Below are positions 1 to 64,000 of a stretch of 64,000 nt of DNA, piece by piece (the first letter of the stretch is position 1; each line of letters opens with the position of its first letter). Both the position numbers and the translations under genes were made by a program. Source of the DNA: Roseococcus sp. SYP-B2431 (GTDB lineage Bacteria > Pseudomonadota > Alphaproteobacteria > Acetobacterales > Acetobacteraceae). The notes under the pieces are model-generated. The model made no database searches, was not told the origin of the DNA, and saw only the letters and a list, made by a program, of their open reading frames with translations. The DNA lies in NCBI RefSeq assembly GCF_004336745.1, contig NZ_SJXD01000026.1, positions 124,001-188,000 on the forward strand, read 5' to 3'.

Positions 1-287
1 CCGGCAACTACAGCTTCGCCCTGCACTCGGCCGGGACCGTCGACCGCCTCGTGGAGGAGGCGGTGGCCCAGGCGCCGACCGATGCGGTGATCATCCACTG
101 CACCAACTTCCGCGGGCTTCCAGGCGCGCCGGGGCTCGAGGCGCGGCTGGGTCCGCTCGTGCTGGATTCCGTGGCGGTCTCGGTCTGGGGCGCGCTGCGG
201 ACGGCTGGCGAAGGGGCGGACCTGCCGGGCGGGCGCATCTTCCGAAGAATGAGATCAGTTTCCGGCACAAATCCAAAAAATGATTGA
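1..287 (+). CDS. Asp/Glu racemase / maleate isomerase family protein, C-terminal part
   Basis: Only the last 95 or so residues are in the window; the reading frame is open from the first bases and ends with TGA at 285. The visible part has the family's second catalytic-cysteine region, DAVIIHCTNFRG, then the conserved pattern GLEARLGPLVLDSVAVSVWGALR. That pattern is typical of arylmalonate decarboxylase, maleate cis-trans isomerase and hydantoin/aspartate racemase relatives, which use paired cysteines for racemisation, isomerisation or decarboxylation. The substrate cannot be decided without the N-terminal half. An M20-type amidohydrolase and other amide-hydrolase genes lie nearby, so a role in hydantoin or dicarboxylate catabolism is possible but only inferred. 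Confidence 0.75.
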   Translation, partial: GNYSFALHSAGTVDRLVEEAVAQAPTDAVIIHCTNFRGLPGAPGLEARLGPLVLDSVAVSVWGALRTAGEGADLPGGRIFRRMRSVSGTNPKND

Positions 288-319
288 CGCTTCGTCGGGC
301 CTTCATCTATTTCCAAGCC

Positions 320-1390
320 ATGAACGCCCCGCTCCCGTCGCGCCCCGCCAAGCCGATCCTGGGCAGCGACAACGATCCGGATGGCATCTTCGTCGCCGCG
401 CGTGACGCGATCCCGATCCTGCCGACCCCACGCCTTCCCGATGCCTTCTCCTGGCCAGCGCCGATCGGTGAAAGCCTGTCCTTCCTGCCCTTGGAGTTTC
501 CGGCGGCCCAGGCCATGGCGGTCCCGGCTCCCGCGCCCTCCGCTCCGCCAGCGGTGATGGCCGAGCCGCCTCGCCCCGATCCGCCGCCGTCTGCCGTCCT
601 GTCGGAGCAGCCGGCCTTCCACCAGCCACCGCCGCAAGAGCGGATCGTCATCGAGGAGCTCGGCCTCCGCGCACTTCGCGTGACCGGCACCAGCGGCGGC
701 GACCGGCTCTTCGGCGGCCCGGGCGACGACCGGCTGGACGGTCTCGGCGGCGACGACATCCTCATGGACAGCCCCGGGCGCGACCTCCTCTACGGCGGCC
801 CCGGCCATGACACGATCCGCTACGACCTGCTGCGCGCCGAGGTGAGCCTCGACACGCGCTTCCAGCGTATCGGCCTGGAGGACGGCGAGGATCAGTATGA
901 CGGCATCGAGGTTATCGACCTGCGCGACGGCGACTGGTTCCTGACGGCGGAGGACCCGGCCGCGCTGGTGCAGCGCCTCTGGCTGGCCGCCACGGGCCAT
1001 GCACCCACGGCCGCCGAGATGATCCGCGAATCCGCCGCGCTGCAGGCCGGCGGCACGGCCGAAGCGCTGGCGGGCAGCCTCGCGACGGGTGCGGGTGAGG
1101 CGTTTCGTCTCCAGATCCAGGCCGCGCTCGACGCGCCGCGCGAAGGCGGGCTCGACCAGCCCCTCTGGGTGCCGGATGCGGACGCCCTGCTGCTCGCCCG
1201 GCTCTGCGAGCTGGGGCTGGGGGGCGCGCCGGGCCGGGATGCCTTCCTGCACTGGCTCGATGAGCTGGAGGGCGGCCGGTCCCCGACCTCCCTGGCGGCG
1301 GAGCTGCTGGCCACGCCCGAGGGGCAGGCCCAAGCCGCCTATGCCGATGGCCAGGCGCTGGCCCTGGCCGCGGCGTCGTGGATGTTATAG
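320..1390 (+). CDS. RTX-like glycine-rich repeat protein with DUF4214-type C-terminus
   Basis: About 356 residues from the ATG at 320; a TTG at 284 in the same frame would add 12 residues, and neither start has a clear Shine-Dalgarno site. Residues 1-110 are rich in Pro and Ala. Residues about 122-165 hold calcium-binding nonapeptide repeats of the RTX type (GGDRLFGGPGDDRLDGLGGDD, then LYGGPGHDTI). The rest resembles the helical DUF4214 domain often found at the C-terminus of alphaproteobacterial RTX proteins, with a module near residues 205-320. Such proteins are usually exported by type I secretion, but no secretion genes are adjacent and the repeat block is short. The function is unknown. 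The 3' end lies 65 bp upstream of the TonB receptor start. Confidence 0.6.
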   Translation: MNAPLPSRPAKPILGSDNDPDGIFVAARDAIPILPTPRLPDAFSWPAPIGESLSFLPLEFPAAQAMAVPAPAPSAPPAVMAEPPRPDPPPSAVLSEQPAFHQPPPQERIVIEELGLRALRVTGTSGGDRLFGGPGDDRLDGLGGDDILMDSPGRDLLYGGPGHDTIRYDLLRAEVSLDTRFQRIGLEDGEDQYDGIEVIDLRDGDWFLTAEDPAALVQRLWLAATGHAPTAAEMIRESAALQAGGTAEALAGSLATGAGEAFRLQIQAALDAPREGGLDQPLWVPDADALLLARLCELGLGGAPGRDAFLHWLDELEGGRSPTSLAAELLATPEGQAQAAYADGQALALAAASWML

Positions 1391-1410
1391 CATCCGTCTT
1401 GTCAGATAGA

Positions 1411-1427
1411 ATGTTATAGTATTACAT
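1411..1427. promoter_or_regulatory. Candidate Zur operator upstream of the TonB-dependent receptor
   Basis: The 17-bp sequence ATGTTATAGTATTACAT is a near-perfect inverted repeat (ATGT-ATA-TAT-ACAT symmetric, two arm mismatches). It matches the TGTTAT...ATAACA style of alphaproteobacterial Zur boxes and lies 29 bp before the ATG at 1456. TATAGT inside it (1415-1420) could be the -10 hexamer, so zinc-bound Zur would block transcription. A partial half-site ATGTTATAG also occurs at 1382-1390. The assignment rests on the motif and on the His-rich receptor downstream. Confidence 0.6.
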
Positions 1428-1429
1428 AT

Positions 1430-1448
1430 CCCCTGAACGCCTCAGGGG
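1430..1448 (+). promoter_or_regulatory. Leader hairpin masking the receptor ribosome binding site
   Basis: CCCCTGA (1430-1436) and TCAGGGG (1442-1448) form a perfect 7-bp stem with a 5-nt loop. The 3' arm carries the only purine-rich ribosome binding site (CAGGGG), 7 nt before the ATG at 1456. The hairpin could limit translation or act as a weak attenuator. This is read from the sequence; its function is inferred. Confidence 0.4.
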
Positions 1449-1455
1449 TCCTGTC

Positions 1456-3603
1456 ATGCGCCTTTCGCCGATCTGGTTTCTCGCCGGCCTCGTGCCGCCG
1501 CTCGCTTCGATCGGGACGCCGCTCGCCCAGGCCGTGGATTCCATCACCCTGCCGCAGATGTCGGTGACCGCCAGCCCCGTCGCGGGCGACCAGCCCGGCA
1601 GCTTCCTCCCCGTCACCACCCTCGACCAGGCGCGCATCGCCGCCGACCCAGCCCGCTCCCTCGGCGACCTGATGCGCGACGAGCCCGGGCTCACCTCGAC
1701 CAGCTTCGCGCCCGGCGCCAGCCGTCCCGTCATCCGCGGCCTCGACAACTTCCGGGTACGCCTCCAGGAGAACGGCTTCGGCGCCGGCGACGTTTCCGCC
1801 TATGGCGAGGACCATGCCGTGCCGCTGGATCCGATGAGCGCCGAGCGGATCGAGGTGATCCGCGGCCCGGCCTCGCTGCGCTGGGGCTCGCAGGCGATCG
1901 GCGGTGTGGTGAACGTCATCAACAACCGCATCCCGACCAGCCTGCCCGACCAGGCGGTGAAGGGCCGCGTCTCCGGCGGCTGGAACAGCGGCAGCCGCGG
2001 CTGGGACGGCGTTGCCAGCGCCGATGTCCGCGCGGGCAATGTGGTGGTGCACGGCGACGTCTTCGGCCGCCACGACGGCGACTACGCCATCCCGGGCGGC
2101 CGGCGGCAGGCCAATAGCGGCGTGCGGACCGATGGCGGCTCGATGGGCCTCAGCTACTTCTTCGACCAGGGCTTCATCGGCGCCTCGGTCTCCCGCTTCA
2201 CCAGCCTCTACGGCATCCCCGGCGGCGAGGAGGCGGCGCTCGGCACCCAGATCCGCATGGAGCAGACCCGCTGGGCGAGCCGCGGCGAATACAGGCCCGG
2301 CTCCGGCCCGGTCCGCAGCGTGAACTTCTGGCTGGGCTACACGACCTACCGGCACGAGGAGATCGGCGCGGAGCACGATCACGCCCACCACCATCACCAC
2401 GATCACGATCACGATCACGATCATGACCACGCGGAGCCCGCCGCCCGCGGCCGGCATGTGCATGGCTCGTTCCGCAACCGGTCATGGGACGGCCGGCTGG
2501 AGCTTCAGCACATGCCGGCCGCGATCCGCCTGGGCGAATTGAACGGGACGCTGGGCTTCTCAATCGAGCGCGAGGCCCTGCGCACCACCGGCGAGTTCCT
2601 GGAATACCTTCCGCCCGCCACCACCGAGCGCTACGCCGGCTACGTCTTCGAGGAGCTGAGTCTCACGCCGGCCCTGCGATTGCAGGCGGCCGCGCGCATC
2701 GAATTCGTGCGGCTCGATGGCTCGACCGCCGGATTCCCCCAAGGCAACCTCCCGCTCTCCGGGGACCAGGAGCTGGAGAACGCCGCGCGGCGGCGCGGCT
2801 TCACCCCCGTGAGCTTCAGCCTCGGTGCCCTGCACGACCTCCCCTGGGGCTTGCAGGCAAGGGCCACGGCGCAGTACGTGCAGCGCGCGCCGAGCGCCGC
2901 CGAACTCTTCGCGCGGGGGGCGCATCATGCCTCCGGCACCTTCGACATCGGCAACCCGAACCTCCGCAAGGAAGCGGCCACGACGCTCGAGCTCGGCCTC
3001 GCGCGCCAGGCCGGCGGCTTCCGCTTCGACGCCAGCGCCTACTACTCGCGCTTCAACGGCTTCATCACCCGCGCGCTGACCGGCAACAGCTGCGGCGAGT
3101 CCTTCTCCTCCTGCGCCCCGGGCGGCGATGGCGAGTTCCGCCAGGTCGCCTATGGCCAGCGCGACGCGAGCTTCTACGGCTTCCAGGGGCGGGCCGAGCA
3201 GGACGTGCTGCAGCTCGGTGGCGGCACGGCCGGCGTCTCCGCCCGCTACGATTTCGTGCGCGCCGAATTCGCCAACGGCGCCGGCAATGTGCCGCGCATC
3301 CCGCCGCATCGGCTAGGCGCGGGCGTCTGGTGGCGCAGCCCGACCTGGAACGCGGCGCTGGACTACCTGCACGCCTTCGACCAGACGCGCACCGGCGCGA
3401 ACGAAACCCGCACCGAGGGCTACGACCTGCTGAACCTGCGCGTCGGCTACACGCGGCAGCTGGGCGGCACGCGGGCGGTGAACCTCTCCGTCATCGGCAG
3501 CAACCTGCTGGATTCCGACATGCGAAACGCGGCCTCCTTCAAGAAGGACGAGGTGCTGCTGCCCGGGCGCGCCGTGCGGCTGCTGGCGACCTTCACCTTC
3601 TGA
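1456..3603 (+). CDS. TonB-dependent receptor, ZnuD-like, probable zinc uptake
   Basis: This is a 715-residue outer-membrane receptor. A signal peptide ends near residue 26 (ALAQA-like region), a plug domain follows at about residues 50-155 (VIRGLDNFRVRLQENG, then ERIEVIRGPASLRWGSQAIGGVVNVI), and the rest is a beta-barrel ending in the C-terminal aromatic LLATFTF. A His/Asp-rich stretch at about residues 307-326 falls in a predicted extracellular loop, as in the Neisseria zinc receptor ZnuD. With the Zur-type operator just upstream this points to zinc (or zinc-chelate) uptake; cobalt or another metal remains possible. The ATG at 1456 has its ribosome site in a hairpin. A terminator-like hairpin follows at 3816. 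Confidence 0.85.
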   Translation: MRLSPIWFLAGLVPPLASIGTPLAQAVDSITLPQMSVTASPVAGDQPGSFLPVTTLDQARIAADPARSLGDLMRDEPGLTSTSFAPGASRPVIRGLDNFRVRLQENGFGAGDVSAYGEDHAVPLDPMSAERIEVIRGPASLRWGSQAIGGVVNVINNRIPTSLPDQAVKGRVSGGWNSGSRGWDGVASADVRAGNVVVHGDVFGRHDGDYAIPGGRRQANSGVRTDGGSMGLSYFFDQGFIGASVSRFTSLYGIPGGEEAALGTQIRMEQTRWASRGEYRPGSGPVRSVNFWLGYTTYRHEEIGAEHDHAHHHHHDHDHDHDHDHAEPAARGRHVHGSFRNRSWDGRLELQHMPAAIRLGELNGTLGFSIEREALRTTGEFLEYLPPATTERYAGYVFEELSLTPALRLQAAARIEFVRLDGSTAGFPQGNLPLSGDQELENAARRRGFTPVSFSLGALHDLPWGLQARATAQYVQRAPSAAELFARGAHHASGTFDIGNPNLRKEAATTLELGLARQAGGFRFDASAYYSRFNGFITRALTGNSCGESFSSCAPGGDGEFRQVAYGQRDASFYGFQGRAEQDVLQLGGGTAGVSARYDFVRAEFANGAGNVPRIPPHRLGAGVWWRSPTWNAALDYLHAFDQTRTGANETRTEGYDLLNLRVGYTRQLGGTRAVNLSVIGSNLLDSDMRNAASFKKDEVLLPGRAVRLLATFTF
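2401..2430 (+). repeat. Six-base GATCAC microsatellite coding for the His-Asp loop
   Basis: Five consecutive hexamers, three GATCAC followed by the variants GATCAT and GACCAC, encode alternating Asp-His within the receptor's metal-binding loop. A further GATCAC lies at 2377. In-frame slippage here would lengthen or shorten the loop without breaking the gene. Confidence 0.65.
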
Positions 3604-3815
3604 TGGCCGCCATGTCTCGCGACGCGGTTCGCCGCCTTCGCGGAGGCCTCTTTCCGGCGATACGGCGGCAAGCTGCCGCATGTCGCCGCCCGGGCCCCGA
3701 CCTTGGGCTGCGATTCGACAGCCCGAAGGTGACGAGGCCGCGCCCCTCGATGCGCCAGGCGGGATTCCAGGCGATCTCCCAGGCATGCTCATCAGACCAC
3801 CCGCGCGGGGTAGGA

Positions 3816-3847
3816 CGGGCTGGCTACCGAAACCGGCCCGCCTTTTT
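3816..3847 (+). terminator. Rho-independent terminator after the TonB receptor
   Basis: CGGGCtGG (3816-3823) pairs with CCgGCCCG (3833-3840), with one internal mismatch and a 9-nt loop, followed by CCTTTTT. It lies in the 288-bp gap between the convergent receptor and amidohydrolase genes. The rest of that gap shows nothing clear. Confidence 0.6.
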
Positions 3848-3891
3848 CGACGATGGAAGCCTAGGCTCCTCCGGCCGTCCCCGCAGACCGC

Positions 3892-5127
3892 TCACGCCAG
3901 GCCGCCCGCCGCCTCGATCACGGCCGGCCCCATGGCCGCCAGGCCCGCCGCGCACCATTCGCGCGAGATGCTCTCGGACGGATGGTGGCTGACGCCGCCA
4001 TCGCACGGAATGAACATGAGCGCCGAAGGCACCACGATCCCGACATGCAGCGCATCCTGCGGGATCGGGCCCGGCATGTCGCGATGCCGCAGCTGCGCGG
4101 CGCCTGCCGCGCGCCGCAGGGAATCGAGCAGCTTCGGCGCGAAGGGGACGCGCGGATAGCCGCCCGCGCGCTCGATCTCGACGCGCACGCCCCGGCGAGC
4201 GGCGAGCTCGGCGACGTCTTCGCGGAAGGCGGCCGTCATGCGCGCATTCCCGTCCTCATCCGGATGGCGGATATTCGCCGCGACGCGCACCACGGAGGGG
4301 ATGTTGCCGCGCGCGTCCGGCTCCAGCGTCAGGCGCGTGGCCGTGGCCATGCCGCCGGTCGCGATCGCGATGCGCTCCAGGGCCAGCACCAGCTCCGAGG
4401 CGGCCGCCAACGCATCCTGCCGCCCCGCCATGGGCGAGCCGACATGCCCGTCGCGGCCGGTGAACACCAGGGTCCACTGCTCGACGCCGATGCAATGGGT
4501 GACGATGCCGATGGGGATGCCCTCGCGCTCCAGGATCGGCCCCTGCTCGATATGCGCCTCGTAATAGGCGGCGAAGTTCCGGGCCATCGCCGGATCGGCG
4601 TCGCCGGCCCAGCCCGTCTGCCGCAGCGCATCGCCATAGGTGATCGAGGGGTCGAAATTGTCCGGCGCGGCCAGCACCTTCGCCTCGTCGATGAGGCCCA
4701 TCGCGCCACCGCTCGCCGACATGGAGGGGCTGAAGCGCGAGCCCTCCTCGTTCGTCCAGTTCACCACGGTGATCGGCGCCCTCGTGCGCCGCCCGGCCTC
4801 ATGCAAGGCGCGCAGGATCTCCAGCCCCAGCAGCACGCCGTAGGGACCGTCGTACCTGCCGCCGGTGGGCACGCTGTCGAGATGGCTGCCGACGGCGACC
4901 GGCGCGGCCCCGGGATCGGCGCCCGCATAGGTGAGGTACATGCTGCCGAGCCGGTCCACCTCCACGCTGCAGCCCGCGGCCAGGCCCCAGTCGCGCAGCA
5001 GCGCGCGAGCCTCGGTATCCTCGGCGGAGAGGGCGAGGCGCCTGACGCCGCCATCGGGCGTCGCGCCGATGCGCGCCATCTCCTCGAGGCTCCGCCAGAA
5101 GCGGTCTGGCGAGAAGGGAATGCTCAT
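3892..5127 (-). CDS. M20-type Zn-dependent amidohydrolase (N-carbamoyl amino acid / allantoate hydrolase family)
   Basis: A 411-residue cytosolic enzyme that hydrolyses N-carbamoyl amino acids or ureido compounds. The metal-site motifs are in order: GSHLDSVPTGGRYDGPYG near residues 80-97, WTNEEGSRFSPSMSASG near 125-141, AHIEQGPILE near 190, and the C-terminal SHHPSES. The length is usual for this family (HyuC, AllC, beta-ureidopropionase), which is a two-metal dimeric hydrolase; the substrate cannot be told from sequence. The ATG at 5127 begins MSIPFS; the frame stays open further upstream, but that stretch has no family similarity. It is divergent from the gamma-glutamyltransferase across a 245-bp gap with no evident operator. 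The racemase-type fragment at the window start might serve the same pathway. Confidence 0.85.
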   Translation of the reverse strand: MSIPFSPDRFWRSLEEMARIGATPDGGVRRLALSAEDTEARALLRDWGLAAGCSVEVDRLGSMYLTYAGADPGAAPVAVGSHLDSVPTGGRYDGPYGVLLGLEILRALHEAGRRTRAPITVVNWTNEEGSRFSPSMSASGGAMGLIDEAKVLAAPDNFDPSITYGDALRQTGWAGDADPAMARNFAAYYEAHIEQGPILEREGIPIGIVTHCIGVEQWTLVFTGRDGHVGSPMAGRQDALAAASELVLALERIAIATGGMATATRLTLEPDARGNIPSVVRVAANIRHPDEDGNARMTAAFREDVAELAARRGVRVEIERAGGYPRVPFAPKLLDSLRRAAGAAQLRHRDMPGPIPQDALHVGIVVPSALMFIPCDGGVSHHPSESISREWCAAGLAAMGPAVIEAAGGLA

Positions 5128-5372
5128 TCTGCGTTCTCCGGCCAGCCGGCGCGGTGACCTGCACCATGCCGGCGGAAGTTCTGGATGACGGGCGCGCGCT
5201 GCCGCGATCGGGATGTCCTGCCCGCCCATAGTGCGTGCATATGCGGCGGCGTGAAGGTCGGCGGGTGCGGCGGGATCGCGCTGCCGGTCACCGGCGGATG
5301 CCGGCGCGTGCAGCCTGACGCGGAAAGCGGCATCCCCCTTGCGGCATCCCCGGCCTCGGGCGAGCCTGCCGC

Positions 5373-7031
5373 ATGACATCCTGGCAGGCCCGCGCGGGCA
5401 CCACCTTCTCCACCCAGAAGCAGCCCGCCTTCGGCGCGCGCGGCATGGTCGTCACCAACCATCCCGCCGCCAGCGCCGCCGGCGCCCAGATGCTGGCCGA
5501 GGGCGGCAACGCGGTGGACGCCGCCGTCGCCGCCATCCTGGCGCTCACCGTCTGCGAGCCGATGATGGTGGGGATGTTCGGCGGCGGCCTCATGCACATC
5601 GCCTCGCCCGACGGCAGCCACGACGTGCTGGACGGCATGGCCACCTGCCCGCTCAACTCGCGGCCCGAGATGTTCGAGGGGCGCGACCCGCGCAGGCAGA
5701 CGCTGGGCGCGCTATCGGTCGCGGTGCCGGGCAACCTGCTGGCCTGGGAGGCCGGGCTGAAGCGGCACGGCCGCTTCTCCATGGCCGATGTCATCGAGCC
5801 GGCCATCCGCCTCGCCTCCAAGGGCTTCGAGGCGAGCGGCTACCTGCACGAATGCATCGCCGAGACCGCTGCCGACCTCAGGCTCGACGCCACCATCGCA
5901 CGCATCTTCCTGGCCGACGGCGCGCCCATCCCCGCCGGCACGCGCGTGGTCAACGAGGCGCTGGCCGACAGCCTGCGCGCCGTGGCGCGGGAGGGCGCGG
6001 CCGCCCTCCACGAGGGCGACCTCGGCACCTCCGCCTCCATCGACCTGGCGCGCAAGGGCGGCATCATCACCACCGACGACCTCGCCGCCGCCCGCATGAT
6101 CCGGCGCGAGGCCGTGCGCGGCACCTACCGCGGCATCGAGGTCTACGGCCCGCCGCCGCCCTCGGCCGGCGGCGTGCACGTGCTGCAGATGCTGAACCTG
6201 CTGGAGGCCTATGACATCGCGGCCAGCGGCTTCGGCACGCCGGGGACGCTGCACCTCATCGCGGAGGCCCTGAAGATGGCCTTCGCAGATCGCGCGGTGG
6301 CGACGGCCGATCCGGCCTTCGTGGACGTTCCGGTGGCCAAGCTCATCAGCAAGGACTACGCGGCCGAGCGCCGCGCCTTCCTGGACCTGGCCCGTGCCAG
6401 GGCCTGGTCGCCGGGCCTCCAGGCCATGGAGAGCGCCAACACCACGCATATCACGGTGGCCGATCACGAAGGGCGGATCGCCTGCTGCACGCATACGATC
6501 AACAGCCTCTTCGGCGCCAAGATCATGCTGCCGGAGAGCGGGCTGATCCCGAACAACTACATGGCGCTCTTCGACCCGCGCCCGGGGCTGGCGCAGTCCA
6601 TCGAGCCGGGCAAGCGCATCACCACCTCCATGTCGCCGCTGATCCTACGCAGGGACGGCAAGCCCTATGCTGCGCTGGGCCTGCCCGGCGGGCTGCGCAT
6701 CTTCGCCTCGACCTTCCAGGCGGTGATGAACCTGATCGACCACGGCATGTCGCTGCAGGAGGCGGTGGAGGCCCCGCGCCTCTGGACCATGGGCGGGCCG
6801 GTGGAGATGGAGGGCGGCTTCTCCGCCGGGACGCGGGCGGCGCTGGAGGCGATGGGGCACCAGCCGGTGGCGATGCCGCATGTTGCGGGCGGGATGGGCG
6901 CCATCCGCTGGCACGCAGATGGGCTGATGGAGGGCGCCTCCTGCTGGCGGGCTGACGGCGCGCCGGTGGCGATCGGCGGCGGGCCGGCGCGGAGCGGGGT
7001 GCGGTTCTGGCCGGATGCGCCGAAGGCCTGA
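5373..7031 (+). CDS. Gamma-glutamyltransferase family protein
   Basis: A 552-residue member of the N-terminal nucleophile GGT family, which cleaves the gamma-glutamyl bond of glutathione or transfers the glutamyl group. The N-terminal half has [25 protein letters not shown] (residues about 27-51) and the glycine-rich MFGGGL. The self-cleavage site and nucleophile threonine lie in [13 protein letters not shown] near residues 350-362, followed by the small-subunit motif [16 protein letters not shown]. No signal peptide is visible (start [12 protein letters not shown]), so it looks cytoplasmic, like many alphaproteobacterial GGT paralogues. It is followed directly by a strong terminator. A fused 5-oxoprolinase-like gene 44 kb downstream could act on the product, but linkage is only inferred. 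Confidence 0.85.
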
Positions 7032-7033
7032 AG

Positions 7034-7056
7034 CCAACGGATGCTCCGTTGGTTTT
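7034..7056 (+). terminator. Rho-independent terminator between the GGT gene and glyQ
   Basis: CCAACGGA (7034-7041), loop TGC, TCCGTTGG (7045-7052), then TTTT. The eight perfect pairs extend by A-T and G-T pairs outward. It starts three bases after the GGT stop, so glyQ must have its own promoter or depend on read-through. Confidence 0.75.
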
Positions 7057-7084
7057 CGGCCTCCACGGGGCTATGAAGCGCGCG

Positions 7085-7945
7085 ATGACGAAAAAGCCCC
7101 TCTCCTTCCAGCAGATGATCCTGACCCTGCACGACTACTGGTCGTCGCAGGGCTGCCTGATCCTTCAGCCTTACGACATGGAGATGGGCGCCGGCACCTT
7201 TCATCCGGCGACCACCCTGCGCGCCCTCGGCCCGCAGCCCTGGAGCGCGGCCTATGTGCAGCCTTCGCGCCGCCCCTCCGATGGCCGCTACGGCGAGAAC
7301 CCGAACCGGCTGCAGCACTACTACCAGTACCAGGTCATCATGAAGCCGAGCCCGCGCGACCCGCAGGCCATGCTGCTGGAGAGCTACCGCGCCCTCGGCC
7401 TCGATCCCGCCCTGCACGACATCCGCTTCGTGGAAGACGACTGGGAAAGCCCGACCCTGGGCGCCTGGGGCCTCGGCTGGGAGGTCTGGTGCGACGGGAT
7501 GGAGGTGACGCAGTTCACCTATTTCCAGCAGGTCGGGGGCATCCCCTGCGAGGTGCCGTCCTGCGAGCTCACCTACGGGCTCGAACGGCTGGCCATGTAC
7601 ATCCAGGGCGTGGAGAACGTCTACGACCTCGATTTCAACGGCCGCGGCGTGACCTATGGCGAGGTCTTCCTGCGCGCCGAGAAGGAATACAGCGCCCACA
7701 ACTTCGAATTCGCTAACGTGACGCTGCTCAAGCGGCAGTTCGAGGAGGCGGAGCAGGAATGCGCCGCCCTCGTCTCGCACGGCCTGGCGATGCCGGCCTA
7801 TGACCAGTGCATCAAGGCGAGCCACCGCTTCAACCTGCTGGACGCGCGCGGCGCCATCAGCGTGACCGAGCGGGCCGCCTATATCGGCCGCGTGCGGACG
7901 CTGGCGAAGGCCTGCTGCGAAAGCTGGCTGGCGGGCGCGGCCTAG
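7085..7945 (+). CDS. glyQ: Glycyl-tRNA synthetase alpha subunit
   Basis: The 286-residue catalytic subunit of the bacterial alpha2-beta2 glycyl-tRNA synthetase, which makes Gly-tRNA(Gly). The sequence is highly characteristic: [35 protein letters not shown] at the start, then [35 protein letters not shown] and [20 protein letters not shown]. The start at 7085 ([10 protein letters not shown]) matches the family; ATGs at 7073 and 7049 in the same frame would add non-conserved residues. The gene is normally followed directly by glyS. Here a vapBC pair separates them, beginning 27 bp after the glyQ stop. Confidence 0.97.
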
Positions 7946-7971
7946 GGTAGAATCTTCGCGGAGGTTCTACC
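7946..7971. promoter_or_regulatory. Inverted repeat and ribosome site before vapB (probable VapBC operator)
   Basis: GGTAGAA (7946-7952) and TTCTACC (7965-7971) are perfect 7-bp arms that fill the whole glyQ-vapB gap and end on the base before the ATG. The spacer holds the vapB ribosome site GCGGAGG. TAGAAT at 7948-7953 could be a -10 box. VapBC complexes usually repress through such palindromes; as RNA, the same repeat would cage the ribosome site. The role is inferred. Confidence 0.5.
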
Positions 7972-8220
7972 ATGGGCCAGTTGAACATCAAGGACGACGA
8001 GCTCATCGCCAAGGCCAAGCGCCTGGCGGAGCGGCGGGGCACGACGACGACGGGCGCCCTACGCCTGGCGCTGGACGAGGCGCTGGCGCGCGACGAGGCG
8101 GAGATCGCCCGCCGCATCGCGGCGATCCGAGCCATTTCGGAGGAAGCGAGCAAGCATGTCTTGCCAGGCAGGACGAGCGATCACTCCGACCTCTACGACG
8201 AGCATGGCGCGCCCAAGTGA
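7972..8220 (+). CDS. vapB: VapB-type antitoxin (Rv0623-like)
   Basis: An 82-residue antitoxin with an N-terminal ribbon-helix-helix-like segment (MGQLNIKDDELIAKAKRLAERRGTT) that should bind DNA, a helical middle (residues 25-55), and an acidic C-tail ending DLYDEHGAPK. That tail is the usual toxin-binding end of PSK-type VapB proteins. The ribosome site GGAGG lies 7 nt before the ATG. Its last four bases overlap the toxin start (GTGA), giving the translational coupling normal for such pairs. It lies between glyQ and glyS, which is not the usual arrangement. Confidence 0.85.
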   Translation: MGQLNIKDDELIAKAKRLAERRGTTTTGALRLALDEALARDEAEIARRIAAIRAISEEASKHVLPGRTSDHSDLYDEHGAPK

Positions 8221-8606
8221 TCGTCGACACCTCAGCGCTGATTTCCATCCTCTTCCGGGAGGCGGATGCGCCACGCTTCACGGTGGCGCTGGGCGCGGCC
8301 AGCAATCCCGTCATATCCGCCGTCACGCTGGTCGAGACGACGATCGTCTCCGAAGGGCGGAGCACCCCGCAGATGGTGGGACAGCTGGAGGCGCTTCTGC
8401 ATGACGCCGGCGTGGAGATCGTGCCGGTCACGGCGGAGCAGGCCCGCATCGCCCAGGACGGCTGGCGCCGCTACGGCAAGGGCCGCCACCCCGCCGGCCT
8501 CAATTTCGGCGACTGCTTTGCCTATGCTCTCGCTAAGAGCCGCGACGAACCCCTCCTCTTCAAGGGCGATGATTTCGCCCAGACCGATGTGAAGGCCGCC
8601 ATCTAG
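8217..8606 (+). CDS. vapC: VapC-type PIN-domain ribonuclease toxin
   Basis: A 129-residue PIN-domain toxin starting with GTG at 8217. The Mg-binding acidic residues of the fold are present: D4 (IVDTSAL), E40 (TLVETT), D99 (LNFGDCFAYALA) and D118 or D119 (LFKGDDF). VapC enzymes are site-specific RNases, often cutting tRNAs or rRNA, held inactive by VapB. The residues look intact, so the toxin is probably functional. The TAG stop at 8604-8606 shares its last G with the GTG start of glyS, so ribosomes finishing VapC are positioned to start GlyS. This couples a toxin gene to an essential subunit. Confidence 0.9.
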   Translation: MIVDTSALISILFREADAPRFTVALGAASNPVISAVTLVETTIVSEGRSTPQMVGQLEALLHDAGVEIVPVTAEQARIAQDGWRRYGKGRHPAGLNFGDCFAYALAKSRDEPLLFKGDDFAQTDVKAAI

Positions 8607-10744
8607 TGCCCGAATTGCTGATCGAGTTCCTCACCGAGGAAATCCCCGCGCGCATGCAGGCGCGCGCCGCCGAGGATCTGTGCCGGCTGGCCAAGGCCGC
8701 CCTCGCGCCGCTCATCCAAGGCGAGCCGCGCGGCTTCCACGGCCCCCGCCGCATCGGCCTCGTCGCCGGGATGGCGCTCTCGGCCGAGACGCCGGCCAAG
8801 GAGGAACGCGGCCCGCGCATCGGCGCGCCCGAGCAGGCGCTGGCCGGCTTCCTCAAGAAGCACAATGCCGCGCGCGAGATGCTGGCGGAGCAGAACGGCT
8901 TCCTCGTGCTCATGAAGCCCGGCGAGATCATCACGGCCGAGGCCCTGCTGGCCCGCGCCCTGCCCGAGATCGTCTGGTCCTTTCCCTGGCCCAAGAGCAT
9001 GCGCTGGGCCAATTCCGCGCTGGCCTGGGTGCGTCCCCTCCAGCGCGTCCTTTGCCTGCTCGACGGCAAGGTGGTCCCCGTGGCCTTCGCTCGTGGCGAG
9101 GATGCGGCGCATGGCCTCGTGGCCGCCGACCTGACCGAAGGCCATCGCGTCCACGCGCCCGGCGCCTTCGCGGTGACGGGCTTCGCCGACTACACGGAAA
9201 AGCTCCGCGCCCATTTCGTCGTGCCGGAGGCGGAGGAGCGCATCACCCTCATCCGCGATGGGGTGGCGGCCCTGGCCGCGGCCGAGGGCATCGAGGTCGT
9301 GCCCGACGAGGGGCTGCTCGCCGAGGTCGCCGGCCTCGTCGAATGGCCCGTGCCGCTGCTGGGCCGCATCGACGACGCCTTCATGGACCTGCCTGCCGAG
9401 GTCATGCGCACCTCGATGCGCGTGAACCAGCGCTACTTCGCGCTCCGCAGGCCGGACGGCTCGGCCGCGCCGTATTTCGCGCTGGTGGCGAATATCGCGG
9501 CGACGGATGGCGGCAAGGCGCTGGTCGCGGGCAATGAGCGCGTGCTGCGCGCCCGCCTCTCCGACGCCCGCTTCTTCTGGGACCAGGACCGCAAGCAAAA
9601 GCTGGAGGAATTCCTGCCGAAGCTGGACGGCGTGGTCTTCCATGCCAAGCTCGGCACGCAGGGCCAGCGGGTGCTGCGCATCGCCAAGCTGGCGGCCTTC
9701 CTCGCGCACATGGTCGGCGCCGATGCGCCGCTGGCCGAGCGCGCGGCGCGGCTGGCCAAGGCAGACCTCGTCTCCGGCATGGTGGGCGAGTTCCCCGAAC
9801 TTCAGGGCGTGATGGGCGGCTACTACGCGCGCCAGCAGGGCGAGGATCCGCGCGTGGCCGATGCCATCGCGCAGCACTACCGCCCCCTCGGCCCGACGGA
9901 CGCGGTGCCCACAGAGCCGGTGGCGATCGCCCTGGCGCTGGCGGACAAGCTGGACCAGCTCGCCGGCTTCTTCGCCGCCGACGAGCGCCCCACCGGCAGC
10001 GGCGATCCCTTCGCCTTGCGCCGCGCCGCGCTCGGCGTCATCCGCATCCTGCGCGAGAACGGGCTGCGCCTGCGGCCTGCCGATATCGTCGGCGAGGCCT
10101 TCTTCGGCTTCCCGCAGGCGACCGGCAGCACCGCCTCCCCCAAATTCGGCATGGCCGTGGCGCAGGAGCGCATCAAGGCCGGCGCGCCGAAGGAGAGCCG
10201 CCATCCCCCCATGGTCGCGGCCTTCGCGGCAGGCGTGGTGGACTTCCTCACCGATCGCCTCCGCGTCCAGCTCCGCGCCGAGGGCGCGCGACACGACCTC
10301 GTCGCCGCCAGCATCGGCGAGGACGACGACATCCTCCGTATCCTGTCCCGCGCCGAGGCGTTGAAGAGCCTGGTCGAATCCGAGGACGGGAAGAATCTGC
10401 TCGCCGCCTATAAGCGCGCCCAGAACATCCTTCGCATCGAGGAGAAGAAGGACGGCCCGCATTCCGGGCCGGTGGACGAAGCCCTGCTGGCGCTGCCCGA
10501 GGAGAAGGCGCTGAACACCGCCCTCGCCTCGGCCGAGGCGCAGGTGCAACCTCTCCTGGCCTCGGAGAGTTTCGGCCCGGCCATGTCCGCCCTCGCCGCC
10601 CTGCGCCCGCCGGTCGACGCCTTCTTCGACCGGATCATGGTCAACGACCCCGAGCCTTCATTACGCCGCAACCGCCTGCGATTACTCTCCCGCCTCCGCA
10701 CCGCGATGGACGCCGTCGGCGACCTGTCGAAAATCGAAGCCTGA
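8606..10744 (+). CDS. glyS: Glycyl-tRNA synthetase beta subunit
   Basis: A 712-residue tRNA-binding beta subunit, partner of GlyQ, of normal length. The N-terminus MPELLIEFLTEEIPARMQARA is the family signature, followed by SMRWANSALAWVRPLQRVLCLLDG, the conserved MRTSMRVNQRYFALR, and a C-terminal anticodon-binding-like HD/DALR region (FDRIMVNDPEPSLRRNRLRLLSRL). The GTG start at 8606 overlaps the vapC stop by one base. I see no independent strong ribosome site, so expression probably relies on reinitiation after vapC. A pyruvate phosphate dikinase gene follows after 12 bp, a common alphaproteobacterial order. Confidence 0.97.
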   Translation: MPELLIEFLTEEIPARMQARAAEDLCRLAKAALAPLIQGEPRGFHGPRRIGLVAGMALSAETPAKEERGPRIGAPEQALAGFLKKHNAAREMLAEQNGFLVLMKPGEIITAEALLARALPEIVWSFPWPKSMRWANSALAWVRPLQRVLCLLDGKVVPVAFARGEDAAHGLVAADLTEGHRVHAPGAFAVTGFADYTEKLRAHFVVPEAEERITLIRDGVAALAAAEGIEVVPDEGLLAEVAGLVEWPVPLLGRIDDAFMDLPAEVMRTSMRVNQRYFALRRPDGSAAPYFALVANIAATDGGKALVAGNERVLRARLSDARFFWDQDRKQKLEEFLPKLDGVVFHAKLGTQGQRVLRIAKLAAFLAHMVGADAPLAERAARLAKADLVSGMVGEFPELQGVMGGYYARQQGEDPRVADAIAQHYRPLGPTDAVPTEPVAIALALADKLDQLAGFFAADERPTGSGDPFALRRAALGVIRILRENGLRLRPADIVGEAFFGFPQATGSTASPKFGMAVAQERIKAGAPKESRHPPMVAAFAAGVVDFLTDRLRVQLRAEGARHDLVAASIGEDDDILRILSRAEALKSLVESEDGKNLLAAYKRAQNILRIEEKKDGPHSGPVDEALLALPEEKALNTALASAEAQVQPLLASESFGPAMSALAALRPPVDAFFDRIMVNDPEPSLRRNRLRLLSRLRTAMDAVGDLSKIEA

Positions 10745-10756
10745 AGGAAACCGCGC

Positions 10757-13429
<2,673 letters not shown>

Positions 13430-13435
13430 GCGGGA

Positions 13436-14179
13436 CTACAAATCCCTGGACCGTGGCTCCAGCCCGGCGACCGCGCGCGGCGCCGGGCGCAGGCTCGCAT
13501 AGGCCACCTCGCCGAAATCCTGCAGGCGGCGCGCGACCGCCGCGAAGGCCCGCCGGTCGCGCGCGGCGACCGGCGCCTCCGGCGTGTTCGTCCGGTGCGC
13601 GATATAGCGCGCCAGCGAGCCCGCCCCGCGCCGATGCGCGGCCGCGACCATGCCGGATTCGATCAGCATGATGTCCTGTCCGTTCACCCCGCGGATCACC
13701 GTTCCCCGCTGCGCCAGCGCTCCGTTGCGGTCGATCAGCGTTTCCGTCCGGCGGAGATAGGCGGAAAAGGCTGCCTCCTGCGCCGAGGGGTTGGCCAGGA
13801 ACTCCGCATCGCTGCTCGCGCCGGCCTGCCGCGCTGTGGCGGTCCAGTTCCCCTGACCGTCCTTCCAGCCGATGTCGAGCAGCGTGTTGGGCAGGAGCTG
13901 ATAGCGCCCCATCGCCCCGGATCGCGGGTTGCGGATTCCGTAGCCGTGCTGCGCCTGCTCGGCGCTGCGCTCGGCCTGGGCGATGCGCTGGCGGAACTCG
14001 CCGTTGGGCCAGGTCTCCCAGGCGCGCGTCACCGTCGCGGTGCCGGAGAGGGGCACGCTCCGCGCCGGTGCCGTCCCCTCCCGGGCCCGGGCCATGGCGA
14101 GCTGGAATCCGCCGCCTGTCACAGCCGCGCGGACGCGTTGCACGGGGAGAGCCTGGGCGGCGGCGCGAATCTGTTCCAC
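13436..14179 (-). CDS. Lysozyme/transglycosylase-like protein
   Basis: 247 residues from a GTG at 14179, convergent with ppdK and ending 7 bp from it. Residues about 75-150 contain GYGIRNPRSGAMGRYQLLPNTLLDIGWKDGQGNWT, which resembles the lysozyme-fold core of soluble lytic transglycosylases and phage muramidases (Arg/Ser-Gly-Ala-Xaa-Gly-Xaa-Tyr-Gln). The rest is helical with AAFSAYLRRTETLIDRNG. No signal peptide is obvious at the chosen start, so export, if any, is unclear. A peptidoglycan-cleaving role is suggested by fold only; the catalytic Glu is not certain. It is followed on the same strand by nothing close. Confidence 0.5.
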   Translation of the reverse strand: MEQIRAAAQALPVQRVRAAVTGGGFQLAMARAREGTAPARSVPLSGTATVTRAWETWPNGEFRQRIAQAERSAEQAQHGYGIRNPRSGAMGRYQLLPNTLLDIGWKDGQGNWTATARQAGASSDAEFLANPSAQEAAFSAYLRRTETLIDRNGALAQRGTVIRGVNGQDIMLIESGMVAAAHRRGAGSLARYIAHRTNTPEAPVAARDRRAFAAVARRLQDFGEVAYASLRPAPRAVAGLEPRSRDL

Positions 14180-14222
14180 GCCGCGACACTACCGCGGGGA
14201 GGTTAACGGCCGGTGAAGCCGC

Positions 14223-15032
14223 TCACGCCTCCGTCGATTCCGGCAGCTTCATCCAGGCCGGAACCCGCGGCCGCAGCACCGCCTCGCCGCAGCGCAGCTC
14301 GCCGGACAGCGCCGCGAGCCGCAGCAGCGCCATCCCCCGCACCCCCTGGCCCGAGCGCATCTCGCCGACCTCCGCGCCCCCGCGCGTCACCGGCGTGCCC
14401 CGGGCCGGCAGCGGCCCCTCGACCTCGACGGGCACCAGCCGCCGCTTGACCAGCCCGCGATACTTGGTCCGCGCCGTCAGCTCCTGGCCCATGTAGCAGC
14501 CCTTGGACCAGGAGATGCCGTGCAGCTCGTCGAACCCCGCCTCGAGCAGGATGGACTGCTCGGCCTGCAGATCCCGGCTGCCGTCGGGCAAGCCCAGGGA
14601 CAGGCGGTGAAGGTCGTAATTCGCCGCCGAGGCCGTCGCCGGCAGTGGCGCGTCGGTGACGAGCCGCCACCCCGCCCCGGCCAGCCGCGGGTCGGCCACC
14701 GCGCCGGCGGGCACCGGCTCTCCCCATCCCGCCTGCACGGAAAACCCCTCCAGCCGCGCCATCGCGACCTTGGAGCGCAGCCTGAACCGCAGCAGCCGGG
14801 CCATGACCATCTCGGCCTGCGCGGCCTCGGCATCCATCAGCAGCCGGTCGGCCCGGGGCAGCAGGAAGAAGTCGGCCAGCCACTTGCCTTGCGGCGTCAG
14901 CAGGGCCGCCCAGAGCGCCTCCCCCTCCGGGATCGCCGTCACGTCGTTGGAGATCAGGCCCTGGAGGAAGGCCAGCCGGTCCTCGCTGGTGACTTCCAGG
15001 ACGGCACGGTCGGAGAGCGTCGCTACTGGCAT
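14223..15032 (-). CDS. ygfZ: YgfZ/GcvT-fold folate-binding protein (iron-sulfur repair)
   Basis: 269 residues from the ATG at 15032 (MPVATLSDRAVLEVTSEDR). The family motif KGCYMGQELTARTKYRG, near residues 180-196, contains the conserved cysteine of the K-G-C-Y-x-G-Q-E signature. YgfZ/IBA57 proteins bind tetrahydrofolate and help build or repair Fe-S clusters in selected enzymes. The frame is open for a long way upstream, but those residues show no family similarity. The gene is divergent from the glycosyltransferase cluster across 54 bp. The function is well supported by family; the actual clients are unknown. Confidence 0.88.
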   Translation of the reverse strand: MPVATLSDRAVLEVTSEDRLAFLQGLISNDVTAIPEGEALWAALLTPQGKWLADFFLLPRADRLLMDAEAAQAEMVMARLLRFRLRSKVAMARLEGFSVQAGWGEPVPAGAVADPRLAGAGWRLVTDAPLPATASAANYDLHRLSLGLPDGSRDLQAEQSILLEAGFDELHGISWSKGCYMGQELTARTKYRGLVKRRLVPVEVEGPLPARGTPVTRGGAEVGEMRSGQGVRGMALLRLAALSGELRCGEAVLRPRVPAWMKLPESTEA

Positions 15033-15086
15033 GGACTGGAATGTGGCAGTTCCAACAGGGGGTTCAACCAGGACGCTTTCTGCTAG

Positions 15087-16007
15087 ATGGGCGCGGTGCG
15101 CATCCTGTTCATCACCTCGACGCGGATCGGCGATGCCGTGCTCTCGACCGGCCTGCTCGACCACCTGCTGCGGCGGCATCCGGAGGCCCGCATCACCATT
15201 GCCTGCGGCATCGTGGCCGAGGGGATCTTCGCCCGCATGCCCGGGCTGGAGCGCATCATTCCCCTGACCAAGAAGCGCTGGTCGCTGCACTGGCCGGAGC
15301 TCTGGTGGAAGGTCGCCTTCCGCCGCTGGGACCTGGTGGTGGACCTGCGCGGCTCGGCCATGGCCTGGCTGCTGTGGACGCGGAGCCGCGCCGTGATGCG
15401 CGGCGGCCGGCGGCCGGGGCATCGCATCCAGTACCTCGCCGAGGCGCTGGGCGTCTCGCCCGCCCCGCGCCCGGTCGTTTGGTTCGATGCCGGGGACGCG
15501 GCGCGCGCCGGGGCGGCACTGCCCCATGGCCCCTGCCTCATCCTCGGCCCCACGGCCAATTGGCACGTGAAGACTTGGCCGGCGGAGCGCTTCGTCGAGC
15601 TGGTTCAGCGCCTGACCGGCCCGCGCGGCCTGCTGCCCGGGGCCCATGTCGCGATCCTGGGCGGGCCCGGCGCGCAGGAGCGGCGCATGGCCGAGCCGGT
15701 CCTGGCGGCCCTGCCCGGAGCCGTCGATCTCGTGGGCCGGCTGTCGCTGCCCGAGGTGGCGGCCGTGCTGTCGCGGGCCGCGCTCTATGTCGGCAATGAT
15801 TCGGGCCTGATGCACATCGCCGCCGCGACCGGCGTGCCCACGCTCGGCCTCTTCGGCCCGACCCCGGCCAGCGAATACGGCCCCGTCGGCGCCCGCGCCG
15901 CTTCCGTGCTGGCCGATGGCCGGCCCGCCGTCACGCCGATGGACCGGTTGGAGGTGGAAGCCGTGGTCGAGGCCGCGACGCGCCTGCTTGCCCCGGTGCC
16001 CGCATGA
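15087..16007 (+). CDS. Glycosyltransferase family 9 (heptosyltransferase-like)
   Basis: 306 residues with the GT9 layout: an N-terminal Rossmann domain starting RILFITSTRIGDAVLSTGLLDHLLRRHP (residues 5-32) and the donor-binding segment GNDSGLMHIAAATGVPTLGLFGPT (about 236-259). Members such as WaaC and WaaF add heptose to lipopolysaccharide core on the cytoplasmic face of the inner membrane. It heads a run of four transferase genes with overlapping or near-touching ends, so an operon is likely. The acceptor and sugar are not predictable. Confidence 0.85.
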   Translation: MGAVRILFITSTRIGDAVLSTGLLDHLLRRHPEARITIACGIVAEGIFARMPGLERIIPLTKKRWSLHWPELWWKVAFRRWDLVVDLRGSAMAWLLWTRSRAVMRGGRRPGHRIQYLAEALGVSPAPRPVVWFDAGDAARAGAALPHGPCLILGPTANWHVKTWPAERFVELVQRLTGPRGLLPGAHVAILGGPGAQERRMAEPVLAALPGAVDLVGRLSLPEVAAVLSRAALYVGNDSGLMHIAAATGVPTLGLFGPTPASEYGPVGARAASVLADGRPAVTPMDRLEVEAVVEAATRLLAPVPA

Positions 16008-16768
16008 AGCTCTCCGCCCTCGTCGTCGCCCGCAACGAGGAGGCCCGCCTGCCTGCCTGCCTCGCCGGCCTCGGCTTCGCGGACGAGGTCGTGGTCGTGC
16101 TCGACCGCAGCACGGATTCGAGCGCGGCGATCGCCCGTGGGGCGGGTGCCCGCGTGCTGCAGGGCGAATGGACCCTGGAAGGCGACCGCCGCAACGCCGG
16201 CATCGCCGCCTGCACCGGCGACTGGATCCTCGAGATCGACGCCGACGAGCGCGTCCCGCCCGAGCTCGGCGCCGCGATCCGCCAGACCATCGAGACCAGC
16301 GCCGACGCCTTCCACCGCATCCGCATCGACAACTATGTGGGCGAGCGGCTGATCCTGCACGGCTGGGGCGGCAGCTTCGGCACGACCCTGAAGCCCATCC
16401 TCTTCCGCAAGGGCGCCAAGCACTGGCGGGCCCAGCGCGTGCATCCGGGCCTGGACTGGACCGGCAGCGAGGGCGCGCGGATCACCGCCCACGGCATACG
16501 TCACGAGGTGGACCGCGACATCTCCGACATGCTGCGCCGGCTCGACCGCTACAGCAGCGCCAAGGCGGCGGACCTGCTGGAGGCCGGCGACATCGGCACG
16601 CTGGGCAACAATCTGCGCCGCTTCGTCTCGCGGACCTTCAAATGCCTGATCGGGCGGAAGGGCTACAAGGAGGGCGGCTGGGGCCTGCTGATCGCGCTTT
16701 GCGCGGGGCTCTTCCCCCTGCTCTCGCATCTCAAGGCCCGGCTGGAGCCGGAGCGGCACCGGCCTTGA
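16004..16768 (+). CDS. Glycosyltransferase family 2 (WaaE/KdtX-like)
   Basis: 254 residues starting with ATG at 16004, overlapping the previous stop by 4 nt. The GT-A fold motifs are clear: SALVVARNEEARLPACLAGLGFADEVVVVLD at the N-terminus and EIDADERV (the DxD-type metal site) near residues 77-84. The family adds glucose or another hexose to lipopolysaccharide inner core. The C-terminal part has two amphipathic segments that may contact the membrane. The role in surface glycan assembly is inferred from neighbours. Confidence 0.82.
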   Translation: MKLSALVVARNEEARLPACLAGLGFADEVVVVLDRSTDSSAAIARGAGARVLQGEWTLEGDRRNAGIAACTGDWILEIDADERVPPELGAAIRQTIETSADAFHRIRIDNYVGERLILHGWGGSFGTTLKPILFRKGAKHWRAQRVHPGLDWTGSEGARITAHGIRHEVDRDISDMLRRLDRYSSAKAADLLEAGDIGTLGNNLRRFVSRTFKCLIGRKGYKEGGWGLLIALCAGLFPLLSHLKARLEPERHRP

Positions 16769-16778
16769 GGCCCAGCCA

Positions 16779-17735
16779 TTGAGAATCGTCCTCGCCAATG
16801 AGGGCCCGCGCATCGAGGCCGATGCCATCGGCCAACGGCCGCTCGGCGGGGTCGAGACGGCGGTGGCGCTGCTGGCGAGGGCGTTTTCCGCGCGGGGACA
16901 CGAGTTGCACCTGCATTTCGAGGGCGAGGCGGCGCCCCTCCCCGATCACGCCGACCTCGTCATCGCCACGCGCGTGCCGCGCCTCTTCGCGGAGCTCCCG
17001 AAGGGCCGGCGCGTGCTCTGGCTGCACAATCCGGCGCGCTACCTTCGCAAGCCCCGCCACGCCTGGCCGCTGCTGCGCGCGCGGCCGGCTCTGGTGACGC
17101 TCGGCCCTCATCACGCCGGGACGCTGCCGGGCTGGCTGCCGGGCCGGCGCGTGCAGATCCCCCTCGCCGTGGCTCCCCCCTTTGACGAGCCCGTGGCCGA
17201 GCGGTCGCCGCCCGCCCCGGTCGCGGTCTTCACCTCGAACCCGACGCGCGGGCTGGACGAGCTGGCCGCCCTCTGGCCCCGCATCGGCGTGGGCGCGCTG
17301 CACGCCTATTCCGGCGCCGCGACCTATGGCGGCCATGCGCGCCTTGCTGAGCGGGCCGCGCCCATCCTGGGGCGCGCCGCGGCGAATGGCGCCCGCATCC
17401 TTTCCCCGGTCCCTCGCGCGGAGCTGCGCGAACGACTCCTGGAGGCCCGCTGCATGCTCTACCTCGGCGACGAAGGCGAAACCTTCTGCCTGGCGCTGGC
17501 TGAGGCCCAGGCCGCTGGCCTGCCCTGCGTGGTGATGAACCGCGGCGCCGTGGCCGAGCGCATCCAGGACGGCGTGACCGGGATCGTGGCCCGCGGGCCC
17601 GACGCCTTCATCGAGGCCGCGCGCCGCGTGCTCACCGACGACGCGGCCTGGCTCGCCATGCACCGCGCCGCCCTGGCGCGAGGCCCCGGCCCCGGCTGGG
17701 GGGACATCGCCGCCCGCTTCGAGGCTCTGGCATGA
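16779..17735 (+). CDS. Glycosyltransferase family 4-like protein
   Basis: 318 residues from a TTG at 16779, the only start that preserves the GT4 N-terminus RIVLANEGPRIEADAIGQRPLGGVETAVALLARAF. It has the GGVE loop of GT-B enzymes and a C-terminal donor domain (MLYLGDEGETFCLALAEAQAAGLPCVVMNRGAVAERI) with the EXXXXXXXE-like motif. The previous gene ends 10 bp upstream and the next begins 4 nt before its stop. It probably transfers a hexose in the same glycan pathway as its neighbours. Confidence 0.8.
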   Translation: MRIVLANEGPRIEADAIGQRPLGGVETAVALLARAFSARGHELHLHFEGEAAPLPDHADLVIATRVPRLFAELPKGRRVLWLHNPARYLRKPRHAWPLLRARPALVTLGPHHAGTLPGWLPGRRVQIPLAVAPPFDEPVAERSPPAPVAVFTSNPTRGLDELAALWPRIGVGALHAYSGAATYGGHARLAERAAPILGRAAANGARILSPVPRAELRERLLEARCMLYLGDEGETFCLALAEAQAAGLPCVVMNRGAVAERIQDGVTGIVARGPDAFIEAARRVLTDDAAWLAMHRAALARGPGPGWGDIAARFEALA

Positions 17736-18757
17736 TCCGCCTCGCCAATATCATGGCCGGCGCCAGGCATGGCGGCGCCGAGGCCTTCTACGAGCGCCTG
17801 ACCCTCGCCCTGCACGGCGCGGGCGACGAGGTGCTGCCGATCATCCGCCGCGATCCGGAGCGCGCCGCACGGCTGGCGGCCGGCGGGCTGAGCCCGGTGG
17901 AGCTCCGCTTCGGCGGACCGATCGACATCGTCACCCGCCCGCGCCTCGGCCTGCTGTTGAAGAAGTTCCAGCCGGGCGTCGTCATGGCCTGGATGAACCG
18001 CGCCGCCAGCAAGACGCCCCCTGGCCCGGAGCCGACGCCCTGGCCCACGGTCGGCCGCCTCGGCGGCTATTACGACCTCAGATACTACCAAAGCTGCGAC
18101 CACCTGGTCGGCAACACGCGCGACCTGCGCGACTGGATCGTCGCCCAGGGCTGCCCGGCGGCGAACGCCCACTACCTGCCCAACTTCGCCGCGGACTTCG
18201 CCGGCGTCGCGCCGGCCGCGCTGCCCGGCGAAGGCCCGCGCCTGCTCGCCATGGGCCGCCTCCACCGCAACAAGGGCTTCGACCTCGCGATCCGCGCCCT
18301 CACGCTCCTCCCCGGCGCGACGCTCTGCATCGGCGGCGAAGGCCCAGAGCGCGAGGCGCTGACCGCCCTCGCCCGGGACTGCGGCGTGGCGGAGCGCGTC
18401 CATCTCCTCGGCTGGCGCGAGGACGCCGGCGCGCTGCTGGCGGCCTGCGACCTCTTCGTCTGCTCCTCGCGCCACGAGCCGCTGGGCAATATCGTGCTGG
18501 AGGCCTGGTCCGCCTCCCGGCCGGTCGTCGCGGCGGCGGCCCAGGGGCCGGGCGAACTCATCGACCCCGGAGAGACCGGACTGCTGGTCCCCGCCGAATC
18601 GGCCGAGGCGCTGGCGGATGCCATCCGGGCCGCCCTGGCCGATCCGCAGGATGCCGCGCGGCTGGCCTGTAACGGCCGGAAGGAATTCGAGAAATCCTTC
18701 GCCGAGGCCCCCGTCCTCGCGCAGTGGCGCGATTTCCTGCACAAGGTGCAGCGATGA
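17732..18757 (+). CDS. Glycosyltransferase family 4
   Basis: 341 residues, overlapping the preceding gene by 4 nt. The N-terminal acceptor domain has RLANIMAGARHGGAEAFYERLTLAL; the C-terminal nucleotide-sugar domain has GRLHRNKGFDLAIRALTLLPGATLCIGGEGPER and CSSRHEPLGNIVLEAWSASRPVVA, the conserved GT4 E-X7-E region. It is a typical single-domain GT-B retaining transferase and the last of the four-gene cluster. The 119-bp gap before asnB holds a dispersed repeat. Confidence 0.85.
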   Translation: MIRLANIMAGARHGGAEAFYERLTLALHGAGDEVLPIIRRDPERAARLAAGGLSPVELRFGGPIDIVTRPRLGLLLKKFQPGVVMAWMNRAASKTPPGPEPTPWPTVGRLGGYYDLRYYQSCDHLVGNTRDLRDWIVAQGCPAANAHYLPNFAADFAGVAPAALPGEGPRLLAMGRLHRNKGFDLAIRALTLLPGATLCIGGEGPEREALTALARDCGVAERVHLLGWREDAGALLAACDLFVCSSRHEPLGNIVLEAWSASRPVVAAAAQGPGELIDPGETGLLVPAESAEALADAIRAALADPQDAARLACNGRKEFEKSFAEAPVLAQWRDFLHKVQR

Positions 18758-18795
18758 AGGTCGTCCCTGGAGCATGGTCGCTGCAGGGGCAATCA

Positions 18796-18873
18796 CCGGA
18801 AGCCTGAGTCATGCCCTCACATCGACGAGCTAGAGGCTTTGCAGTGAGCACTTGCGAACGGAAAAGGCTCTAG
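18796..18873 (+). repeat. Dispersed extragenic element, copy 1 (upstream of asnB)
   Basis: A 78-bp sequence that ends three bases before the asnB ATG. It aligns with a second copy at 58047-58123 in the same orientation, sharing CCGGA...CTGA.TCA.GC.CT, then CTAGA, AGTGAGC, TGCGAACG and TCTAG in the same order and spacing. Similarity probably continues upstream to about 18775. Two GAGCTAGAG/CTCTAG pieces can pair as a stem. Such elements are common as non-coding repeats in alphaproteobacteria; this family's name is not established here. Confidence 0.65.
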
Positions 18874-18876
18874 ACG

Positions 18877-20628
18877 ATGTGCGGTCTCGCCGGCCTCGCC
18901 CTGCGCCCGGGCGCTTCCCTGCCCGCCGCGGCACTGGAGGCGATGACGACCGCCCTGGCCCATCGCGGGCCGGACGGCGCCGGGCATCACATGGCGGGCG
19001 GCGTGGCGCTCGCGCACACGCGCCTGTCCATCATCGACCTCGTGACGGGCGACCAGCCGCTCTTCGCCGGAGGCGCCGCCCTCGTCGCGAACGGCGAAAT
19101 CTACAACTACCGGGAGCTGCGCGAGCGGAACCAGCTCGTCTGCGCCACCCAGTCCGACTGCGAGCCGCCGCTGCACCTCTATCGCCGCGACGGGCTGCGC
19201 TTCGTGGACGGGCTGCGCGGCATGTACGCCATCGCCCTGCACGACCGCGCCACCCGCCGCCTCGTGCTGGCGCGCGACCCCTTCGGCATCAAGCCGCTCT
19301 ACATCGCCGAGACGGCGGCCGGCATCGCCTTCGCCTCGGAGCCGCAGGCGCTGATCGCCGCCGGCCTGGTCCAGCCACGGATCCGGCCCGAGGAGCGCGA
19401 CGAGCTGCTGCAGCTGCAATTCACCACCGGCGCCGAGACCATCTTCGAGGGCATCAACCGCGTGCTGCCGGGCGAGAGCCTCTGCATCGCCGACGGCCGG
19501 ATCGTCGAGCGCCACCGCCGCGCCGCCCTGCCCGAGGGCCCGCCCGAGACCATTTCCGAGGAAGCCGCCCTGGCCCGGCTCGACGCGGCGCTGGAAGAGA
19601 GCGTCCTGCTGCACCAGCGCAGCGACGTGCCCTACGGGCTCTTCCTCTCGGGCGGCACGGATTCGGCCGCGATCCTCGCCATGATGGCCCGCCTCAACGA
19701 CACGCCGGTCATGGCCTTCACCGCCGGCTTCGACGTGAAGGGCGCCGCCGACGAGCGCGCGGCCGCCCGCCAGGCCGCCGCGGCCGCCGGCGCGCAGCAC
19801 GTCGAGGTGCAGGTCACCGAGGAGATGGTCTGGAAGCACCTCCCCGAGATCGTCGGCGCCATGGACGACCCGGCGGCCGACTACGCCATCATCCCCACCT
19901 GGTTCCTCGCCCGCCGCGCCCGGCAGGACGTGAAGGTCGTGCTGGCCGGCGAGGGCGGCGACGAGATCTTCGGCGGCTATGGCCGTTACCGCGCGGCGAT
20001 GCGGCCCTGGTGGCTCTGGGGCCGCGCCATGCGCGCCCGTGGAGCCTTCGACCGGCTGGAGGTGCTGCGCAGCCAGCCACGGTCCTGGCGCGACGGGATC
20101 GCCGCCGCCGAGACCGAGGCCGCGACCGGCGGGCGCACGCGCCTGCAGGCCGCCCAGGCCGTGGATGTCGCCGACTGGCTGCCCAACGACCTGCTGACCA
20201 AGCTCGACCGCTGCCTCATGGCGCATGGCGTCGAGGGCCGCACGCCCTTCCTGGATCCGGGCGTGGCGGCAGCGGCCTTCCGCCTGCCGGACGCGTTGAA
20301 GGTGCGGAAGAACACCGGGAAATGGCTGCTGCGCGAATGGCTGGCGCGGCATTTTCCGGCCTCCGAGCCGCATCGTCCGAAGCAGGGCTTCACGGTCCCG
20401 ATCGGCGCCTGGATCGCGCGGCGCGCCGACAGGCTCGGTCCGCTGGTGGCGCGGCAGCCGGGCATCGCCGAGCTGTGCCTGCCCGGAAAGGTCGAGCAGC
20501 TCTTCCGCCATGCGGCCGAGAGGCGGCTGGGGAACGCGGCCTGGCATCTGCTGTTCTATGCGATCTGGCATCGCCGCCATGTCGAGGGGCGCCGCGCCGA
20601 AGGCGACGTCTTCGAATTCCTGGCATGA
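18877..20628 (+). CDS. asnB: Asparagine synthase (glutamine-hydrolysing)
   Basis: 583 residues. Met-Cys at the start gives the Ntn-type glutaminase cysteine (C2), and the N-terminal class II amidotransferase domain covers about residues 1-200 (AHRGPDGAGHH, NGEIYNYRELR, ARDPFGIKPLY). The synthetase domain has the ATP pyrophosphatase loop LSGGTDSAAI near 258-267 and GEGGDEIFGGYGRYR. The enzyme makes asparagine from aspartate and glutamine with ATP. Placed after four glycosyltransferases, it could instead amidate a sugar or surface polymer, as several AsnB paralogues in polysaccharide clusters are thought to do; this is inference. The leader is almost wholly made of a dispersed repeat. Confidence 0.88.
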   Translation: MCGLAGLALRPGASLPAAALEAMTTALAHRGPDGAGHHMAGGVALAHTRLSIIDLVTGDQPLFAGGAALVANGEIYNYRELRERNQLVCATQSDCEPPLHLYRRDGLRFVDGLRGMYAIALHDRATRRLVLARDPFGIKPLYIAETAAGIAFASEPQALIAAGLVQPRIRPEERDELLQLQFTTGAETIFEGINRVLPGESLCIADGRIVERHRRAALPEGPPETISEEAALARLDAALEESVLLHQRSDVPYGLFLSGGTDSAAILAMMARLNDTPVMAFTAGFDVKGAADERAAARQAAAAAGAQHVEVQVTEEMVWKHLPEIVGAMDDPAADYAIIPTWFLARRARQDVKVVLAGEGGDEIFGGYGRYRAAMRPWWLWGRAMRARGAFDRLEVLRSQPRSWRDGIAAAETEAATGGRTRLQAAQAVDVADWLPNDLLTKLDRCLMAHGVEGRTPFLDPGVAAAAFRLPDALKVRKNTGKWLLREWLARHFPASEPHRPKQGFTVPIGAWIARRADRLGPLVARQPGIAELCLPGKVEQLFRHAAERRLGNAAWHLLFYAIWHRRHVEGRRAEGDVFEFLA

Positions 20629-20713
20629 CGGAATTCCTTACTGCGCCTTCTATTTCGCTTTAGGCCGCGGGCACTGAAACCTACCATTCCGGCGCTTCGA
20701 TCGAAGGGCCGCG

Positions 20714-21538
20714 ATGCCGCCGACGAGTTCGTCCTCAGCCTGGCTGTGCCTTGCCGCCCTCGCGATCGCCGTGCCGCTCCATGCGGCACCCGCCCGCGCC
20801 CAGCCGGCGGCTGCCGCGACGATGGAGCTGGTCGCGCTGCCGGAAGGCGGATCGCCGCGCGTCCTGATGCTGTCGGTGCCGCGTCGCACCGCGCCGCCCC
20901 GCGGCTTTCCGCTCGTCGTGCTGGTCGCCGATACCGGCGGCCCCGGCCCGCGGACCGACACCTATGCCCTGCGGCTGCTGGAGAACGGCTTCGCCGTCGC
21001 CGAATCCTACGCGGAGAGCGATACGCCGCGCAGGCTGCTGCCCGATGTCAGGGAAGCGCTCGCCGCGGATCGCCGGCTGGACCTGGCCCGGCTGGCAGCC
21101 GTCGCTCTGGGAGCTGGGGCCCGGGTCGTCCTGCGCGAATGGGCGGCGGGGACGCCGATCCTTGCGCTCGCCCTGCTGTACCCAGGCTGCGACCCGGCGC
21201 TGGCCGAGACGGCCCGCCGCGCCACGCCCGCCACCCAGGGAGCGGCCGTGCTGCTGCTGCATGGCGATGCCGACCCGGCCAATCCGCCCGAGTCCTGCGC
21301 CGCGTTCTTGGCAGCCCTCTCCCCCATGGCGCGGCCGAGGCAGCTCGTGCTGGCCGGGGCGACCTATGCCTGGGACGCCACGCATCTGGTGGTGCCGGGC
21401 GCCGCGCTGCGCGCCGTGCATCCGGCCGCGCCCGAAGGGCCGCGCGTGCTGGCCCGGCCGGATGCGGGAATGACGCTCGTGGCCGTGGACCGCATCCTCG
21501 CCTTCCTGGCGGCCACGGGCCGGCTGGCCGGCCCCTGA
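20714..21538 (+). CDS. Secreted alpha/beta-hydrolase-like protein (dienelactone hydrolase family)
   Basis: 274 residues with an N-terminal signal peptide (WLCLAALAIAVPLHAAPARA, cleavage near residue 30). Segments typical of alpha/beta hydrolases follow: GFPLVVLVADTGG, and VLLLHGDADPANPPESC near residues 180-195, where the catalytic Asp would lie. A final DATHLVV contains a possible catalytic His. The nucleophile elbow reads VALGAGARV rather than GxSxG, so the serine or cysteine is not evident and the protein may be catalytically inactive or divergent. It is preceded by an 85-bp gap after asnB. Confidence 0.5.
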   Translation: MPPTSSSSAWLCLAALAIAVPLHAAPARAQPAAAATMELVALPEGGSPRVLMLSVPRRTAPPRGFPLVVLVADTGGPGPRTDTYALRLLENGFAVAESYAESDTPRRLLPDVREALAADRRLDLARLAAVALGAGARVVLREWAAGTPILALALLYPGCDPALAETARRATPATQGAAVLLLHGDADPANPPESCAAFLAALSPMARPRQLVLAGATYAWDATHLVVPGAALRAVHPAAPEGPRVLARPDAGMTLVAVDRILAFLAATGRLAGP

Positions 21539-21552
21539 CCTGCCCCTCCAGG

Positions 21553-22353
21553 CTACTCGCCGATGTTCAGCAATGCGCCCTTCACCCGCGCGGCCTGGAA
21601 CTGGCTCATGAAGACCCAGCCCATGGCGGCGATCCAGGCGGCGTCCAGCAGATAGGCCGCGCCCAGATGGCCCCAGGCGATCTCGCCCTGGGTCAGCGCC
21701 GCGCGCATCCCCTCGAAGATGTGCGCCGCCGGCAGCGCCAGCGCGACGGGCTGCAGCCAGGCCGGCAGGATGCTTACCGGATAGAAGACCGCCGCGAAGG
21801 GCGTGATGCCGAAGAGCACCGACCAGGCCAGCGTCTCCGCCCCCGCGCCATAGCGCAGGATCAGCGCCGTCACGCCCAGGGCGACGGCCCAACCCATGAT
21901 GATCAGCGCCGCGAAGAAGGCGACCAGCAGCGGGCCGAGGGCGAAGATGTTGAAGGAATAGAGGAACCAGGCGAGCAGCATGGCCGGGATCACGCCGATC
22001 ATCGTGCGCAGCACGGCCATGGCCGCGAGGCCTGCCACCAGCTCGCCCGGCCGCAGCGGCGAGACGAAGATGTGGCCGAGGTTGCGCGACCAGATCTCCT
22101 CCAGGAAGGAGACGGAGAAGCCCATCTGGCTCCGCAGCGCACCCTCCCAGAGCAGCACCCCGCCCAGCAGCACGCCGGCCGCGACGGAGCCCAGATTGTC
22201 CTGCACGCCCGCCAGATAGGCGGTGATGAAGCCCCATACGACCATCTGGAGGATGGGCCAGTACATGAGCTCGATCAGCCGCGGCAGCGAGCGGCGGTAG
22301 AGCGCGAGGTGGCGGTAGACCAGGCCCCAGACCCGGCGGAGAGAGCCGTTCAC
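21553..22353 (-). CDS. ABC-2 type transporter permease
   Basis: 266 residues with six predicted membrane helices, typical of the ABC-2 exporter permease family (MYWPILQMVVWGFITAYLAG, PGELVAGLAAMAVLRTMIGVIPAMLLAW, and a final FQAARVKGALLNIGE). It forms an export pump with the adjacent ATPase, overlapping it by 4 nt. ABC-2 systems export polysaccharides, lipids or drugs; NodIJ/YadGH-like relatives are close. The nearby glycosyltransferase genes suggest glycan or lipid export, but no substrate can be named. Confidence 0.85.
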   Translation of the reverse strand: MNGSLRRVWGLVYRHLALYRRSLPRLIELMYWPILQMVVWGFITAYLAGVQDNLGSVAAGVLLGGVLLWEGALRSQMGFSVSFLEEIWSRNLGHIFVSPLRPGELVAGLAAMAVLRTMIGVIPAMLLAWFLYSFNIFALGPLLVAFFAALIIMGWAVALGVTALILRYGAGAETLAWSVLFGITPFAAVFYPVSILPAWLQPVALALPAAHIFEGMRAALTQGEIAWGHLGAAYLLDAAWIAAMGWVFMSQFQAARVKGALLNIGE

Positions 22354-23099
22354 TGCGCGGCCTCCGCGCGCGTGCCCCGCGCGATGTCCAGGAAGACCTC
22401 CTCCAGGTCGCCGCGGCCGAAGCGCTCGACCAGCTCCGCCGGGCTGCCCTCGTCCACCACGCGGCCCTGCTTGAGCATGAGCACGTGGTCGCAGAGCCGC
22501 TCCACCTCGGCCATGTTGTGGCTGGCGAGGAGGATGGCGCAGCCGGTTTGCGCCCGGTAGCGCTCCAGCCAGGTGCGGACCCAGTCGCCCGTGTCGGGGT
22601 CGAGGCTGGCCGTGGGCTCGTCGAGGAGCAGCAGCTCGGGCCGGTTGATGAGCGCCTTGGCCAGGGCCACGCGCGTCTTCTGCCCCGCCGAGAGCTGGCC
22701 GGCGGGGCGGTCCAGCAGGTCTTCCAGCTGGAGGTCGCGCGCCAGCTCGGCGATGCGCGCCTCGGCGTTCCGCACATTGTAAAGATGGCCGTAGACGCGC
22801 AGGTTTTCCGCGACCGAAAGCCGGTGCGGCAAGGCGATGTAGGGAGACGAGAAGTTCATCCGCGCCAGCGCGGCGAAACGGTCCTTCGCCATGTCGTGCC
22901 CTAGTGCCGCGATGCGCCCGGAACTCGGCACCAGCAGGCCCAGCAGCATGGCGATGGTGGTCGTCTTGCCGGCGCCGTTGCCGCCCAGCAGCCCATAGGT
23001 CGCGCCCATGGGCATGGCGAAGCTCAGCCCGTCCACAGCGGGGGCGCGGCCGGCCGTATAGGATTTCACGAGGTTCTCGACGATCAGCGCCTGGGACAT
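22350..23099 (-). CDS. ABC transporter ATP-binding protein
   Basis: 249 residues from the ATG at 23099 (MSQALIVENLVKSYTAGR). Walker A is GGNGAGKTT (residues about 40-48), the signature is LSAGQKTRVALAKAL (about 132-146), Walker B is LLLLDEPTASLD, and a SHN switch follows. Upstream residues in the open frame show no homology. It is the nucleotide-binding partner of the ABC-2 permease and is translated first, with a 4-nt overlap into it. The pair is divergent from pyrC over a 187-bp gap. Confidence 0.9.
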   Translation of the reverse strand: MSQALIVENLVKSYTAGRAPAVDGLSFAMPMGATYGLLGGNGAGKTTTIAMLLGLLVPSSGRIAALGHDMAKDRFAALARMNFSSPYIALPHRLSVAENLRVYGHLYNVRNAEARIAELARDLQLEDLLDRPAGQLSAGQKTRVALAKALINRPELLLLDEPTASLDPDTGDWVRTWLERYRAQTGCAILLASHNMAEVERLCDHVLMLKQGRVVDEGSPAELVERFGRGDLEEVFLDIARGTRAEAAQ

Positions 23100-23286
23100 G
23101 GCGGGGATATGCGGCCGATGGCGGGCCCCGTCACCCCCATCAAGGCCGAGCAGTTCCGTAAGGCTGCGCGACGCTGCCACCGTTCATCGACATATCCTTA
23201 TGCCCGATCTCAACGGGCCGCTCTTGCGCGCCCCGCCGGACCCGTCAGATTGCGGCCGTTTCCCGACCTGCGGAGTTCTTCCCCCG

Positions 23287-24603
23287 ATGCCCCATTTCGA
23301 TCTCATCCTGCGCGGCGGCCAGGCCGTCCTGCCCTGGGGCATCGAGCCGCTTGACATCGGCGTGCGCGACGGCCGCATCGCCGCCATGGGCGCGCTGGGC
23401 AAGTCCGAGGCGACGCAGGTCATCGACTGCACGCATCTCCACGTGCTGCCCGGGCTCATCGATGCCCACGTCCACCTGCGCGAGCCGGGCGATCCCAATG
23501 TCGAGACCATTGAGACCGGCACCAGGGCCGCGATCCTCGGCGGCCTCACAACGGTCTTCGACATGCCGAACACCGCGCCCTCCATCACGGATTCGGCGCA
23601 GCTGGCCTGGAAGCGCGCCTATGTGGCCGAGCACTCCTGGTGCGACATCGGCCTCTATGTCGGCGCCTCCAAGAAGAACATCGCCGAGCTCGCCGAGCTG
23701 GAGACCGAGGACAATGTCTGCGCGGTGAAGGTCTTCGCCGGCTCCTCCACGGGCGACCTGCTGATAGAGGACGACGCGACGCTGGAGGCCGTGATGCGCT
23801 CCGGCCGCCGGCGCATCTGCTATCACTCCGAGGACGAGTACCGCCTGCAGGAGCGCAAGCCGCTCTTCACCGAGGGCATGCCGCACCGCAACCACATGGT
23901 CTGGCGCGACGTGGAATGCGCCATGCTGGGCACGAAGCGGCTGATGGCCATCGCCCGCAAGACCGGCCGCCCGGCGCATATCCTGCACGTCTCGACGGCC
24001 GAGGAGCTGGAATACCTCGGCGGCTTCAAGGACATCTGCTCGGTCGAGGTGCTGATGAACCACCTCACCCAGACGGACGAGGCCTATGACCGCCTCGGCG
24101 GCTATGCGGTCATGAACCCGCCGATCCGCGAGCAGCGCCATCTCGAGGCCGCCTGGGCCGCCGTGCGGAACGGCACGGTCGACGTGGTGGGCAGCGACCA
24201 CGCGCCCCATTCCCGCGCGGCCAAGGAGCGCCCCTGGCCCAACACCGCCGCCGGCCTGACCGGCGTGCAGACCATCGTCCCCGTCATGCTGGACCATGTG
24301 AGCGCCGGCCGCCTCAGCCTCGTGCGCCTGGCGGACCTGATGTGCGCCGGGCCCGCGCGGATCTACGGCGCGGTGAACAAGGGCCGCCTCTCCGTCGGCT
24401 ACGACGCCGACTTCACGCTGGTGGACATGAAGAAGGCCCGCGAGATCACCAACGACTGGATCGCCAGCCCGTGCGGCTGGACGCCTTTCGACGGCTATCG
24501 CTGCCAGGGCTGGCCGGTGGGAACCATCCTCCGCGGCCATGTGGCGATGCGCGACGACGAGGTGCTGGGCGCCCCGATCGGCAAGCCGGTCGCCTTCCGG
24601 TGA
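23287..24603 (+). CDS. pyrC: Dihydroorotase
   Basis: 438 residues. It interconverts carbamoyl-aspartate and dihydroorotate in pyrimidine biosynthesis. The metal-site residues are in order: DAHVHLREPG (about 60-69), the carbamylated-lysine region VCAVKVFAGSSTG, YHSED, ILHVST and DVVGSDHAPHSRAAK. The overall layout matches the class I, long-form enzymes. The ATG at 23287 begins MPHFDLILRGG; longer in-frame starts have no homology. It overlaps the downstream globin gene by 4 nt. The aspartate carbamoyltransferase gene is not next to it. Confidence 0.9.
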   Translation: MPHFDLILRGGQAVLPWGIEPLDIGVRDGRIAAMGALGKSEATQVIDCTHLHVLPGLIDAHVHLREPGDPNVETIETGTRAAILGGLTTVFDMPNTAPSITDSAQLAWKRAYVAEHSWCDIGLYVGASKKNIAELAELETEDNVCAVKVFAGSSTGDLLIEDDATLEAVMRSGRRRICYHSEDEYRLQERKPLFTEGMPHRNHMVWRDVECAMLGTKRLMAIARKTGRPAHILHVSTAEELEYLGGFKDICSVEVLMNHLTQTDEAYDRLGGYAVMNPPIREQRHLEAAWAAVRNGTVDVVGSDHAPHSRAAKERPWPNTAAGLTGVQTIVPVMLDHVSAGRLSLVRLADLMCAGPARIYGAVNKGRLSVGYDADFTLVDMKKAREITNDWIASPCGWTPFDGYRCQGWPVGTILRGHVAMRDDEVLGAPIGKPVAFR

Positions 24604-25064
24604 GCGAGGCGCGCGACGCCGCCGAGCGACGCGCAAGGGCCACCGCCGAGATCGTCGCGCGCACCGGCATCGATGCCGCGATGATCGAGGACCTCACGCG
24701 CCGCTTCTACGCCAAGGTGCGCGAGGACACCCTGATCGGGCCGGTCTTCAATGCGAGGATCACCGACTGGGAGCCGCATCTGCAGCGCATCTTCGCCTTC
24801 TGGTCCTCGGTCGCGCTGATGTCGGGGGCGTATCGCGGCAATCCCATGGAGCTGCATCTGCCGCTCCCCATCGACGCCGCGCATTTCGACCGCTGGCTGG
24901 CGCTCTTCGGGGAAACGGCGCGCGAGACCTGCCCGCCGGCCGCGGCCGAGCATTTCGTCGACCGCGCCCGCCGCATCGCGCAGAGCCTGGAGATGGGCAT
25001 CGCCGCGGGCCAGGGCGTGCTGCTCGGCAAGGACGAGCGGTTCCGCCGGGAGCCGGAGCGGTGA
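24600..25064 (+). CDS. Group III truncated hemoglobin
   Basis: 154 residues from a GTG at 24600 overlapping the pyrC stop by 4 nt. The sequence has the group III globin pattern: LTRRFYAKVREDTLIGPVFN near the B helix, HLQRIFAFWSSVALMSGAYRGNPMELHLPLPIDAAHFDRWLALFGET with the proximal His, and AHF. Group III globins bind O2, NO or other small ligands and are often linked to nitric oxide or nitrosative stress. Its coupling to pyrC is unusual; the reason is not visible. Confidence 0.85.
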   Translation: MSEARDAAERRARATAEIVARTGIDAAMIEDLTRRFYAKVREDTLIGPVFNARITDWEPHLQRIFAFWSSVALMSGAYRGNPMELHLPLPIDAAHFDRWLALFGETARETCPPAAAEHFVDRARRIAQSLEMGIAAGQGVLLGKDERFRREPER

Positions 25065-25816
25065 GCAAGCCGCCGGAATTCCGCGACTACGCCTCGCCCG
25101 CCTGCTTCCTGCACGAGGTCGATCCAGACTATCTCGGCTATGCGCCCGAGCCCGATGCCGAGCAGCGCCGCGACGTGGCGCGCTGGCGGAAGGCCGAGCG
25201 GGAGCGGCTGATCGCGCAGCGCCTCGCGGTCGATCCCGAAACCCGCCGGCAGGAGACGGCACGCATCGCCGGCGGGCTGGATTCGGTGATCGGCGAGGTC
25301 GCCGGCCGCATCGTCAGCGCCTATTGGCCCTTCCGCGGCGAGCCGGACCTGCGCTCCTGGCTGGAGCGGGTCCACGCCCGCGGCGGCCGCTGCGCCCTGC
25401 CCGTGGTGGTGGAGAAGGCCCGTCCCCTCGTCTTCCGGGAGTGGCGGCCCGGGGCGCCCCTCGCGCGCGGCATCTGGAACATCCCCATCCCGGCCGAAGG
25501 CGCGGAGGTCGTGCCCGACATCGTGATCGCGCCCGTGGTGGGCTTCGATCCCGGCGCCTACCGGCTCGGCTATGGCGGCGGCTTCTTCGACCGGACCCTG
25601 GCTGCGATGACGAAGAAACCCCTGGTCCTCGGCGTCGGCACCTCGCGCGCGGCCATCCCCACGATCTTCCCCCAGCCGCACGACATTCCGATGGACGCGA
25701 TCGTCACCGAGCAGGGCGTCACCGAGCGGGGCGTTACCGAGCGGGGCGTTACCGAGCGGGGCGTCACCACAGCCCCGGCCACCGCGCCGCCCGCTCCGCC
25801 TCCTGCGCCGGGGTGA
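25061..25816 (+). CDS. 5-formyltetrahydrofolate cyclo-ligase with N-terminal extension
   Basis: 251 residues from a GTG at 25061 overlapping the globin stop by 4 nt. The cyclo-ligase fold begins near residue 40 (RWRKAERERLIAQRL) and shows SAYWPFRGEPDLRSWL and the ATP/folate site VGFDPGAYRLGYGGGFFDRTLA. The enzyme converts 5-formyl-THF to 5,10-methenyl-THF. Two oddities: an extra N-terminal segment of about 40 residues with SPACFLHEVDPDYLGY, and a C-terminus made of VTERG repeats from a 15-bp tandem DNA repeat. The stop lies inside the convergent lipoprotein gene. The core is usual for the family, but the ends are not. Confidence 0.85.
   Translation: MSKPPEFRDYASPACFLHEVDPDYLGYAPEPDAEQRRDVARWRKAERERLIAQRLAVDPETRRQETARIAGGLDSVIGEVAGRIVSAYWPFRGEPDLRSWLERVHARGGRCALPVVVEKARPLVFREWRPGAPLARGIWNIPIPAEGAEVVPDIVIAPVVGFDPGAYRLGYGGGFFDRTLAAMTKKPLVLGVGTSRAAIPTIFPQPHDIPMDAIVTEQGVTERGVTERGVTERGVTTAPATAPPAPPPAPG
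25703..25768 (+). repeat. 15-bp tandem repeat at the end of the formyl-THF ligase gene
   Basis: Four copies of GTCACCGAGCGGGGC-type units (25703-25717, 25718-25732, 25733-25747, 25748-25762) plus a partial fifth, coding for VTEQG-VTERG-VTERG-VTERG-VT. Units 2-4 differ by at most one base. The repeat keeps the reading frame and lies at the natural C-terminus of the family. Confidence 0.85.
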
Positions 25817-26165
25817 GGCTCGCCGGCCCGTCCACCACCCCCTGCACCATCGGGATAGTCCCCGGCCGGGTGACCCAGCAATCCACGCTGCCCCGGCTGC
25901 GCGTGCAATAGGGCGACGGGCCGGGCGCCGGCGCCGGCGCCGCGCAATAGGACATCCCCCGGTCCAGCCGGACGATCGAGCAGTCCCGCCCCGTCACCCC
26001 CGAGACCAGGATGTCCGGCACCGTCCGCCCCACCAGGGTCAGCGACGCCACGTTTACCCCCGCCGTCGCGACCAGGGCCGGGCCGTCGCAGCCTCCCAGG
26101 ATGGGAAGCAGGAGCAGGGGCCATCGGGGCAGGGAGAGGGGGATCGGGTGCCGCACAACCGCCAT
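25764..26165 (-). CDS. Small lipoprotein of unknown function
   Basis: 133 residues from the ATG at 26165. The N-terminus PIPLSLPRWPLLLLPILGGCDG contains a lipobox (LGGC), so a lipid-anchored envelope protein is likely. The mature part has conserved-looking cysteines (DCSIVRLDRGMSYC, YCTRSRGSVDCWV) that could form disulfides, and ends with LTPAQEAERAARWPGLW. I do not recognise a family, and no function is offered. Its 3' end overlaps that of the formyl-THF ligase by 53 bp, tail to tail, in a region where the ligase has a repeat expansion. It is divergent from the TPR gene at 26238. Confidence 0.6.
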   Translation of the reverse strand: MAVVRHPIPLSLPRWPLLLLPILGGCDGPALVATAGVNVASLTLVGRTVPDILVSGVTGRDCSIVRLDRGMSYCAAPAPAPGPSPYCTRSRGSVDCWVTRPGTIPMVQGVVDGPASLTPAQEAERAARWPGLW

Positions 26166-26237
26166 GAAGCGCCCGCAAGCCTTAACGCCGTGCAAAGGGG
26201 CCGCTATACCCCTGCTCCCGAAGCTGAGGCACCCGTA

Positions 26238-26888
26238 TTGTCCGATCTGATCGACGAGGTTGACGAGGAGATGCGCGCCGAGCGCGCGCGCAGGCTCGCG
26301 CAGCGCTATGGCGGCCTCATCACCGGGGTCGTGCTGCTGGCCATCGCCGGCGTGGGCGGCTGGGAGGCCTGGCGCTGGCATGAGCGGCGCGAGGCCGGCA
26401 AGGCCGCGGAATCCTTCCTGGCCGCAACCCGCGACGCCGCCGCGGAGGGCGCCGACCTCAAGGCCGTCGCCGACCGCTTCACCGCCATGGCGCCCGACGC
26501 GCCCTCCGGCTACCGCGCGCTCGCCCGCCTGCGCGCCGCCGCCCTCCTGGCCGAGACCGGCCAGACGGAGCAGGCGCTCGCCGCCTATGACGCCCTTTCG
26601 CGCGATGCCGATGCCGACCCGCTCTACCGCGATCTCGCGACCGTGATGTGGGGCCTGCGCGCGCTCGATTCGGGCGATGCGGCCGCGATCCAGGCCCGCC
26701 TCGCCCCCCTCGCCGTGCCCGGCGCCCCCTGGCGCGCCTCGGCGCAGGAGGTCCAGGCGCTCGCCGCCCTCAAGGCCGGCAACACCGAGCAGGCGCGGAC
26801 CACCCTCCAGGCGATCACGACGGATGGAGCGACTCCGCAGGGGCTGCGCGACCGCGCCGGCCGCCTGCTCCAGGGACTGGGAAGCTGA
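26238..26888 (+). CDS. TPR-containing membrane-anchored protein (YfgM-like)
   Basis: 216 residues from a TTG at 26238, chosen because GAGG lies 9 nt upstream and the protein then starts MSDLIDEVDEEMRAERARR as in alphaproteobacterial orthologues. A single transmembrane helix (GLITGVVLLAIAGVGGWEAW) follows, then a periplasmic TPR region (about residues 55-215). E. coli YfgM attaches to the SecYEG translocon and hands on envelope proteins; an equivalent role is inferred. The gene sits directly before bamB, as yfgM does in E. coli, and its stop overlaps the bamB ATG by one base. Confidence 0.8.
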   Translation: MSDLIDEVDEEMRAERARRLAQRYGGLITGVVLLAIAGVGGWEAWRWHERREAGKAAESFLAATRDAAAEGADLKAVADRFTAMAPDAPSGYRALARLRAAALLAETGQTEQALAAYDALSRDADADPLYRDLATVMWGLRALDSGDAAAIQARLAPLAVPGAPWRASAQEVQALAALKAGNTEQARTTLQAITTDGATPQGLRDRAGRLLQGLGS

Positions 26889-28252
26889 TGCCGGATTCGA
26901 CGAAACGACTTCTGGGTCGCCGCACGGCCCTGCTGGGCGGCGCCGCCCTTCTCGCCGGCTGCGAAACCGCCCGCGACTGGGCGGACGACTTCCTCGGCAC
27001 CACCAAGGTCCCGCTGCCCGGCGAGCGCCGCCCCGTGCTCTCCACCGAGCGCGAGGTCGCGGCCGACCAGGCCGCGGCCGCCCGCGCCTTCACGCTGCCG
27101 CCGCCCACGCTCAACCTCGAATGGCCGACGGCCGGCGGCGCGGCGGGCCATGCGCCCGGCCACCTCTCGCTGCCGCGCCCGATCGGCGAGGTCTGGCGCA
27201 CCTCCATCGGCTCGGGCAACGCCTATCGCCGGCGCCTCACCGCCTCCCCGCTCGTGGTGGGCGACGCGGTCTTCGCCATCGACGCGCTGGGCTGGGTGAC
27301 CTGCCTCGACGTCGCCCGCGGTGGGCGTCGCTGGCAGACCGACACCCGACCCCGCCGCGACCGCGACGGCGCGCTGGGCGGCGCCATCGCCTATTCGGAC
27401 GGCGTGCTCTACGTGGCCACCGGCCTGGCCGAGGTGCTGGCGCTCGATCCCGGCTCGGGCGAGATCAAGTGGCGCGCGCCGATCGGCGTGCCCGCCCGCG
27501 GCGGCCTTTCCATCGCCGGCAGCAAGATCCTGGTGCCGACCGTCGAGAATCATCTCGTCGCGCTCTCGACCGAGAATGGCGCCCGCGCCTGGGTCTTTCG
27601 CGCCTCGCCCGTGCAGGCGCTGCCGCTCGGCCTGCCGAGCCCGGCCGTCGAGGGCGACGTGGCCGTGGCAGGCTTCGCCTCGGGCGAGATCGTGGCGCTC
27701 AACGTCGCCGACGGCCGCGTGCTCTGGAGCGAGAGCCTCGGCACCACGCGGGGCGGCGTCTCCATCGCCGATATCGGCGCCATCTCGGCGCTCCCGGTCA
27801 TCGACCGCGGCCGGGTCTTCGCCATCGGCATGGCGGGCGCGGCGACCAGCCTCGACCTGCGCTCCGGCCGCCGCGTCTGGGAGCGGGAGGTCGGCGGATC
27901 GCTGACGCCGGCGCTCGCGGGCGACTGGTTCTTCGCCCTCACCCGCGGCAACCGGCTGATGGCGATGGAGCGCGACAACGGCCGTGTCCGCTGGATCTCC
28001 GAACTGCCCAGCTTCGAGGACGAGGCGCGCCGCCGCCGCCCGATCGTCTGGGGCCCGCCGGTGGTGGCCGGCGGCCGCCTGCTGCTCTCGTCCAGCAACC
28101 GCCAGCTCATCGAGGTGGATGCCGGATCGGGCGAGACCCTCCAGCGCCTGCGCCTGCCCGACGGCGCGACGCTGCAGCCGGTGGTGGCCAACAACAGCGT
28201 GTACCTGATGACGGACGGCGGCTCGGTCGTCGCCCTTCGCGGTGTAGGATAA
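26888..28252 (+). CDS. bamB: Outer membrane assembly lipoprotein BamB
   Basis: 454 residues. A lipoprotein signal with lipobox LLAGC (Cys25) and a twin arginine (GRRTALLGG) is followed by PQQ-like beta-propeller blades from about residue 90 on (FAIDALGWVTCLDVARGGRRW, LALDPGSGEIKW, VALNVADGRVLW and others). BamB is a periplasmic lipoprotein of the BAM complex that inserts beta-barrel proteins into the outer membrane. It is flanked by the TPR gene and der with 1-nt overlaps on both sides, the classical yfgM-bamB-der order. Confidence 0.9.
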   Translation: MPDSTKRLLGRRTALLGGAALLAGCETARDWADDFLGTTKVPLPGERRPVLSTEREVAADQAAAARAFTLPPPTLNLEWPTAGGAAGHAPGHLSLPRPIGEVWRTSIGSGNAYRRRLTASPLVVGDAVFAIDALGWVTCLDVARGGRRWQTDTRPRRDRDGALGGAIAYSDGVLYVATGLAEVLALDPGSGEIKWRAPIGVPARGGLSIAGSKILVPTVENHLVALSTENGARAWVFRASPVQALPLGLPSPAVEGDVAVAGFASGEIVALNVADGRVLWSESLGTTRGGVSIADIGAISALPVIDRGRVFAIGMAGAATSLDLRSGRRVWEREVGGSLTPALAGDWFFALTRGNRLMAMERDNGRVRWISELPSFEDEARRRRPIVWGPPVVAGGRLLLSSSNRQLIEVDAGSGETLQRLRLPDGATLQPVVANNSVYLMTDGGSVVALRGVG

Positions 28253-29664
28253 TGGCCGCGTCCGATGATCGGAGCGCCGGCGGGCGCGACGGTCTGAATC
28301 GGCCGCGCAAGGACTCCGACAGCCTTCCGGTGGTCGCCATTCTGGGCCGGCCGAACGTGGGCAAATCCTCCCTCTTCAACCGGCTCGTGGGGCGGCGCCT
28401 CGCGATCGTGGACGACACGCCCGGCGTGACCCGCGACCGCAAGGAGGCCGAGACCCAGATGGGCGGCCGCGACATCCTGCTGGTCGACACCGCCGGGCTG
28501 GAAGAGGCCGCGCCCGAGACGCTGTACGGCCGCATGCGGGCGAGCTCCGAGGCGGCGCTCGATCAGGCCGACGTCGCCGTCTTCGTGGTGGATGCCCGCA
28601 CCGGCATCACCGCCTCCGACCGGGCCTTCGCCAACTGGCTGCGCCGGGCGCGCCGGCCGGTGATCCTCGTCGCCAACAAGGCCGAGGGACGCGGCGGCGC
28701 TGCCAATGCCATGGAGGCCTATGAGCTCGGCCTCGGCGATCCCATCGCCGTCTCCGCCGAGCACAACGAGGGCATCGCGGGGCTGATGGAGGCCATCGCC
28801 GAGCACCTTCCCGAGCTCGAGCCCGAAATCGAGGAGGAGGGCGACGCCAAGCTGCTGCGCCTGGCCATCCTCGGCCGGCCGAACGCCGGAAAATCCACGC
28901 TCCTGAACACTCTGCTGGGGGAGGAGCGCATGATCACGGGCCCCGAGCCCGGCCTCACGCGCGACGCCATCGCCAGCCAGTGGCAGGACGAGCATGGGCC
29001 GATCCGCATCGTGGACACCGCGGGCATGCGCAAGCGCGCGCGCATCACGCATCGGCTGGAGGAGATGAGCGTCGCCTCCTCCATCGGCGCGCTGCGCGAG
29101 GCGGAGGTGGTGATCCTGGTGCTCGACGCCCTGCTGGGGCTGGAGGAGCAGGATATCCGCATCGCCCGCCTCGCCGAGCGCGAGGGCCGCGCGGTGGTGA
29201 TCGCGCTGAACAAGTGGGACGCGGTCGAGGACCACGCCGCTGCCCGCCAGCGCATCTCCGACACACTGGAAACCTCGCTGAACCAGCTGCGCGGCATCGA
29301 GGTCGTGACCATCTCGGCCGCGACCGGCGCGGGCGTGGACAAGCTGATGCCCGCCGTCCGCCGCACGCATGAGCGGTGGAACCGCCGCATCGGCACGGGC
29401 GCGCTGAACCGCTGGTTCGCGCATATGTTGGAGAAGCATCAGCTGCCGCTGGTCGAGGGCCGGCGCCTCAAGCTGCGCTACGCCACCATGCCCAAGGCGC
29501 GGCCGCCCACCATCACGATCTTCGGCACGCGCGCCGAGCAGCTGCCGCAGGAATACCAGCGCTACCTGCTCAACGGCTTCCGGGAAGAGTTCGACATGCC
29601 CGGCGTGCCGATCCGGCTGCAGCTGCGCGGGACGGAAAATCCCTATGCCGAGGAAGGCGAATAG
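28252..29664 (+). CDS. der: Ribosome-associated GTPase Der (EngA)
   Basis: 470 residues starting at the ATG that overlaps the bamB stop (TAATG). It has two tandem GTPase domains: G1 motifs GRPNVGKSS (about residues 32-40) and GRPNAGKST (about 211-219), with DTAG (G3) and NKAE/NKWD (G4) in each domain. A C-terminal KH-like domain ends in AEEGE. Der is essential for 50S ribosome assembly. The overlaps indicate one transcript with the TPR protein and BamB. Confidence 0.96.
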   Translation: MAASDDRSAGGRDGLNRPRKDSDSLPVVAILGRPNVGKSSLFNRLVGRRLAIVDDTPGVTRDRKEAETQMGGRDILLVDTAGLEEAAPETLYGRMRASSEAALDQADVAVFVVDARTGITASDRAFANWLRRARRPVILVANKAEGRGGAANAMEAYELGLGDPIAVSAEHNEGIAGLMEAIAEHLPELEPEIEEEGDAKLLRLAILGRPNAGKSTLLNTLLGEERMITGPEPGLTRDAIASQWQDEHGPIRIVDTAGMRKRARITHRLEEMSVASSIGALREAEVVILVLDALLGLEEQDIRIARLAEREGRAVVIALNKWDAVEDHAAARQRISDTLETSLNQLRGIEVVTISAATGAGVDKLMPAVRRTHERWNRRIGTGALNRWFAHMLEKHQLPLVEGRRLKLRYATMPKARPPTITIFGTRAEQLPQEYQRYLLNGFREEFDMPGVPIRLQLRGTENPYAEEGE

Positions 29665-29752
29665 GGCCAAGCAGGGCTGAGCTTCGGAAAACGCCGAACG
29701 GTCCGGCGCCCGCAGCCGTCTAGGCTCATGCCTCCCAAGGGAGGAAAGCCGC

Positions 29753-30565
29753 ATGAGCGCCGCCTATGAAACGTTCCGCGACCTGCACCAGAAGGGTTGC
29801 TTCGTCATGCCCAACCCATGGGATGGCGCATCGGCGGTGCTCCTGGCGCGCGAGGGCTTCGCGGCACTGGGCTCCACCTCGCTCGGCATCGCCTTCGCCT
29901 TGGGCGTGCCGGACGGGCGTGCGCTGCTGAGCCGCGAGGTCTCGATCGAGAACGCGGCGATGATCCACCGCCTCACCGGCCTGCCCGTGAACGGCGACCT
30001 GGAGGACGGTTTCGGCCCCTCGCCGGAAGACTGCGTGCGGACCGTCGAGGCCTCCATCGCCGCTGGCCTCGCGGGCCTGGGCATCGAGGACACCACGGCC
30101 AATCCGGCCGATCCGATCCACGGCTTCGACGCGGCCGTGGCCCGCGTGAAGGCGGCGGCAAAGGCCGCGCGCGGCAGGATCGTCCTGACCGGGCGGACGG
30201 ACAACTTCCTCAACGGCCGCCCGGACCTGGACGACACCATCCGCCGCCTCCAGGCCTTCGCCGAGGTCGGCGCCGACGTGCTCTACGCGCCCGGCCTGCC
30301 CGACATGGCGGCCATCGAGGCCGTGGTGAAGGCGGTGGCGCCCAAGCCCGTGAACGTGGTCTTCGGCCCGCGCAGCGGCCCGGTGCCGCTTGCGGTGCTG
30401 GCGGCGGCCGGCGTGCGCCGCGTGTCGCTCGGCGGCTCGCTCTATCGCCAGGCGATGGGCGCGATGGTGGGCGCGGCGCGGCGCCTCAGGGCGGGCGACT
30501 TCGACATCATGGGCGGGGCGCCCACCAGCGCCGAGGTGACGGAGCTCCTGCCGACGCGCGGCTGA
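29753..30565 (+). CDS. Isocitrate lyase / PEP mutase family protein
   Basis: 270 residues with the (beta/alpha)8 barrel pattern of the family: FVMPNPWDGASAVLLAREGFAALGSTS, NGDLEDGFGPSPEDC, GIEDTT and RTDNFL. Mg2+ would bind the Asp/Glu in these motifs. The KKCGH catalytic loop of true isocitrate or methylisocitrate lyases is not present. Relatives act as oxaloacetate decarboxylases, 2,3-dimethylmalate lyases or phosphonate enzymes, so substrate is open. It is a single gene with an 88-bp gap after der; the CoA-transferase A gene follows 145 bp later. Confidence 0.8.
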   Translation: MSAAYETFRDLHQKGCFVMPNPWDGASAVLLAREGFAALGSTSLGIAFALGVPDGRALLSREVSIENAAMIHRLTGLPVNGDLEDGFGPSPEDCVRTVEASIAAGLAGLGIEDTTANPADPIHGFDAAVARVKAAAKAARGRIVLTGRTDNFLNGRPDLDDTIRRLQAFAEVGADVLYAPGLPDMAAIEAVVKAVAPKPVNVVFGPRSGPVPLAVLAAAGVRRVSLGGSLYRQAMGAMVGAARRLRAGDFDIMGGAPTSAEVTELLPTRG

Positions 30566-30710
30566 CATCGCCGGCGCAATGTCGAAGGGTCGCCCGACCG
30601 ACCGCCCAGATGCCCCCCTTGGAGATTGCGGCCCGACGCCGCAGTATCCGCCGCGAAGAAGGGCGGCGCGCCGTGCGCCGCGATGCCGGCACTCGGGGGC
30701 GGAACTCTAC

Positions 30711-31394
30711 ATGATCAACAAGATCGTCGACTCGCTGGTCGACGCCCTGTCCGGCGTGAAGGACGGGTCCACGGTGCTCATCGGCGGCTTCGGCAGCGCC
30801 GGCCAGCCGGACGAGCTGATCGAGGCGCTGATCGAGCAGGGCGCGAAGGACCTCACCTGCGTCGCGAACAATGCCGGCACGGGGCATGTCGGCCTGGCCC
30901 GGCTGATGGAGCTTGGCCGCGTCCGCAAGATCATCTGCTCCTTCCCGCGCAGCGCCGGCAGCGTGGTCTTCGAGGAGCTGTACCGCGAGGGCAAGATCGA
31001 GCTGGAGATCGTGCCCCAGGGCACCATGGCCGAGCGCATGCGCGCCGCCGGCGCCGGCATCCCCGCCTTCTTCACCGCGACCTCGCACGGGACGCTGCTC
31101 GCCAAGGGCAAGGAGGAGCGCGAGTTCGAGGGCCGCAAATACGTGATGGAGCGCTGGCTGAAGGCCGATGTCGCGCTGATCGAGGCCTGGAAGGCCGATC
31201 GCTGGGGCAATCTCGTCTACAATCAGTCCGGCCGGAACTTCAATCCCGTGATGGCGACGGCGGCGGAGCTGACCATCTGCCAGACGCAGCACATCGTGGA
31301 GCTCGGCGAACTCGATCCCGAGGCAATCGCCACGCCGGGCATCTACGTGAATCGCGTGGTGCGGGTGGATCGCGGGGCGCCCTGGGCGCCGTGA
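30711..31394 (+). CDS. 3-oxoacid CoA-transferase subunit A
   Basis: 227 residues of the SCOT/PcaI family, with GGFGSAGQPDELIEALIEQGAKDLTCVANNAGTG near residues 25-59, the glycine-rich CoA site, and GQSGRNFNP-type segments later. It pairs with subunit B to move CoA from succinyl-CoA to acetoacetate or 3-oxoadipate in ketone or aromatic acid use. The ATG at 30711 has GGCGGA upstream. Its partner is normally adjacent but here lies 1.6 kb downstream, with two reverse-strand genes between. Confidence 0.88.
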   Translation: MINKIVDSLVDALSGVKDGSTVLIGGFGSAGQPDELIEALIEQGAKDLTCVANNAGTGHVGLARLMELGRVRKIICSFPRSAGSVVFEELYREGKIELEIVPQGTMAERMRAAGAGIPAFFTATSHGTLLAKGKEEREFEGRKYVMERWLKADVALIEAWKADRWGNLVYNQSGRNFNPVMATAAELTICQTQHIVELGELDPEAIATPGIYVNRVVRVDRGAPWAP

Positions 31395-31454
31395 TGCCGG
31401 CGGCGCGGGAGGGCTCGCCCTCCCGCGGATGCGCTCCCTCGCCTCGGCAGCCGT

Positions 31455-32427
31455 CTACGCCGCCGGTCGCCGCCAGTGCAGCGCCAACTCGCGCGAGCGC
31501 GCCATGGCCCGGGCCCGCGTCTCCTCCCGCGGCGTGATCTCCGCCATCGCGCGCGCCAGTCGCGCGAGCGTCGCCTCGCCGGCCTTGGTCAGAGGCAGCC
31601 GCGGCACGGCCGGGCAGAGGCTCAGCAGCTGCAGCGCGGCCTTCACCGGCACCGGGTTGGTCTCGGCGAAAAGCGCCTCGTGCAGCGGTGCCAGCAGGTC
31701 GCGCAGCTCGGCGAAGCGGTGCAGGTCGCCCGCCCGCCATGCGCTGTCGATGGCGGCGCAGAGGGCGGGCGTGACATTGGCCGTCACCGAGATGCAGCCC
31801 TCGCCCCCCATGGCCAGATGCGCCGCGGCCGTCCCGTCGTCGCCGGAGAATTGCGGGAACTACGCCCCGCAGAGCCGGCGCAGCCGCGCGGGCCGCGAGA
31901 GGTCCGACGTCGCGTCCTTGATCGCGGCGATCGCGCCCTCCTCCCAGAGCCGGGCGACGGTCTCGTCACTGAAGGCGACGCCCGCCCGCGAAGGCACGTC
32001 ATAGAGCATCACCGGCAGGCCACTTCGCGCGGCCACGGCGCGGACATGCGCGCGCAGCCCCTCCTGACCCGGCCGCACATAGGGCGGCGCCGAGATCAGC
32101 AGGCCGGCGGCGCCGGCATGGCCCGCCGCCTCGGCCAGGGCCACGGCGGCCTCCGTGCAGGGCGCGCCGATGCCGGCAATCACCGGCACACGGCCGGCCA
32201 CCGCCTCGACGACGGCATGCACCGCGCGCGCCTGTTCCTCGGGCCGCATTGCGGGCGCCTCGCCTGTCGTGCCGCAGACCACGAGGCCGCCGGCGCCGCG
32301 CAGCACGGCACGGTCGGCGAGACGCGCGAGCACGTGCAGGTCGAGGTCCAGCGTATCCGCCCCCGAAGGGCGTCACGAGCGCGGGGATGGCGCCGCGCAG
32401 CGCGTCGAACGAACCGGCGCCGCTCAT
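31455..32427 (-). pseudogene. Dihydrodipicolinate synthase (dapA)-like pseudogene
   Basis: The parts of a DapA-type aldolase are recognisable in order: MSGAGSFDALRGAIPALVTPF from the ATG at 32427, then after a frame change DTLDLDLHVLARLADRAVLRGAGGLVVCGTTGEAPAM, the PPYV site, IKDATSDL with the Schiff-base Lys, and the C-terminal ISVTANVTPALC. Two lesions break it: an extra G in a G-rich run near 32362 shifts the frame, and an in-frame TAG lies at 31860-31862 within what should read LCGA-x-FPQFSGDD. No full-length product can be made. The start overlaps the next upstream gene by 4 nt, so an operon of decayed genes is likely. Both lesions could in principle be sequence errors, but two are less likely. 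Confidence 0.8.
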
Positions 32428-32858
32428 CGGACCGCTCCCCGGTCCGCCCCTTGGCGGCAGAGCAGCAGCACCACGCCGTCCAGGCCGGCGCGGCGCCGCA
32501 CGCGGGAGAAGCCGTATTCGTGCAGGCTGCGGACTAGGCGGCGCGCGGCCTGGGCGGCGGCGCCCCGCAGCGTCAGGGCGAGCCTCCCGCCGCGGCCCAG
32601 GGCGCGGCGGGCGCTCTCGGCCACCGCGACGGCCTCGGCCTGGCTCGCGACGCCCTCCGCGATCACGAGGTCGGCGGGCTCGGGATGGCGTGGCGGCGCG
32701 GCCAGGCTGACCGCGGAGCGGCAGCCATGGCGCAGCGCGGAGCAGAGCAGCTCCGGTCCGCCATGCACGAGCAGCAGGCGGTCCCCGGGGCGCGCCTCGG
32801 CGAGGTCGAGCAGGTCGCCCGTGGGGTTGAAACGGGCAGGTCGGTCAGGGTCTGGCAT
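32424..32858 (-). CDS. Small Rossmann-like protein, possible degenerate methyltransferase
   Basis: 144 residues from an ATG at 32858 with GGAGAGG upstream; an ATG 12 bp further out is possible. The middle resembles a methyltransferase or Rossmann core: LLLVHGGPELLCSALRHGC, PADLVIAEGVASQAEAV and ALGRGGRLALTLRG, ending in GVVLLLCRQG. It is much shorter than a full methyltransferase and lacks the usual GxGxG, so it may be a remnant or a minor domain. It overlaps the dapA-like pseudogene by 4 nt. No function is claimed. Confidence 0.45.
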   Translation of the reverse strand: MPDPDRPARFNPTGDLLDLAEARPGDRLLLVHGGPELLCSALRHGCRSAVSLAAPPRHPEPADLVIAEGVASQAEAVAVAESARRALGRGGRLALTLRGAAAQAARRLVRSLHEYGFSRVRRRAGLDGVVLLLCRQGADRGAVR

Positions 32859-33004
32859 GGTCCTCTCCATGCCGGAAAGCTGCGCCTGGCGGGCGTCGCG
32901 GCGCGATGCGGTTCGCGGTCCCGCCCCGTAAGGCGCGCATAAGCCCCACGCTGGACCTCCGCGCGCCGCGGGCTTAGCTTCGACGGCCTCAGGAGGACCA
33001 TCCA

Positions 33005-33646
33005 ATGCCCTACAGCCGCACCGACATGGCCGCGAAGGCCGCCGCCGATATTCCGGAGGGCTGGGTGGTCAATCTGGGCATCGGCATGCCGACGCTCATC
33101 GCCAACGAAGTGCCGCTGGAGCGCGAGGTCCTCTTCCAGTCGGAGAACGGCGTGCTGGGCATGGGCCCGGCGCCGGAAAAGGGCAAGGAAACGCCCTGGC
33201 TCATCAATGCCGGCAAGCAGTTCGTCACGCTGCGCGCCGGCGGCTCCTTCTGCCACCATGCCGACAGCTTCGCGATGATCCGCGGCGGGCATATCGACCT
33301 CTGCGTGCTGGGCGGCTTCGAGGTCGCGGAGAATGGCGACCTCGCCAACTGGGCGACCAGCGAGAACGACACGGCCCCCGCCGTCGGCGGCGCGATGGAC
33401 CTCGGCGCCGGCGCCAAGCGCCTCTGGGTCGTGATGGACCACACGACCAAGGACGGCCGCCCGAAGATCGTGGAGAAGTGCGGCTATCCGCTGACGGCGC
33501 TGGGCAATGTCAGCCGCGTCTACACCAACCTCGCCGTGCTGGACGTGGTGCAGGGCCTCGGCTTCGTCGTGCGCGACATCGCGGACAGGATCAGCCTGGA
33601 GGAGCTTCAGGCAAAGAGCGCCGCCAAGCTCCACACGCAGTCGTGA
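33005..33646 (+). CDS. 3-oxoacid CoA-transferase subunit B
   Basis: 213 residues. The active-site glutamate lies in SENGVLGMGPAP (residues about 41-52). GGHIDLCVLGGFEV and the mid-chain segment with KDGRPKIVEKCGYPLT are family features. It completes the two-subunit transferase with the gene at 30711 and must be expressed from its own promoter, or from read-through across the reverse-strand pair. AGGAGG lies just before the ATG. An acyl-CoA dehydrogenase gene follows after 10 bp. Confidence 0.9.
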   Translation: MPYSRTDMAAKAAADIPEGWVVNLGIGMPTLIANEVPLEREVLFQSENGVLGMGPAPEKGKETPWLINAGKQFVTLRAGGSFCHHADSFAMIRGGHIDLCVLGGFEVAENGDLANWATSENDTAPAVGGAMDLGAGAKRLWVVMDHTTKDGRPKIVEKCGYPLTALGNVSRVYTNLAVLDVVQGLGFVVRDIADRISLEELQAKSAAKLHTQS

Positions 33647-33656
33647 GGGCGGGGGC

Positions 33657-34754
33657 ATGAGCGCTTCGGCCGCCGGCGTCGCGCCCTTCGCGGGCGACCG
33701 CGCCGAGAGCATCGAGATGATCCGCGATTCCGCGCGCGGCCTGCTGGGCGCGGAGATGGCGCGCGTGCGCAGGCTGCGCTTCACCGAGCCGGGCTTCGAC
33801 CCCGCCCTGCTGCGGCAGATGGGCGAGGCGGGCTGGATCGGCCTCGCCGTTTCCGAGGATGCCGGCGGAACCGGCCTCGGCATGGGCGAGATGGTCGCGC
33901 TGGCCGAGGAGATCGGCCGCTCGCTCGCGCCCGAGCCGCTGATCGGCTGCGCCCTCTCGGCCGACCTGTTGGCCGCGGCCGGCGCCACGGAGCTGCTGGG
34001 CCAGCTCCTCGCCGGCGAGGCCGTGGTGCTCACCGCCTGGCAGGACCGCGCGAACACGCTGGCCCTGGCCGAGACGCCGGATGGCGCGCGCGGCTTCGTG
34101 CCGATGGCCGCGGGCGCGACGCACATCCTCTGGCCCGTCGCTGACGGCGCCCGCGTGATGCTGCACGTGCTGACGCGCGACCAGGTCGAGATCACGGCCG
34201 AATCCACGCAGGATGGCGGCCATCTCGGCACGATCGTGCCGAAGCCCTGGACCGGCCACGGTCCCGGGACGCACATCGCCGACGACGTGAAGGCCGCGCT
34301 CGCCGAGGCGCTGGACCGCGCGGCGCTCGCCACCGCGGCGTCGCTGCTCGGCGGCATGGAGGCGAGCTTCGCGATGACGCTGGACTATCTCCGCACGCGG
34401 CAGCAGTTCGGCAGGATCATCGGCACCTTCCAGTCGCTGCAGCACAAGGCGGCGGATGCGAAGATGCAGGTGGCGCTCACCCGCGCGGCCGTCGAGCAGG
34501 CGGCCGCCGCGCTGGATGACGGGGTGTCCGGCGATGCGGCCAAGGCGATCGTGAGCCGCGCCAAGGCGCGCGCCAGCGAGGCGTCCATGCTCGTCGCCCA
34601 GGCCTGCGTGCAGCTGCATGGCGGCATCGGCTACACCGACGACTACGATGCCGGCCTCTACATGCGCCGCGCCATGGTCCAGGCCCCTGCCCTCGGCGGC
34701 GCCGCGCTGCACCGCAAGCGCTTCATGGCCCTGGCGCCGGAGACCGAGGAATGA
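33657..34754 (+). CDS. Acyl-CoA dehydrogenase family protein
   Basis: 365 residues. N-terminal helices (PALLRQMGEAGWIGLAVSEDAGGTGLG), a middle beta domain (residues about 110-210) and the C-terminal helical domain with RQQFGRIIGTFQSLQHKAADAKMQ and QLHGGIGYTDDYDAGLYMRRA are those of FAD-dependent acyl-CoA dehydrogenases. It lies between CoA-transferase B and an enoyl-CoA hydratase, with a 4-nt overlap into the latter, so a beta-oxidation-like short operon is likely. The substrate chain is unknown. Confidence 0.87.
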   Translation: MSASAAGVAPFAGDRAESIEMIRDSARGLLGAEMARVRRLRFTEPGFDPALLRQMGEAGWIGLAVSEDAGGTGLGMGEMVALAEEIGRSLAPEPLIGCALSADLLAAAGATELLGQLLAGEAVVLTAWQDRANTLALAETPDGARGFVPMAAGATHILWPVADGARVMLHVLTRDQVEITAESTQDGGHLGTIVPKPWTGHGPGTHIADDVKAALAEALDRAALATAASLLGGMEASFAMTLDYLRTRQQFGRIIGTFQSLQHKAADAKMQVALTRAAVEQAAAALDDGVSGDAAKAIVSRAKARASEASMLVAQACVQLHGGIGYTDDYDAGLYMRRAMVQAPALGGAALHRKRFMALAPETEE

Positions 34755-35536
34755 ACGACGTGACCGAAGCGCCCGTCATGCGCATCGCCGAGGAGCGGCA
34801 CGGCGCCGTCCTCGTGCTCACCATCGACTATCCCGCGCGCCGCAACGCGCTGGCCGTTCCGCTGCGGCAGGAGCTGGAGGAGGCGATCGAGCGCGCCAAC
34901 ACGGACCGGAGCATCCGCTGCCTCGTGCTCACCGGCGCGGGCGGGGTGTTCAGCGCCGGCGGCGACATCTCCGGGATGAACATTGAGAACCCCTATGACG
35001 GGCGCGAGCGCATGCGCCGCACGCACCGCCTCGTGCGCATCATGGCGCGCAGCAACCTGCCGATCGTGGCCGCCGTCGAGGGTTGGGCAGTGGGCGCGGG
35101 CCTCTCGCTGATGCTGCTCTGCGACACGGTGGTCGCGGCAGAGAATGCGCGCTTCATGGCGGGCTTCCACAAGATCGGCCTGATGGCGGACATGGGCATG
35201 CCGGCGACGCTGCCGGCCCGCATCGGCGTCGGCCGCGCGCGCGACATGCTGCTGCACCACACCCAGTATCTCGGCACGGAGGGCAAGGAGATCGGTCTCG
35301 TCGACTACGTGGTGCCACCGGGCCGGGCGCTCGAGGTCGCGATGGAGAAGGCGCAGGCGCTGGCCGAATCCGCGCCGCTGCCCATCGCCTTCACGCGGCA
35401 GTGGTTCGCCGAGGATCTCGACAAGGCGCTGGCGCGCGAGGCCGATTTCCAGGCGACGCTCTTCGTGACGCAGGACCACAAGGAGGGGCGCGAGGCCTTC
35501 CTGGGCAAGCGCAAGCCGGCCTTCACGGGGAAGTGA
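34751..35536 (+). CDS. Enoyl-CoA hydratase/isomerase family protein
   Basis: 261 residues of the crotonase fold. The oxyanion-hole regions are visible: ARRNALAVPLRQELEEAIERANTDRSIRCLVLTGAGGVFSAGGDISG (about residues 30-76) and AVEGWAVGAGLSLMLLCDTVVAAENARF (about 108-135). The ATG overlaps the dehydrogenase stop by 4 nt. It probably hydrates an enoyl-CoA in the pathway fed by the CoA-transferase and dehydrogenase. The exact substrate is not shown. Confidence 0.88.
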   Translation: MNDVTEAPVMRIAEERHGAVLVLTIDYPARRNALAVPLRQELEEAIERANTDRSIRCLVLTGAGGVFSAGGDISGMNIENPYDGRERMRRTHRLVRIMARSNLPIVAAVEGWAVGAGLSLMLLCDTVVAAENARFMAGFHKIGLMADMGMPATLPARIGVGRARDMLLHHTQYLGTEGKEIGLVDYVVPPGRALEVAMEKAQALAESAPLPIAFTRQWFAEDLDKALAREADFQATLFVTQDHKEGREAFLGKRKPAFTGK

Positions 35537-35558
35537 ACCGGGGGGCATCGTCCCCCCC

Positions 35559-36551
35559 TCATTCGCCCAGCGTCGTCCCCGCGCGACGCTCACCTCCGGC
35601 GCCGATGGTTCGGGTTTCGCCGTCCAGGGGCAGTTCGCAGTGGTTATGGATATGCGTCGCCGCGACAGCCGCCTGGCCCATGCCGACCACGATCTGGTCC
35701 AGCCCCCGCACGATGTCGCCCGCGGCGTAAAGTCCGGGGACACTCGTCTGGCCGTGCCCGTCCACGACGAGCGCGCCGGAATCGTCGCATCGCGCCCCCA
35801 GACCGACGGCCAGCTCGGTGCGATAGTGCAGGCCCAGCGCCGAGTAGAGGAGGTCGAAGCGCAGCTCCGCGCCGCCGCCCGTGCGCAGGGCCATGATGCG
35901 GCCGTCCCGCACGTCGAGCCCCGCGATCGCCTCCTCCACGAGGCGGATCCGGTGGCGGCGCGCGATCTCGAGCTCTTCGGGAGAGAGAAGCAGCTTCTCC
36001 CCGAGGCTCAGCAGCGAAACGTCGTTCGAATAGGTCCTGGCGATGAAGGCCGCTTCCGCCAACCCCCGCGTGCCATGGCCGATGACCGCGATCCGCCGGT
36101 CCCGCGCTTCGAAGCCGTCGCAGATGGGGCAATAGCGCACGAGTCCGCGCCGCACAGCATCCGGCAGGTCCGGCAGTCGCGGCTCGATGTCCCTCGATCC
36201 CGCGGCCAGGAGGATCCGCCGGGCACTCATCCGGCAACGGCCGCCATCCCTCAGGCGAATCTCGGCCATCAGCGCGGCGCCGTCGCGGAGCAGCGAGGTC
36301 ACACGTCCCATCCGGGGCTCCACGCCATACTGGCCGGCATGCGCCCGGATTCGCGCCAGGATGCCGCTGCCAGGGATGCCGTCCCCGAAGAACGGGATGT
36401 TGTGGCTCTCCGGGATGCTGGCCGCCCGGGACTCTCCCGCATCGATCACGGCGAAGCGGCGCTTGAAGCGCGCAAGGTAGATGGCCGCGGTGAGGCCGAC
36501 CGGGCCGCCGCCGATCACCAGCACATCGAGCCCGTCGCCTTCGGGGGTCAT
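35559..36551 (-). CDS. Thioredoxin-reductase-like FAD/NAD(P) oxidoreductase
   Basis: 330 residues from the ATG at 36551 ([30 protein letters not shown]), with the FAD GxGxxG at about residues 13-18. The pair CPICDGFE near residue 140 keeps the redox-active CxxC of thioredoxin reductases. The second dinucleotide site ([15 protein letters not shown]) and the C-terminal [11 protein letters not shown] follow. The protein resembles TrxB-like flavoproteins of unassigned partner. It is a single gene convergent with the enoyl-CoA hydratase; 22 bp separate them. Confidence 0.8.
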
Positions 36552-36621
36552 GGCAGCCCTTTCTTCCGTCGCGAGGCGTTGTCTCGCGGCGCGCGCTCGC
36601 TCGGAGTCCTCAAGGGCGAAG

Positions 36622-36648
36622 AAGGGCGCGTGAACCACGCGCCCTTTT
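36622..36648 (-). terminator. Perfect hairpin after the DUF3618 operon
   Basis: AAGGGCGCGTG (36622-36632), loop AAC, CACGCGCCCTT (36636-36646). The operon at 36727-38902 runs into it on the reverse strand, though the T-run there is short (TTCTTC); on the forward strand TTTT follows at 36645-36648. It also separates that operon from the flavoprotein gene. Confidence 0.6.
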
Positions 36649-36726
36649 GCCTCGTCACCGATCCAACGGAAGAGCGGACGAGCCGCCACCGCCGGTGCCT
36701 GGACGGCAAGGACCGACCTGGTGTGG

Positions 36727-37743
36727 TCAGCCTCTCCGCTCTTCGCCAGCCGGCGTCTCATCCTTCGCCAACCGGTCGTTGACCTCCCCCGCCAGGCCCG
36801 TGGCGGCGTCCCCGGCGGCTTTCGCGGTCGTGCTCAGGGCTTCGCCGAGAGCTTCACCGGCCCCCGAGAGGCTTCCCTCGTCGAGCCGCTCCTTCACCTT
36901 GGCAAAGCCTTCGGCGACGGTATCGCTCGCGCCCTGCAGATGCTCGCCCGCCACGGCGCGAACCTGCTCGACGGCCTCCCGGCCCAGATGGCTGACACGC
37001 TCCGTCGCGGCATCCGCCGCCTCGCCGAGCCATTCGTCCTCCGCCTGCGTGCGCGGCAGCACCGCGCCAAGCGTCGCGCCGACAGCAACGCCGAGGAGGC
37101 CCAGCAGCCAGGGCTGTGCCTCCACGGCCCCCGTGGCCGAGGACCAGCCCGCCTTCACGGCGGCGGTGGCCTGCTCCGTGGCGGAGCCCGCGCTGTCGCG
37201 CAGGGAGGCCGCGGTTTGCGAGGCGCTCGCGCCGCCCTCGATGGCGCTGCTGGCGAGGCTCGAGCCGGCCTGGACCACCTGCGAGGCGGTCTCGCTGACA
37301 TAGGAGCCGGCGCGCGTCGCCGCCTCGCCGACTGCGCTGGCCGCCTTGCCCACCTGCTCCATCGCGCCGCTTACCATGGAGGACTGTCCTCCCGTCTCCT
37401 GGAAGGGGCGCCGGGGCGGGGGGAGGCGGAGCGGATCGCGTTCCGGCATGGACGTGCCGGAGCCGCCGCGGGACAGCAGCATCCAGCCGATCCCCGCGCC
37501 GATCAGCAGCACGGGCAGCGGATTGTCGCGCACCGCGCTGCCCAGGTTGCGGGCGAATTCCGCGCCGCCGCTGCCCCGCGCATAGTCGGAGACGCGGTCG
37601 ATCACCTCGTCCACGATCTGGCTCGGCGCCAGCTTTTCCCGCAAGGCGTCGAGCGTGCCGGAGACATTGGCCCGGGTCCGCTCCACATCGTCCTCGATAT
37701 CGGCCGGGGACCTGCCGCCCGGGTCGATGGTGGTGCTGCTCAT
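36727..37743 (-). CDS. DUF3618 domain protein, membrane anchored
   Basis: 338 residues. The N-terminus matches DUF3618 ([36 protein letters not shown]), followed by a transmembrane helix ([16 protein letters not shown]), a long Ala/Ser-rich coiled-coil-like stretch and a second hydrophobic segment ([19 protein letters not shown]). Such proteins occur with holin-like and YqjD/ElaB-like partners in stress-induced envelope operons. It is the last gene of a three-gene operon with 4-nt overlaps. No enzymatic function is known. Confidence 0.75.
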
Positions 37744-38135
37744 GGGATCTGCTCCTTGATGACCTCGGCGTCGCGCCCGAGCTGCGCCGCCGTCCGATGC
37801 GGAACGAGCGTGGCGGATTTCAACCGGCCCATCGCGCCATGCAGCGCGATGTAGCCGACCACGGCCACGACGACGCCGACGATGAGCGCAGCGATCGTCG
37901 CCGGCAGCCCGGCATATTCGACGAGTGCCGCGACGGCCGCCTGCAGCAGGATGATCAGGGCCGCCAGCAGCAGGATGCCGCCGATGGCCATGGCGCCGAT
38001 GGCGGCGCCCACCGAGGAGACCTTCTCATTGATCTCGGCACGGGCGAGCTGCACTTCCTGACGCACGAGCGTCGTCGCCTGGGTGACGAGGTCGCCCAGC
38101 AGGTCGGGCACGGAGCGCTGGGTTTCGTCGCTCAT
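37740..38135 (-). CDS. Phage-holin-like superfamily protein (YqjE-like)
   Basis: 131 residues. The N-terminal amphipathic part (LLGDLVTQATTLVRQEVQLARAEINEKV) is followed by two transmembrane segments (MAIGGILLLAALIILLQAAVAALVEYAG and IAALIVGVVVAVVGYIALHGA). It matches the 'phage holin family' proteins found in non-phage contexts, such as E. coli YqjE, which sits beside YqjD. It overlaps both neighbours by 4 nt. A direct lysis role is unlikely. Confidence 0.75.
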   Translation of the reverse strand: MSDETQRSVPDLLGDLVTQATTLVRQEVQLARAEINEKVSSVGAAIGAMAIGGILLLAALIILLQAAVAALVEYAGLPATIAALIVGVVVAVVGYIALHGAMGRLKSATLVPHRTAAQLGRDAEVIKEQIP

Positions 38136-38902
38136 AGCGGCGACTCCGAGCTCTCGTCAGGGATCCTGCCGCCGGTCTGGCCTCCCGCCGTGACGGGACG
38201 CGGCTTCGGCACCGATCCAGCGGCGGCGGTCGGCATCTGGCCGGGCTCGGCATCGCCCGCCCGATGTGCCGCGGCGCCGCCGAGGGAGGCGCCGGCCATG
38301 GTCGCGGGCCGTGCGACCTCGCCGGGACCTTCCCGGGTCCAGCCCGGGGCCATGCCGGAGCTGGGCCGCGACGGCGACGGCGCAGACTGCCCGCTGACTG
38401 CCGCCTGCCGCTCGCCGGCGGAGCTTCGGGCGAAGCGCACCAGGGCGAAGCCGGCGACGGCGGCGGCACCGAAGAAGAGGCTGGGCTGGCGACGCGCGAA
38501 ATCGGCCACGTCCTGGCAGAGCTGACCCGCGCTCCGCTCGCGCAGCGCCTCGGAAATCCCGTTCAGCGAATCCGCCGCCGACCGGACGTGCCGGGCGATG
38601 TCCGGCGAGGAGCCTTCCAGGTCGTCGGCGGCGCGATGAACGGCCCGCGCCAGACCGGAGGCCTGCTCGGCTCCCGCGGCCTTGCCTTCCTCCACCAGGC
38701 CCTCGGCGCGTTCCTGCGCCTGGCCGAGCAGTTCCGCCCCCTGGGCCTTGGCTTCCTCGGCGGCTTTGCCCGCAGCCTGACTTGCGGCGCCCACCGCTTC
38801 CGAAGCCTGTGCCTGAACGCGGCCGGCTATGGCGCCTGCATCTCTTCCGACGTCGTCGAGCATGTCCCGAGACGATGTTGATGGTTGCGATCTGTCGCTC
38901 AT
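38132..38902 (-). CDS. Alanine-rich envelope/stress protein with one membrane segment
   Basis: 256 residues from the ATG at 38902, with CGGAGAT 6 nt upstream. A long Ala/Glu-rich, coiled-coil-like region (QAQASEAVGAASQAAGKAAEEAKAQGAELL, LVEEGKAAGAEQASGLARAV) leads to a hydrophobic segment (PSLFFGAAAVAGFALVRFA) and a Pro/Ser-rich tail. Related in layout to YqjD/ElaB proteins that bind membranes and ribosomes, but the similarity is only of composition and context. It is the first gene of the operon; the 264-bp upstream gap is shared with a divergent yihY-like gene. Confidence 0.6.
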   Translation of the reverse strand: MSDRSQPSTSSRDMLDDVGRDAGAIAGRVQAQASEAVGAASQAAGKAAEEAKAQGAELLGQAQERAEGLVEEGKAAGAEQASGLARAVHRAADDLEGSSPDIARHVRSAADSLNGISEALRERSAGQLCQDVADFARRQPSLFFGAAAVAGFALVRFARSSAGERQAAVSGQSAPSPSRPSSGMAPGWTREGPGEVARPATMAGASLGGAAAHRAGDAEPGQMPTAAAGSVPKPRPVTAGGQTGGRIPDESSESPL

Positions 38903-39166
38903 GGCGATCTCCGATGAAGGCGGCGAGGACGATGTCCCCCCCTTCACAAACCCGGCGGCCAACTACGGTTTCCGCCGGACAAGCAGAATTTCGGGCCGGC
39001 AGGCGACTTTTGCTTGACGCCTCCCCGGAGTCTTAACAACATTTGTAAGTATTTCTTCTCATGGTATGATCTATGTTAAGATTGTAAGCGCGATAGCTAC
39101 CACGAATATCTAAGTCTCGACCGAAACCTTCCATGCGGTACGTCGGTTTTGCCAGCAGGCGGGGGC
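38903..39166. other. Divergent intergenic region between the stress-type operon and the YihY gene
   Basis: This 264-bp region is AT-rich between about 39030 and 39115, unlike its surroundings. It contains an inverted pair CTTAACA (39032-39038) and TGTTAAG (39073-39079) 34 bases apart, plus repeated TTGTAAG-like words. Promoters for both sides probably lie here; I see no clear -35/-10 pair. Confidence 0.4.
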
Positions 39167-40048
39167 ATGGCGATGGGTCGAATCTGGGAAATTCTGAAGG
39201 ATGCGGCCAAAGGGTTCGGGGCCGACAACTGCCTCACCACGGCGGCGAGCATCGCCTACTTCACGCTCTTCTCGGTGGGGCCCCTGCTCTTCATCGCCGT
39301 GGGAATCGCCGGGGCGGTGTTCGGACGCGATCAGGTAGACGAGGTGCTCACCGCCCAATTCAGCGGGATGATGGGTCAACAGGCGGCGGAGGATCTCCGC
39401 AAGATGGCCGACGGGGCCCTGGGGGATGCACGCGGAGGCTGGGCCATCCTCATCGGCCTCGGCACGCTGCTGCTCACGGCAGCCGGCGCGTTCGGAGCGC
39501 TGCAGACGGCCTTGAACCTGATCTGGAAGACGGAGACGCCCGAGGCCGGCACGATCACGGAAACGGTGTCGCGTTTCGTGAAGGCAAAGGCCGCCGCCCT
39601 TGGGCTCGTGGCGGCGACCGGCTTCATCCTGATCGCCTCGCTGGCGGTCAGCGCCTCCATCGTTGCCGTCGGCTCCTGGCTCGAGGCGTCCCTTCCGGGC
39701 GGTGCCGCCGTCGCCTTTGCACTGAACCTGGCAGTCACGATCGGGGTTCTGACGCTGCTCTTCGCGGCGATCTACAAGGTCCTACCGGACCGAAAGCTGG
39801 CTTGGCGCGACGTGCTGGTCGGCGCGCTGGTGACCTCGATCCTCTTCACCATCGGCAAGTCCCTGATCGGGCTCTACATCGGCCATAGCAACGTTGCTGC
39901 CGGCTTCGGTGCGGCCGGGACCATGATCGTGGTGCTCGTCTGGCTCTACTATTCAGGGCTGATCTTCCTGGCCGGCGCGGAGTTCACGCGGGCCTGGGCC
40001 AATCATCAGGGCTCCCGACAGGGGAAGCCCGTCGCTGCCGAAGCTTAG
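39167..40048 (+). CDS. YihY/BrkB family membrane protein
   Basis: 293 residues from the ATG at 39167 (a TTG at 39149 would add six residues). About six transmembrane segments are visible, including AASIAYFTLFSVGPLLFIAVGIAGAVFG, ILIGLGTLLLTAAGAFGALQTAL and MIVVLVWLYYSGLIFLAGAEFTR, the family's YihY/UPF0761 pattern. Once named ribonuclease BN in error, these proteins have no proven enzyme activity. Divergent to the DUF3618 operon, so shared stress regulation is possible but unproven. The 3' end is followed by 175 bp with a short hairpin before the next gene. Confidence 0.82.
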   Translation: MAMGRIWEILKDAAKGFGADNCLTTAASIAYFTLFSVGPLLFIAVGIAGAVFGRDQVDEVLTAQFSGMMGQQAAEDLRKMADGALGDARGGWAILIGLGTLLLTAAGAFGALQTALNLIWKTETPEAGTITETVSRFVKAKAAALGLVAATGFILIASLAVSASIVAVGSWLEASLPGGAAVAFALNLAVTIGVLTLLFAAIYKVLPDRKLAWRDVLVGALVTSILFTIGKSLIGLYIGHSNVAAGFGAAGTMIVVLVWLYYSGLIFLAGAEFTRAWANHQGSRQGKPVAAEA

Positions 40049-40189
40049 CGGCTCTTTCCGTGATCCGAGGCCGGCCAGCCAGGGCTCCTGCGGTCGAGGA
40101 ACCTCCGGGGCGTAGCAGCCCTCCAGGGGGTCCCTTCCGCGCGCCGCGAAGGCCATTGCTTCGGTCCCCTCGGCGGTGAAGGATGAAGG

Positions 40190-40206
40190 GAGGGGCGGAG
40201 CCCCTC
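40190..40206 (+). promoter_or_regulatory. Leader hairpin before the acyl-CoA dehydrogenase gene
   Basis: GAGGGGC (40190-40196), loop GGA, GCCCCTC (40200-40206), 17 nt before the ATG at 40224. It ends 6 nt before the ribosome site (GAGGA at 40213-40217). It may be incidental. Confidence 0.3.
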
Positions 40207-40223
40207 GCACCCGAGGAAAAGAC

Positions 40224-41393
40224 ATGAACGCCATCACCGGCCGCGAGCCCGAAGACCTCAACGCCCTCCCCGACGACGCCTTCCGCGCGCATATCCGCGC
40301 CTGGATCGAGGCCAACTACCCCGCCGAGATCCGCAATCCGGAGAAGCGCCTGCACTGGGAGGAGAACAAGGTCTGGTACTTCAAGCTCGCCGAGAAGGGC
40401 TGGCTCGCCCCCGGCTGGCCGCGCGAATACGGCGGGCTCGGCCTGCTGCCGGCCAAGCAGATCATCTTCACCGAGGAGCTGGAGCGCCACGGCTGCGCCC
40501 GCTGCAACGACCACGGCATCATCATGCTGGGCCCGCTGGTCATCCGCTACGGCACGGAGGAGCAGAAGCAGCAGTACCTGCCGAAGATCCTGAGCGGCGA
40601 GCACATCTGGTGCCAGGGCTATTCCGAGCCGAACTCCGGCTCCGACCTCGCCTCGCTGCGCACCGAGGCGGTGGATGCGGGCGACCATTATGTCGTGAAC
40701 GGCCAGAAGATCTGGACCACGCTCGCGCAGGACGCCAACTGGATCTTTCTCCTGGTCCGCACCGACAAGGCGGCGAAGAAGCAGGAGGGCATCTCCTTCC
40801 TGCTCGTCGACATGAACACGCCCGGCATCACCGTGCGCCCCATCATCAACCTCGAGATGCACGACGAATTCTGCGAGGTCTTCTTCGACAATGTGAAGGT
40901 GCCCAAGGCCAACCTGGTCGGCCAGCTCAACAAGGGCTGGGACATGGCCAAGGCGCTGCTCTCCTTCGAGCGCATCTATCTCGGCTCGCCCCGCCAGAGC
41001 GCCTATGCGCTGACGCGGCTCAAGCAGCTCGCCGAGCGGATGGGCGTGGCGGAAGAGGGCACCTTCCAGGAACGCTATGCCCGCCACCGCTGCGACCTGG
41101 AGGACCTCAAGGCCCTCTACGGCCGCTATGTCGAGGTGCTGAAGCAGGGCCGGCCGCTGGGCGCGGACGTCTCGCAGCTCAAGGTCATCCAGTCCGAGCT
41201 CTTCCAGCGCATCACCGAGACGATGATGGAGATCGCCGGCGAGAATGCCGGCCTCTTCGGGCCGATGGAGGGCAACCGGAACCTCAATCCCGGCGCGCTC
41301 TACATCCAGGCGCGGCCGACCTCGATCTACGGTGGCACCAACGAGATCCAGCGCAACATCATCAGCAAGAACGTGCTGGAACTGCCGGGCTGA
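40224..41393 (+). CDS. Acyl-CoA dehydrogenase family protein
   Basis: 389 residues from the ATG at 40224 with GAGGA upstream. The order is classical: KGWLAPGWPREYGGLGLLPAKQIIFTEELERHG, the FAD-binding WCQGYSEPNSGSDLASLRTEAV near residues 130-151, and the C-terminal RPTSIYGGTNEIQRNIISKNVLELPG that ends the family's alpha-helical domain. It resembles FadE-like enzymes of actinobacteria and alphaproteobacteria. It stands alone between the YihY gene and the convergent small gene at 41398. Confidence 0.9.
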   Translation: MNAITGREPEDLNALPDDAFRAHIRAWIEANYPAEIRNPEKRLHWEENKVWYFKLAEKGWLAPGWPREYGGLGLLPAKQIIFTEELERHGCARCNDHGIIMLGPLVIRYGTEEQKQQYLPKILSGEHIWCQGYSEPNSGSDLASLRTEAVDAGDHYVVNGQKIWTTLAQDANWIFLLVRTDKAAKKQEGISFLLVDMNTPGITVRPIINLEMHDEFCEVFFDNVKVPKANLVGQLNKGWDMAKALLSFERIYLGSPRQSAYALTRLKQLAERMGVAEEGTFQERYARHRCDLEDLKALYGRYVEVLKQGRPLGADVSQLKVIQSELFQRITETMMEIAGENAGLFGPMEGNRNLNPGALYIQARPTSIYGGTNEIQRNIISKNVLELPG

Positions 41394-41397
41394 AGCC

Positions 41398-41736
41398 CTA
41401 CTTGGCGGAGAAGTCGCGCCTCAGCAGCTTCTCCGCATCGGCCATGGTCCGGACCACGGTGAAGATGCGCCGCGGGAAATGCAGCGCGCAGGCGCGGATC
41501 CAGAGCGGCAGGCCGGGATCCGGCGAGACGAAGACGGCGTAGCGGCCCATGTCCCGCTCGTCCGCGATGGCGGCATAGGCGCGTGCGAACTGCGTCATGT
41601 CGTCGTGGCTGACCGTGCCGTGATAAATTCGCATGTCGTAGAGCCAGTCATAGCCCACGGCCTCGGGGTGCTGGGCGATCCACCCCTGCATGGCGGCGAG
41701 GAAGGCGGGCCCGTTGGTGCTGATCGCGAAGCGCAT
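41398..41736 (-). CDS. Hypothetical protein
   Basis: 112 residues from the ATG at 41736. The sequence shows alternating strands and helices (FAISTNGPAFLAAMQGWIAQHPEAV, YAVFVSPDPGLPLWIRACALHFPRRIF, TMADAEKLL) in keeping with a small STAS/SpoIIAA-like alpha/beta fold, but I do not recognise a family. It is convergent with the dehydrogenase gene, ending 5 bp after it. No function is claimed. Confidence 0.55.
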   Translation of the reverse strand: MRFAISTNGPAFLAAMQGWIAQHPEAVGYDWLYDMRIYHGTVSHDDMTQFARAYAAIADERDMGRYAVFVSPDPGLPLWIRACALHFPRRIFTVVRTMADAEKLLRRDFSAK

Positions 41737-41899
41737 CACGAGCCTGCGTCGATCCGCTTGCCGATCGACCCGCATCGTCGCGCCAGCTTCCATAACCCCC
41801 GCCCCCCGGCAATCCGCTTCGCAGGATACATGACCCCGCCAGGTTGACCAGGAAGCTTCCCATGCCGAAGGATCACGCATGAATTCGAAGGAGCGCGCG

Positions 41900-43303
41900 A
41901 TGCCCGAACTCTGGCGATTGGATGCGACGGAGGTGGCGCGACGGGTCCGATCCCGCGAGGTCTCGGCCCGCGAGGTGACCCTCTCCGCGCTCGCGCGACT
42001 CGAGGCGGTGAACCCACGGCTCAACGCCGTCGTGCAGGCGATGCCGGAGGAGGCGCTGGCCGCGGCCGAGGCGGTGGACCAGTCCATCGCGCGCGGCGAG
42101 GCGCCCGGGCTGCTGGCCGGCGTGCCGGTCACCGTCAAGGTGAACACGGACCAGACGGGTTTCGCGAGCACGAACGGCATCAAGCTGCAGGCCGATCATC
42201 GCGCGACGGACGACAGCCCCGTCGTCTCGAACCTGCGGAACGCGGGCGCCGTCATCATCGGGCGGACGAACACGCCGGCTTTCTCGCTGCGCTGGTTCAC
42301 CGCGAACGACATCCATGGCGAGACCTGGAATCCGCGCGACAAGGGCCTCACGCCCGGCGGCTCCTCGGGCGGCGCGGCTTCGGCCACGGCGGCCGGCATC
42401 GGCGCGATCGGGCACGGGACCGATATCGGCGGCTCGGTGCGCTACCCCGCCTATGCCTGCGGAATCCACGGGCTGCGGCCCACGCTCGGGCGCATCCCGG
42501 CCTGGAATCCCAGCCTGCCCGAGCGCGACATCGGCCCGCAGCTCATGGCGGTGAGCGGCCCGCTGGCCCGGACCATCCCCGACCTGCGGCTCGCGCTGGC
42601 CGCGATGAGCGCGCGCGACCCGCGCGACCCCTGGTGGGTACCGGCGCCGCTGGAAGGCCCGCCGGCGCCCAGGCGCGCGGCGCTCTGCGTCGCGCCCGAG
42701 GGGATGAAGGTCGCGGCGCCCGTGGCCGCCGCGCTGCGCGACGCCGCGGCGCGGCTGCTCGCGGCGGGATGGGAGGTCGAGGAGGTGGCGGAGGTGCCGC
42801 CGCTCCGCGAGCCGGCCCGCCTCCAGGCGCAGCTCTGGCTCGCCATGCTTCCGCGGGGCGGGATGGCGCTGGCCGAGCGCGAGGGCGAGGCGGCCTCGCT
42901 GGCCATCTTCGGCCATATGACGGCGCTCAGCCCGCAACCCAGCCTCGCCGAATTCCAGGATGCGCTGACGGCCCGCGCGGGCTTTCTCCGCGCCTGGATG
43001 CTGTTCTTCGAGAGGTATCCGGTGGTGATCGTCCCCGTCTCGGGCGAGCTACCCTTCGCCAACCACGCCGACCAGGGCGGCGCCGAGGCGTTTTCCGCCA
43101 TCATCGAGGCACAGCTCGTCCAGGTCGGGCTGCCGCTGATGGGACTGCCCGGGCTGACGGTCTCGACGGGGATGGTGGGCAAGGCGCCGGTGGGCGTGCA
43201 GCTCCTCGGCGGCCGTTACCGCGAGGACCTGCTGCTCGCGGCCGGGGAGGACATCGCGGCGGGAGGCACGCCGCCCTCGCCGGTCGAGCCGGACTGGGAT
43301 TAG
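41900..43303 (+). CDS. Amidase signature family protein
   Basis: 467 residues from the ATG at 41900, which has AAGGAG 6 nt upstream; the ATG at 41879 also has AAGGA and would add seven residues. The catalytic triad region is present: GVPVTVKVN (Lys), GGSSGGAASA (cis-Ser) and GTDIGGSVRYPAYACG (nucleophile Ser). It hydrolyses an amide, or acts like GatA on tRNA-bound Gln, but no GatB/C partners are near, so a free amidase is more likely. The substrate is unknown. A small lipoprotein gene follows after 8 bp. Confidence 0.88.
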   Translation: MPELWRLDATEVARRVRSREVSAREVTLSALARLEAVNPRLNAVVQAMPEEALAAAEAVDQSIARGEAPGLLAGVPVTVKVNTDQTGFASTNGIKLQADHRATDDSPVVSNLRNAGAVIIGRTNTPAFSLRWFTANDIHGETWNPRDKGLTPGGSSGGAASATAAGIGAIGHGTDIGGSVRYPAYACGIHGLRPTLGRIPAWNPSLPERDIGPQLMAVSGPLARTIPDLRLALAAMSARDPRDPWWVPAPLEGPPAPRRAALCVAPEGMKVAAPVAAALRDAAARLLAAGWEVEEVAEVPPLREPARLQAQLWLAMLPRGGMALAEREGEAASLAIFGHMTALSPQPSLAEFQDALTARAGFLRAWMLFFERYPVVIVPVSGELPFANHADQGGAEAFSAIIEAQLVQVGLPLMGLPGLTVSTGMVGKAPVGVQLLGGRYREDLLLAAGEDIAAGGTPPSPVEPDWD

Positions 43304-43311
43304 ATCGGCCC

Positions 43312-43653
43312 ATGCGCGCCCTCCTGCTCCTGTCGCCCCTGCTCGCCGCCTGCGCTGCCCCGCCCGGCGGCGGAACCTCCGGCTGCGACGGGCGCATCCA
43401 GCTGCGCAACGCCGCGCCCATTGCGGTGGAACAGCTCTATGTGAGCATGGCCGGGCCGTCCGACTGGGGCCGCGACCACCTGGCGCCGGGCACCCTGCCC
43501 GCGGGCAGCACGCAATCGGTCATGGCGCGGCCGGGGATCAACGCCGTGCGCGTGGTCTTCGTGAACGGCCGCGCAGCCGAGATGACCGGAATGGACGTCT
43601 GCGCCACCCCAGTTCTGACGGTTCAGCCGAACGGGCTCCAGGCCGGCCGGTAA
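43312..43653 (+). CDS. Small lipoprotein of unknown function
   Basis: 113 residues with a lipoprotein signal (LLLLSPLLAACAA, lipobox LAAC at about residue 14). The mature part is a beta-rich domain with two cysteines (SGCDGRIQLRNAAPIAVEQLYVS and MDVCATPVL). I do not recognise the family. It begins 8 bp after the amidase stop, so co-transcription is likely; a link with the amidase is not evident. Confidence 0.65.
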   Translation: MRALLLLSPLLAACAAPPGGGTSGCDGRIQLRNAAPIAVEQLYVSMAGPSDWGRDHLAPGTLPAGSTQSVMARPGINAVRVVFVNGRAAEMTGMDVCATPVLTVQPNGLQAGR

Positions 43654-43988
43654 CTTCGGCCTCCAGACGCGAGTCCCCGACCGATGCCGCATCCGGCCGC
43701 GGCTGAGGCGGGACGCAACCCTGACGCGAGTGGAGCCGAGCGGCCTTCGGTGTACAGTCCAAAACTGTCTTAAATTTGCGATAATCTCCGAAGATTTAAT
43801 TTTCATCCTTGCGTTTCGCGAAATTTCGGCGCACATCTCGGGAGCGATGAGCTGCCGCGGGCACGACGCCCGGGAATTTTCATCGGGCGCGAGGTGTCGA
43901 AATTTCCGTTATTGTCGCTTTTTCGGATCGTCCGAAGCGCGTCTATGCCGGAGCGTCACTTCAGCCGACTAAGCGGAGCGTTTCGAAG
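43654..43988. other. 335-bp intergenic region, AT-rich, with palindromes
   Basis: No convincing gene. About 43740-43940 is much richer in A and T than the rest. It holds two overlapping palindromes, TTTCGCGAAA (43814-43823) and CGAAATTTCG (43819-43828), a second CGAAATTTC at 43898-43906, and TTCGGA-TCG-TCCGAA (43922-43936), 52 bp upstream of the small secreted-protein gene. It looks like a regulatory region or acquired tract; no regulator can be named. Confidence 0.45.
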
Positions 43989-44246
43989 ATGCGCGGCACC
44001 CTGCCCCTGATCCTCGCCGGAACCTGCCTGGCGATCCTGCCCCTGATGGGCCCCGCGGGCCACGCACTGCCGGCCAACATGGCCCGGCTGCCCGTCTGCG
44101 CCGCAGCGGAGGCCGGTGTCCTCACCCCGGCGCGGGACTGGCTCGGCAGCCTGCAGGGCTGGGGCGACAGCCCGGTGGTGCTCGCCTATCGAAACGTCGT
44201 CGCCCGCAGCAAGGGCAGGGCCGGCCCCCCGGGCTGCGCGCGCTGA
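43989..44246 (+). CDS. Small putative secreted protein
   Basis: 85 residues with a clear N-terminal signal peptide (LPLILAGTCLAILPLMGPAGHA, cleavage near residue 26). The mature part has two cysteines (LPVCAAAEAG, GPPGCAR) and no recognised domain. It sits between an AT-rich region and a bidirectional terminator. It might be a real small protein or a chance frame; codon use and the signal peptide favour a gene. Confidence 0.45.
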   Translation: MRGTLPLILAGTCLAILPLMGPAGHALPANMARLPVCAAAEAGVLTPARDWLGSLQGWGDSPVVLAYRNVVARSKGRAGPPGCAR

Positions 44247-44274
44247 GCTCGCCCCACATCCTTGCCGGAACGAA

Positions 44275-44300
44275 AAACAGGGCCTCGCGGCCCCGTTTTC
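44275..44300. terminator. Bidirectional terminator
   Basis: AAAAC-a-GGGCC, loop TCGC, GGCCC-c-GTTTT (44275-44300), with one A/C mismatch in the stem. T-runs occur on both strands. It separates the convergent small secreted-protein and DUF3052-like genes. Confidence 0.75.
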
Positions 44301-44321
44301 ATGACCGGCCGCGAAAGGCCG

Positions 44322-44663
44322 TCAGGCCTTCCGCGCCAGGGTCGGGATCTCTTCGCGCAGACGGAAGCGCAGCGCCGACCAGGTGGCGTCGAGCGCGACC
44401 TGCGTGACCGGCAGCAGCCCGGCCTGGGTCAGCGGCTCCCAGCCGTGGTCGCGGTCGAGGTCCGAGCGAACTGGCCCGTTCTTCTTCGGATAGGCGAACC
44501 ACAGCCGCCCGCCGACTCCGTAGAGGTCCAGCGCCTTGGCGGCGACCCGGCCCAGCGAGGCGCGGTCCGACGCGAAGGCCAGGATCAGCTCGGGCTCGGA
44601 GGCCGAGGTGGCCGGCAGGCCGTGCTTGAGCCCGGCCGGCGGTTCGAGAACGGAGCACACCAT
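44322..44663 (-). CDS. DUF3052-like protein
   Basis: 113 residues. The region LYGVGGRLWFAYPKKNGPVRSDLDRDHGWEPL (about residues 48-79), followed by VALDATWSALRFRLREE, matches the DUF3052-type pattern of small cytosolic proteins with no known function. The gene ends before a bidirectional terminator; the next gene upstream on the same strand starts after about 50 bp. No function is claimed. Confidence 0.65.
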   Translation of the reverse strand: MVCSVLEPPAGLKHGLPATSASEPELILAFASDRASLGRVAAKALDLYGVGGRLWFAYPKKNGPVRSDLDRDHGWEPLTQAGLLPVTQVALDATWSALRFRLREEIPTLARKA

Positions 44664-44712
44664 GCCGGGCTTGAAGCCGAGCTTGCGGGGGATGGTGGCT
44701 TGGATGGCAACG

Positions 44713-45705
44713 TCAATCAGCGGTCACTCCAGCGGCTCTAGCCACCGGCCCCCAAATGGAATCCTGCGCGCGGATCGTAGCCGCGAGCTCCGTCCGCGTT
44801 CCCCCGATGGGTTCCGCGGAGAGCGCCCGCAATCTCCGAACCACCGCGGCGTCGCGCGCCACCGCAATGGCTGCTGCCTCGAGCTTGACCAGGACGGAAT
44901 CAGCCAATCCGCGCGGCCCCATCAGCGCAAGCCAGGTCTCGGCTTCGTAGCCGGCGACCGTCTCCGCCACTGTCGGGGTCTCGGGCAGAAGGGCCGACCT
45001 TACGCGGGAAGTCACGGCCAGCAATCTGACCCGCCCTTCCCGCACCAGTGGCAATCCGATGACAGCAGCCTCCACATAGACCTGGACACCCCCGTCGAGC
45101 AATTCCGGAAGTGCGCCGGCGATCCCCCGGAAATGCACGAAATCGCATCGGGCACCCACCGATCTGATGAGCAATTCCAGCGCCAGATGCTGCGCCGTCC
45201 CGGCCCCAGGCGTCCCGCAAGTGCTTGGCCGGGCTTTCAAAACCTCGATCAGCTCGCCGATCGTCCGCACCCCCTGGCCAGGGCCGCCGAGCACCAGGAG
45301 AGGCAAGCTCGCGAAGCGGCTTATGGGGGTCAGGTCTGCTTGTGGGTCATAGCCCATCTGGCGCGACAGGTGCCGGTTCAGGATCATCGTCGTCGCGGTC
45401 ACGACGCCGAGCGTATTCCCGTCGGGCGTCGAGCGGGCCAGCTCCTCGCCGGCGACGTTGCCGCGGGCGCCCGTGCGATTCTCGACATTGACCGGGCGGA
45501 AGAGGCGCTGGCTCAGCGCCTCGGCGAAGACCCGGGAGATCCGGTCCACGCCGCTGCCCGGCGGCAGGCCGACCAGCAGGCGGATCGGCTCGCGCTCGTC
45601 GGCCGGCGGGAGCGCCGGCGTGCCGGTCTGCGCGAAGGCGGCACCGGCCGCGAGCGCCAGGCTCAGCGCGCAGCCGATCAGCGATGGGAGGCGAAGCGGC
45701 GTCAC
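44713..45705 (-). CDS. Bug-type tripartite tricarboxylate transporter substrate-binding protein
   Basis: 330 residues with a signal peptide (SLIGCALSLALAAGAAFAQ). The mature part has the Bug/TctC fold: PIRLLVGLPPGSGVDRISRVFAEALSQRL (residues about 40-68), VENRTGARGNVAGEELARSTPDGNTL, and PTVAETV near 240. These periplasmic proteins bind carboxylates, amino acids or nicotinate-like compounds, but most have no transporter genes nearby, as here. The substrate is unknown. Divergent from sdhC with a 265-bp gap. Confidence 0.85.
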   Translation of the reverse strand: MTPLRLPSLIGCALSLALAAGAAFAQTGTPALPPADEREPIRLLVGLPPGSGVDRISRVFAEALSQRLFRPVNVENRTGARGNVAGEELARSTPDGNTLGVVTATTMILNRHLSRQMGYDPQADLTPISRFASLPLLVLGGPGQGVRTIGELIEVLKARPSTCGTPGAGTAQHLALELLIRSVGARCDFVHFRGIAGALPELLDGGVQVYVEAAVIGLPLVREGRVRLLAVTSRVRSALLPETPTVAETVAGYEAETWLALMGPRGLADSVLVKLEAAAIAVARDAAVVRRLRALSAEPIGGTRTELAATIRAQDSIWGPVARAAGVTAD

Positions 45706-45837
45706 GAGGCTTTCCTGCCGGAGCGGAACTCCGGTTCTGATTGGGGTGGCACAGTCACGTCACACAGGGGTCGGGTCAATCCGGAATCTGACCCGCCTGG
45801 AGCCGAGGGTCTTGCAGCCGAGCCCGCCCGCGCCGAT

Positions 45838-45854
45838 TTGCGAGTTATTCGCAA
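45838..45854. promoter_or_regulatory. Candidate Fur-type operator upstream of sdhC
   Basis: The 17-bp sequence TTGCGAGTTATTCGCAA is a near-perfect palindrome (TTGCGA arms, one mismatched pair next to the centre). It matches the TGCGAATnATTCGCA style of alphaproteobacterial Fur sites. It lies 117 bp before the sdhC ATG. Succinate dehydrogenase is iron-rich and is a known Fur-activated operon in Caulobacter. The assignment is by motif and context. Confidence 0.5.
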
Positions 45855-45970
45855 TGGTGAGAAGCACTTCCGCGTGGCCGGGTCGGATTGACGCAGCTGC
45901 GAAGGGACGCCTAGAAAGCACCGCAAATCAGCCATGGCTGGAGTTCATCCGAGATGAAGGCGCTGAGCGC

Positions 45971-46408
45971 ATGAGTGACCCGCGCGAGGCCGGCATGATC
46001 GGCCGCCGCACGGACGGCAAGATCGTTCGCCGCCCGCTTTCCCCGCATCTGCAGGCCTACGACATGATGCAGATGACGAGCTTCACCTCGATCATGCATC
46101 GCGCGACGGGCTGCGCCTGGGCCGCCGGCACGCTGCTGCTGACCTGGTGGCTCATGGCGGCCGCGACCGGCGAGGTCGCCTTCGCCCGCGTGCAGTGGTT
46201 CATGTCCTCCTTCCTGGGGCTCCTGATCCTGTTCGCGCTGACGGCGACGGCCTGGTACCACACGCTGGCCGGCCTGCGGCACCTCGCCTGGGACGCCGGC
46301 TTCGGCTTCGAGATCCCGACGGTGTACAAGACCGGCCACGCGGTGCTGATCGGCACGGGCGTGCTGACGGTGCTGACTTGGCTCCTCGCCATCATCTTCT
46401 GGGGCTGA
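45971..46408 (+). CDS. sdhC: Succinate dehydrogenase cytochrome b556 subunit
   Basis: 145 residues with three transmembrane helices. The quinone and haem residues sit in SIMHRATG (Ser/Arg near residues 45-52) and HTLAGLRHLAWDAG (haem His). SdhC and SdhD anchor the enzyme in the inner membrane and bind haem b and ubiquinone. The start MSDPREAGM follows a short unstructured lead. First gene of the sdh operon, with a Fur-like site upstream; sdhD follows after 5 bp. Confidence 0.93.
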   Translation: MSDPREAGMIGRRTDGKIVRRPLSPHLQAYDMMQMTSFTSIMHRATGCAWAAGTLLLTWWLMAAATGEVAFARVQWFMSSFLGLLILFALTATAWYHTLAGLRHLAWDAGFGFEIPTVYKTGHAVLIGTGVLTVLTWLLAIIFWG

Positions 46409-46413
46409 GCGCC

Positions 46414-46818
46414 ATGGCCATCGAAACCACCTCTCCCCGCGCCATGCGCACCCCCCTCGGGCGGGTTCGCGGCCTCGGTTCGGCCAAGTCGGGCACGCAT
46501 CACTGGTGGATGCAGCGCGTCACCTCCATCGCGCTCCTGCCGCTGACGATCTGGTTCGTGCTGAGCATGATCGGCCTCGCCGGCACGACCTATCTCGAGA
46601 CGCTGCTCTGGATCGCGACGCCGCTCAACGCGGTGCTGCTCCTCGCGCTCATCGCGCTGACCTTCCACCACATGGCGGGCGGGCTGCAGGTCGTGATCGA
46701 GGACTATGTGCGCAACGAGTTCCAGCGCATCGCGGCGCTGCTGGTCGTCAAGGGCGGTTGCGCCATCCTGGCGCTGGCCTGCGGCTTCTCGGTGCTGCGC
46801 ATCGCCTTCGCGCTCTAG
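46414..46818 (+). CDS. sdhD: Succinate dehydrogenase hydrophobic membrane anchor subunit
   Basis: 134 residues, three transmembrane helices. HHWWMQRVTSIALLPLTIW and HHMAGGLQVVIEDYVRNE give the quinone-site Trp/Arg and haem His of SdhD. It completes the membrane anchor with SdhC. The next gene, sdhA, starts after about 115 bp, a longer gap than usual within the operon but without a visible promoter. Confidence 0.93.
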   Translation: MAIETTSPRAMRTPLGRVRGLGSAKSGTHHWWMQRVTSIALLPLTIWFVLSMIGLAGTTYLETLLWIATPLNAVLLLALIALTFHHMAGGLQVVIEDYVRNEFQRIAALLVVKGGCAILALACGFSVLRIAFAL

Positions 46819-46933
46819 GGCGCGCTGTGAATTCGCGGCGGCGTCGCGCCGCCGTTCCTGAGGCCGGCATGTTCCGGCGGGTCATTTGGGGCGTGGGGGC
46901 CATTGCCGCCGCGCCAGAGAGCGGATCGGGTCG

Positions 46934-48745
46934 ATGAACGCCATCAGCAAGCCCTCCTTCGGCGCCTATCGCGTCGTGGACCATACCTACGACGTCGTCG
47001 TGGTCGGCGCCGGCGGCGCGGGGCTGCGCGCCACCTTCGGCATGGGCGCCGCAGGCCTCAAGACCGCCTGCATCACCAAGGTGTTTCCCACGCGCTCGCA
47101 CACCGTGGCCGCGCAGGGCGGCGTCGGCGCCTCCCTCGGCAACATGGGCGAGGACGACTGGCGCTGGCACATGTACGACACCGTGAAGGGGTCGGACTGG
47201 CTCGGCGACCAGGACGCCATCGAATACATGTGCCGCGAGGCGGTGCCCGCGATCATCGAGCTCGAGCATTACGGCGTGCCCTTCTCGCGCACCGAGGACG
47301 GCCGCATCTACCAGCGCCCCTTCGGCGGCCACATGCAGGACTACGGCAAGACGCCGGCCATGCGCGCCTGCGCCGCCGCCGACCGCACGGGCCACGCCAT
47401 CCTGCACACGCTCTACCAGCAGGCGCTGAAGGCCAATTGCGAGTTCTTCGTCGAGTACATCGCGCTCGACCTCATCATCGATGAGGAAGGCGTCTGCCGC
47501 GGCGTCACCGCCTGGAACCTCGAGGACGGCACGATCCACCGCTTCCGCGCGCAGAGCGTGGTGATGGCGACCGGCGGCTACGGCCGCGCCTATTTCTCCT
47601 GCACCTCGGCGCACACCTGCACGGGCGACGGCGGCGGCATGATCCTGCGCGCCGGCCTGCCGCTGCAGGACAACGAGTTCGTGCAGTTCCACCCGACCGG
47701 CATCTACGGCTCGGGCTGCCTCGTAACGGAAGGGGCCCGTGGCGAAGGCGGCTACCTCACCAATTCCGAGGGCGAGCGCTTCATGGAGCGCTACGCACCG
47801 ACCGCGAAGGACCTCGCCAGCCGCGACGTGGTCTCGCGCGCCATGTCCATGGAGATCCGCGAGGGCCGCGGCGTCGGCCCGCACAAGGACCACATCTACC
47901 TGCACCTGGAACACCTGGGCGCTGCCCTGCTCCACGAGCGCCTCCCCGGCATCTCCGAAACCGCGAAGATCTTCGCCGGCGTGGACGTGACGAAGGAGCC
48001 GATCCCGATGCTCCCGACCGTCCACTACAACATGGGCGGAATCCCCACCAACATCCACACCGAGGTGCTGCGCCCCACCGCGCAGGACCAGGACGCGATC
48101 GTCCCCGGCCTGATGGCCGTCGGCGAGGCCGCCTGCGTCTCGGTGCATGGCGCCAACCGCCTCGGCACGAACTCCCTGCTCGACCTCGTGGTTTTCGGCC
48201 GCGCCGCCGCGCTGCGCGCCGCGGACACGATCAAGCCCGGCGCGAGCCAGCCGCCGCTGCCGCCCAAGGCCGGCGAGAACGCGCTGGACCGGCTCGACCG
48301 CGTGCGCCACGCCAAGGGCGGCACGTCCGTCTCCGACCTGCGGCTGAACATGCAGCGCACCATGCAGAACCACGCGGCCGTCTTCCGCACCTCCGAACTG
48401 CTGAAGGAGGGCGTGCAGAAGATGGACAAGATCGCCGCCGGCTATGACGACGTCCGCGTCGCCGACCGCTCGCTGATCTGGAACAGCGACCTGGTCGAGG
48501 CGCTGGAGCTCGACAACCTGCTCGGCAACGCGCTGACGACGATCCATGGCGCCGAGGCGCGCCACGAAAGCCGCGGCGCCCATGCCCAGGAAGACTACCC
48601 GGACCGCGACGACGTGAACTGGATGAAGCACACGCTCGCCTGGGTGAGCGACAAGCGCGAGGTCAGGCTCGACTATCGCGACGTGAAGATGCGGACGCTG
48701 ACCAACGAGGTCCAGGTGTTTCCGCCCAAGCCGCGGGTGTACTGA
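46934..48745 (+). CDS. sdhA: Succinate dehydrogenase flavoprotein subunit
   Basis: 603 residues. The FAD site [16 protein letters not shown] (about residues 20-35), the covalent-flavin region [20 protein letters not shown] with its His, [21 protein letters not shown], and the substrate-site [21 protein letters not shown] are all present. The enzyme oxidises succinate to fumarate and passes electrons to SdhB. Of normal length. Its TGA at 48743 is followed after two bases by the vapD ATG instead of sdhB. Confidence 0.97.
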
Positions 48746-48747
48746 TC

Positions 48748-49059
48748 ATGGCTCGCTACGCGATTACCTTCGATTTAGATCAAGCCACACTTGAGTCTAC
48801 TTATAGAAATGCATCTTTTAAGAATGCTTATGGTGACATTCGAAAGATTCTTGAAGAGTTTGGCTTTAAATGGCAACAGGGCTCAGTTTATTTTAGTGCG
48901 GAGGGAATGAGCCCTGTTGATTGCGTCGTAGCAGTTCAGGCGATTTCAGCAGAGCATGACTGGTTTCAACCCAGCGTCCGCGACATCCGGATGCTGCGTA
49001 TCGAAGAAGAAAACAATTTGATGCCCGCTCTTAATTCTCGGAACCGGCGGAAGGGCTGA
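48748..49059 (+). CDS. vapD: VapD-type Cas2-like ribonuclease, inserted in the sdh operon
   Basis: 103 residues: [15 protein letters not shown] (D9 and D11), [61 protein letters not shown], the full VapD pattern. VapD proteins have a ferredoxin-like fold close to Cas2 and act as ribonucleases, often as toxins linked with virulence or persistence. No VapX-type antitoxin gene is seen. By hand count the gene is about 46% G+C, far below its neighbours at two thirds or more, and uses AT-rich codons absent from them, so it was very likely acquired. It fits exactly between the sdhA stop (2 bp) and the sdhB start (2 bp). Its last codons carry the GGAAGG that serves as sdhB's ribosome site. Confidence 0.88.
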
Positions 49060-49061
49060 AA

Positions 49062-49844
49062 ATGGCAACGTTCACGCTCCCAAAGAACTCCACCGTCCAG
49101 GGCGGCAAGACCTTCAAGGCCGAAGCCGGCGCGACGAAGGTCAAGACCTTCAAGATCTACCGCTGGGATCCGGACGAGGACGCCAATCCGCGCACCGACA
49201 ACTTCGAGATCGATCTCGACAAATGCGGCCCGATGGTCCTGGACGCGCTCATCAAGATCAAGAACGAGGTCGACACGACGCTGACCTTCCGGCGCTCATG
49301 CCGCGAGGGCATCTGCGGCTCCTGCGCGATGAACATTGACGGGCTGAACACGCTGGCCTGCCTCAAGCCCATCGACGAGGTGAAGGGCGACGTGCGGATC
49401 ACCCCGCTGCCGCACATGCCCGTGGTGAAGGACCTGGTGCCCGATCTGTCGCAGGTCTACGCGCAGTACCGGAGCATCGAGCCCTGGCTGAAGGCCGAGA
49501 CCCCGCCGCCGCCGGACGAGGAGCGCCGCCAGTCCAAGGAGGAGCGCGCCAAGCTCGACGGCATGTGGGAGTGCATCCTGTGCTTCTGCTGCTCGACCTC
49601 CTGCCCCAGCTACTGGTGGAACGGCGACCGCTACCTCGGCCCGGCGGTCCTCCTGGCGGCCTATCGCTGGATCGCGGACAGCCGCGACGAGTCGACCGGC
49701 GAGCGGCTGGACAACCTGGAGGATCCCTTCCGGCTCTACCGTTGCCACACGATCATGAACTGCACGCGGACCTGCCCGAAGGGGCTGAACCCCGCCGATG
49801 CGATCGGCAAGATCAAGACGCTGATGGTGACGCGGCAGGGCTGA
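49062..49844 (+). CDS. sdhB: Succinate dehydrogenase iron-sulfur subunit
   Basis: 260 residues. The [2Fe-2S] ligands are in [16 protein letters not shown] (about residues 76-91); the [4Fe-4S] and [3Fe-4S] ligands are in [16 protein letters not shown] (about 170-185) and [17 protein letters not shown] (about 227-243). It transfers electrons from SdhA to quinone. The ATG at 49062 is two bases after the vapD stop. GGAAGG inside vapD precedes it at a suitable distance, so the acquired gene supplies the ribosome site. A large hairpin follows the stop. Confidence 0.97.
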
Positions 49845-49846
49845 AA

Positions 49847-49886
49847 CCGCCGCTGGGCGCCCGGTCGTCCGGACGCCCAGCGGCGG
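49847..49886. terminator. Large hairpin between sdhB and ampD
   Basis: A perfect 13-bp stem: CCGCCGCTGGGCG (49847-49859) pairs with its complement at 49874-49886; the loop holds CCGG-TCGT-CCGG. No T-run follows, so it may act as a terminator with Rho, or as an RNA 3'-end stabiliser, for both convergent genes. Confidence 0.55.
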
Positions 49887-49907
49887 GTCCGTCGGGCTTC
49901 GCCCGCG

Positions 49908-50585
49908 TCAGCCGATCGCCGCGAGCACGCCCTGCATCCGTGCCAGCGTGCCTGAGTCGCCCACGCCATCCACGCGCTCGGGCCGCCAATGGCGCTGAAA
50001 GGCCGTGACGAGCATGGGCAGCTCCAGGTCGGTGCGGTAGCCGATGCGGCCGAGCAGTTCGCGCGCATCGCCCTCGGCGGGTCCGTCCATCGCCGGCCAG
50101 ATCCCGATGCCGTTCTCCGCCAGCCCCTGCCAGTCGAAGAGCTCGCCCGGATCCTGCTTGCGGTCTGGCGCCACGTCGCTGTGGCCGACGACGTTGCGGG
50201 CCGGGATGGGGTGACGACCCAGGATCTCCAGGCAGAGGTCGGCCACCGCGGCCATCTGCAGGGCCGGAAAGTGGCGGTAGCCCCATTCATGGCCCGGATT
50301 GACGATCTCGATGCCGATGGAGACGTCGTTCAGCGCCTCGCGGCCGCGCCAGTGCGAGACGCCGGCATGCCGCGCCCGCAGCAGCTCGGGCACGAGATGA
50401 AAGATCCGGCCGTCCTCCTCGACGACATAGTGCGAGGAGACCACGGCCTCGGGGTCGCGCAGCCGGGCGATGGCCTCGCCGCCGCACCTCATGCCGGTAT
50501 AGTGCAGGATCAGCGTGTCTATGACGGCGCCCGCCGGGCGCTCGCTCGCATTGGGGGACGGCAGCTCCGTGGCGCGCAGGCTCAA
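49908..50585 (-). CDS. ampD: N-acetylmuramoyl-L-alanine amidase, AmpD/AmiD type
   Basis: 225 residues from a TTG at 50585 that overlaps the djlA-like stop by 4 nt. The amidase_2 domain has DTLILHYTGMRCGGEAI (zinc His near residue 23), SSHYVVEEDGRIFHLVPELLRARHAGVSHW (active site), and NVVGHSDVAPDRKQDPG (second His and Asp). It cleaves anhydro-muropeptides during cell wall recycling. The C-terminal 50 residues may form a short peptidoglycan-binding helix. No signal peptide is seen, fitting cytoplasmic recycling. Confidence 0.85.
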   Translation of the reverse strand: MSLRATELPSPNASERPAGAVIDTLILHYTGMRCGGEAIARLRDPEAVVSSHYVVEEDGRIFHLVPELLRARHAGVSHWRGREALNDVSIGIEIVNPGHEWGYRHFPALQMAAVADLCLEILGRHPIPARNVVGHSDVAPDRKQDPGELFDWQGLAENGIGIWPAMDGPAEGDARELLGRIGYRTDLELPMLVTAFQRHWRPERVDGVGDSGTLARMQGVLAAIG

Positions 50586-51343
50586 AGCTTGCGCTCGCGC
50601 TTGATGCGGTCCCAGGCATTGTTGATCTCGGCCACCTTGCCCGTCGCCCGCTGGATCAGGTCCTGCGGCGCCCCGCGCGAGGCCATGGCATCCGGGTGGT
50701 TCTCGCGCATGAGCTTGCGCCAGGCGGCCCGGACCTGCTCGTCGGTCGCATCCTTCGGCAGGCCGAGCACCGCATAGGCGTCCACGCCCGGCATCTCGCT
50801 TGCGCCGGCGCCCGGCCGCGCCTGGCCGTCGCGGGCGCGCTCCCATTCGCGCGCCTCCAGCCGGAAGCCGGTCTGCACGCGCTGGAGGAAGCGCACCTCG
50901 CCGCGGGTCAGCGGCCCGTCGGCCCGGGCGATCTGGAAGAGCGCGCCCAGCACGTCCTCCAGAATGGGCTTCTCGGCGGCGAAGGCCTCGCCGAGGCGGT
51001 CGGCGAAGGGCTCGAAATCCTCCGAAGTCCGGCGGGCCTCGTCGAAGAGCTCCGCCACGTCCTTCATGTTCTGCGGCGGGATGCGGAACATCCGCTTGAA
51101 GGCGTCGATCTCGGCGCGGACCACCGGCCCGTCGCATTTGGCGAGCTTGGCGGAGAGCACGACCACCGAGATGGCGAAGAGCTGCTCGCGCGAGCCCAGC
51201 ATCGCGGCCATGTTCGCCGCGTTGGGGCCGAGGCGCGTGGCGCTGTCGGCCGCATGCCCCGCCATGGCACCCATGACGGCGCCGACGGGCCCGCCCGTCG
51301 CGAAGCCCGCGATCCCCCCGATGATCTTGCCCCAGAAGCCCAA
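50582..51343 (-). CDS. DjlA-like co-chaperone with TerB and J domains
   Basis: 253 residues. The N-terminus GFWGKIIGGIAGFATGGPVGAVMGAMAGHAAD is a glycine-zipper-type membrane segment. A TerB-like domain (residues about 55-170, FAISVVVLSAKLAKCDGPVVRAEIDAFKRMF) is followed by a J domain with the HPD motif (MRENHPDAMA, about 215-225) that stimulates DnaK. This is the layout of DjlA. It overlaps ampD by 4 nt. The strand is opposite to the sdh operon and divergent from the oxoprolinase gene. Confidence 0.87.
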   Translation of the reverse strand: MGFWGKIIGGIAGFATGGPVGAVMGAMAGHAADSATRLGPNAANMAAMLGSREQLFAISVVVLSAKLAKCDGPVVRAEIDAFKRMFRIPPQNMKDVAELFDEARRTSEDFEPFADRLGEAFAAEKPILEDVLGALFQIARADGPLTRGEVRFLQRVQTGFRLEAREWERARDGQARPGAGASEMPGVDAYAVLGLPKDATDEQVRAAWRKLMRENHPDAMASRGAPQDLIQRATGKVAEINNAWDRIKRERKL

Positions 51344-51441
51344 CAGGAAATCCCTTCGCCTCCGCAGGGACGTAACACGCCAACCCCCTTGCGCGCCACG
51401 CCTCGCGCCTGCAAAGCGGAGGCGTCTCGAGGAGTATCGGA

Positions 51442-54400
51442 ATGAGCGTGGGGACTTGGCAGTTCTGGATCGATCGCGGCGGCACCTTCACCGATGTGGT
51501 GGCCCGGCACCCTGACGGCTCCCTCTCCACCGCCAAGCTGCTCTCCGAGAATCCCGAGCGCTACAGGGACGCCGCCGTCGCGGGCATCCGCCAGGTGCTG
51601 GGCCTCGAGCCGGGCGCGACGCTGCCCGAGGGGCTGGTCGAGGCCGTGAAGATGGGCACGACCGTCGCCACCAACGCTCTGCTGGAACGCAAGGGCGAGC
51701 GCGTGCTTCTGCTGGTCCCGGTGGGCTTCGCCGACATGCTGCGCATCGGCAACCAGGCGCGGCCGCGGCTCTTCGACCTGAACGTGAAGCTGCCCGAGCT
51801 GCTGCACGAGCGCGTGGCCGAGATCGGCGGGCGGGTCTCGGTGGACGGGGCGGAGATCGAGCCCCTCGACGAGGCCGCCGCCCGCGCGGCGCTCCAGGCC
51901 GCCCATGACGACGGCATCCGCGCGGTCGCCATCGTGCTGATGCATGCCTGGGCGCATCCGGCGCACGAGCTGCGGATCGGCGCCATCGCCGCCGAGATCG
52001 GCTTCCCGCAGATCAGCCTCTCGCACCAGGCGAGTCCCCTGCCCCGCATCGTGCCGCGCGGCGACACGACCGTGGTGGACGCCTATCTCTCGCCGATCCT
52101 GGGCCGCTACGTGCGGCAGGTGGCGTCGGAGCTGGGCGGCCCCGTCCGATCGATCGACGCCGAAGGCGGCGGGCGTGGATCGGCCGGGCCAAGCCTCCGA
52201 TCGATCGACGCCGTTGGCGGCGGGCGTGAATCGGCCGGGCAGCCCATCAAGCTCTATTTCATGCAGTCCTCCGGCGGCTTGGCCGAGGCGAGCAGCTTCC
52301 AGGGCAAGGACGCCATCCTCTCCGGCCCGGCCGGCGGCATCGTCGGCGCGGCGCGGACGGCGGCCATGGCAGGCTACGACCGCATCATCGGCTTCGACAT
52401 GGGCGGCACCTCGACGGACGTGGCGCTCTATGCGGGCGCTTTCGAGCGCGCCTTCGAGACGGTGGTGGCCGGCGTGCGCATGCGCGCGCCGATGATGGCG
52501 ATCAACACGGTGGCCGCCGGCGGCGGCTCCATCCTGAAGTTCGATGGCGCGCGCTATCGCGTGGGCCCCGAGAGCGCGGGCGCGGTCCCGGGCCCGGCCT
52601 GCTACCGCCGCGGCGGGCCGCTGACCGTGACCGACGCGAATGTCATGGCCGGCAAGATCCAGCCGCGCCACTTCCCGGCGATCTTCGGCCCGAATGGCGA
52701 CCAGCCCCTCGACGCGGAGGTGGTGCGCGGGAAGTTCGCCGCCCTCGCCGCAGAGATCGCGAAGACCACGGACACTTCGCCTTCGCCGGAGCAGGTCGCC
52801 GAGGGCTTCCTCCGAATTGCCGTCTCGAACATGGCCCATGCCATCAAGCAGGTGAGCCTGCAGCGCGGCTATGACGTCACGAAATACGCGCTGGCCTGCT
52901 TCGGCGGCGCGGGCGGGCAGCATGCCTGCCTCGTGGCCGACGAGCTCGGCATGGAGACCGTCTTCATCCACCCCTTCGCCGGCGTGCTGAGCGCCTATGG
53001 CATGGGCCTGGCCGACCAGGCGGTGATCCGCGAGGCGGCCGTCGAGAAGCCCCTCGCGCCCGAGGGCATCGGCGTGCTGGAGGCGCGGCTCGCGGAGCTG
53101 GAGGCCGCCGGGCGCGCCGAGCTGGTGCGCCAGGGCGCCGATCCGGCCAGGCTGAAGGCCGAGCATCGCCTGCACCTGCGCTATGCCGGCACCGATGCCT
53201 TCCTGCCCGTCGCCTTCGGCTGCTACCACGGCGTGCTGCGCGACTTCACGGAGGCGCATCGCGCGCGCTTCGGCTTCGCGACACCGGAGCGCCAGGTGGT
53301 CGTGGAGGCCGCGCTCGTGGAGGTCACCATGCCGGGCGAGGCGGTGCAGGAGGAGAAGCTGGCGGAACGGCCGACCGGCGAGGCCATCCCGCTGCTCGAC
53401 CGCGTCAGGCTCTTCGCGCAGGGCGAGGCGCATGACGCGCCGGTCCATGACCGCGAGGCGCTGCTGGCGGGCGATGCCATCCGCGGGCCCGCGCTGATCC
53501 GCGAGGCCATCGCGACCACCGTGATCGAGCCGGGGTGGGAGGCGCGCGTCACGGCGCTGAACCACCTCGTGCTCCACCGCGTCGAGGCGCGCGCGGCCGC
53601 GCGGCTGGCCGAGACCGGTCGTGTCGATCCAGTGATGCTGGAGCTGTTCAACAGCCTCTTCATGTCCATCGCCGAGCAGACGGGCACGGTGCTGCAGAAC
53701 ACCAGCCTCTCCGTGAACATCAAGGAGCGGCTGGACTTCTCCTGCGCCATCTTCGACGCCACGGGCCAGTTGGTCGCGAATGCCCCGCATGTTCCCGTGC
53801 ATCTCGGCGCGATGGGCGAGAGCGTGCGCACGGTGATCCGCTCGCGCGGCGCCACGCTGCGGCCGGGCGACGTGGTGGCGCTGAACAATCCCTACAATGG
53901 CGGCACGCATCTGCCGGACGTGACGGTGATCACGCCCGTCTTCGACGAGGCGGGGCGCGAGATCCTCTTCTTCGTCGGCTCGCGCGGGCATCACGCGGAT
54001 ATCGGCGGCCTCACGCCCGGCTCCACCCCGCCGGGCTCGGCCACGCTGGAGGAGGAGGGCGTCGTCATCGACGACTTCCTGCTCGTCGATGCCGGCCATT
54101 TCCGCGAGGCGGAGTTCCGCGCGCTGCTGGCCTCCGCGCGCTACCCGGCCCGCAGCCCCGACGTGAACCTGGCCGATGTGAAGGCGCAGGTCGCCTCCAA
54201 CGAGATGGGCGTGCAGGAGCTGCGGCGCGCCGTGCGCGAATTCGGCCTCGGCGTGGTGCGCGCCTATATGGGCCATGTGATGGACAATGCGGAGGAGAGC
54301 GTGCGCCGCGTGCTCTCCACGCTGAAGGACGGCCGCTTCGAGACGGTCACCGACGACGGCACGCCCCTCGTCGTCGAGGTGCGCGTGGACCGGGCGAACC

Positions 54401-55155
54401 GCCGCGCCGTCATTGACTTCACCGGCACCGGCCCGGAGCGCCCCGACAACTTCAACGCCCCGGCCGCCGTCTGCCGGGCGGTGGTGCTCTACTGCTTCCG
54501 CTCGCTGGTGGGCGAGGACATCCCGCTGAACGACGGCTGCCTCAAGCCGCTGGAGATCATCGTCCCGCCGGCGAGCTTCCTGAGCCCGACGCCGGGCCGG
54601 GCCGTGGTCGCCGGCAACACCGAGGTCAGCCAGGTGACCTGCAACGCGCTGCTGGCCGCGCTCGACGCCTGCGCCGCCGCGCAGTCGACGATGAACAACT
54701 CGCTCTTCGGCGACGACACCTACCAGTATTACGAGACGATCTGCGGTGGCACGGGCGCGGGCCCGGGCTTCCACGGCACCAGCGCCGTGCAGACGCATAT
54801 GACCAACACCCGCATGACCGACCCCGAGATCCTGGAGATGCGCTACCCCGTGCGCCTCGAGGAATTCTCGATCCGCCAGGGTTCGGGCGGCGCGGGGCAG
54901 TGGAAGGGCGGCGACGGCTCGCGCCGGCGCATCCGCTTCCTGCGCCCGATGCAGGCGGTGGTGGTGGCCTCGCGCCGCAACGTGGCGCCGCACGGCCTGC
55001 ACGGCGGCGCGGACGGCCTGCCGGGCCGGCAATGGGTGGATCGCGCCGACGGCACGCGCGACATCATCCCCGGCAACGCCGGCAAGGCCGATCTGGAGCC
55101 GGGCGACATCCTCGTCGTCGAGACGCCGGGCGGCGGCGGCTGGGGCAAGAGTTGA
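51442..55155 (+). CDS. Fused HyuA-HyuB hydantoinase / 5-oxoprolinase
   Basis: 1237 residues, the fused form also seen in eukaryotic OPLAH. The HyuA half (about 1-700) starts [19 protein letters not shown], with [14 protein letters not shown] and [11 protein letters not shown], and uses ATP. The HyuB half (about 710-1237) has [28 protein letters not shown] and [13 protein letters not shown]. It opens 5-oxoproline or a hydantoin to the amino-acid level. Codons 235-268 hold an in-frame, 51-bp duplicated segment not usual in the family. The TGA overlaps the next TTG start by 4 nt. Confidence 0.88.
52145..52246 (+). repeat. In-frame 51-bp tandem duplication in the oxoprolinase gene
   Basis: Two adjacent 51-bp units (52145-52195 and 52196-52246) agree at all but three of the first 45 bases. 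They begin TCCGATCGATCGACGCCG and contain the palindromes CGATCGATCG and CGGCCG. They encode [17 protein letters not shown] and [17 protein letters not shown], placed between the HyuA motifs ELGG and [10 protein letters not shown]. The sequence looks like an inserted repeat element kept in frame. Confidence 0.8.
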
Positions 55156-57983
55156 GCCGAGCCGCCACCCTGCGCGGGGCCATTCTCGCGCTTCTCGCGG
55201 GGCTCGCGGCCCTGGCGGCGGTGGCGGCTTACCTGCTCCCGAAATACCTGGACTGGGACCGCCATCGCGGGACCATCGCGGCCCTCGCCTCGGAGCGGCT
55301 GGGCCGCCCGGTCTGGCTCGAAGGCCCCGTCACCCTCGAGCTGCTCCCCCAACCGCGGCTGGAGGCGTCGCGCATCGTCATCGGCCAGACCGCCGACGAC
55401 GTCCGCATGTCGGCCCGCGCCCTGCGCCTCCGCCTCGACCTCGGCGCCCTGCTGCTCGGCGGGATCCAGGTGCGCGAGCTGGCCTTGGTCGGCGCCGATA
55501 TCCGCCTGCCCTGGCCACCCACGGCGCTGCCCGGGCTGGCGCCGCTCCCGCGCCTGACGGCCCTGGATGCGCGGCTGGAGGACAGCCGCATCTCCATCGG
55601 CGACGCGGTGATGGAGGGCGTCTCCGCGCGCCTCACCGCCGGCAACCCCTCCGAGGCGCTGACGGCCGAGGGCGCGCTGGTCTGGCGCGGCCGGCCGGTG
55701 CGCTTCCAGGCCACGCTCGGCCGGGCCGGCGACGACGGGATCGCGCCTCTCGATCTCTCGGCGAGTCATGCCGGCGTGAACCTCCAGGCTCGCGGCGCGC
55801 TGCTGGCCGAGGGCGGCTTCGAGGGGCGGCTGGAGGTCGGCGGCCCGGACCTCGCGGCCGTGATCCCCGCCCCGCCCGGCCCCTTCCGCGCGACCTCCTC
55901 GCTTCTGGCCGGCGCCGAGGCGCTCACGGCCGGGCAACTCACCCTCGAGCTGGGCGGCCAGACGGTGCGCGGCTCGGCGCTGCTGCGGCTGGGCCGCGAG
56001 CCCCGCTTCGATCTGACGCTGGCCACGCCCCGCCTCGACGTGGAGCCCTGGCTGGCCGCCCTGCGCGGCGCCGGTCCGCAGGCCGTCCCCGTCTCGCTCG
56101 ACCTCTCCGCCGAGGGCGCCACGCTCGGTCCCCTCCGCCTGCGCAAGCTGCGCGCCGCCGCCTTTCTCCAGGGCGAGCGCCTGACGCTCAGCGACGTCTC
56201 GGCCGAGCTTCCCGGCGACACCACGCTGGAAGCCTCCGGCGCCAGCGCCGGGCCGCGGCTGGACCTGGCCCTGCGCTGGCGCTCCGCGCGCCCCGGGCAG
56301 CTCGCCGAGGCACTGGGCCTGCAGGCCCGCTGGCCGCTGCCGGTCGGCGGCTCCGAGGGCCAGCTTCGCCTCTCCTGGGAGGGGCCGCAGTTTACCGCGA
56401 CCGACCTCACCGCGCGGCTCGGGGCGACCCGCGCGACCGGCGGCTTCGTCTGGCGGCAGCAGGCCCGGCCGAGCCTTGCCCTCGGGCTGGAATTCGACGC
56501 GCTGGAGACGACCGTCACGCCCCGGCAGCTCCTGGCGTCGCTGCGCGAGGCGGGCGCGGAGGCGGATTTCCAGCTGCGCCTCGGCTTCGGCCGGCTGGTC
56601 CTCGGAGGCTCCATCTGGGACCGGCTGGCCTTGGACGGCGCCGCGGAGAACGGGCGCCTCCTCTTCCGCCGCCTCGCCGGGCGTCATCTCGGCCTGGACG
56701 TGACCCTGGCCGGCACGCTGGCCGCCGGCCGGGTCAGCGAGCTCAGCCTGGAGGCCGAGGGCGCCGCCGGCCCGCTCCTCGCGCGCCTGGGGCTCGACCG
56801 GCCGGGCCTGGCCGCCCTGCCGCTGCGGTTGCGCGCCACGGGCGCCGGGCCGCTGGACGCGCTGGCGGTGCGGCTGGAGAGCGACCTCGCCGAGGCCCGC
56901 ATCGAGGCGCAGCTCACGCTGGACGAGGCCCTCCTGGACCAGGGTTCGGGGCGTGGCCAGGGCACCGTGACCATGCGCCATCCGGGCGCGGCCCGGATGA
57001 TCGGCACGCTGCTGGAGCGGGAGGCGCCGGGCTGGATCGGCGAGGGCTCCTTCTCGCTGATCGCCAGCCTCGCCGGCCGTCCCGGATCCTGGAGCGCCGA
57101 GAGCTTCGAGCTCGTCGCCGGCGAACTGCGCGGCCGCGGCCAGCTGGCCGTCGCCGCGGCCGAAGGGCGCCGGGCCATCACCGGCCGCCTCGCCATGGAC
57201 CGCCTGCCGCTGCCGGACTGGCGGGCCTTGGACCTCGGTGCCTGGCCCGACCTGAACCTCGACGTCGCGCTGACCGCCGATCGCGTGGAGCCCATGGGCC
57301 TGCCGGCGATCGAGCAGGTCTCGGCCAACCTCCGCGCCGACGCCGCCTCGCTGCGGCTGGAGGACCTGCGCGGCAGCCTGGCGGGCGGCACCCTGGCCGG
57401 CACCGCCCGGCTGGAGCACGGGCCGGCGCTCCGCCTCTCGGCCGATGGCAGCTTCACCGATGTGGTGCTCTCCGCGCCCTTGTCCGGCCGGCCCGTGGAT
57501 ATCGGCGCAGGCCGCCTTTCCGGCGAGTTCCGCCTGGCCAGCACCGGGAATGCCCCGGCCTCGCTCGTGGCCGGGCTGGGCGGCGCCGCGCGGCTCACGC
57601 TGCGCGACGGCGTGGTGCAGGGGCTGGACGGCGTGGCGGCCGCCGGCGCGCTCGGCCTGGCCGATCTGCGCGCGGCGGAGGCGGCGCTGCGGGCAGCGCT
57701 GCGCGGCGGCGCCACGCCCGTCGAGCGGGGGACCGCGAGCCTCTCCCTGGCCGCTGGCACCATCACGGTCGACGAGGCGGCGCTGGGCGGCGATGCGGGG
57801 CTGGCGCTGGGCCTCGCCGGCCAGATCGACCTGCCCCGCGACGTGCTCGACCTTCGCATCACCCTGCCCGTGCAGGAGGGCGCGCCCGAGGTCGCGCTAC
57901 GCCTCACGGGGCCGAGCCTGGCGCCGCGCCGCCTGGTGGAGATTGCGCAATGGTTGCGCTGGCGGGCGGAGCACTCGCCTTAG
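55152..57983 (+). CDS. AsmA family protein
   Basis: 943 residues from a TTG at 55152 overlapping the previous stop by 4 nt. An N-terminal membrane anchor ([29 protein letters not shown]) leads to the AsmA-type periplasmic repeats ([21 protein letters not shown], and many similar beta-strand units) and a C-terminal [12 protein letters not shown]-type end. AsmA-like proteins form elongated channels that carry lipid between the membranes. The gene is likely co-transcribed with the oxoprolinase gene, though their functions have no obvious link. Confidence 0.8.
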
Positions 57984-58046
57984 GCCATGGACGAAAGCCG
58001 TGGCGCACGGCATTTTGAAACGTGGTGATCGAAGGCGCCAAGGCGT

Positions 58047-58123
58047 CCGGAGATCTGAATCACGCGCTAAGACAAAGGACTAGATCGGGACAAGTGAGCG
58101 AATGCGAACGCATCACGATCTAG
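58047..58123 (+). repeat. Dispersed extragenic element, copy 2 (upstream of the M20 peptidase)
   Basis: 77 bp matching copy 1 at 18796-18873 in the same orientation, 33 bp before the ATG at 58157. Shared blocks are CCGGA, CTGA.TCA.GC.CT, CTAGA, AGTGAGC, TGCGAACG and the terminal GATCTAG. Similarity continues upstream to about 58022. Together with its context it appears to be a mobile or spread regulatory element. Confidence 0.65.
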
Positions 58124-58156
58124 GATCGCGCTCGGGTCCGAAAAGGCAGCACTGAC

Positions 58157-59554
58157 ATGGCGATTGAGACAGGTACCCGGGCCGATGCCCTCGCGCGCGC
58201 CGCCGCGATGTTCGACGAGGGGAAGCTCAAGGCCCGGCTCGCGGATTTCGTCGCCATTCCCTCGACGGCGCAGGAGGAAGGCTACGAGCCCCATCTGACG
58301 CGGTATCTGGAGCAGGCCATCAAGCCCTGGGTGGAGAGCCTGGGCTTCACCGCCGTCACGATCCACCCGAACCCCCTGGAGGGCTTCGGCCCTATCCTCA
58401 CCGCCGAACGCATCGAGGACCCCGCGCGTCCGACGGTCCTGCTCTACGGGCATGGCGACACGGTGCGCGGCCTGGACGACCAGTGGAGCGAGGGCCTCAA
58501 GGCTTGGGAGCTCATCGAGCGCGACGGCAAATGGTACGGGCGCGGCACGGCCGACAACAAGGGCCAGCACGTCATCAACCTCATGGCCCTGGAGGCCACG
58601 CTGGCCGCGCGCGGCGGCCGGCTGAACGCCAACGTCAAGCTCGTCCTCGAAATGGCGGAGGAGCGCGGCAGCCGCGGCCTGCGCGAGTTCGTGGCGCAGA
58701 ACGCCCGCCTTCTGGCCGCCGACGCGCTCATCGCCAGCGACGGCCCGCGCGTGATGCCCGAGGTGCCGACCATCGCCACCGGCACGCGCGGCACCTTCCA
58801 CTTCGACCTCGTCGTGAAGCTGCGCGACGGCGGCGTGCATTCCGGCCATTGGGGCGGCCTCACCAGCGATCCGGCCGTCATCCTCGCCCATGCCATCGGC
58901 ACCATGATGGACCGCAACGGCAAGATCCTCGTGCGCGACTGGCTGCCCCGCAACGGCGTCCCCGCCGATGTCCGCGGCGTGCTGGACGGCTGCGAGGTGG
59001 GCGGCGGCGGCGAGGCCGCGACGATCGACCCGGACTGGGGCGAGCCGGGCCTCACGGCGGCGGAGAAGATCTACGGCTGGAACAGCCTCATCATCCTCGC
59101 CATGGTCAGCGGCCGGCCGGAGAACCCGGTCAACGCCGTCGCCCCCGATGCCCGCGCGCATTGCCAGATCCGCTACACCGTGGACAGCGATCCGGACAGT
59201 TTCGCGGAGTCGCTTCGCAAGCATTTCGACGCGCATGGGCTGCAGAACGTGCGGATCGAGAACGCCTTCACGCGGATGCCGGCCTCCCGCACCTCGCCCT
59301 CGCACCCCTGGGTCGTCTGGGCGCGCGAGAGCATGGAGAAGTCGTTGGGCAAGCCCGTGCAGGTCATTCCGAATTCCTCGGGCGGCCTGCCGGGCGATGT
59401 CTTCGTCGACCACCTGAACGTGCCGCTGGTCTGGGTGCCGCACAGCTACAACGGCTGCAAGCAGCACGGGCCGGACGAGCACCTGTTGCCGGGGCCGGCG
59501 CGCGAGGGGCTGCTCGCCTTCGCCGGGATGTATTGGGACCTGGGCGAGAAGTAA
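58157..59554 (+). CDS. M20 family metallopeptidase
   Basis: 465 residues of the zinc M20 dipeptidase/deacetylase family. The metal site begins VLLYGHGDTVRG (residues about 95-106), followed by WYGRGTADNKGQHV, EMAEERGSRGLREF, and the C-terminal NSSGGLPGDVFVDHLNVPLVW with the last His. An intact two-metal centre is likely. The substrate may be a dipeptide or N-acyl amino acid. The upstream leader contains the second copy of the dispersed element. Hairpin 59557-59580 follows the stop. Confidence 0.87.
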   Translation: MAIETGTRADALARAAAMFDEGKLKARLADFVAIPSTAQEEGYEPHLTRYLEQAIKPWVESLGFTAVTIHPNPLEGFGPILTAERIEDPARPTVLLYGHGDTVRGLDDQWSEGLKAWELIERDGKWYGRGTADNKGQHVINLMALEATLAARGGRLNANVKLVLEMAEERGSRGLREFVAQNARLLAADALIASDGPRVMPEVPTIATGTRGTFHFDLVVKLRDGGVHSGHWGGLTSDPAVILAHAIGTMMDRNGKILVRDWLPRNGVPADVRGVLDGCEVGGGGEAATIDPDWGEPGLTAAEKIYGWNSLIILAMVSGRPENPVNAVAPDARAHCQIRYTVDSDPDSFAESLRKHFDAHGLQNVRIENAFTRMPASRTSPSHPWVVWARESMEKSLGKPVQVIPNSSGGLPGDVFVDHLNVPLVWVPHSYNGCKQHGPDEHLLPGPAREGLLAFAGMYWDLGEK

Positions 59555-59556
59555 GG

Positions 59557-59580
59557 GCGGGGCGCTGCCCCACGCCCCGC
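59557..59580 (+). terminator. Terminator-like hairpin after the M20 peptidase
   Basis: GCGGGGCG (59557-59564) pairs with CGCCCCGC (59573-59580) around an 8-nt loop, three bases after the stop codon. Only TT follows, so it is a weak intrinsic terminator at best. Confidence 0.4.
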
Positions 59581-59625
59581 TTGGGATCGTGTCGATCCCC
59601 AGGCCCCTGACGCGAATGAGGGCTC

Positions 59626-60870
59626 ATGGATAGCCTGCTGCTTCGGCTGGGCATGGCACTGGCGATCGGGCTGCTGGTGGGACTCGAGCGCGGCTGGCGC
59701 GAGCGCGACGAGCCCGCCGGCAGCCGCACCGCCGGCATCCGGACCTATGGCATCTCAGGGCTGCTCGGCGGGATTCTGGCGGTGCTTTCCCAGGCCTTCG
59801 CGACGACCTCGGTCTTCATCGCCGGCCTGCTGGGCTTCGCGCTCGTTTTCGGCTGGTTCAGCTTCCACGAGGCGCGGCACGACCGGAACTTCAGCGTCAC
59901 CGGGACCATCGCCGCGATCTGCGTCTTCGCGCTCGGGGGGCTCGCCGTGGTCGGGGACTACCGGGTCGCCGCGGGGGGCGGCGCCGGGCTGGCGGCCGTG
60001 CTGGCGAGCCGCGAGGCGATGCACGGCGTGTTGCGGCAGCTCACCTGGATCGAGCTGCGATCGGCCATCGTGCTGGCGGTTATGACCGCCATCGTCCTGC
60101 CCCTCCTGCCGAATCGCACGATCGATCCCTGGGGCGGGCTGAACCCCTGGGAGATCTGGTTCTTCACGGTGCTGACCGCGGCACTCTCCTTCCTCGGCTA
60201 CATCGCCGTCCGCGTCCTGGGCGCCGCGCGCGGGCTGCTGGTGAGCGCCCTGGCCGGCGCGCTCGTCTCCTCGACGGCGGTGACGCTCGCCTTCGCCCGC
60301 ACGGCCCATCAGAGCAGCAATGTGCGCTCCCTTTCGGGCGCGGCCGCTCTGGCGGCCATGGTCTCGATCCTGCGCGTGACGGCGGTGGTCGCCCTGCTGC
60401 AGCCGCATGTCCTGCCGGCGATCGTACCGGCCGCGCTGGCGGCGGCGGCCACCTTCGCGCTGTTCGGCCTGTCGCTGATCTTCCATGCGCGAGGGGAGGA
60501 GGCCTCCTTGCCTGCGAGCAATCCTTTCGCGCTGGGCGCCCTGCTGCTCTTTGCGCTGCTCTTCGCGGTGGTCTCGACAGCCAGCGCCGCGCTGGTGGGC
60601 CAGTTCGGGGGAGGGAGCGTGGTGGCGACCTCGGCGCTGTCCGGCGCCTTCGACGTGGATGTCGCGGTGCTGAGCGCGCTTCGCCTCTTCGACCAGGGGA
60701 TTCCGGCGCGCCTCATCGGCGAGGCGGTGCTGGCGGCCCTGGGCGTCAATGCGCTGGGACGGCTGTGTCTGGCCATTCCGGCGGGGCCGGTGGCCTTCTG
60801 GCTGCCGCTGGTGGCGGCAGCTGCCAGCGCCTTTGCGGCGGGTCTTTCGACCTTCCTGCTGCTCGGCTGA
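59626..60870 (+). CDS. MgtC/SapB family membrane protein with DUF4010 domain
   Basis: 414 residues. The N-terminal MgtC-type domain starts LGMALAIGLLVGLERGWRERDEPAGSRTAGIRTY with the VGLER motif, and is followed by about eight further membrane segments of the DUF4010 type (GALVSSTAVTLAFAR, LGALLLFALLFAVVSTASAALVG). MgtC proteins act at the inner membrane in low-magnesium adaptation and in regulating the ATP synthase in some bacteria; long DUF4010 fusions are less known. It stands alone between the M20 gene and the convergent DUF1489 gene. Confidence 0.85.
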   Translation: MDSLLLRLGMALAIGLLVGLERGWRERDEPAGSRTAGIRTYGISGLLGGILAVLSQAFATTSVFIAGLLGFALVFGWFSFHEARHDRNFSVTGTIAAICVFALGGLAVVGDYRVAAGGGAGLAAVLASREAMHGVLRQLTWIELRSAIVLAVMTAIVLPLLPNRTIDPWGGLNPWEIWFFTVLTAALSFLGYIAVRVLGAARGLLVSALAGALVSSTAVTLAFARTAHQSSNVRSLSGAAALAAMVSILRVTAVVALLQPHVLPAIVPAALAAAATFALFGLSLIFHARGEEASLPASNPFALGALLLFALLFAVVSTASAALVGQFGGGSVVATSALSGAFDVDVAVLSALRLFDQGIPARLIGEAVLAALGVNALGRLCLAIPAGPVAFWLPLVAAAASAFAAGLSTFLLLG

Positions 60871-60877
60871 CTTCGCC

Positions 60878-61300
60878 TCAGATGAGCCGGGCGTCCCGCA
60901 GCGCGGCGCGCAACCCGGGCGGGAGCGCGTCGAGGCCCGGCGCCATGCTGTGATCCGCCAGGTCGGGCGGCGTGGCCTCGGGCTCCAGGTAGCGCCAGCC
61001 CTGGAAGGCCTTCGCCGCGCGGGCCGCGACCGGCACCAGCAGGGGATCGAGCACGATGCCCGCGCAGGCCGTGCCGTCCTCCATCGTGTCGTCGATGATG
61101 TCGACGACGCGCTGCCGCGCCTGGATGAAGCCGGCGATCACCCAGTAGATGCTGCCGCCGTCCAGGATGTCGTCGCGCCGCTTCGGACGGTTTCGCGTCC
61201 GGTGCCGCAGCGGCGGATGGGTAAGGGCGCGCTCCGCCTGCCAGGCCTGCAGGCCCGCGACATCCTTCGAGCCGACCGAGAGCTTGATGAGATGCAGCAT
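60878..61300 (-). CDS. DUF1489 family protein
   Basis: 140 residues from the ATG at 61300 (MLHLIKLSVGSKDVAGLQAWQ). Features of the alphaproteobacterial DUF1489 family are visible: THPPLRHRTRNRPKRRDDILDGGSIYWVIAGFIQARQRVVDI near residues 28-70. These proteins have no assigned function. It is convergent with the MgtC-like gene and lies just downstream of rnpB on the same strand, with about 120 bp between. Confidence 0.85.
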   Translation of the reverse strand: MLHLIKLSVGSKDVAGLQAWQAERALTHPPLRHRTRNRPKRRDDILDGGSIYWVIAGFIQARQRVVDIIDDTMEDGTACAGIVLDPLLVPVAARAAKAFQGWRYLEPEATPPDLADHSMAPGLDALPPGLRAALRDARLI

Positions 61301-61423
61301 GCGGGAATGAATGGGCGCCCCGCCGGAGTCGGACAAGGCCAGGGGCCGAATGGGTTGTGGAGAAGCCGATTGCCCTCAAAGCCGAGCGGCCGGAGTTGCG
61401 CCCGCCTTCCGAGGGGGAGAATG

Positions 61424-61824
61424 ATGCCGGGCGGCCTGTAAGCCGGGTTCTGTCTTGGCCCGAAAGCCATGGACGACCATTCCTCTGGGACCCGCGTCAC
61501 CGCGGGCCTCGCGCGGCCAACCCGGAGGACGGGGCGGAAATGCCCCTGCTTGCGCTGCCCTCCCTATTCGGCCTTGCTCCCGGTGGGGTTTGCCGTGCCG
61601 CCGCCATTGCTGGAAGCGCGGTGGGCTCTTACCCCACCGTTTCACCCTGACCGCCCGAGCCCCCGCCGAAGCAGGCACTGGAGCGGCGGTCTGTTCTCTG
61701 TGGCACTTTCCCTAGGCTTACGCCCGCCGGCCATTGGCCGGCACCGCATTTCCGTGGAGCCCGGACTTTCCTCCAGCCCCGCGATCGCTCGCAGGACCAG
61801 CGGCCGTCCAGCCGCCCGGCACCG
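61424..61824 (-). ncRNA. rnpB: RNase P RNA (catalytic RNA of ribonuclease P)
   Basis: About 400 nt, read on the reverse strand. Conserved stretches are present in the right order: GAGGAAAGTCCGGGCTCCAC (5' core, 61756-61775), the GGGTAAGAGCCCACCGC region, CAGAGGAATGGTCGTCC, and ACAGAACCCGGCTTACAGG before the 3' end. The ends pair to form stem P1 (GCCGGGCGGC with GCCGCCCGGC), which sets the boundaries to within a few bases. It matures tRNA 5' ends with the RnpA protein. It looks like the type A RNA of alphaproteobacteria. Confidence 0.95.
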
Positions 61825-61830
61825 GGTGCT

Positions 61831-61859
61831 TGTTGCGCAGACCCTTGCCGGCCGGTCAA
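61831..61859 (-). promoter_or_regulatory. Candidate rnpB promoter
   Basis: On the reverse strand, TTGACC (61859-61854) and 17 bp further GCAACA (61836-61831), with the predicted RNA 5' end about 7 nt after. The -35 is good and the -10 is poor. The spacing to the RNA 5' end supports it. Confidence 0.4.
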
Positions 61860-61999
61860 GCGCGTTTGTGTTGCCCGATTGCAACAGCACTCGAAAAGCC
61901 TGTCACGCCATGGAGGTAAGGTTTCAAGCCCGGAGCATAAGGCCCTGTCAAAAAACGATACTCCGCATCAAGGGCCGCCTGGGCATGAGTCGTTATCCC

Positions 62000-62028
62000 T
62001 TGATTACCCATATCCACCCAGATAAAAC
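62000..62028 (+). promoter_or_regulatory. Candidate mraZ promoter
   Basis: TTGATT (62000-62005) and TAAAAC (62023-62028) are separated by exactly 17 bp; each matches four of six consensus bases. Initiation near 62035 would give a leader of about 166 nt. The spacer contains two MraZ-type repeats, so repression by MraZ would be direct. Confidence 0.5.
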
Positions 62029-62040
62029 CGCCACAGCCCA
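62006..62040 (-). promoter_or_regulatory. MraZ-type binding repeats
   Basis: On the reverse strand, TGGGT at 62020-62016 and 62010-62006 and TGGGC at 62040-62036 lie in a 10-bp register (the position between, 62030-62026, is CGGTT). MraZ binds TGGGN repeats with 5-nt spacers ahead of its own gene in E. coli and B. subtilis; the orientation differs here. Confidence 0.55.
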
Positions 62041-62053
62041 ATACGGATGAGAC

Positions 62054-62128
62054 GCTCGGGGGGGCGAGCATCTGGAAAAGGGCTGGTCGGGCGAGCCGAC
62101 GGGGTTTCCGGGGGGGAACCTCGTCGGC
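62054..62128 (+). other. Structured mraZ leader with G-rich loops
   Basis: Two hairpins: GCTCG-GGGGGG-CGAGC (62054-62069), and a 12-bp stem between 62095-62106 (GCCGACGGGGTT) and 62117-62128 (AACCTCGTCGGC), with a loop of TCC and seven Gs. Their loops are both poly-G, which is odd. They lie 73-147 nt before the mraZ ATG. Confidence 0.5.
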
Positions 62129-62200
62129 CGCTGCTCCCGGCAGAGGAACCAAACTGACCGTCCCCCTTTGGCGCGTTCGAGAGGGGCATCCGACGGCACG

Positions 62201-62647
62201 ATGACCCAGTTCCGGGGCAAATTCATCAACGGGTTGGACAAGAAGGGCCGCTGCAGCGTGCCGGCCCTGTTCCGCACCCGCCTTGCCGGAGAGGGCCTCG
62301 TCCTGCGCCGTTCCACCCGCCATCCCTGCATCGAGGCCTGGCCCACTTCCGCCTTCGAGGCCGAGGTCAGCCCCAAGAGCCCGCTCGACGAACCGAGCGA
62401 GGATGATGAATTCAAGGCCTATGCCCTCTACTCCGACACGGTGGACGTCACGCCCGACCCCGATGGCCGCATGATCCTTCCCGCCGACCTCATCCAGTTC
62501 GCGAAGCTGAGCGACAGCGTGGCCTTCCTCGGCCGCATGGACTGCATCGAGCTCTGGGAACCCGCGGCCGCCGAGGCACAGATCGAGAAGGCCCGTCAGG
62601 CGCTGGCCGAGAAGGCGCGCGCCCGGGCCGCGGCGGGGAGCGCCTGA
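62201..62647 (+). CDS. mraZ: Division/cell wall cluster transcriptional regulator MraZ
   Basis: 148 residues from the ATG at 62201 ([28 protein letters not shown]). It has two AbrB/SpoVT-like swapped-hairpin halves, the second centred on [34 protein letters not shown]. MraZ represses the dcw operon by binding TGGGN repeats. The C-tail ([17 protein letters not shown]) is helical. It overlaps rsmH by 1 nt. In-frame upstream ATGs add no conserved residues. Confidence 0.95.
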
Positions 62648-63588
62648 TGGCCCATATCCCCGTCCTGCTCCAGGAGGTCCTGGAATACCTGGCGCCGCGC
62701 GCCGGCGAGAACATCCTCGACGGCACCTTCGGCGGCGGCGGCTATGCCCGCGCCATCCTTGAGGCCGCCCCCTGCACCGTCTGGGCCATGGACCGCGACC
62801 CCGAGGCGATCGCGCGCGGCGCGGCCCTGGCCGCCGCGTATCCCGGCCGCCTGCACCTCATCGAGGGCCGCTTCGGCGACATGCTCGCGCATCTCTCGGC
62901 CGCAGGCGTGTCCGCGCTGGGCGGGGTGGTGCTGGACCTCGGCGTCTCCAGCTTCCAGATCGACACGCCCGAGCGCGGCTTCTCCTTCCGCTTCGACGGT
63001 CCGCTCGACATGCGCATGGGCCGCGGCGGCCCGAGCGCGGCCGACCTCGTGAACACCCTTCCCGAGGCCGAGCTCGCCCATCTGATCTGGGAGCTCGGCG
63101 AGGAGCGGCATTCCCGCCGCGTTGCCCGCGCGATCGTGCGCGACCGCGCGGAGGCGCCCTTCGAGACCACGCTGCGCCTCGCCGAGACCATTCGCCGCGC
63201 CGTGCCGCGCGACCCGTCCGGCATCCATGGCGCGACCCGAAGCTTCCAGGCGCTGCGCATCCGCGTGAACGACGAGCTGGGCGAGATCGAGCGCGCGCTG
63301 GAACAGGCGCTCGGACTGCTGGCGCCCGGGGGCCGAATCGTTGTCGTATCATTTCACTCGTTGGAGGACCGGATCGTGAAGCGTGCCTTCCAGAAGGCCG
63401 CAGGCCGCACCCCTGGGGCGTCGCGGCACGACCCAGGCGCGCTGCTGGCGCCGCGCGCCGAGACGGAATTCGCCCTGCTCACGCCACGTTCCGTCCGTCC
63501 GGGCGCCACGGAGGCCGCGGAAAATCTGCGGTCCCGCTCCGCCCATCTCCGCGCCCTGCTCCGCAAGCCCGAAAGCCGCGCCGCATGA
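62647..63588 (+). CDS. rsmH: 16S rRNA (cytosine1402-N4)-methyltransferase
   Basis: 313 residues. The SAM site [16 protein letters not shown] (about residues 23-38), [18 protein letters not shown], and [29 protein letters not shown] are signature regions. It methylates C1402 of 16S rRNA near the P site. The ATG overlaps the mraZ stop by one base (TGATG), and its own stop overlaps ftsL by 4 nt. A normal member of the dcw cluster. Confidence 0.97.
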
Positions 63589-64000
63589 TCCATCCGCTGA
63601 CCCTCGTGACCTTCGCGGCTTTCCTCGGCTCCGGGCTCTACGTCTTCCAGACCAAGGAGGAGGTGGCGAAGCTGGACCGCGAACTGCGCGACGTCAGCCG
63701 CCAGATCGAGGGCGAGCGCTCCCGGACGCAGACGCTCTCGGCCGAATGGGCACGGCTGAACGACCAGGACCGGCTGCGCAGCATGGTGACGAGCCACCTG
63801 CGCGACATGCAGCCGATGGAGCCCTCGCAGTTCCAGCGGCTGGACGACGCGCAGCGCCGCATGCCGCAGGCCGTGGCCTTCGTGCCGGAAGCCACCGGCT
63901 TCCGGCGCCGCGCCGACGCGCCCTCCGCCCCGGGCGAGGTCCTGGTCTTCACCGCCGCGAGCATGCTGGCCGAGGCGGAGCCGCGCCGCGCCAGGCCGGC
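63585..64000 (+). CDS. ftsL: Cell division protein FtsL, N-terminal part
   Basis: Starts with ATG at 63585 and runs off the window end after about 138 codons. It begins with a short cytoplasmic end and a transmembrane helix ([17 protein letters not shown]), followed by a coiled coil ([34 protein letters not shown]), then [23 protein letters not shown]. This is the FtsL layout of the dcw cluster. The family is short and variable, so position after rsmH is the main support. FtsL works with FtsB and FtsQ at the septum. Confidence 0.85.

Follow-up and report, generated by a model that had tools for sequence, protein, structure and literature searches.

MraZ proteins as regulators of the dcw operon

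Few bacterial regulators are as widespread as MraZ, and autoregulation by this protein through phased TGGG/GTG repeats is established in other bacteria. Upstream of mraZ in Escherichia coli K-12, three TGGG boxes lie on the coding strand between positions -43 and -20 from the ATG, with no CCCA pair, and the 5' UTR is reported to be 38 nt long (PMC5089854). In the Burkholderia cenocepacia promoter PmraBc, the repeats are described as lying downstream of the -10 element and overlapping the transcription start site, and MraZ was shown to bind the fragment (PMC7761207). The MraZ boxes of Mollicutes, given as (AAAGTGKN3)3, are direct repeats with a 10-bp period and have been linked to autoregulation (PMC5282649, PMC8475190). 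Two RNA elements have also been described in dcw leaders. In Rhodobacter sphaeroides, the dcw leader contains UpsM, a terminated sRNA of 206 nt that undergoes RNase E processing, and a long mraZ leader with an intrinsic terminator was considered by Weber et al. to be exclusive to Rhodobacteraceae (PMC5089854). In Actinomycetales, the mraW RNA motif (RF01746) is reported to form a structured leader element of a dcw gene (PMC3890552, PMC2864571).

Here we analyzed the region upstream of mraZ in a 64,000-nt stretch, positions 124001-188000 of contig C26, of the genome of Roseococcus sp. SYP-B2431 (hereafter the window). Direct repeats with a TGGG/GTG core and a 10-bp period are present upstream of mraZ, and thus the box core, period, and position are common to the window and E. 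coli. However, the E. coli boxes are on the coding strand near the start site, whereas those of the window are on the template strand, within the spacer between the predicted -35 and -10 elements, and about 160-200 nt from the ATG. Coding-strand repeats near or downstream of the -10 element, which is the layout of E. coli and B. cenocepacia, were not found in the window. Judging from the descriptions in the reports cited above, PmraBc has phased repeats as here but downstream of its -10 element rather than in the spacer, and the boxes of Mollicutes share the direct-repeat 10-bp period but differ in sequence.

Gene content at the start of the dcw operon

The dcw operon in the window opens with mraZ (62201..62647, + strand, 148 aa), followed on the same strand by mraW/rsmH (62647..63588, identified by a profile match) and ftsL (63585..63998, NF049847), the latter truncated by the window end. 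An AGAGGGG sequence at 62180..62186 (+ strand) is the putative ribosome-binding site. The MraZ protein matched PF02381 with 71.7 bits (5e-20; cut-off 23) in two domain stretches within one reading frame, is intact by Pfam, and contains the conserved DKKGR motif. All six of its NCBIfam matches are MraZ models, each below its cut-off (best 114.7 of 162 for the MraZ equivalogs; 61.8 of 98.35 for TIGR00242). Its nearest relatives were found in Rubritepida (89% identity) and Roseococcus (86% identity), which places the window in the Acetobacteraceae within the Alphaproteobacteria. MraZ relatives with solved structures exist. The RNase P RNA gene (rnpB, 61423-61819, - strand, detected by an Rfam match) adjoins mraZ. 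In 17 of the 20 loci scanned, RNase P RNA is located upstream of mraZ; it shares the mraZ strand in all of these but L001 and L002, in which it is turned round as in the window.

A putative MraZ box array interlaced with the predicted promoter

On the + strand, a predicted -35 element, TTGATT (62000-62005), is followed by the 17-nt spacer ACCCATATCCACCCAGA (62006-62022) and a predicted -10 element, TAAAAC (62023-62028), and CCC(A) boxes occur in 10-bp register at 61997, 62007, 62017, and 62037. The first-pass annotation had described two TGGGT repeats with a 10-bp period filling the spacer, a third TGGG 20 bp further in the same register, and an orientation opposite to that of E. coli. All of these are present: predicted boxes 1 and 2 (TGGGT on the - strand, 62006..62010 and 62016..62020) read ACCCA on the + strand, predicted box 4 (TGGG on the - strand, 62037..62040) reads CCCA on the + strand and lies near the likely transcript start, and the E. 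coli boxes are indeed on the other strand. Two further positions of the array had been missed, namely a predicted partial box 0 (61997..61999, - strand), which is an in-register CCC on the + strand, and a degenerate box 3, whose position (62027) falls within the -10 element and reads ACC.

The two TGGGT repeats alone are weak evidence, as TGGGTn5TGGG occurs once in the 64-kb window against 0.29 expected. Genome-wide (4.7 Mb), the two-box pattern gave 63 forward and 65 reverse matches versus 31 and 27 for a reversed-pattern control, and two boxes alone are therefore uninformative. The three-box search gave 2 matches versus 1 for its control, which does not exceed the control level, and the one other place found overlaps an open reading frame. 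Of 5000 dinucleotide shuffles of 61820-62200, one equalled the five-position array score of 11, which was reached nowhere else in the window on either strand. A sigma-70 consensus scan of 61800-62300 detected no promoter, and hence the promoter call is based on conservation across relatives.

We also examined whether the array co-occurs with mraZ. Among 29 genomes searched in which mraZ was not detected, drawn from the class and phylum samples described below, 26 have mraW; L223 and L224, with partial mraW, were excluded. No array was detected within 400 nt before mraW in any of the 25 mraW loci scored (0/9 in Alphaproteobacteria and 0/16 in other taxa), bearing in mind that mraW may not head its operon in these genomes. 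The array therefore co-occurs with mraZ in this comparison.

Conservation of the array in Acetobacteraceae

The related set comprised 65 mraZ loci, mostly titled Acetobacteraceae or its genera, together with one Pelagibacteraceae locus and a few titled otherwise, and 450 nt before mraZ, or as much as the contig holds, were scanned in each. CCCAn6CCCA or CCCn7CCCn7CCC was found on the coding strand in all 65 loci as well as in the window; in L058, a TGGG pair is also present 413 nt upstream. Most often, the array reads TTTGACG-CCCATnnnnn-CCCATGnTAT-CCCATnnnnn-CCCA, in which two boxes follow the -35 element (TTGACG in most relatives), the third overlaps a TATCCC -10 element, and the fourth lies beyond it. 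A TTG-type -35 element with two spacer boxes is present in 55 of 66 loci of the Acetobacteraceae set, while one spacer box was found in 6/66 and none in 5/66. In these 55 arrays, CCC occupies boxes 0-4 in 17, 55, 55, 48, and 42 cases, respectively, the two spacer boxes having been used to select the arrays. In the window and its closest relatives, TAAAAC or TAGAAC replaces the third box, and the next box is retained. At a guess, the degenerate box 3, which leaves TAAAAC instead of the usual TATCCC, might affect promoter strength. Thus, the register, the reversed orientation, and the placement within the spacer first noticed in a single genome are kept in the family (65/65 with phased boxes) and, in modified form, across the class.

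Reversed orientation as the rule in Alphaproteobacteria

By searching with PF02381, mraZ was detected in 49 of 58 Alphaproteobacteria and in 39 of 60 genomes spread over the phylum. The alphaproteobacterial set includes the genome of the window itself (L080), whereas L133, with 49 nt upstream, was excluded from the count; L075, L140, and L107 (anchor absent) and L094 (anchor misplaced) were rescored before counting. At least two phased CCCA boxes were found in 47 of the 54 alphaproteobacterial loci with enough upstream DNA (7/54 lacked them by the strict test), and a phased TGGG array in none of the 54. Forward-oriented GTGG arrays with at least two phased boxes were present in 26 of 28 loci from other Pseudomonadota. 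Letter shuffles of the same upstream regions gave at least two boxes in about 0.5%. A -35 element with two spacer boxes was observed in 31 of 51 other alphaproteobacterial loci, with one box in 12/51 and none in 8/51, and in many loci of the class the -35 hexamer exactly occupies the 6-nt gap between boxes, e.g., CCCATTGACGCCCATATCGCCCCATGATATCCCA in L095.

These comparisons show that the reversed layout, embedded in the predicted promoter, is the rule in Alphaproteobacteria and not an oddity of the window genome. The predicted operator is a class-wide variant of the established MraZ operators, a generality that the first-pass annotation did not contain, and the finding is broader than what was stated there. 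A search confined to the open-access literature returned no description of an MraZ operator reversed in Alphaproteobacteria, and the motif may have been described earlier.

Nine of 27 loci outside the class (L110, L114, L122-L125, L127, L147, and L148) carry a reversed CCCA pair besides the forward array, about 185-260 nt upstream. This pair may mark a divergent target of MraZ or a site involved in looping. In L122, opposite-strand ORFs lie beyond the reversed pair; the idea that such a pair serves a divergent rRNA methyltransferase was dropped, as nothing in the ORF list of L122 points to it.

Possible mode of action and alternative explanations

Based on the sequence comparisons, we consider it very likely that 61997-62040 is an MraZ autoregulatory operator that heads the dcw operon and is interlaced with its core promoter. 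MraZ would recognise TGGG/GTGG boxes spaced by one helical turn; in the window, these are on the template strand, and two of them lie inside the spacer between the -35 and -10 elements. An MraZ oligomer on the array would cover both elements and exclude RNA polymerase, which would limit transcription of mraZ, mraW, ftsL, and the downstream dcw genes from a start at about 62034-62040. MraZ is thus a probable repressor of the dcw operon that would act by occluding its core promoter. The 'tight' autoregulation of the first-pass annotation is here an inference, like MraZ binding itself and the transcript start.

The centre of the -35 element is about half a helical turn away from the box centres, and simple competition with sigma region 4 is therefore not guaranteed. 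MraZ could instead bind the array without simply excluding the polymerase, with the two proteins on opposite faces of the DNA, and might trap, bend, or even stimulate the promoter, which would also suit the many alphaproteobacterial loci in which TTGACN fills the 6-nt gap between boxes. We regard this as unlikely, because the -10 box overlaps TATCCC in most family members (CCC in 48/55), where co-occupancy should block opening, and because MraZ reportedly acts as a repressor in both E. coli and Mycoplasma genitalium (PMC8475190).

It is also conceivable, if a little less likely again, that the array is a true MraZ operator while the promoter in use lies elsewhere, so that the repeats serve as an upstream or roadblock site. 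The negative result of the sigma-70 consensus scan and the imperfect -10 element TAAAAC speak for such an arrangement; however, throughout the family and the class, the geometry of TTGACG, 17-18 nt, and TATCCC keeps a fixed position relative to the boxes. It seems very improbable that another factor uses the repeats or that they are a side effect of promoter sequence: the two TGGGT repeats are by themselves only weakly surprising, but the box core, the period, and the co-occurrence with mraZ all argue for MraZ. An operator that acts by covering the core promoter is hence the reading that we prefer.

A conserved structured RNA in the mraZ leader

Among the closest mraZ loci, conservation of the leader is unusually high. 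In the window, it contains a predicted structured RNA at 62050..62138 (+ strand) with two hairpins capped by GGGG loops, for which a model (R1) of 85 positions and 20 pairs was built from 17 sequences. Hairpin 1 (62054..62065, + strand) has the form GCUC-GGGG-GGGC, with 99.1% of cells paired. Hairpin 2 (62090..62132, + strand) is a long stem with a bulged A (62094) and a GGGG loop (62110-62113); 99.8% of its cells are paired, and 10 of its 16 pairs have changes on both sides. As longer-range pairing replaces hairpin 1 in the window's own fold, this hairpin is less certain than hairpin 2. An alternative form of hairpin 1, GCUCG/CGAGC, was rejected since 90.8% of its cells are paired versus 99.1% for GCUC/GGGC.

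Of 200 Acetobacteraceae genomes, 42 carry R1, each as a single copy and together representing 19 of 102 genera, and mraZ is located 38-139 nt downstream in all 42 loci. In the order, 51 of 200 genomes matched, and among the matches listed all are Acetobacteraceae. In the sample of 190 genomes of the class, the only match is the genome of the window, and no homology with UpsM was found. Across 54 distinct R1 sequences, 99.6% of cells pair and both partners have changed in 12 of 20 pairs, in an alignment that was fitted to R1 and in which 17 of the 58 rows had been used to build the model; when the partner was shifted by 1-3 columns, pairing fell to at most 57%. A MAFFT alignment of 41 chosen leaders gave 18 pairs, 11 of them with compensatory changes. 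An uninterrupted stem of at least 12 pairs on the GGGG loop is present in 52 of the 54 sequences, and six members folded one by one gave structures of higher stability than those of shuffled sequences (z -2.9 to -3.3).

The paired cells include 203 G-U versus 1 A-C on the + strand, which indicates an RNA on the mraZ strand and led us to reject a DNA-level or minus-strand element. A small upstream ORF behind the conservation was likewise rejected, since the possible start codon is not constant and the stem of L178, L180, and L181 differs by 4 nt. With Rfam 15, the leader had no match above any gathering score (the best, with E 0.3, was far below its gathering score), and rnpB was the only hit in the whole window. 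As in the reported case of UpsM, a long RNA leader precedes mraZ in an alphaproteobacterium; however, UpsM is terminated, whereas a terminator consensus scan of 61800-62300 found no such site in the window, which belongs to another family. RF01746, as described, is likewise a structured leader element of a dcw gene, but the Rfam search found no homology with it. No report of the leader RNA was found in the open-access literature searched.

The leader RNA thus combines a conserved structure, compensatory changes, and a fixed position before one gene, and is probably cis-regulatory. While the structure is supported by covariation, its function as a second, post-transcriptional layer of control is probable. 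It is the more novel part of the locus compared with the operator and was absent from the first-pass annotation. A CCCCC run at 62162-62166 could pair with the AGAGGGG ribosome-binding site at 62180-62186, and C-runs recur in Roseococcus-type loci and not in Neoroseomonas; a translational switch formed by this run and the G-rich leader is possible.

Implications for dcw regulation

In the operators compared outside the class (the E. coli sequence, and B. cenocepacia as described in PMC7761207), the repeats are located at or downstream of the -10 element. An entire class with a reversed operator interlaced with its core promoter would offer a natural test of how the orientation and position of a ring-shaped repressor on DNA influence repression. 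The leader RNA shows tight conservation at the main division operon of one bacterial family, and its covariation opens the structure to direct testing. The chances seem to us evenly balanced that the dcw operon of Roseomonas-type Acetobacteraceae combines an ancestral alphaproteobacterial reversed MraZ operator with an undescribed RNA of two GGGG hairpins within roughly the first 100 nt of the transcript, which would be read by a dedicated protein, an sRNA, or a ligand and would set the expression of division and cell-wall genes after transcription has started.
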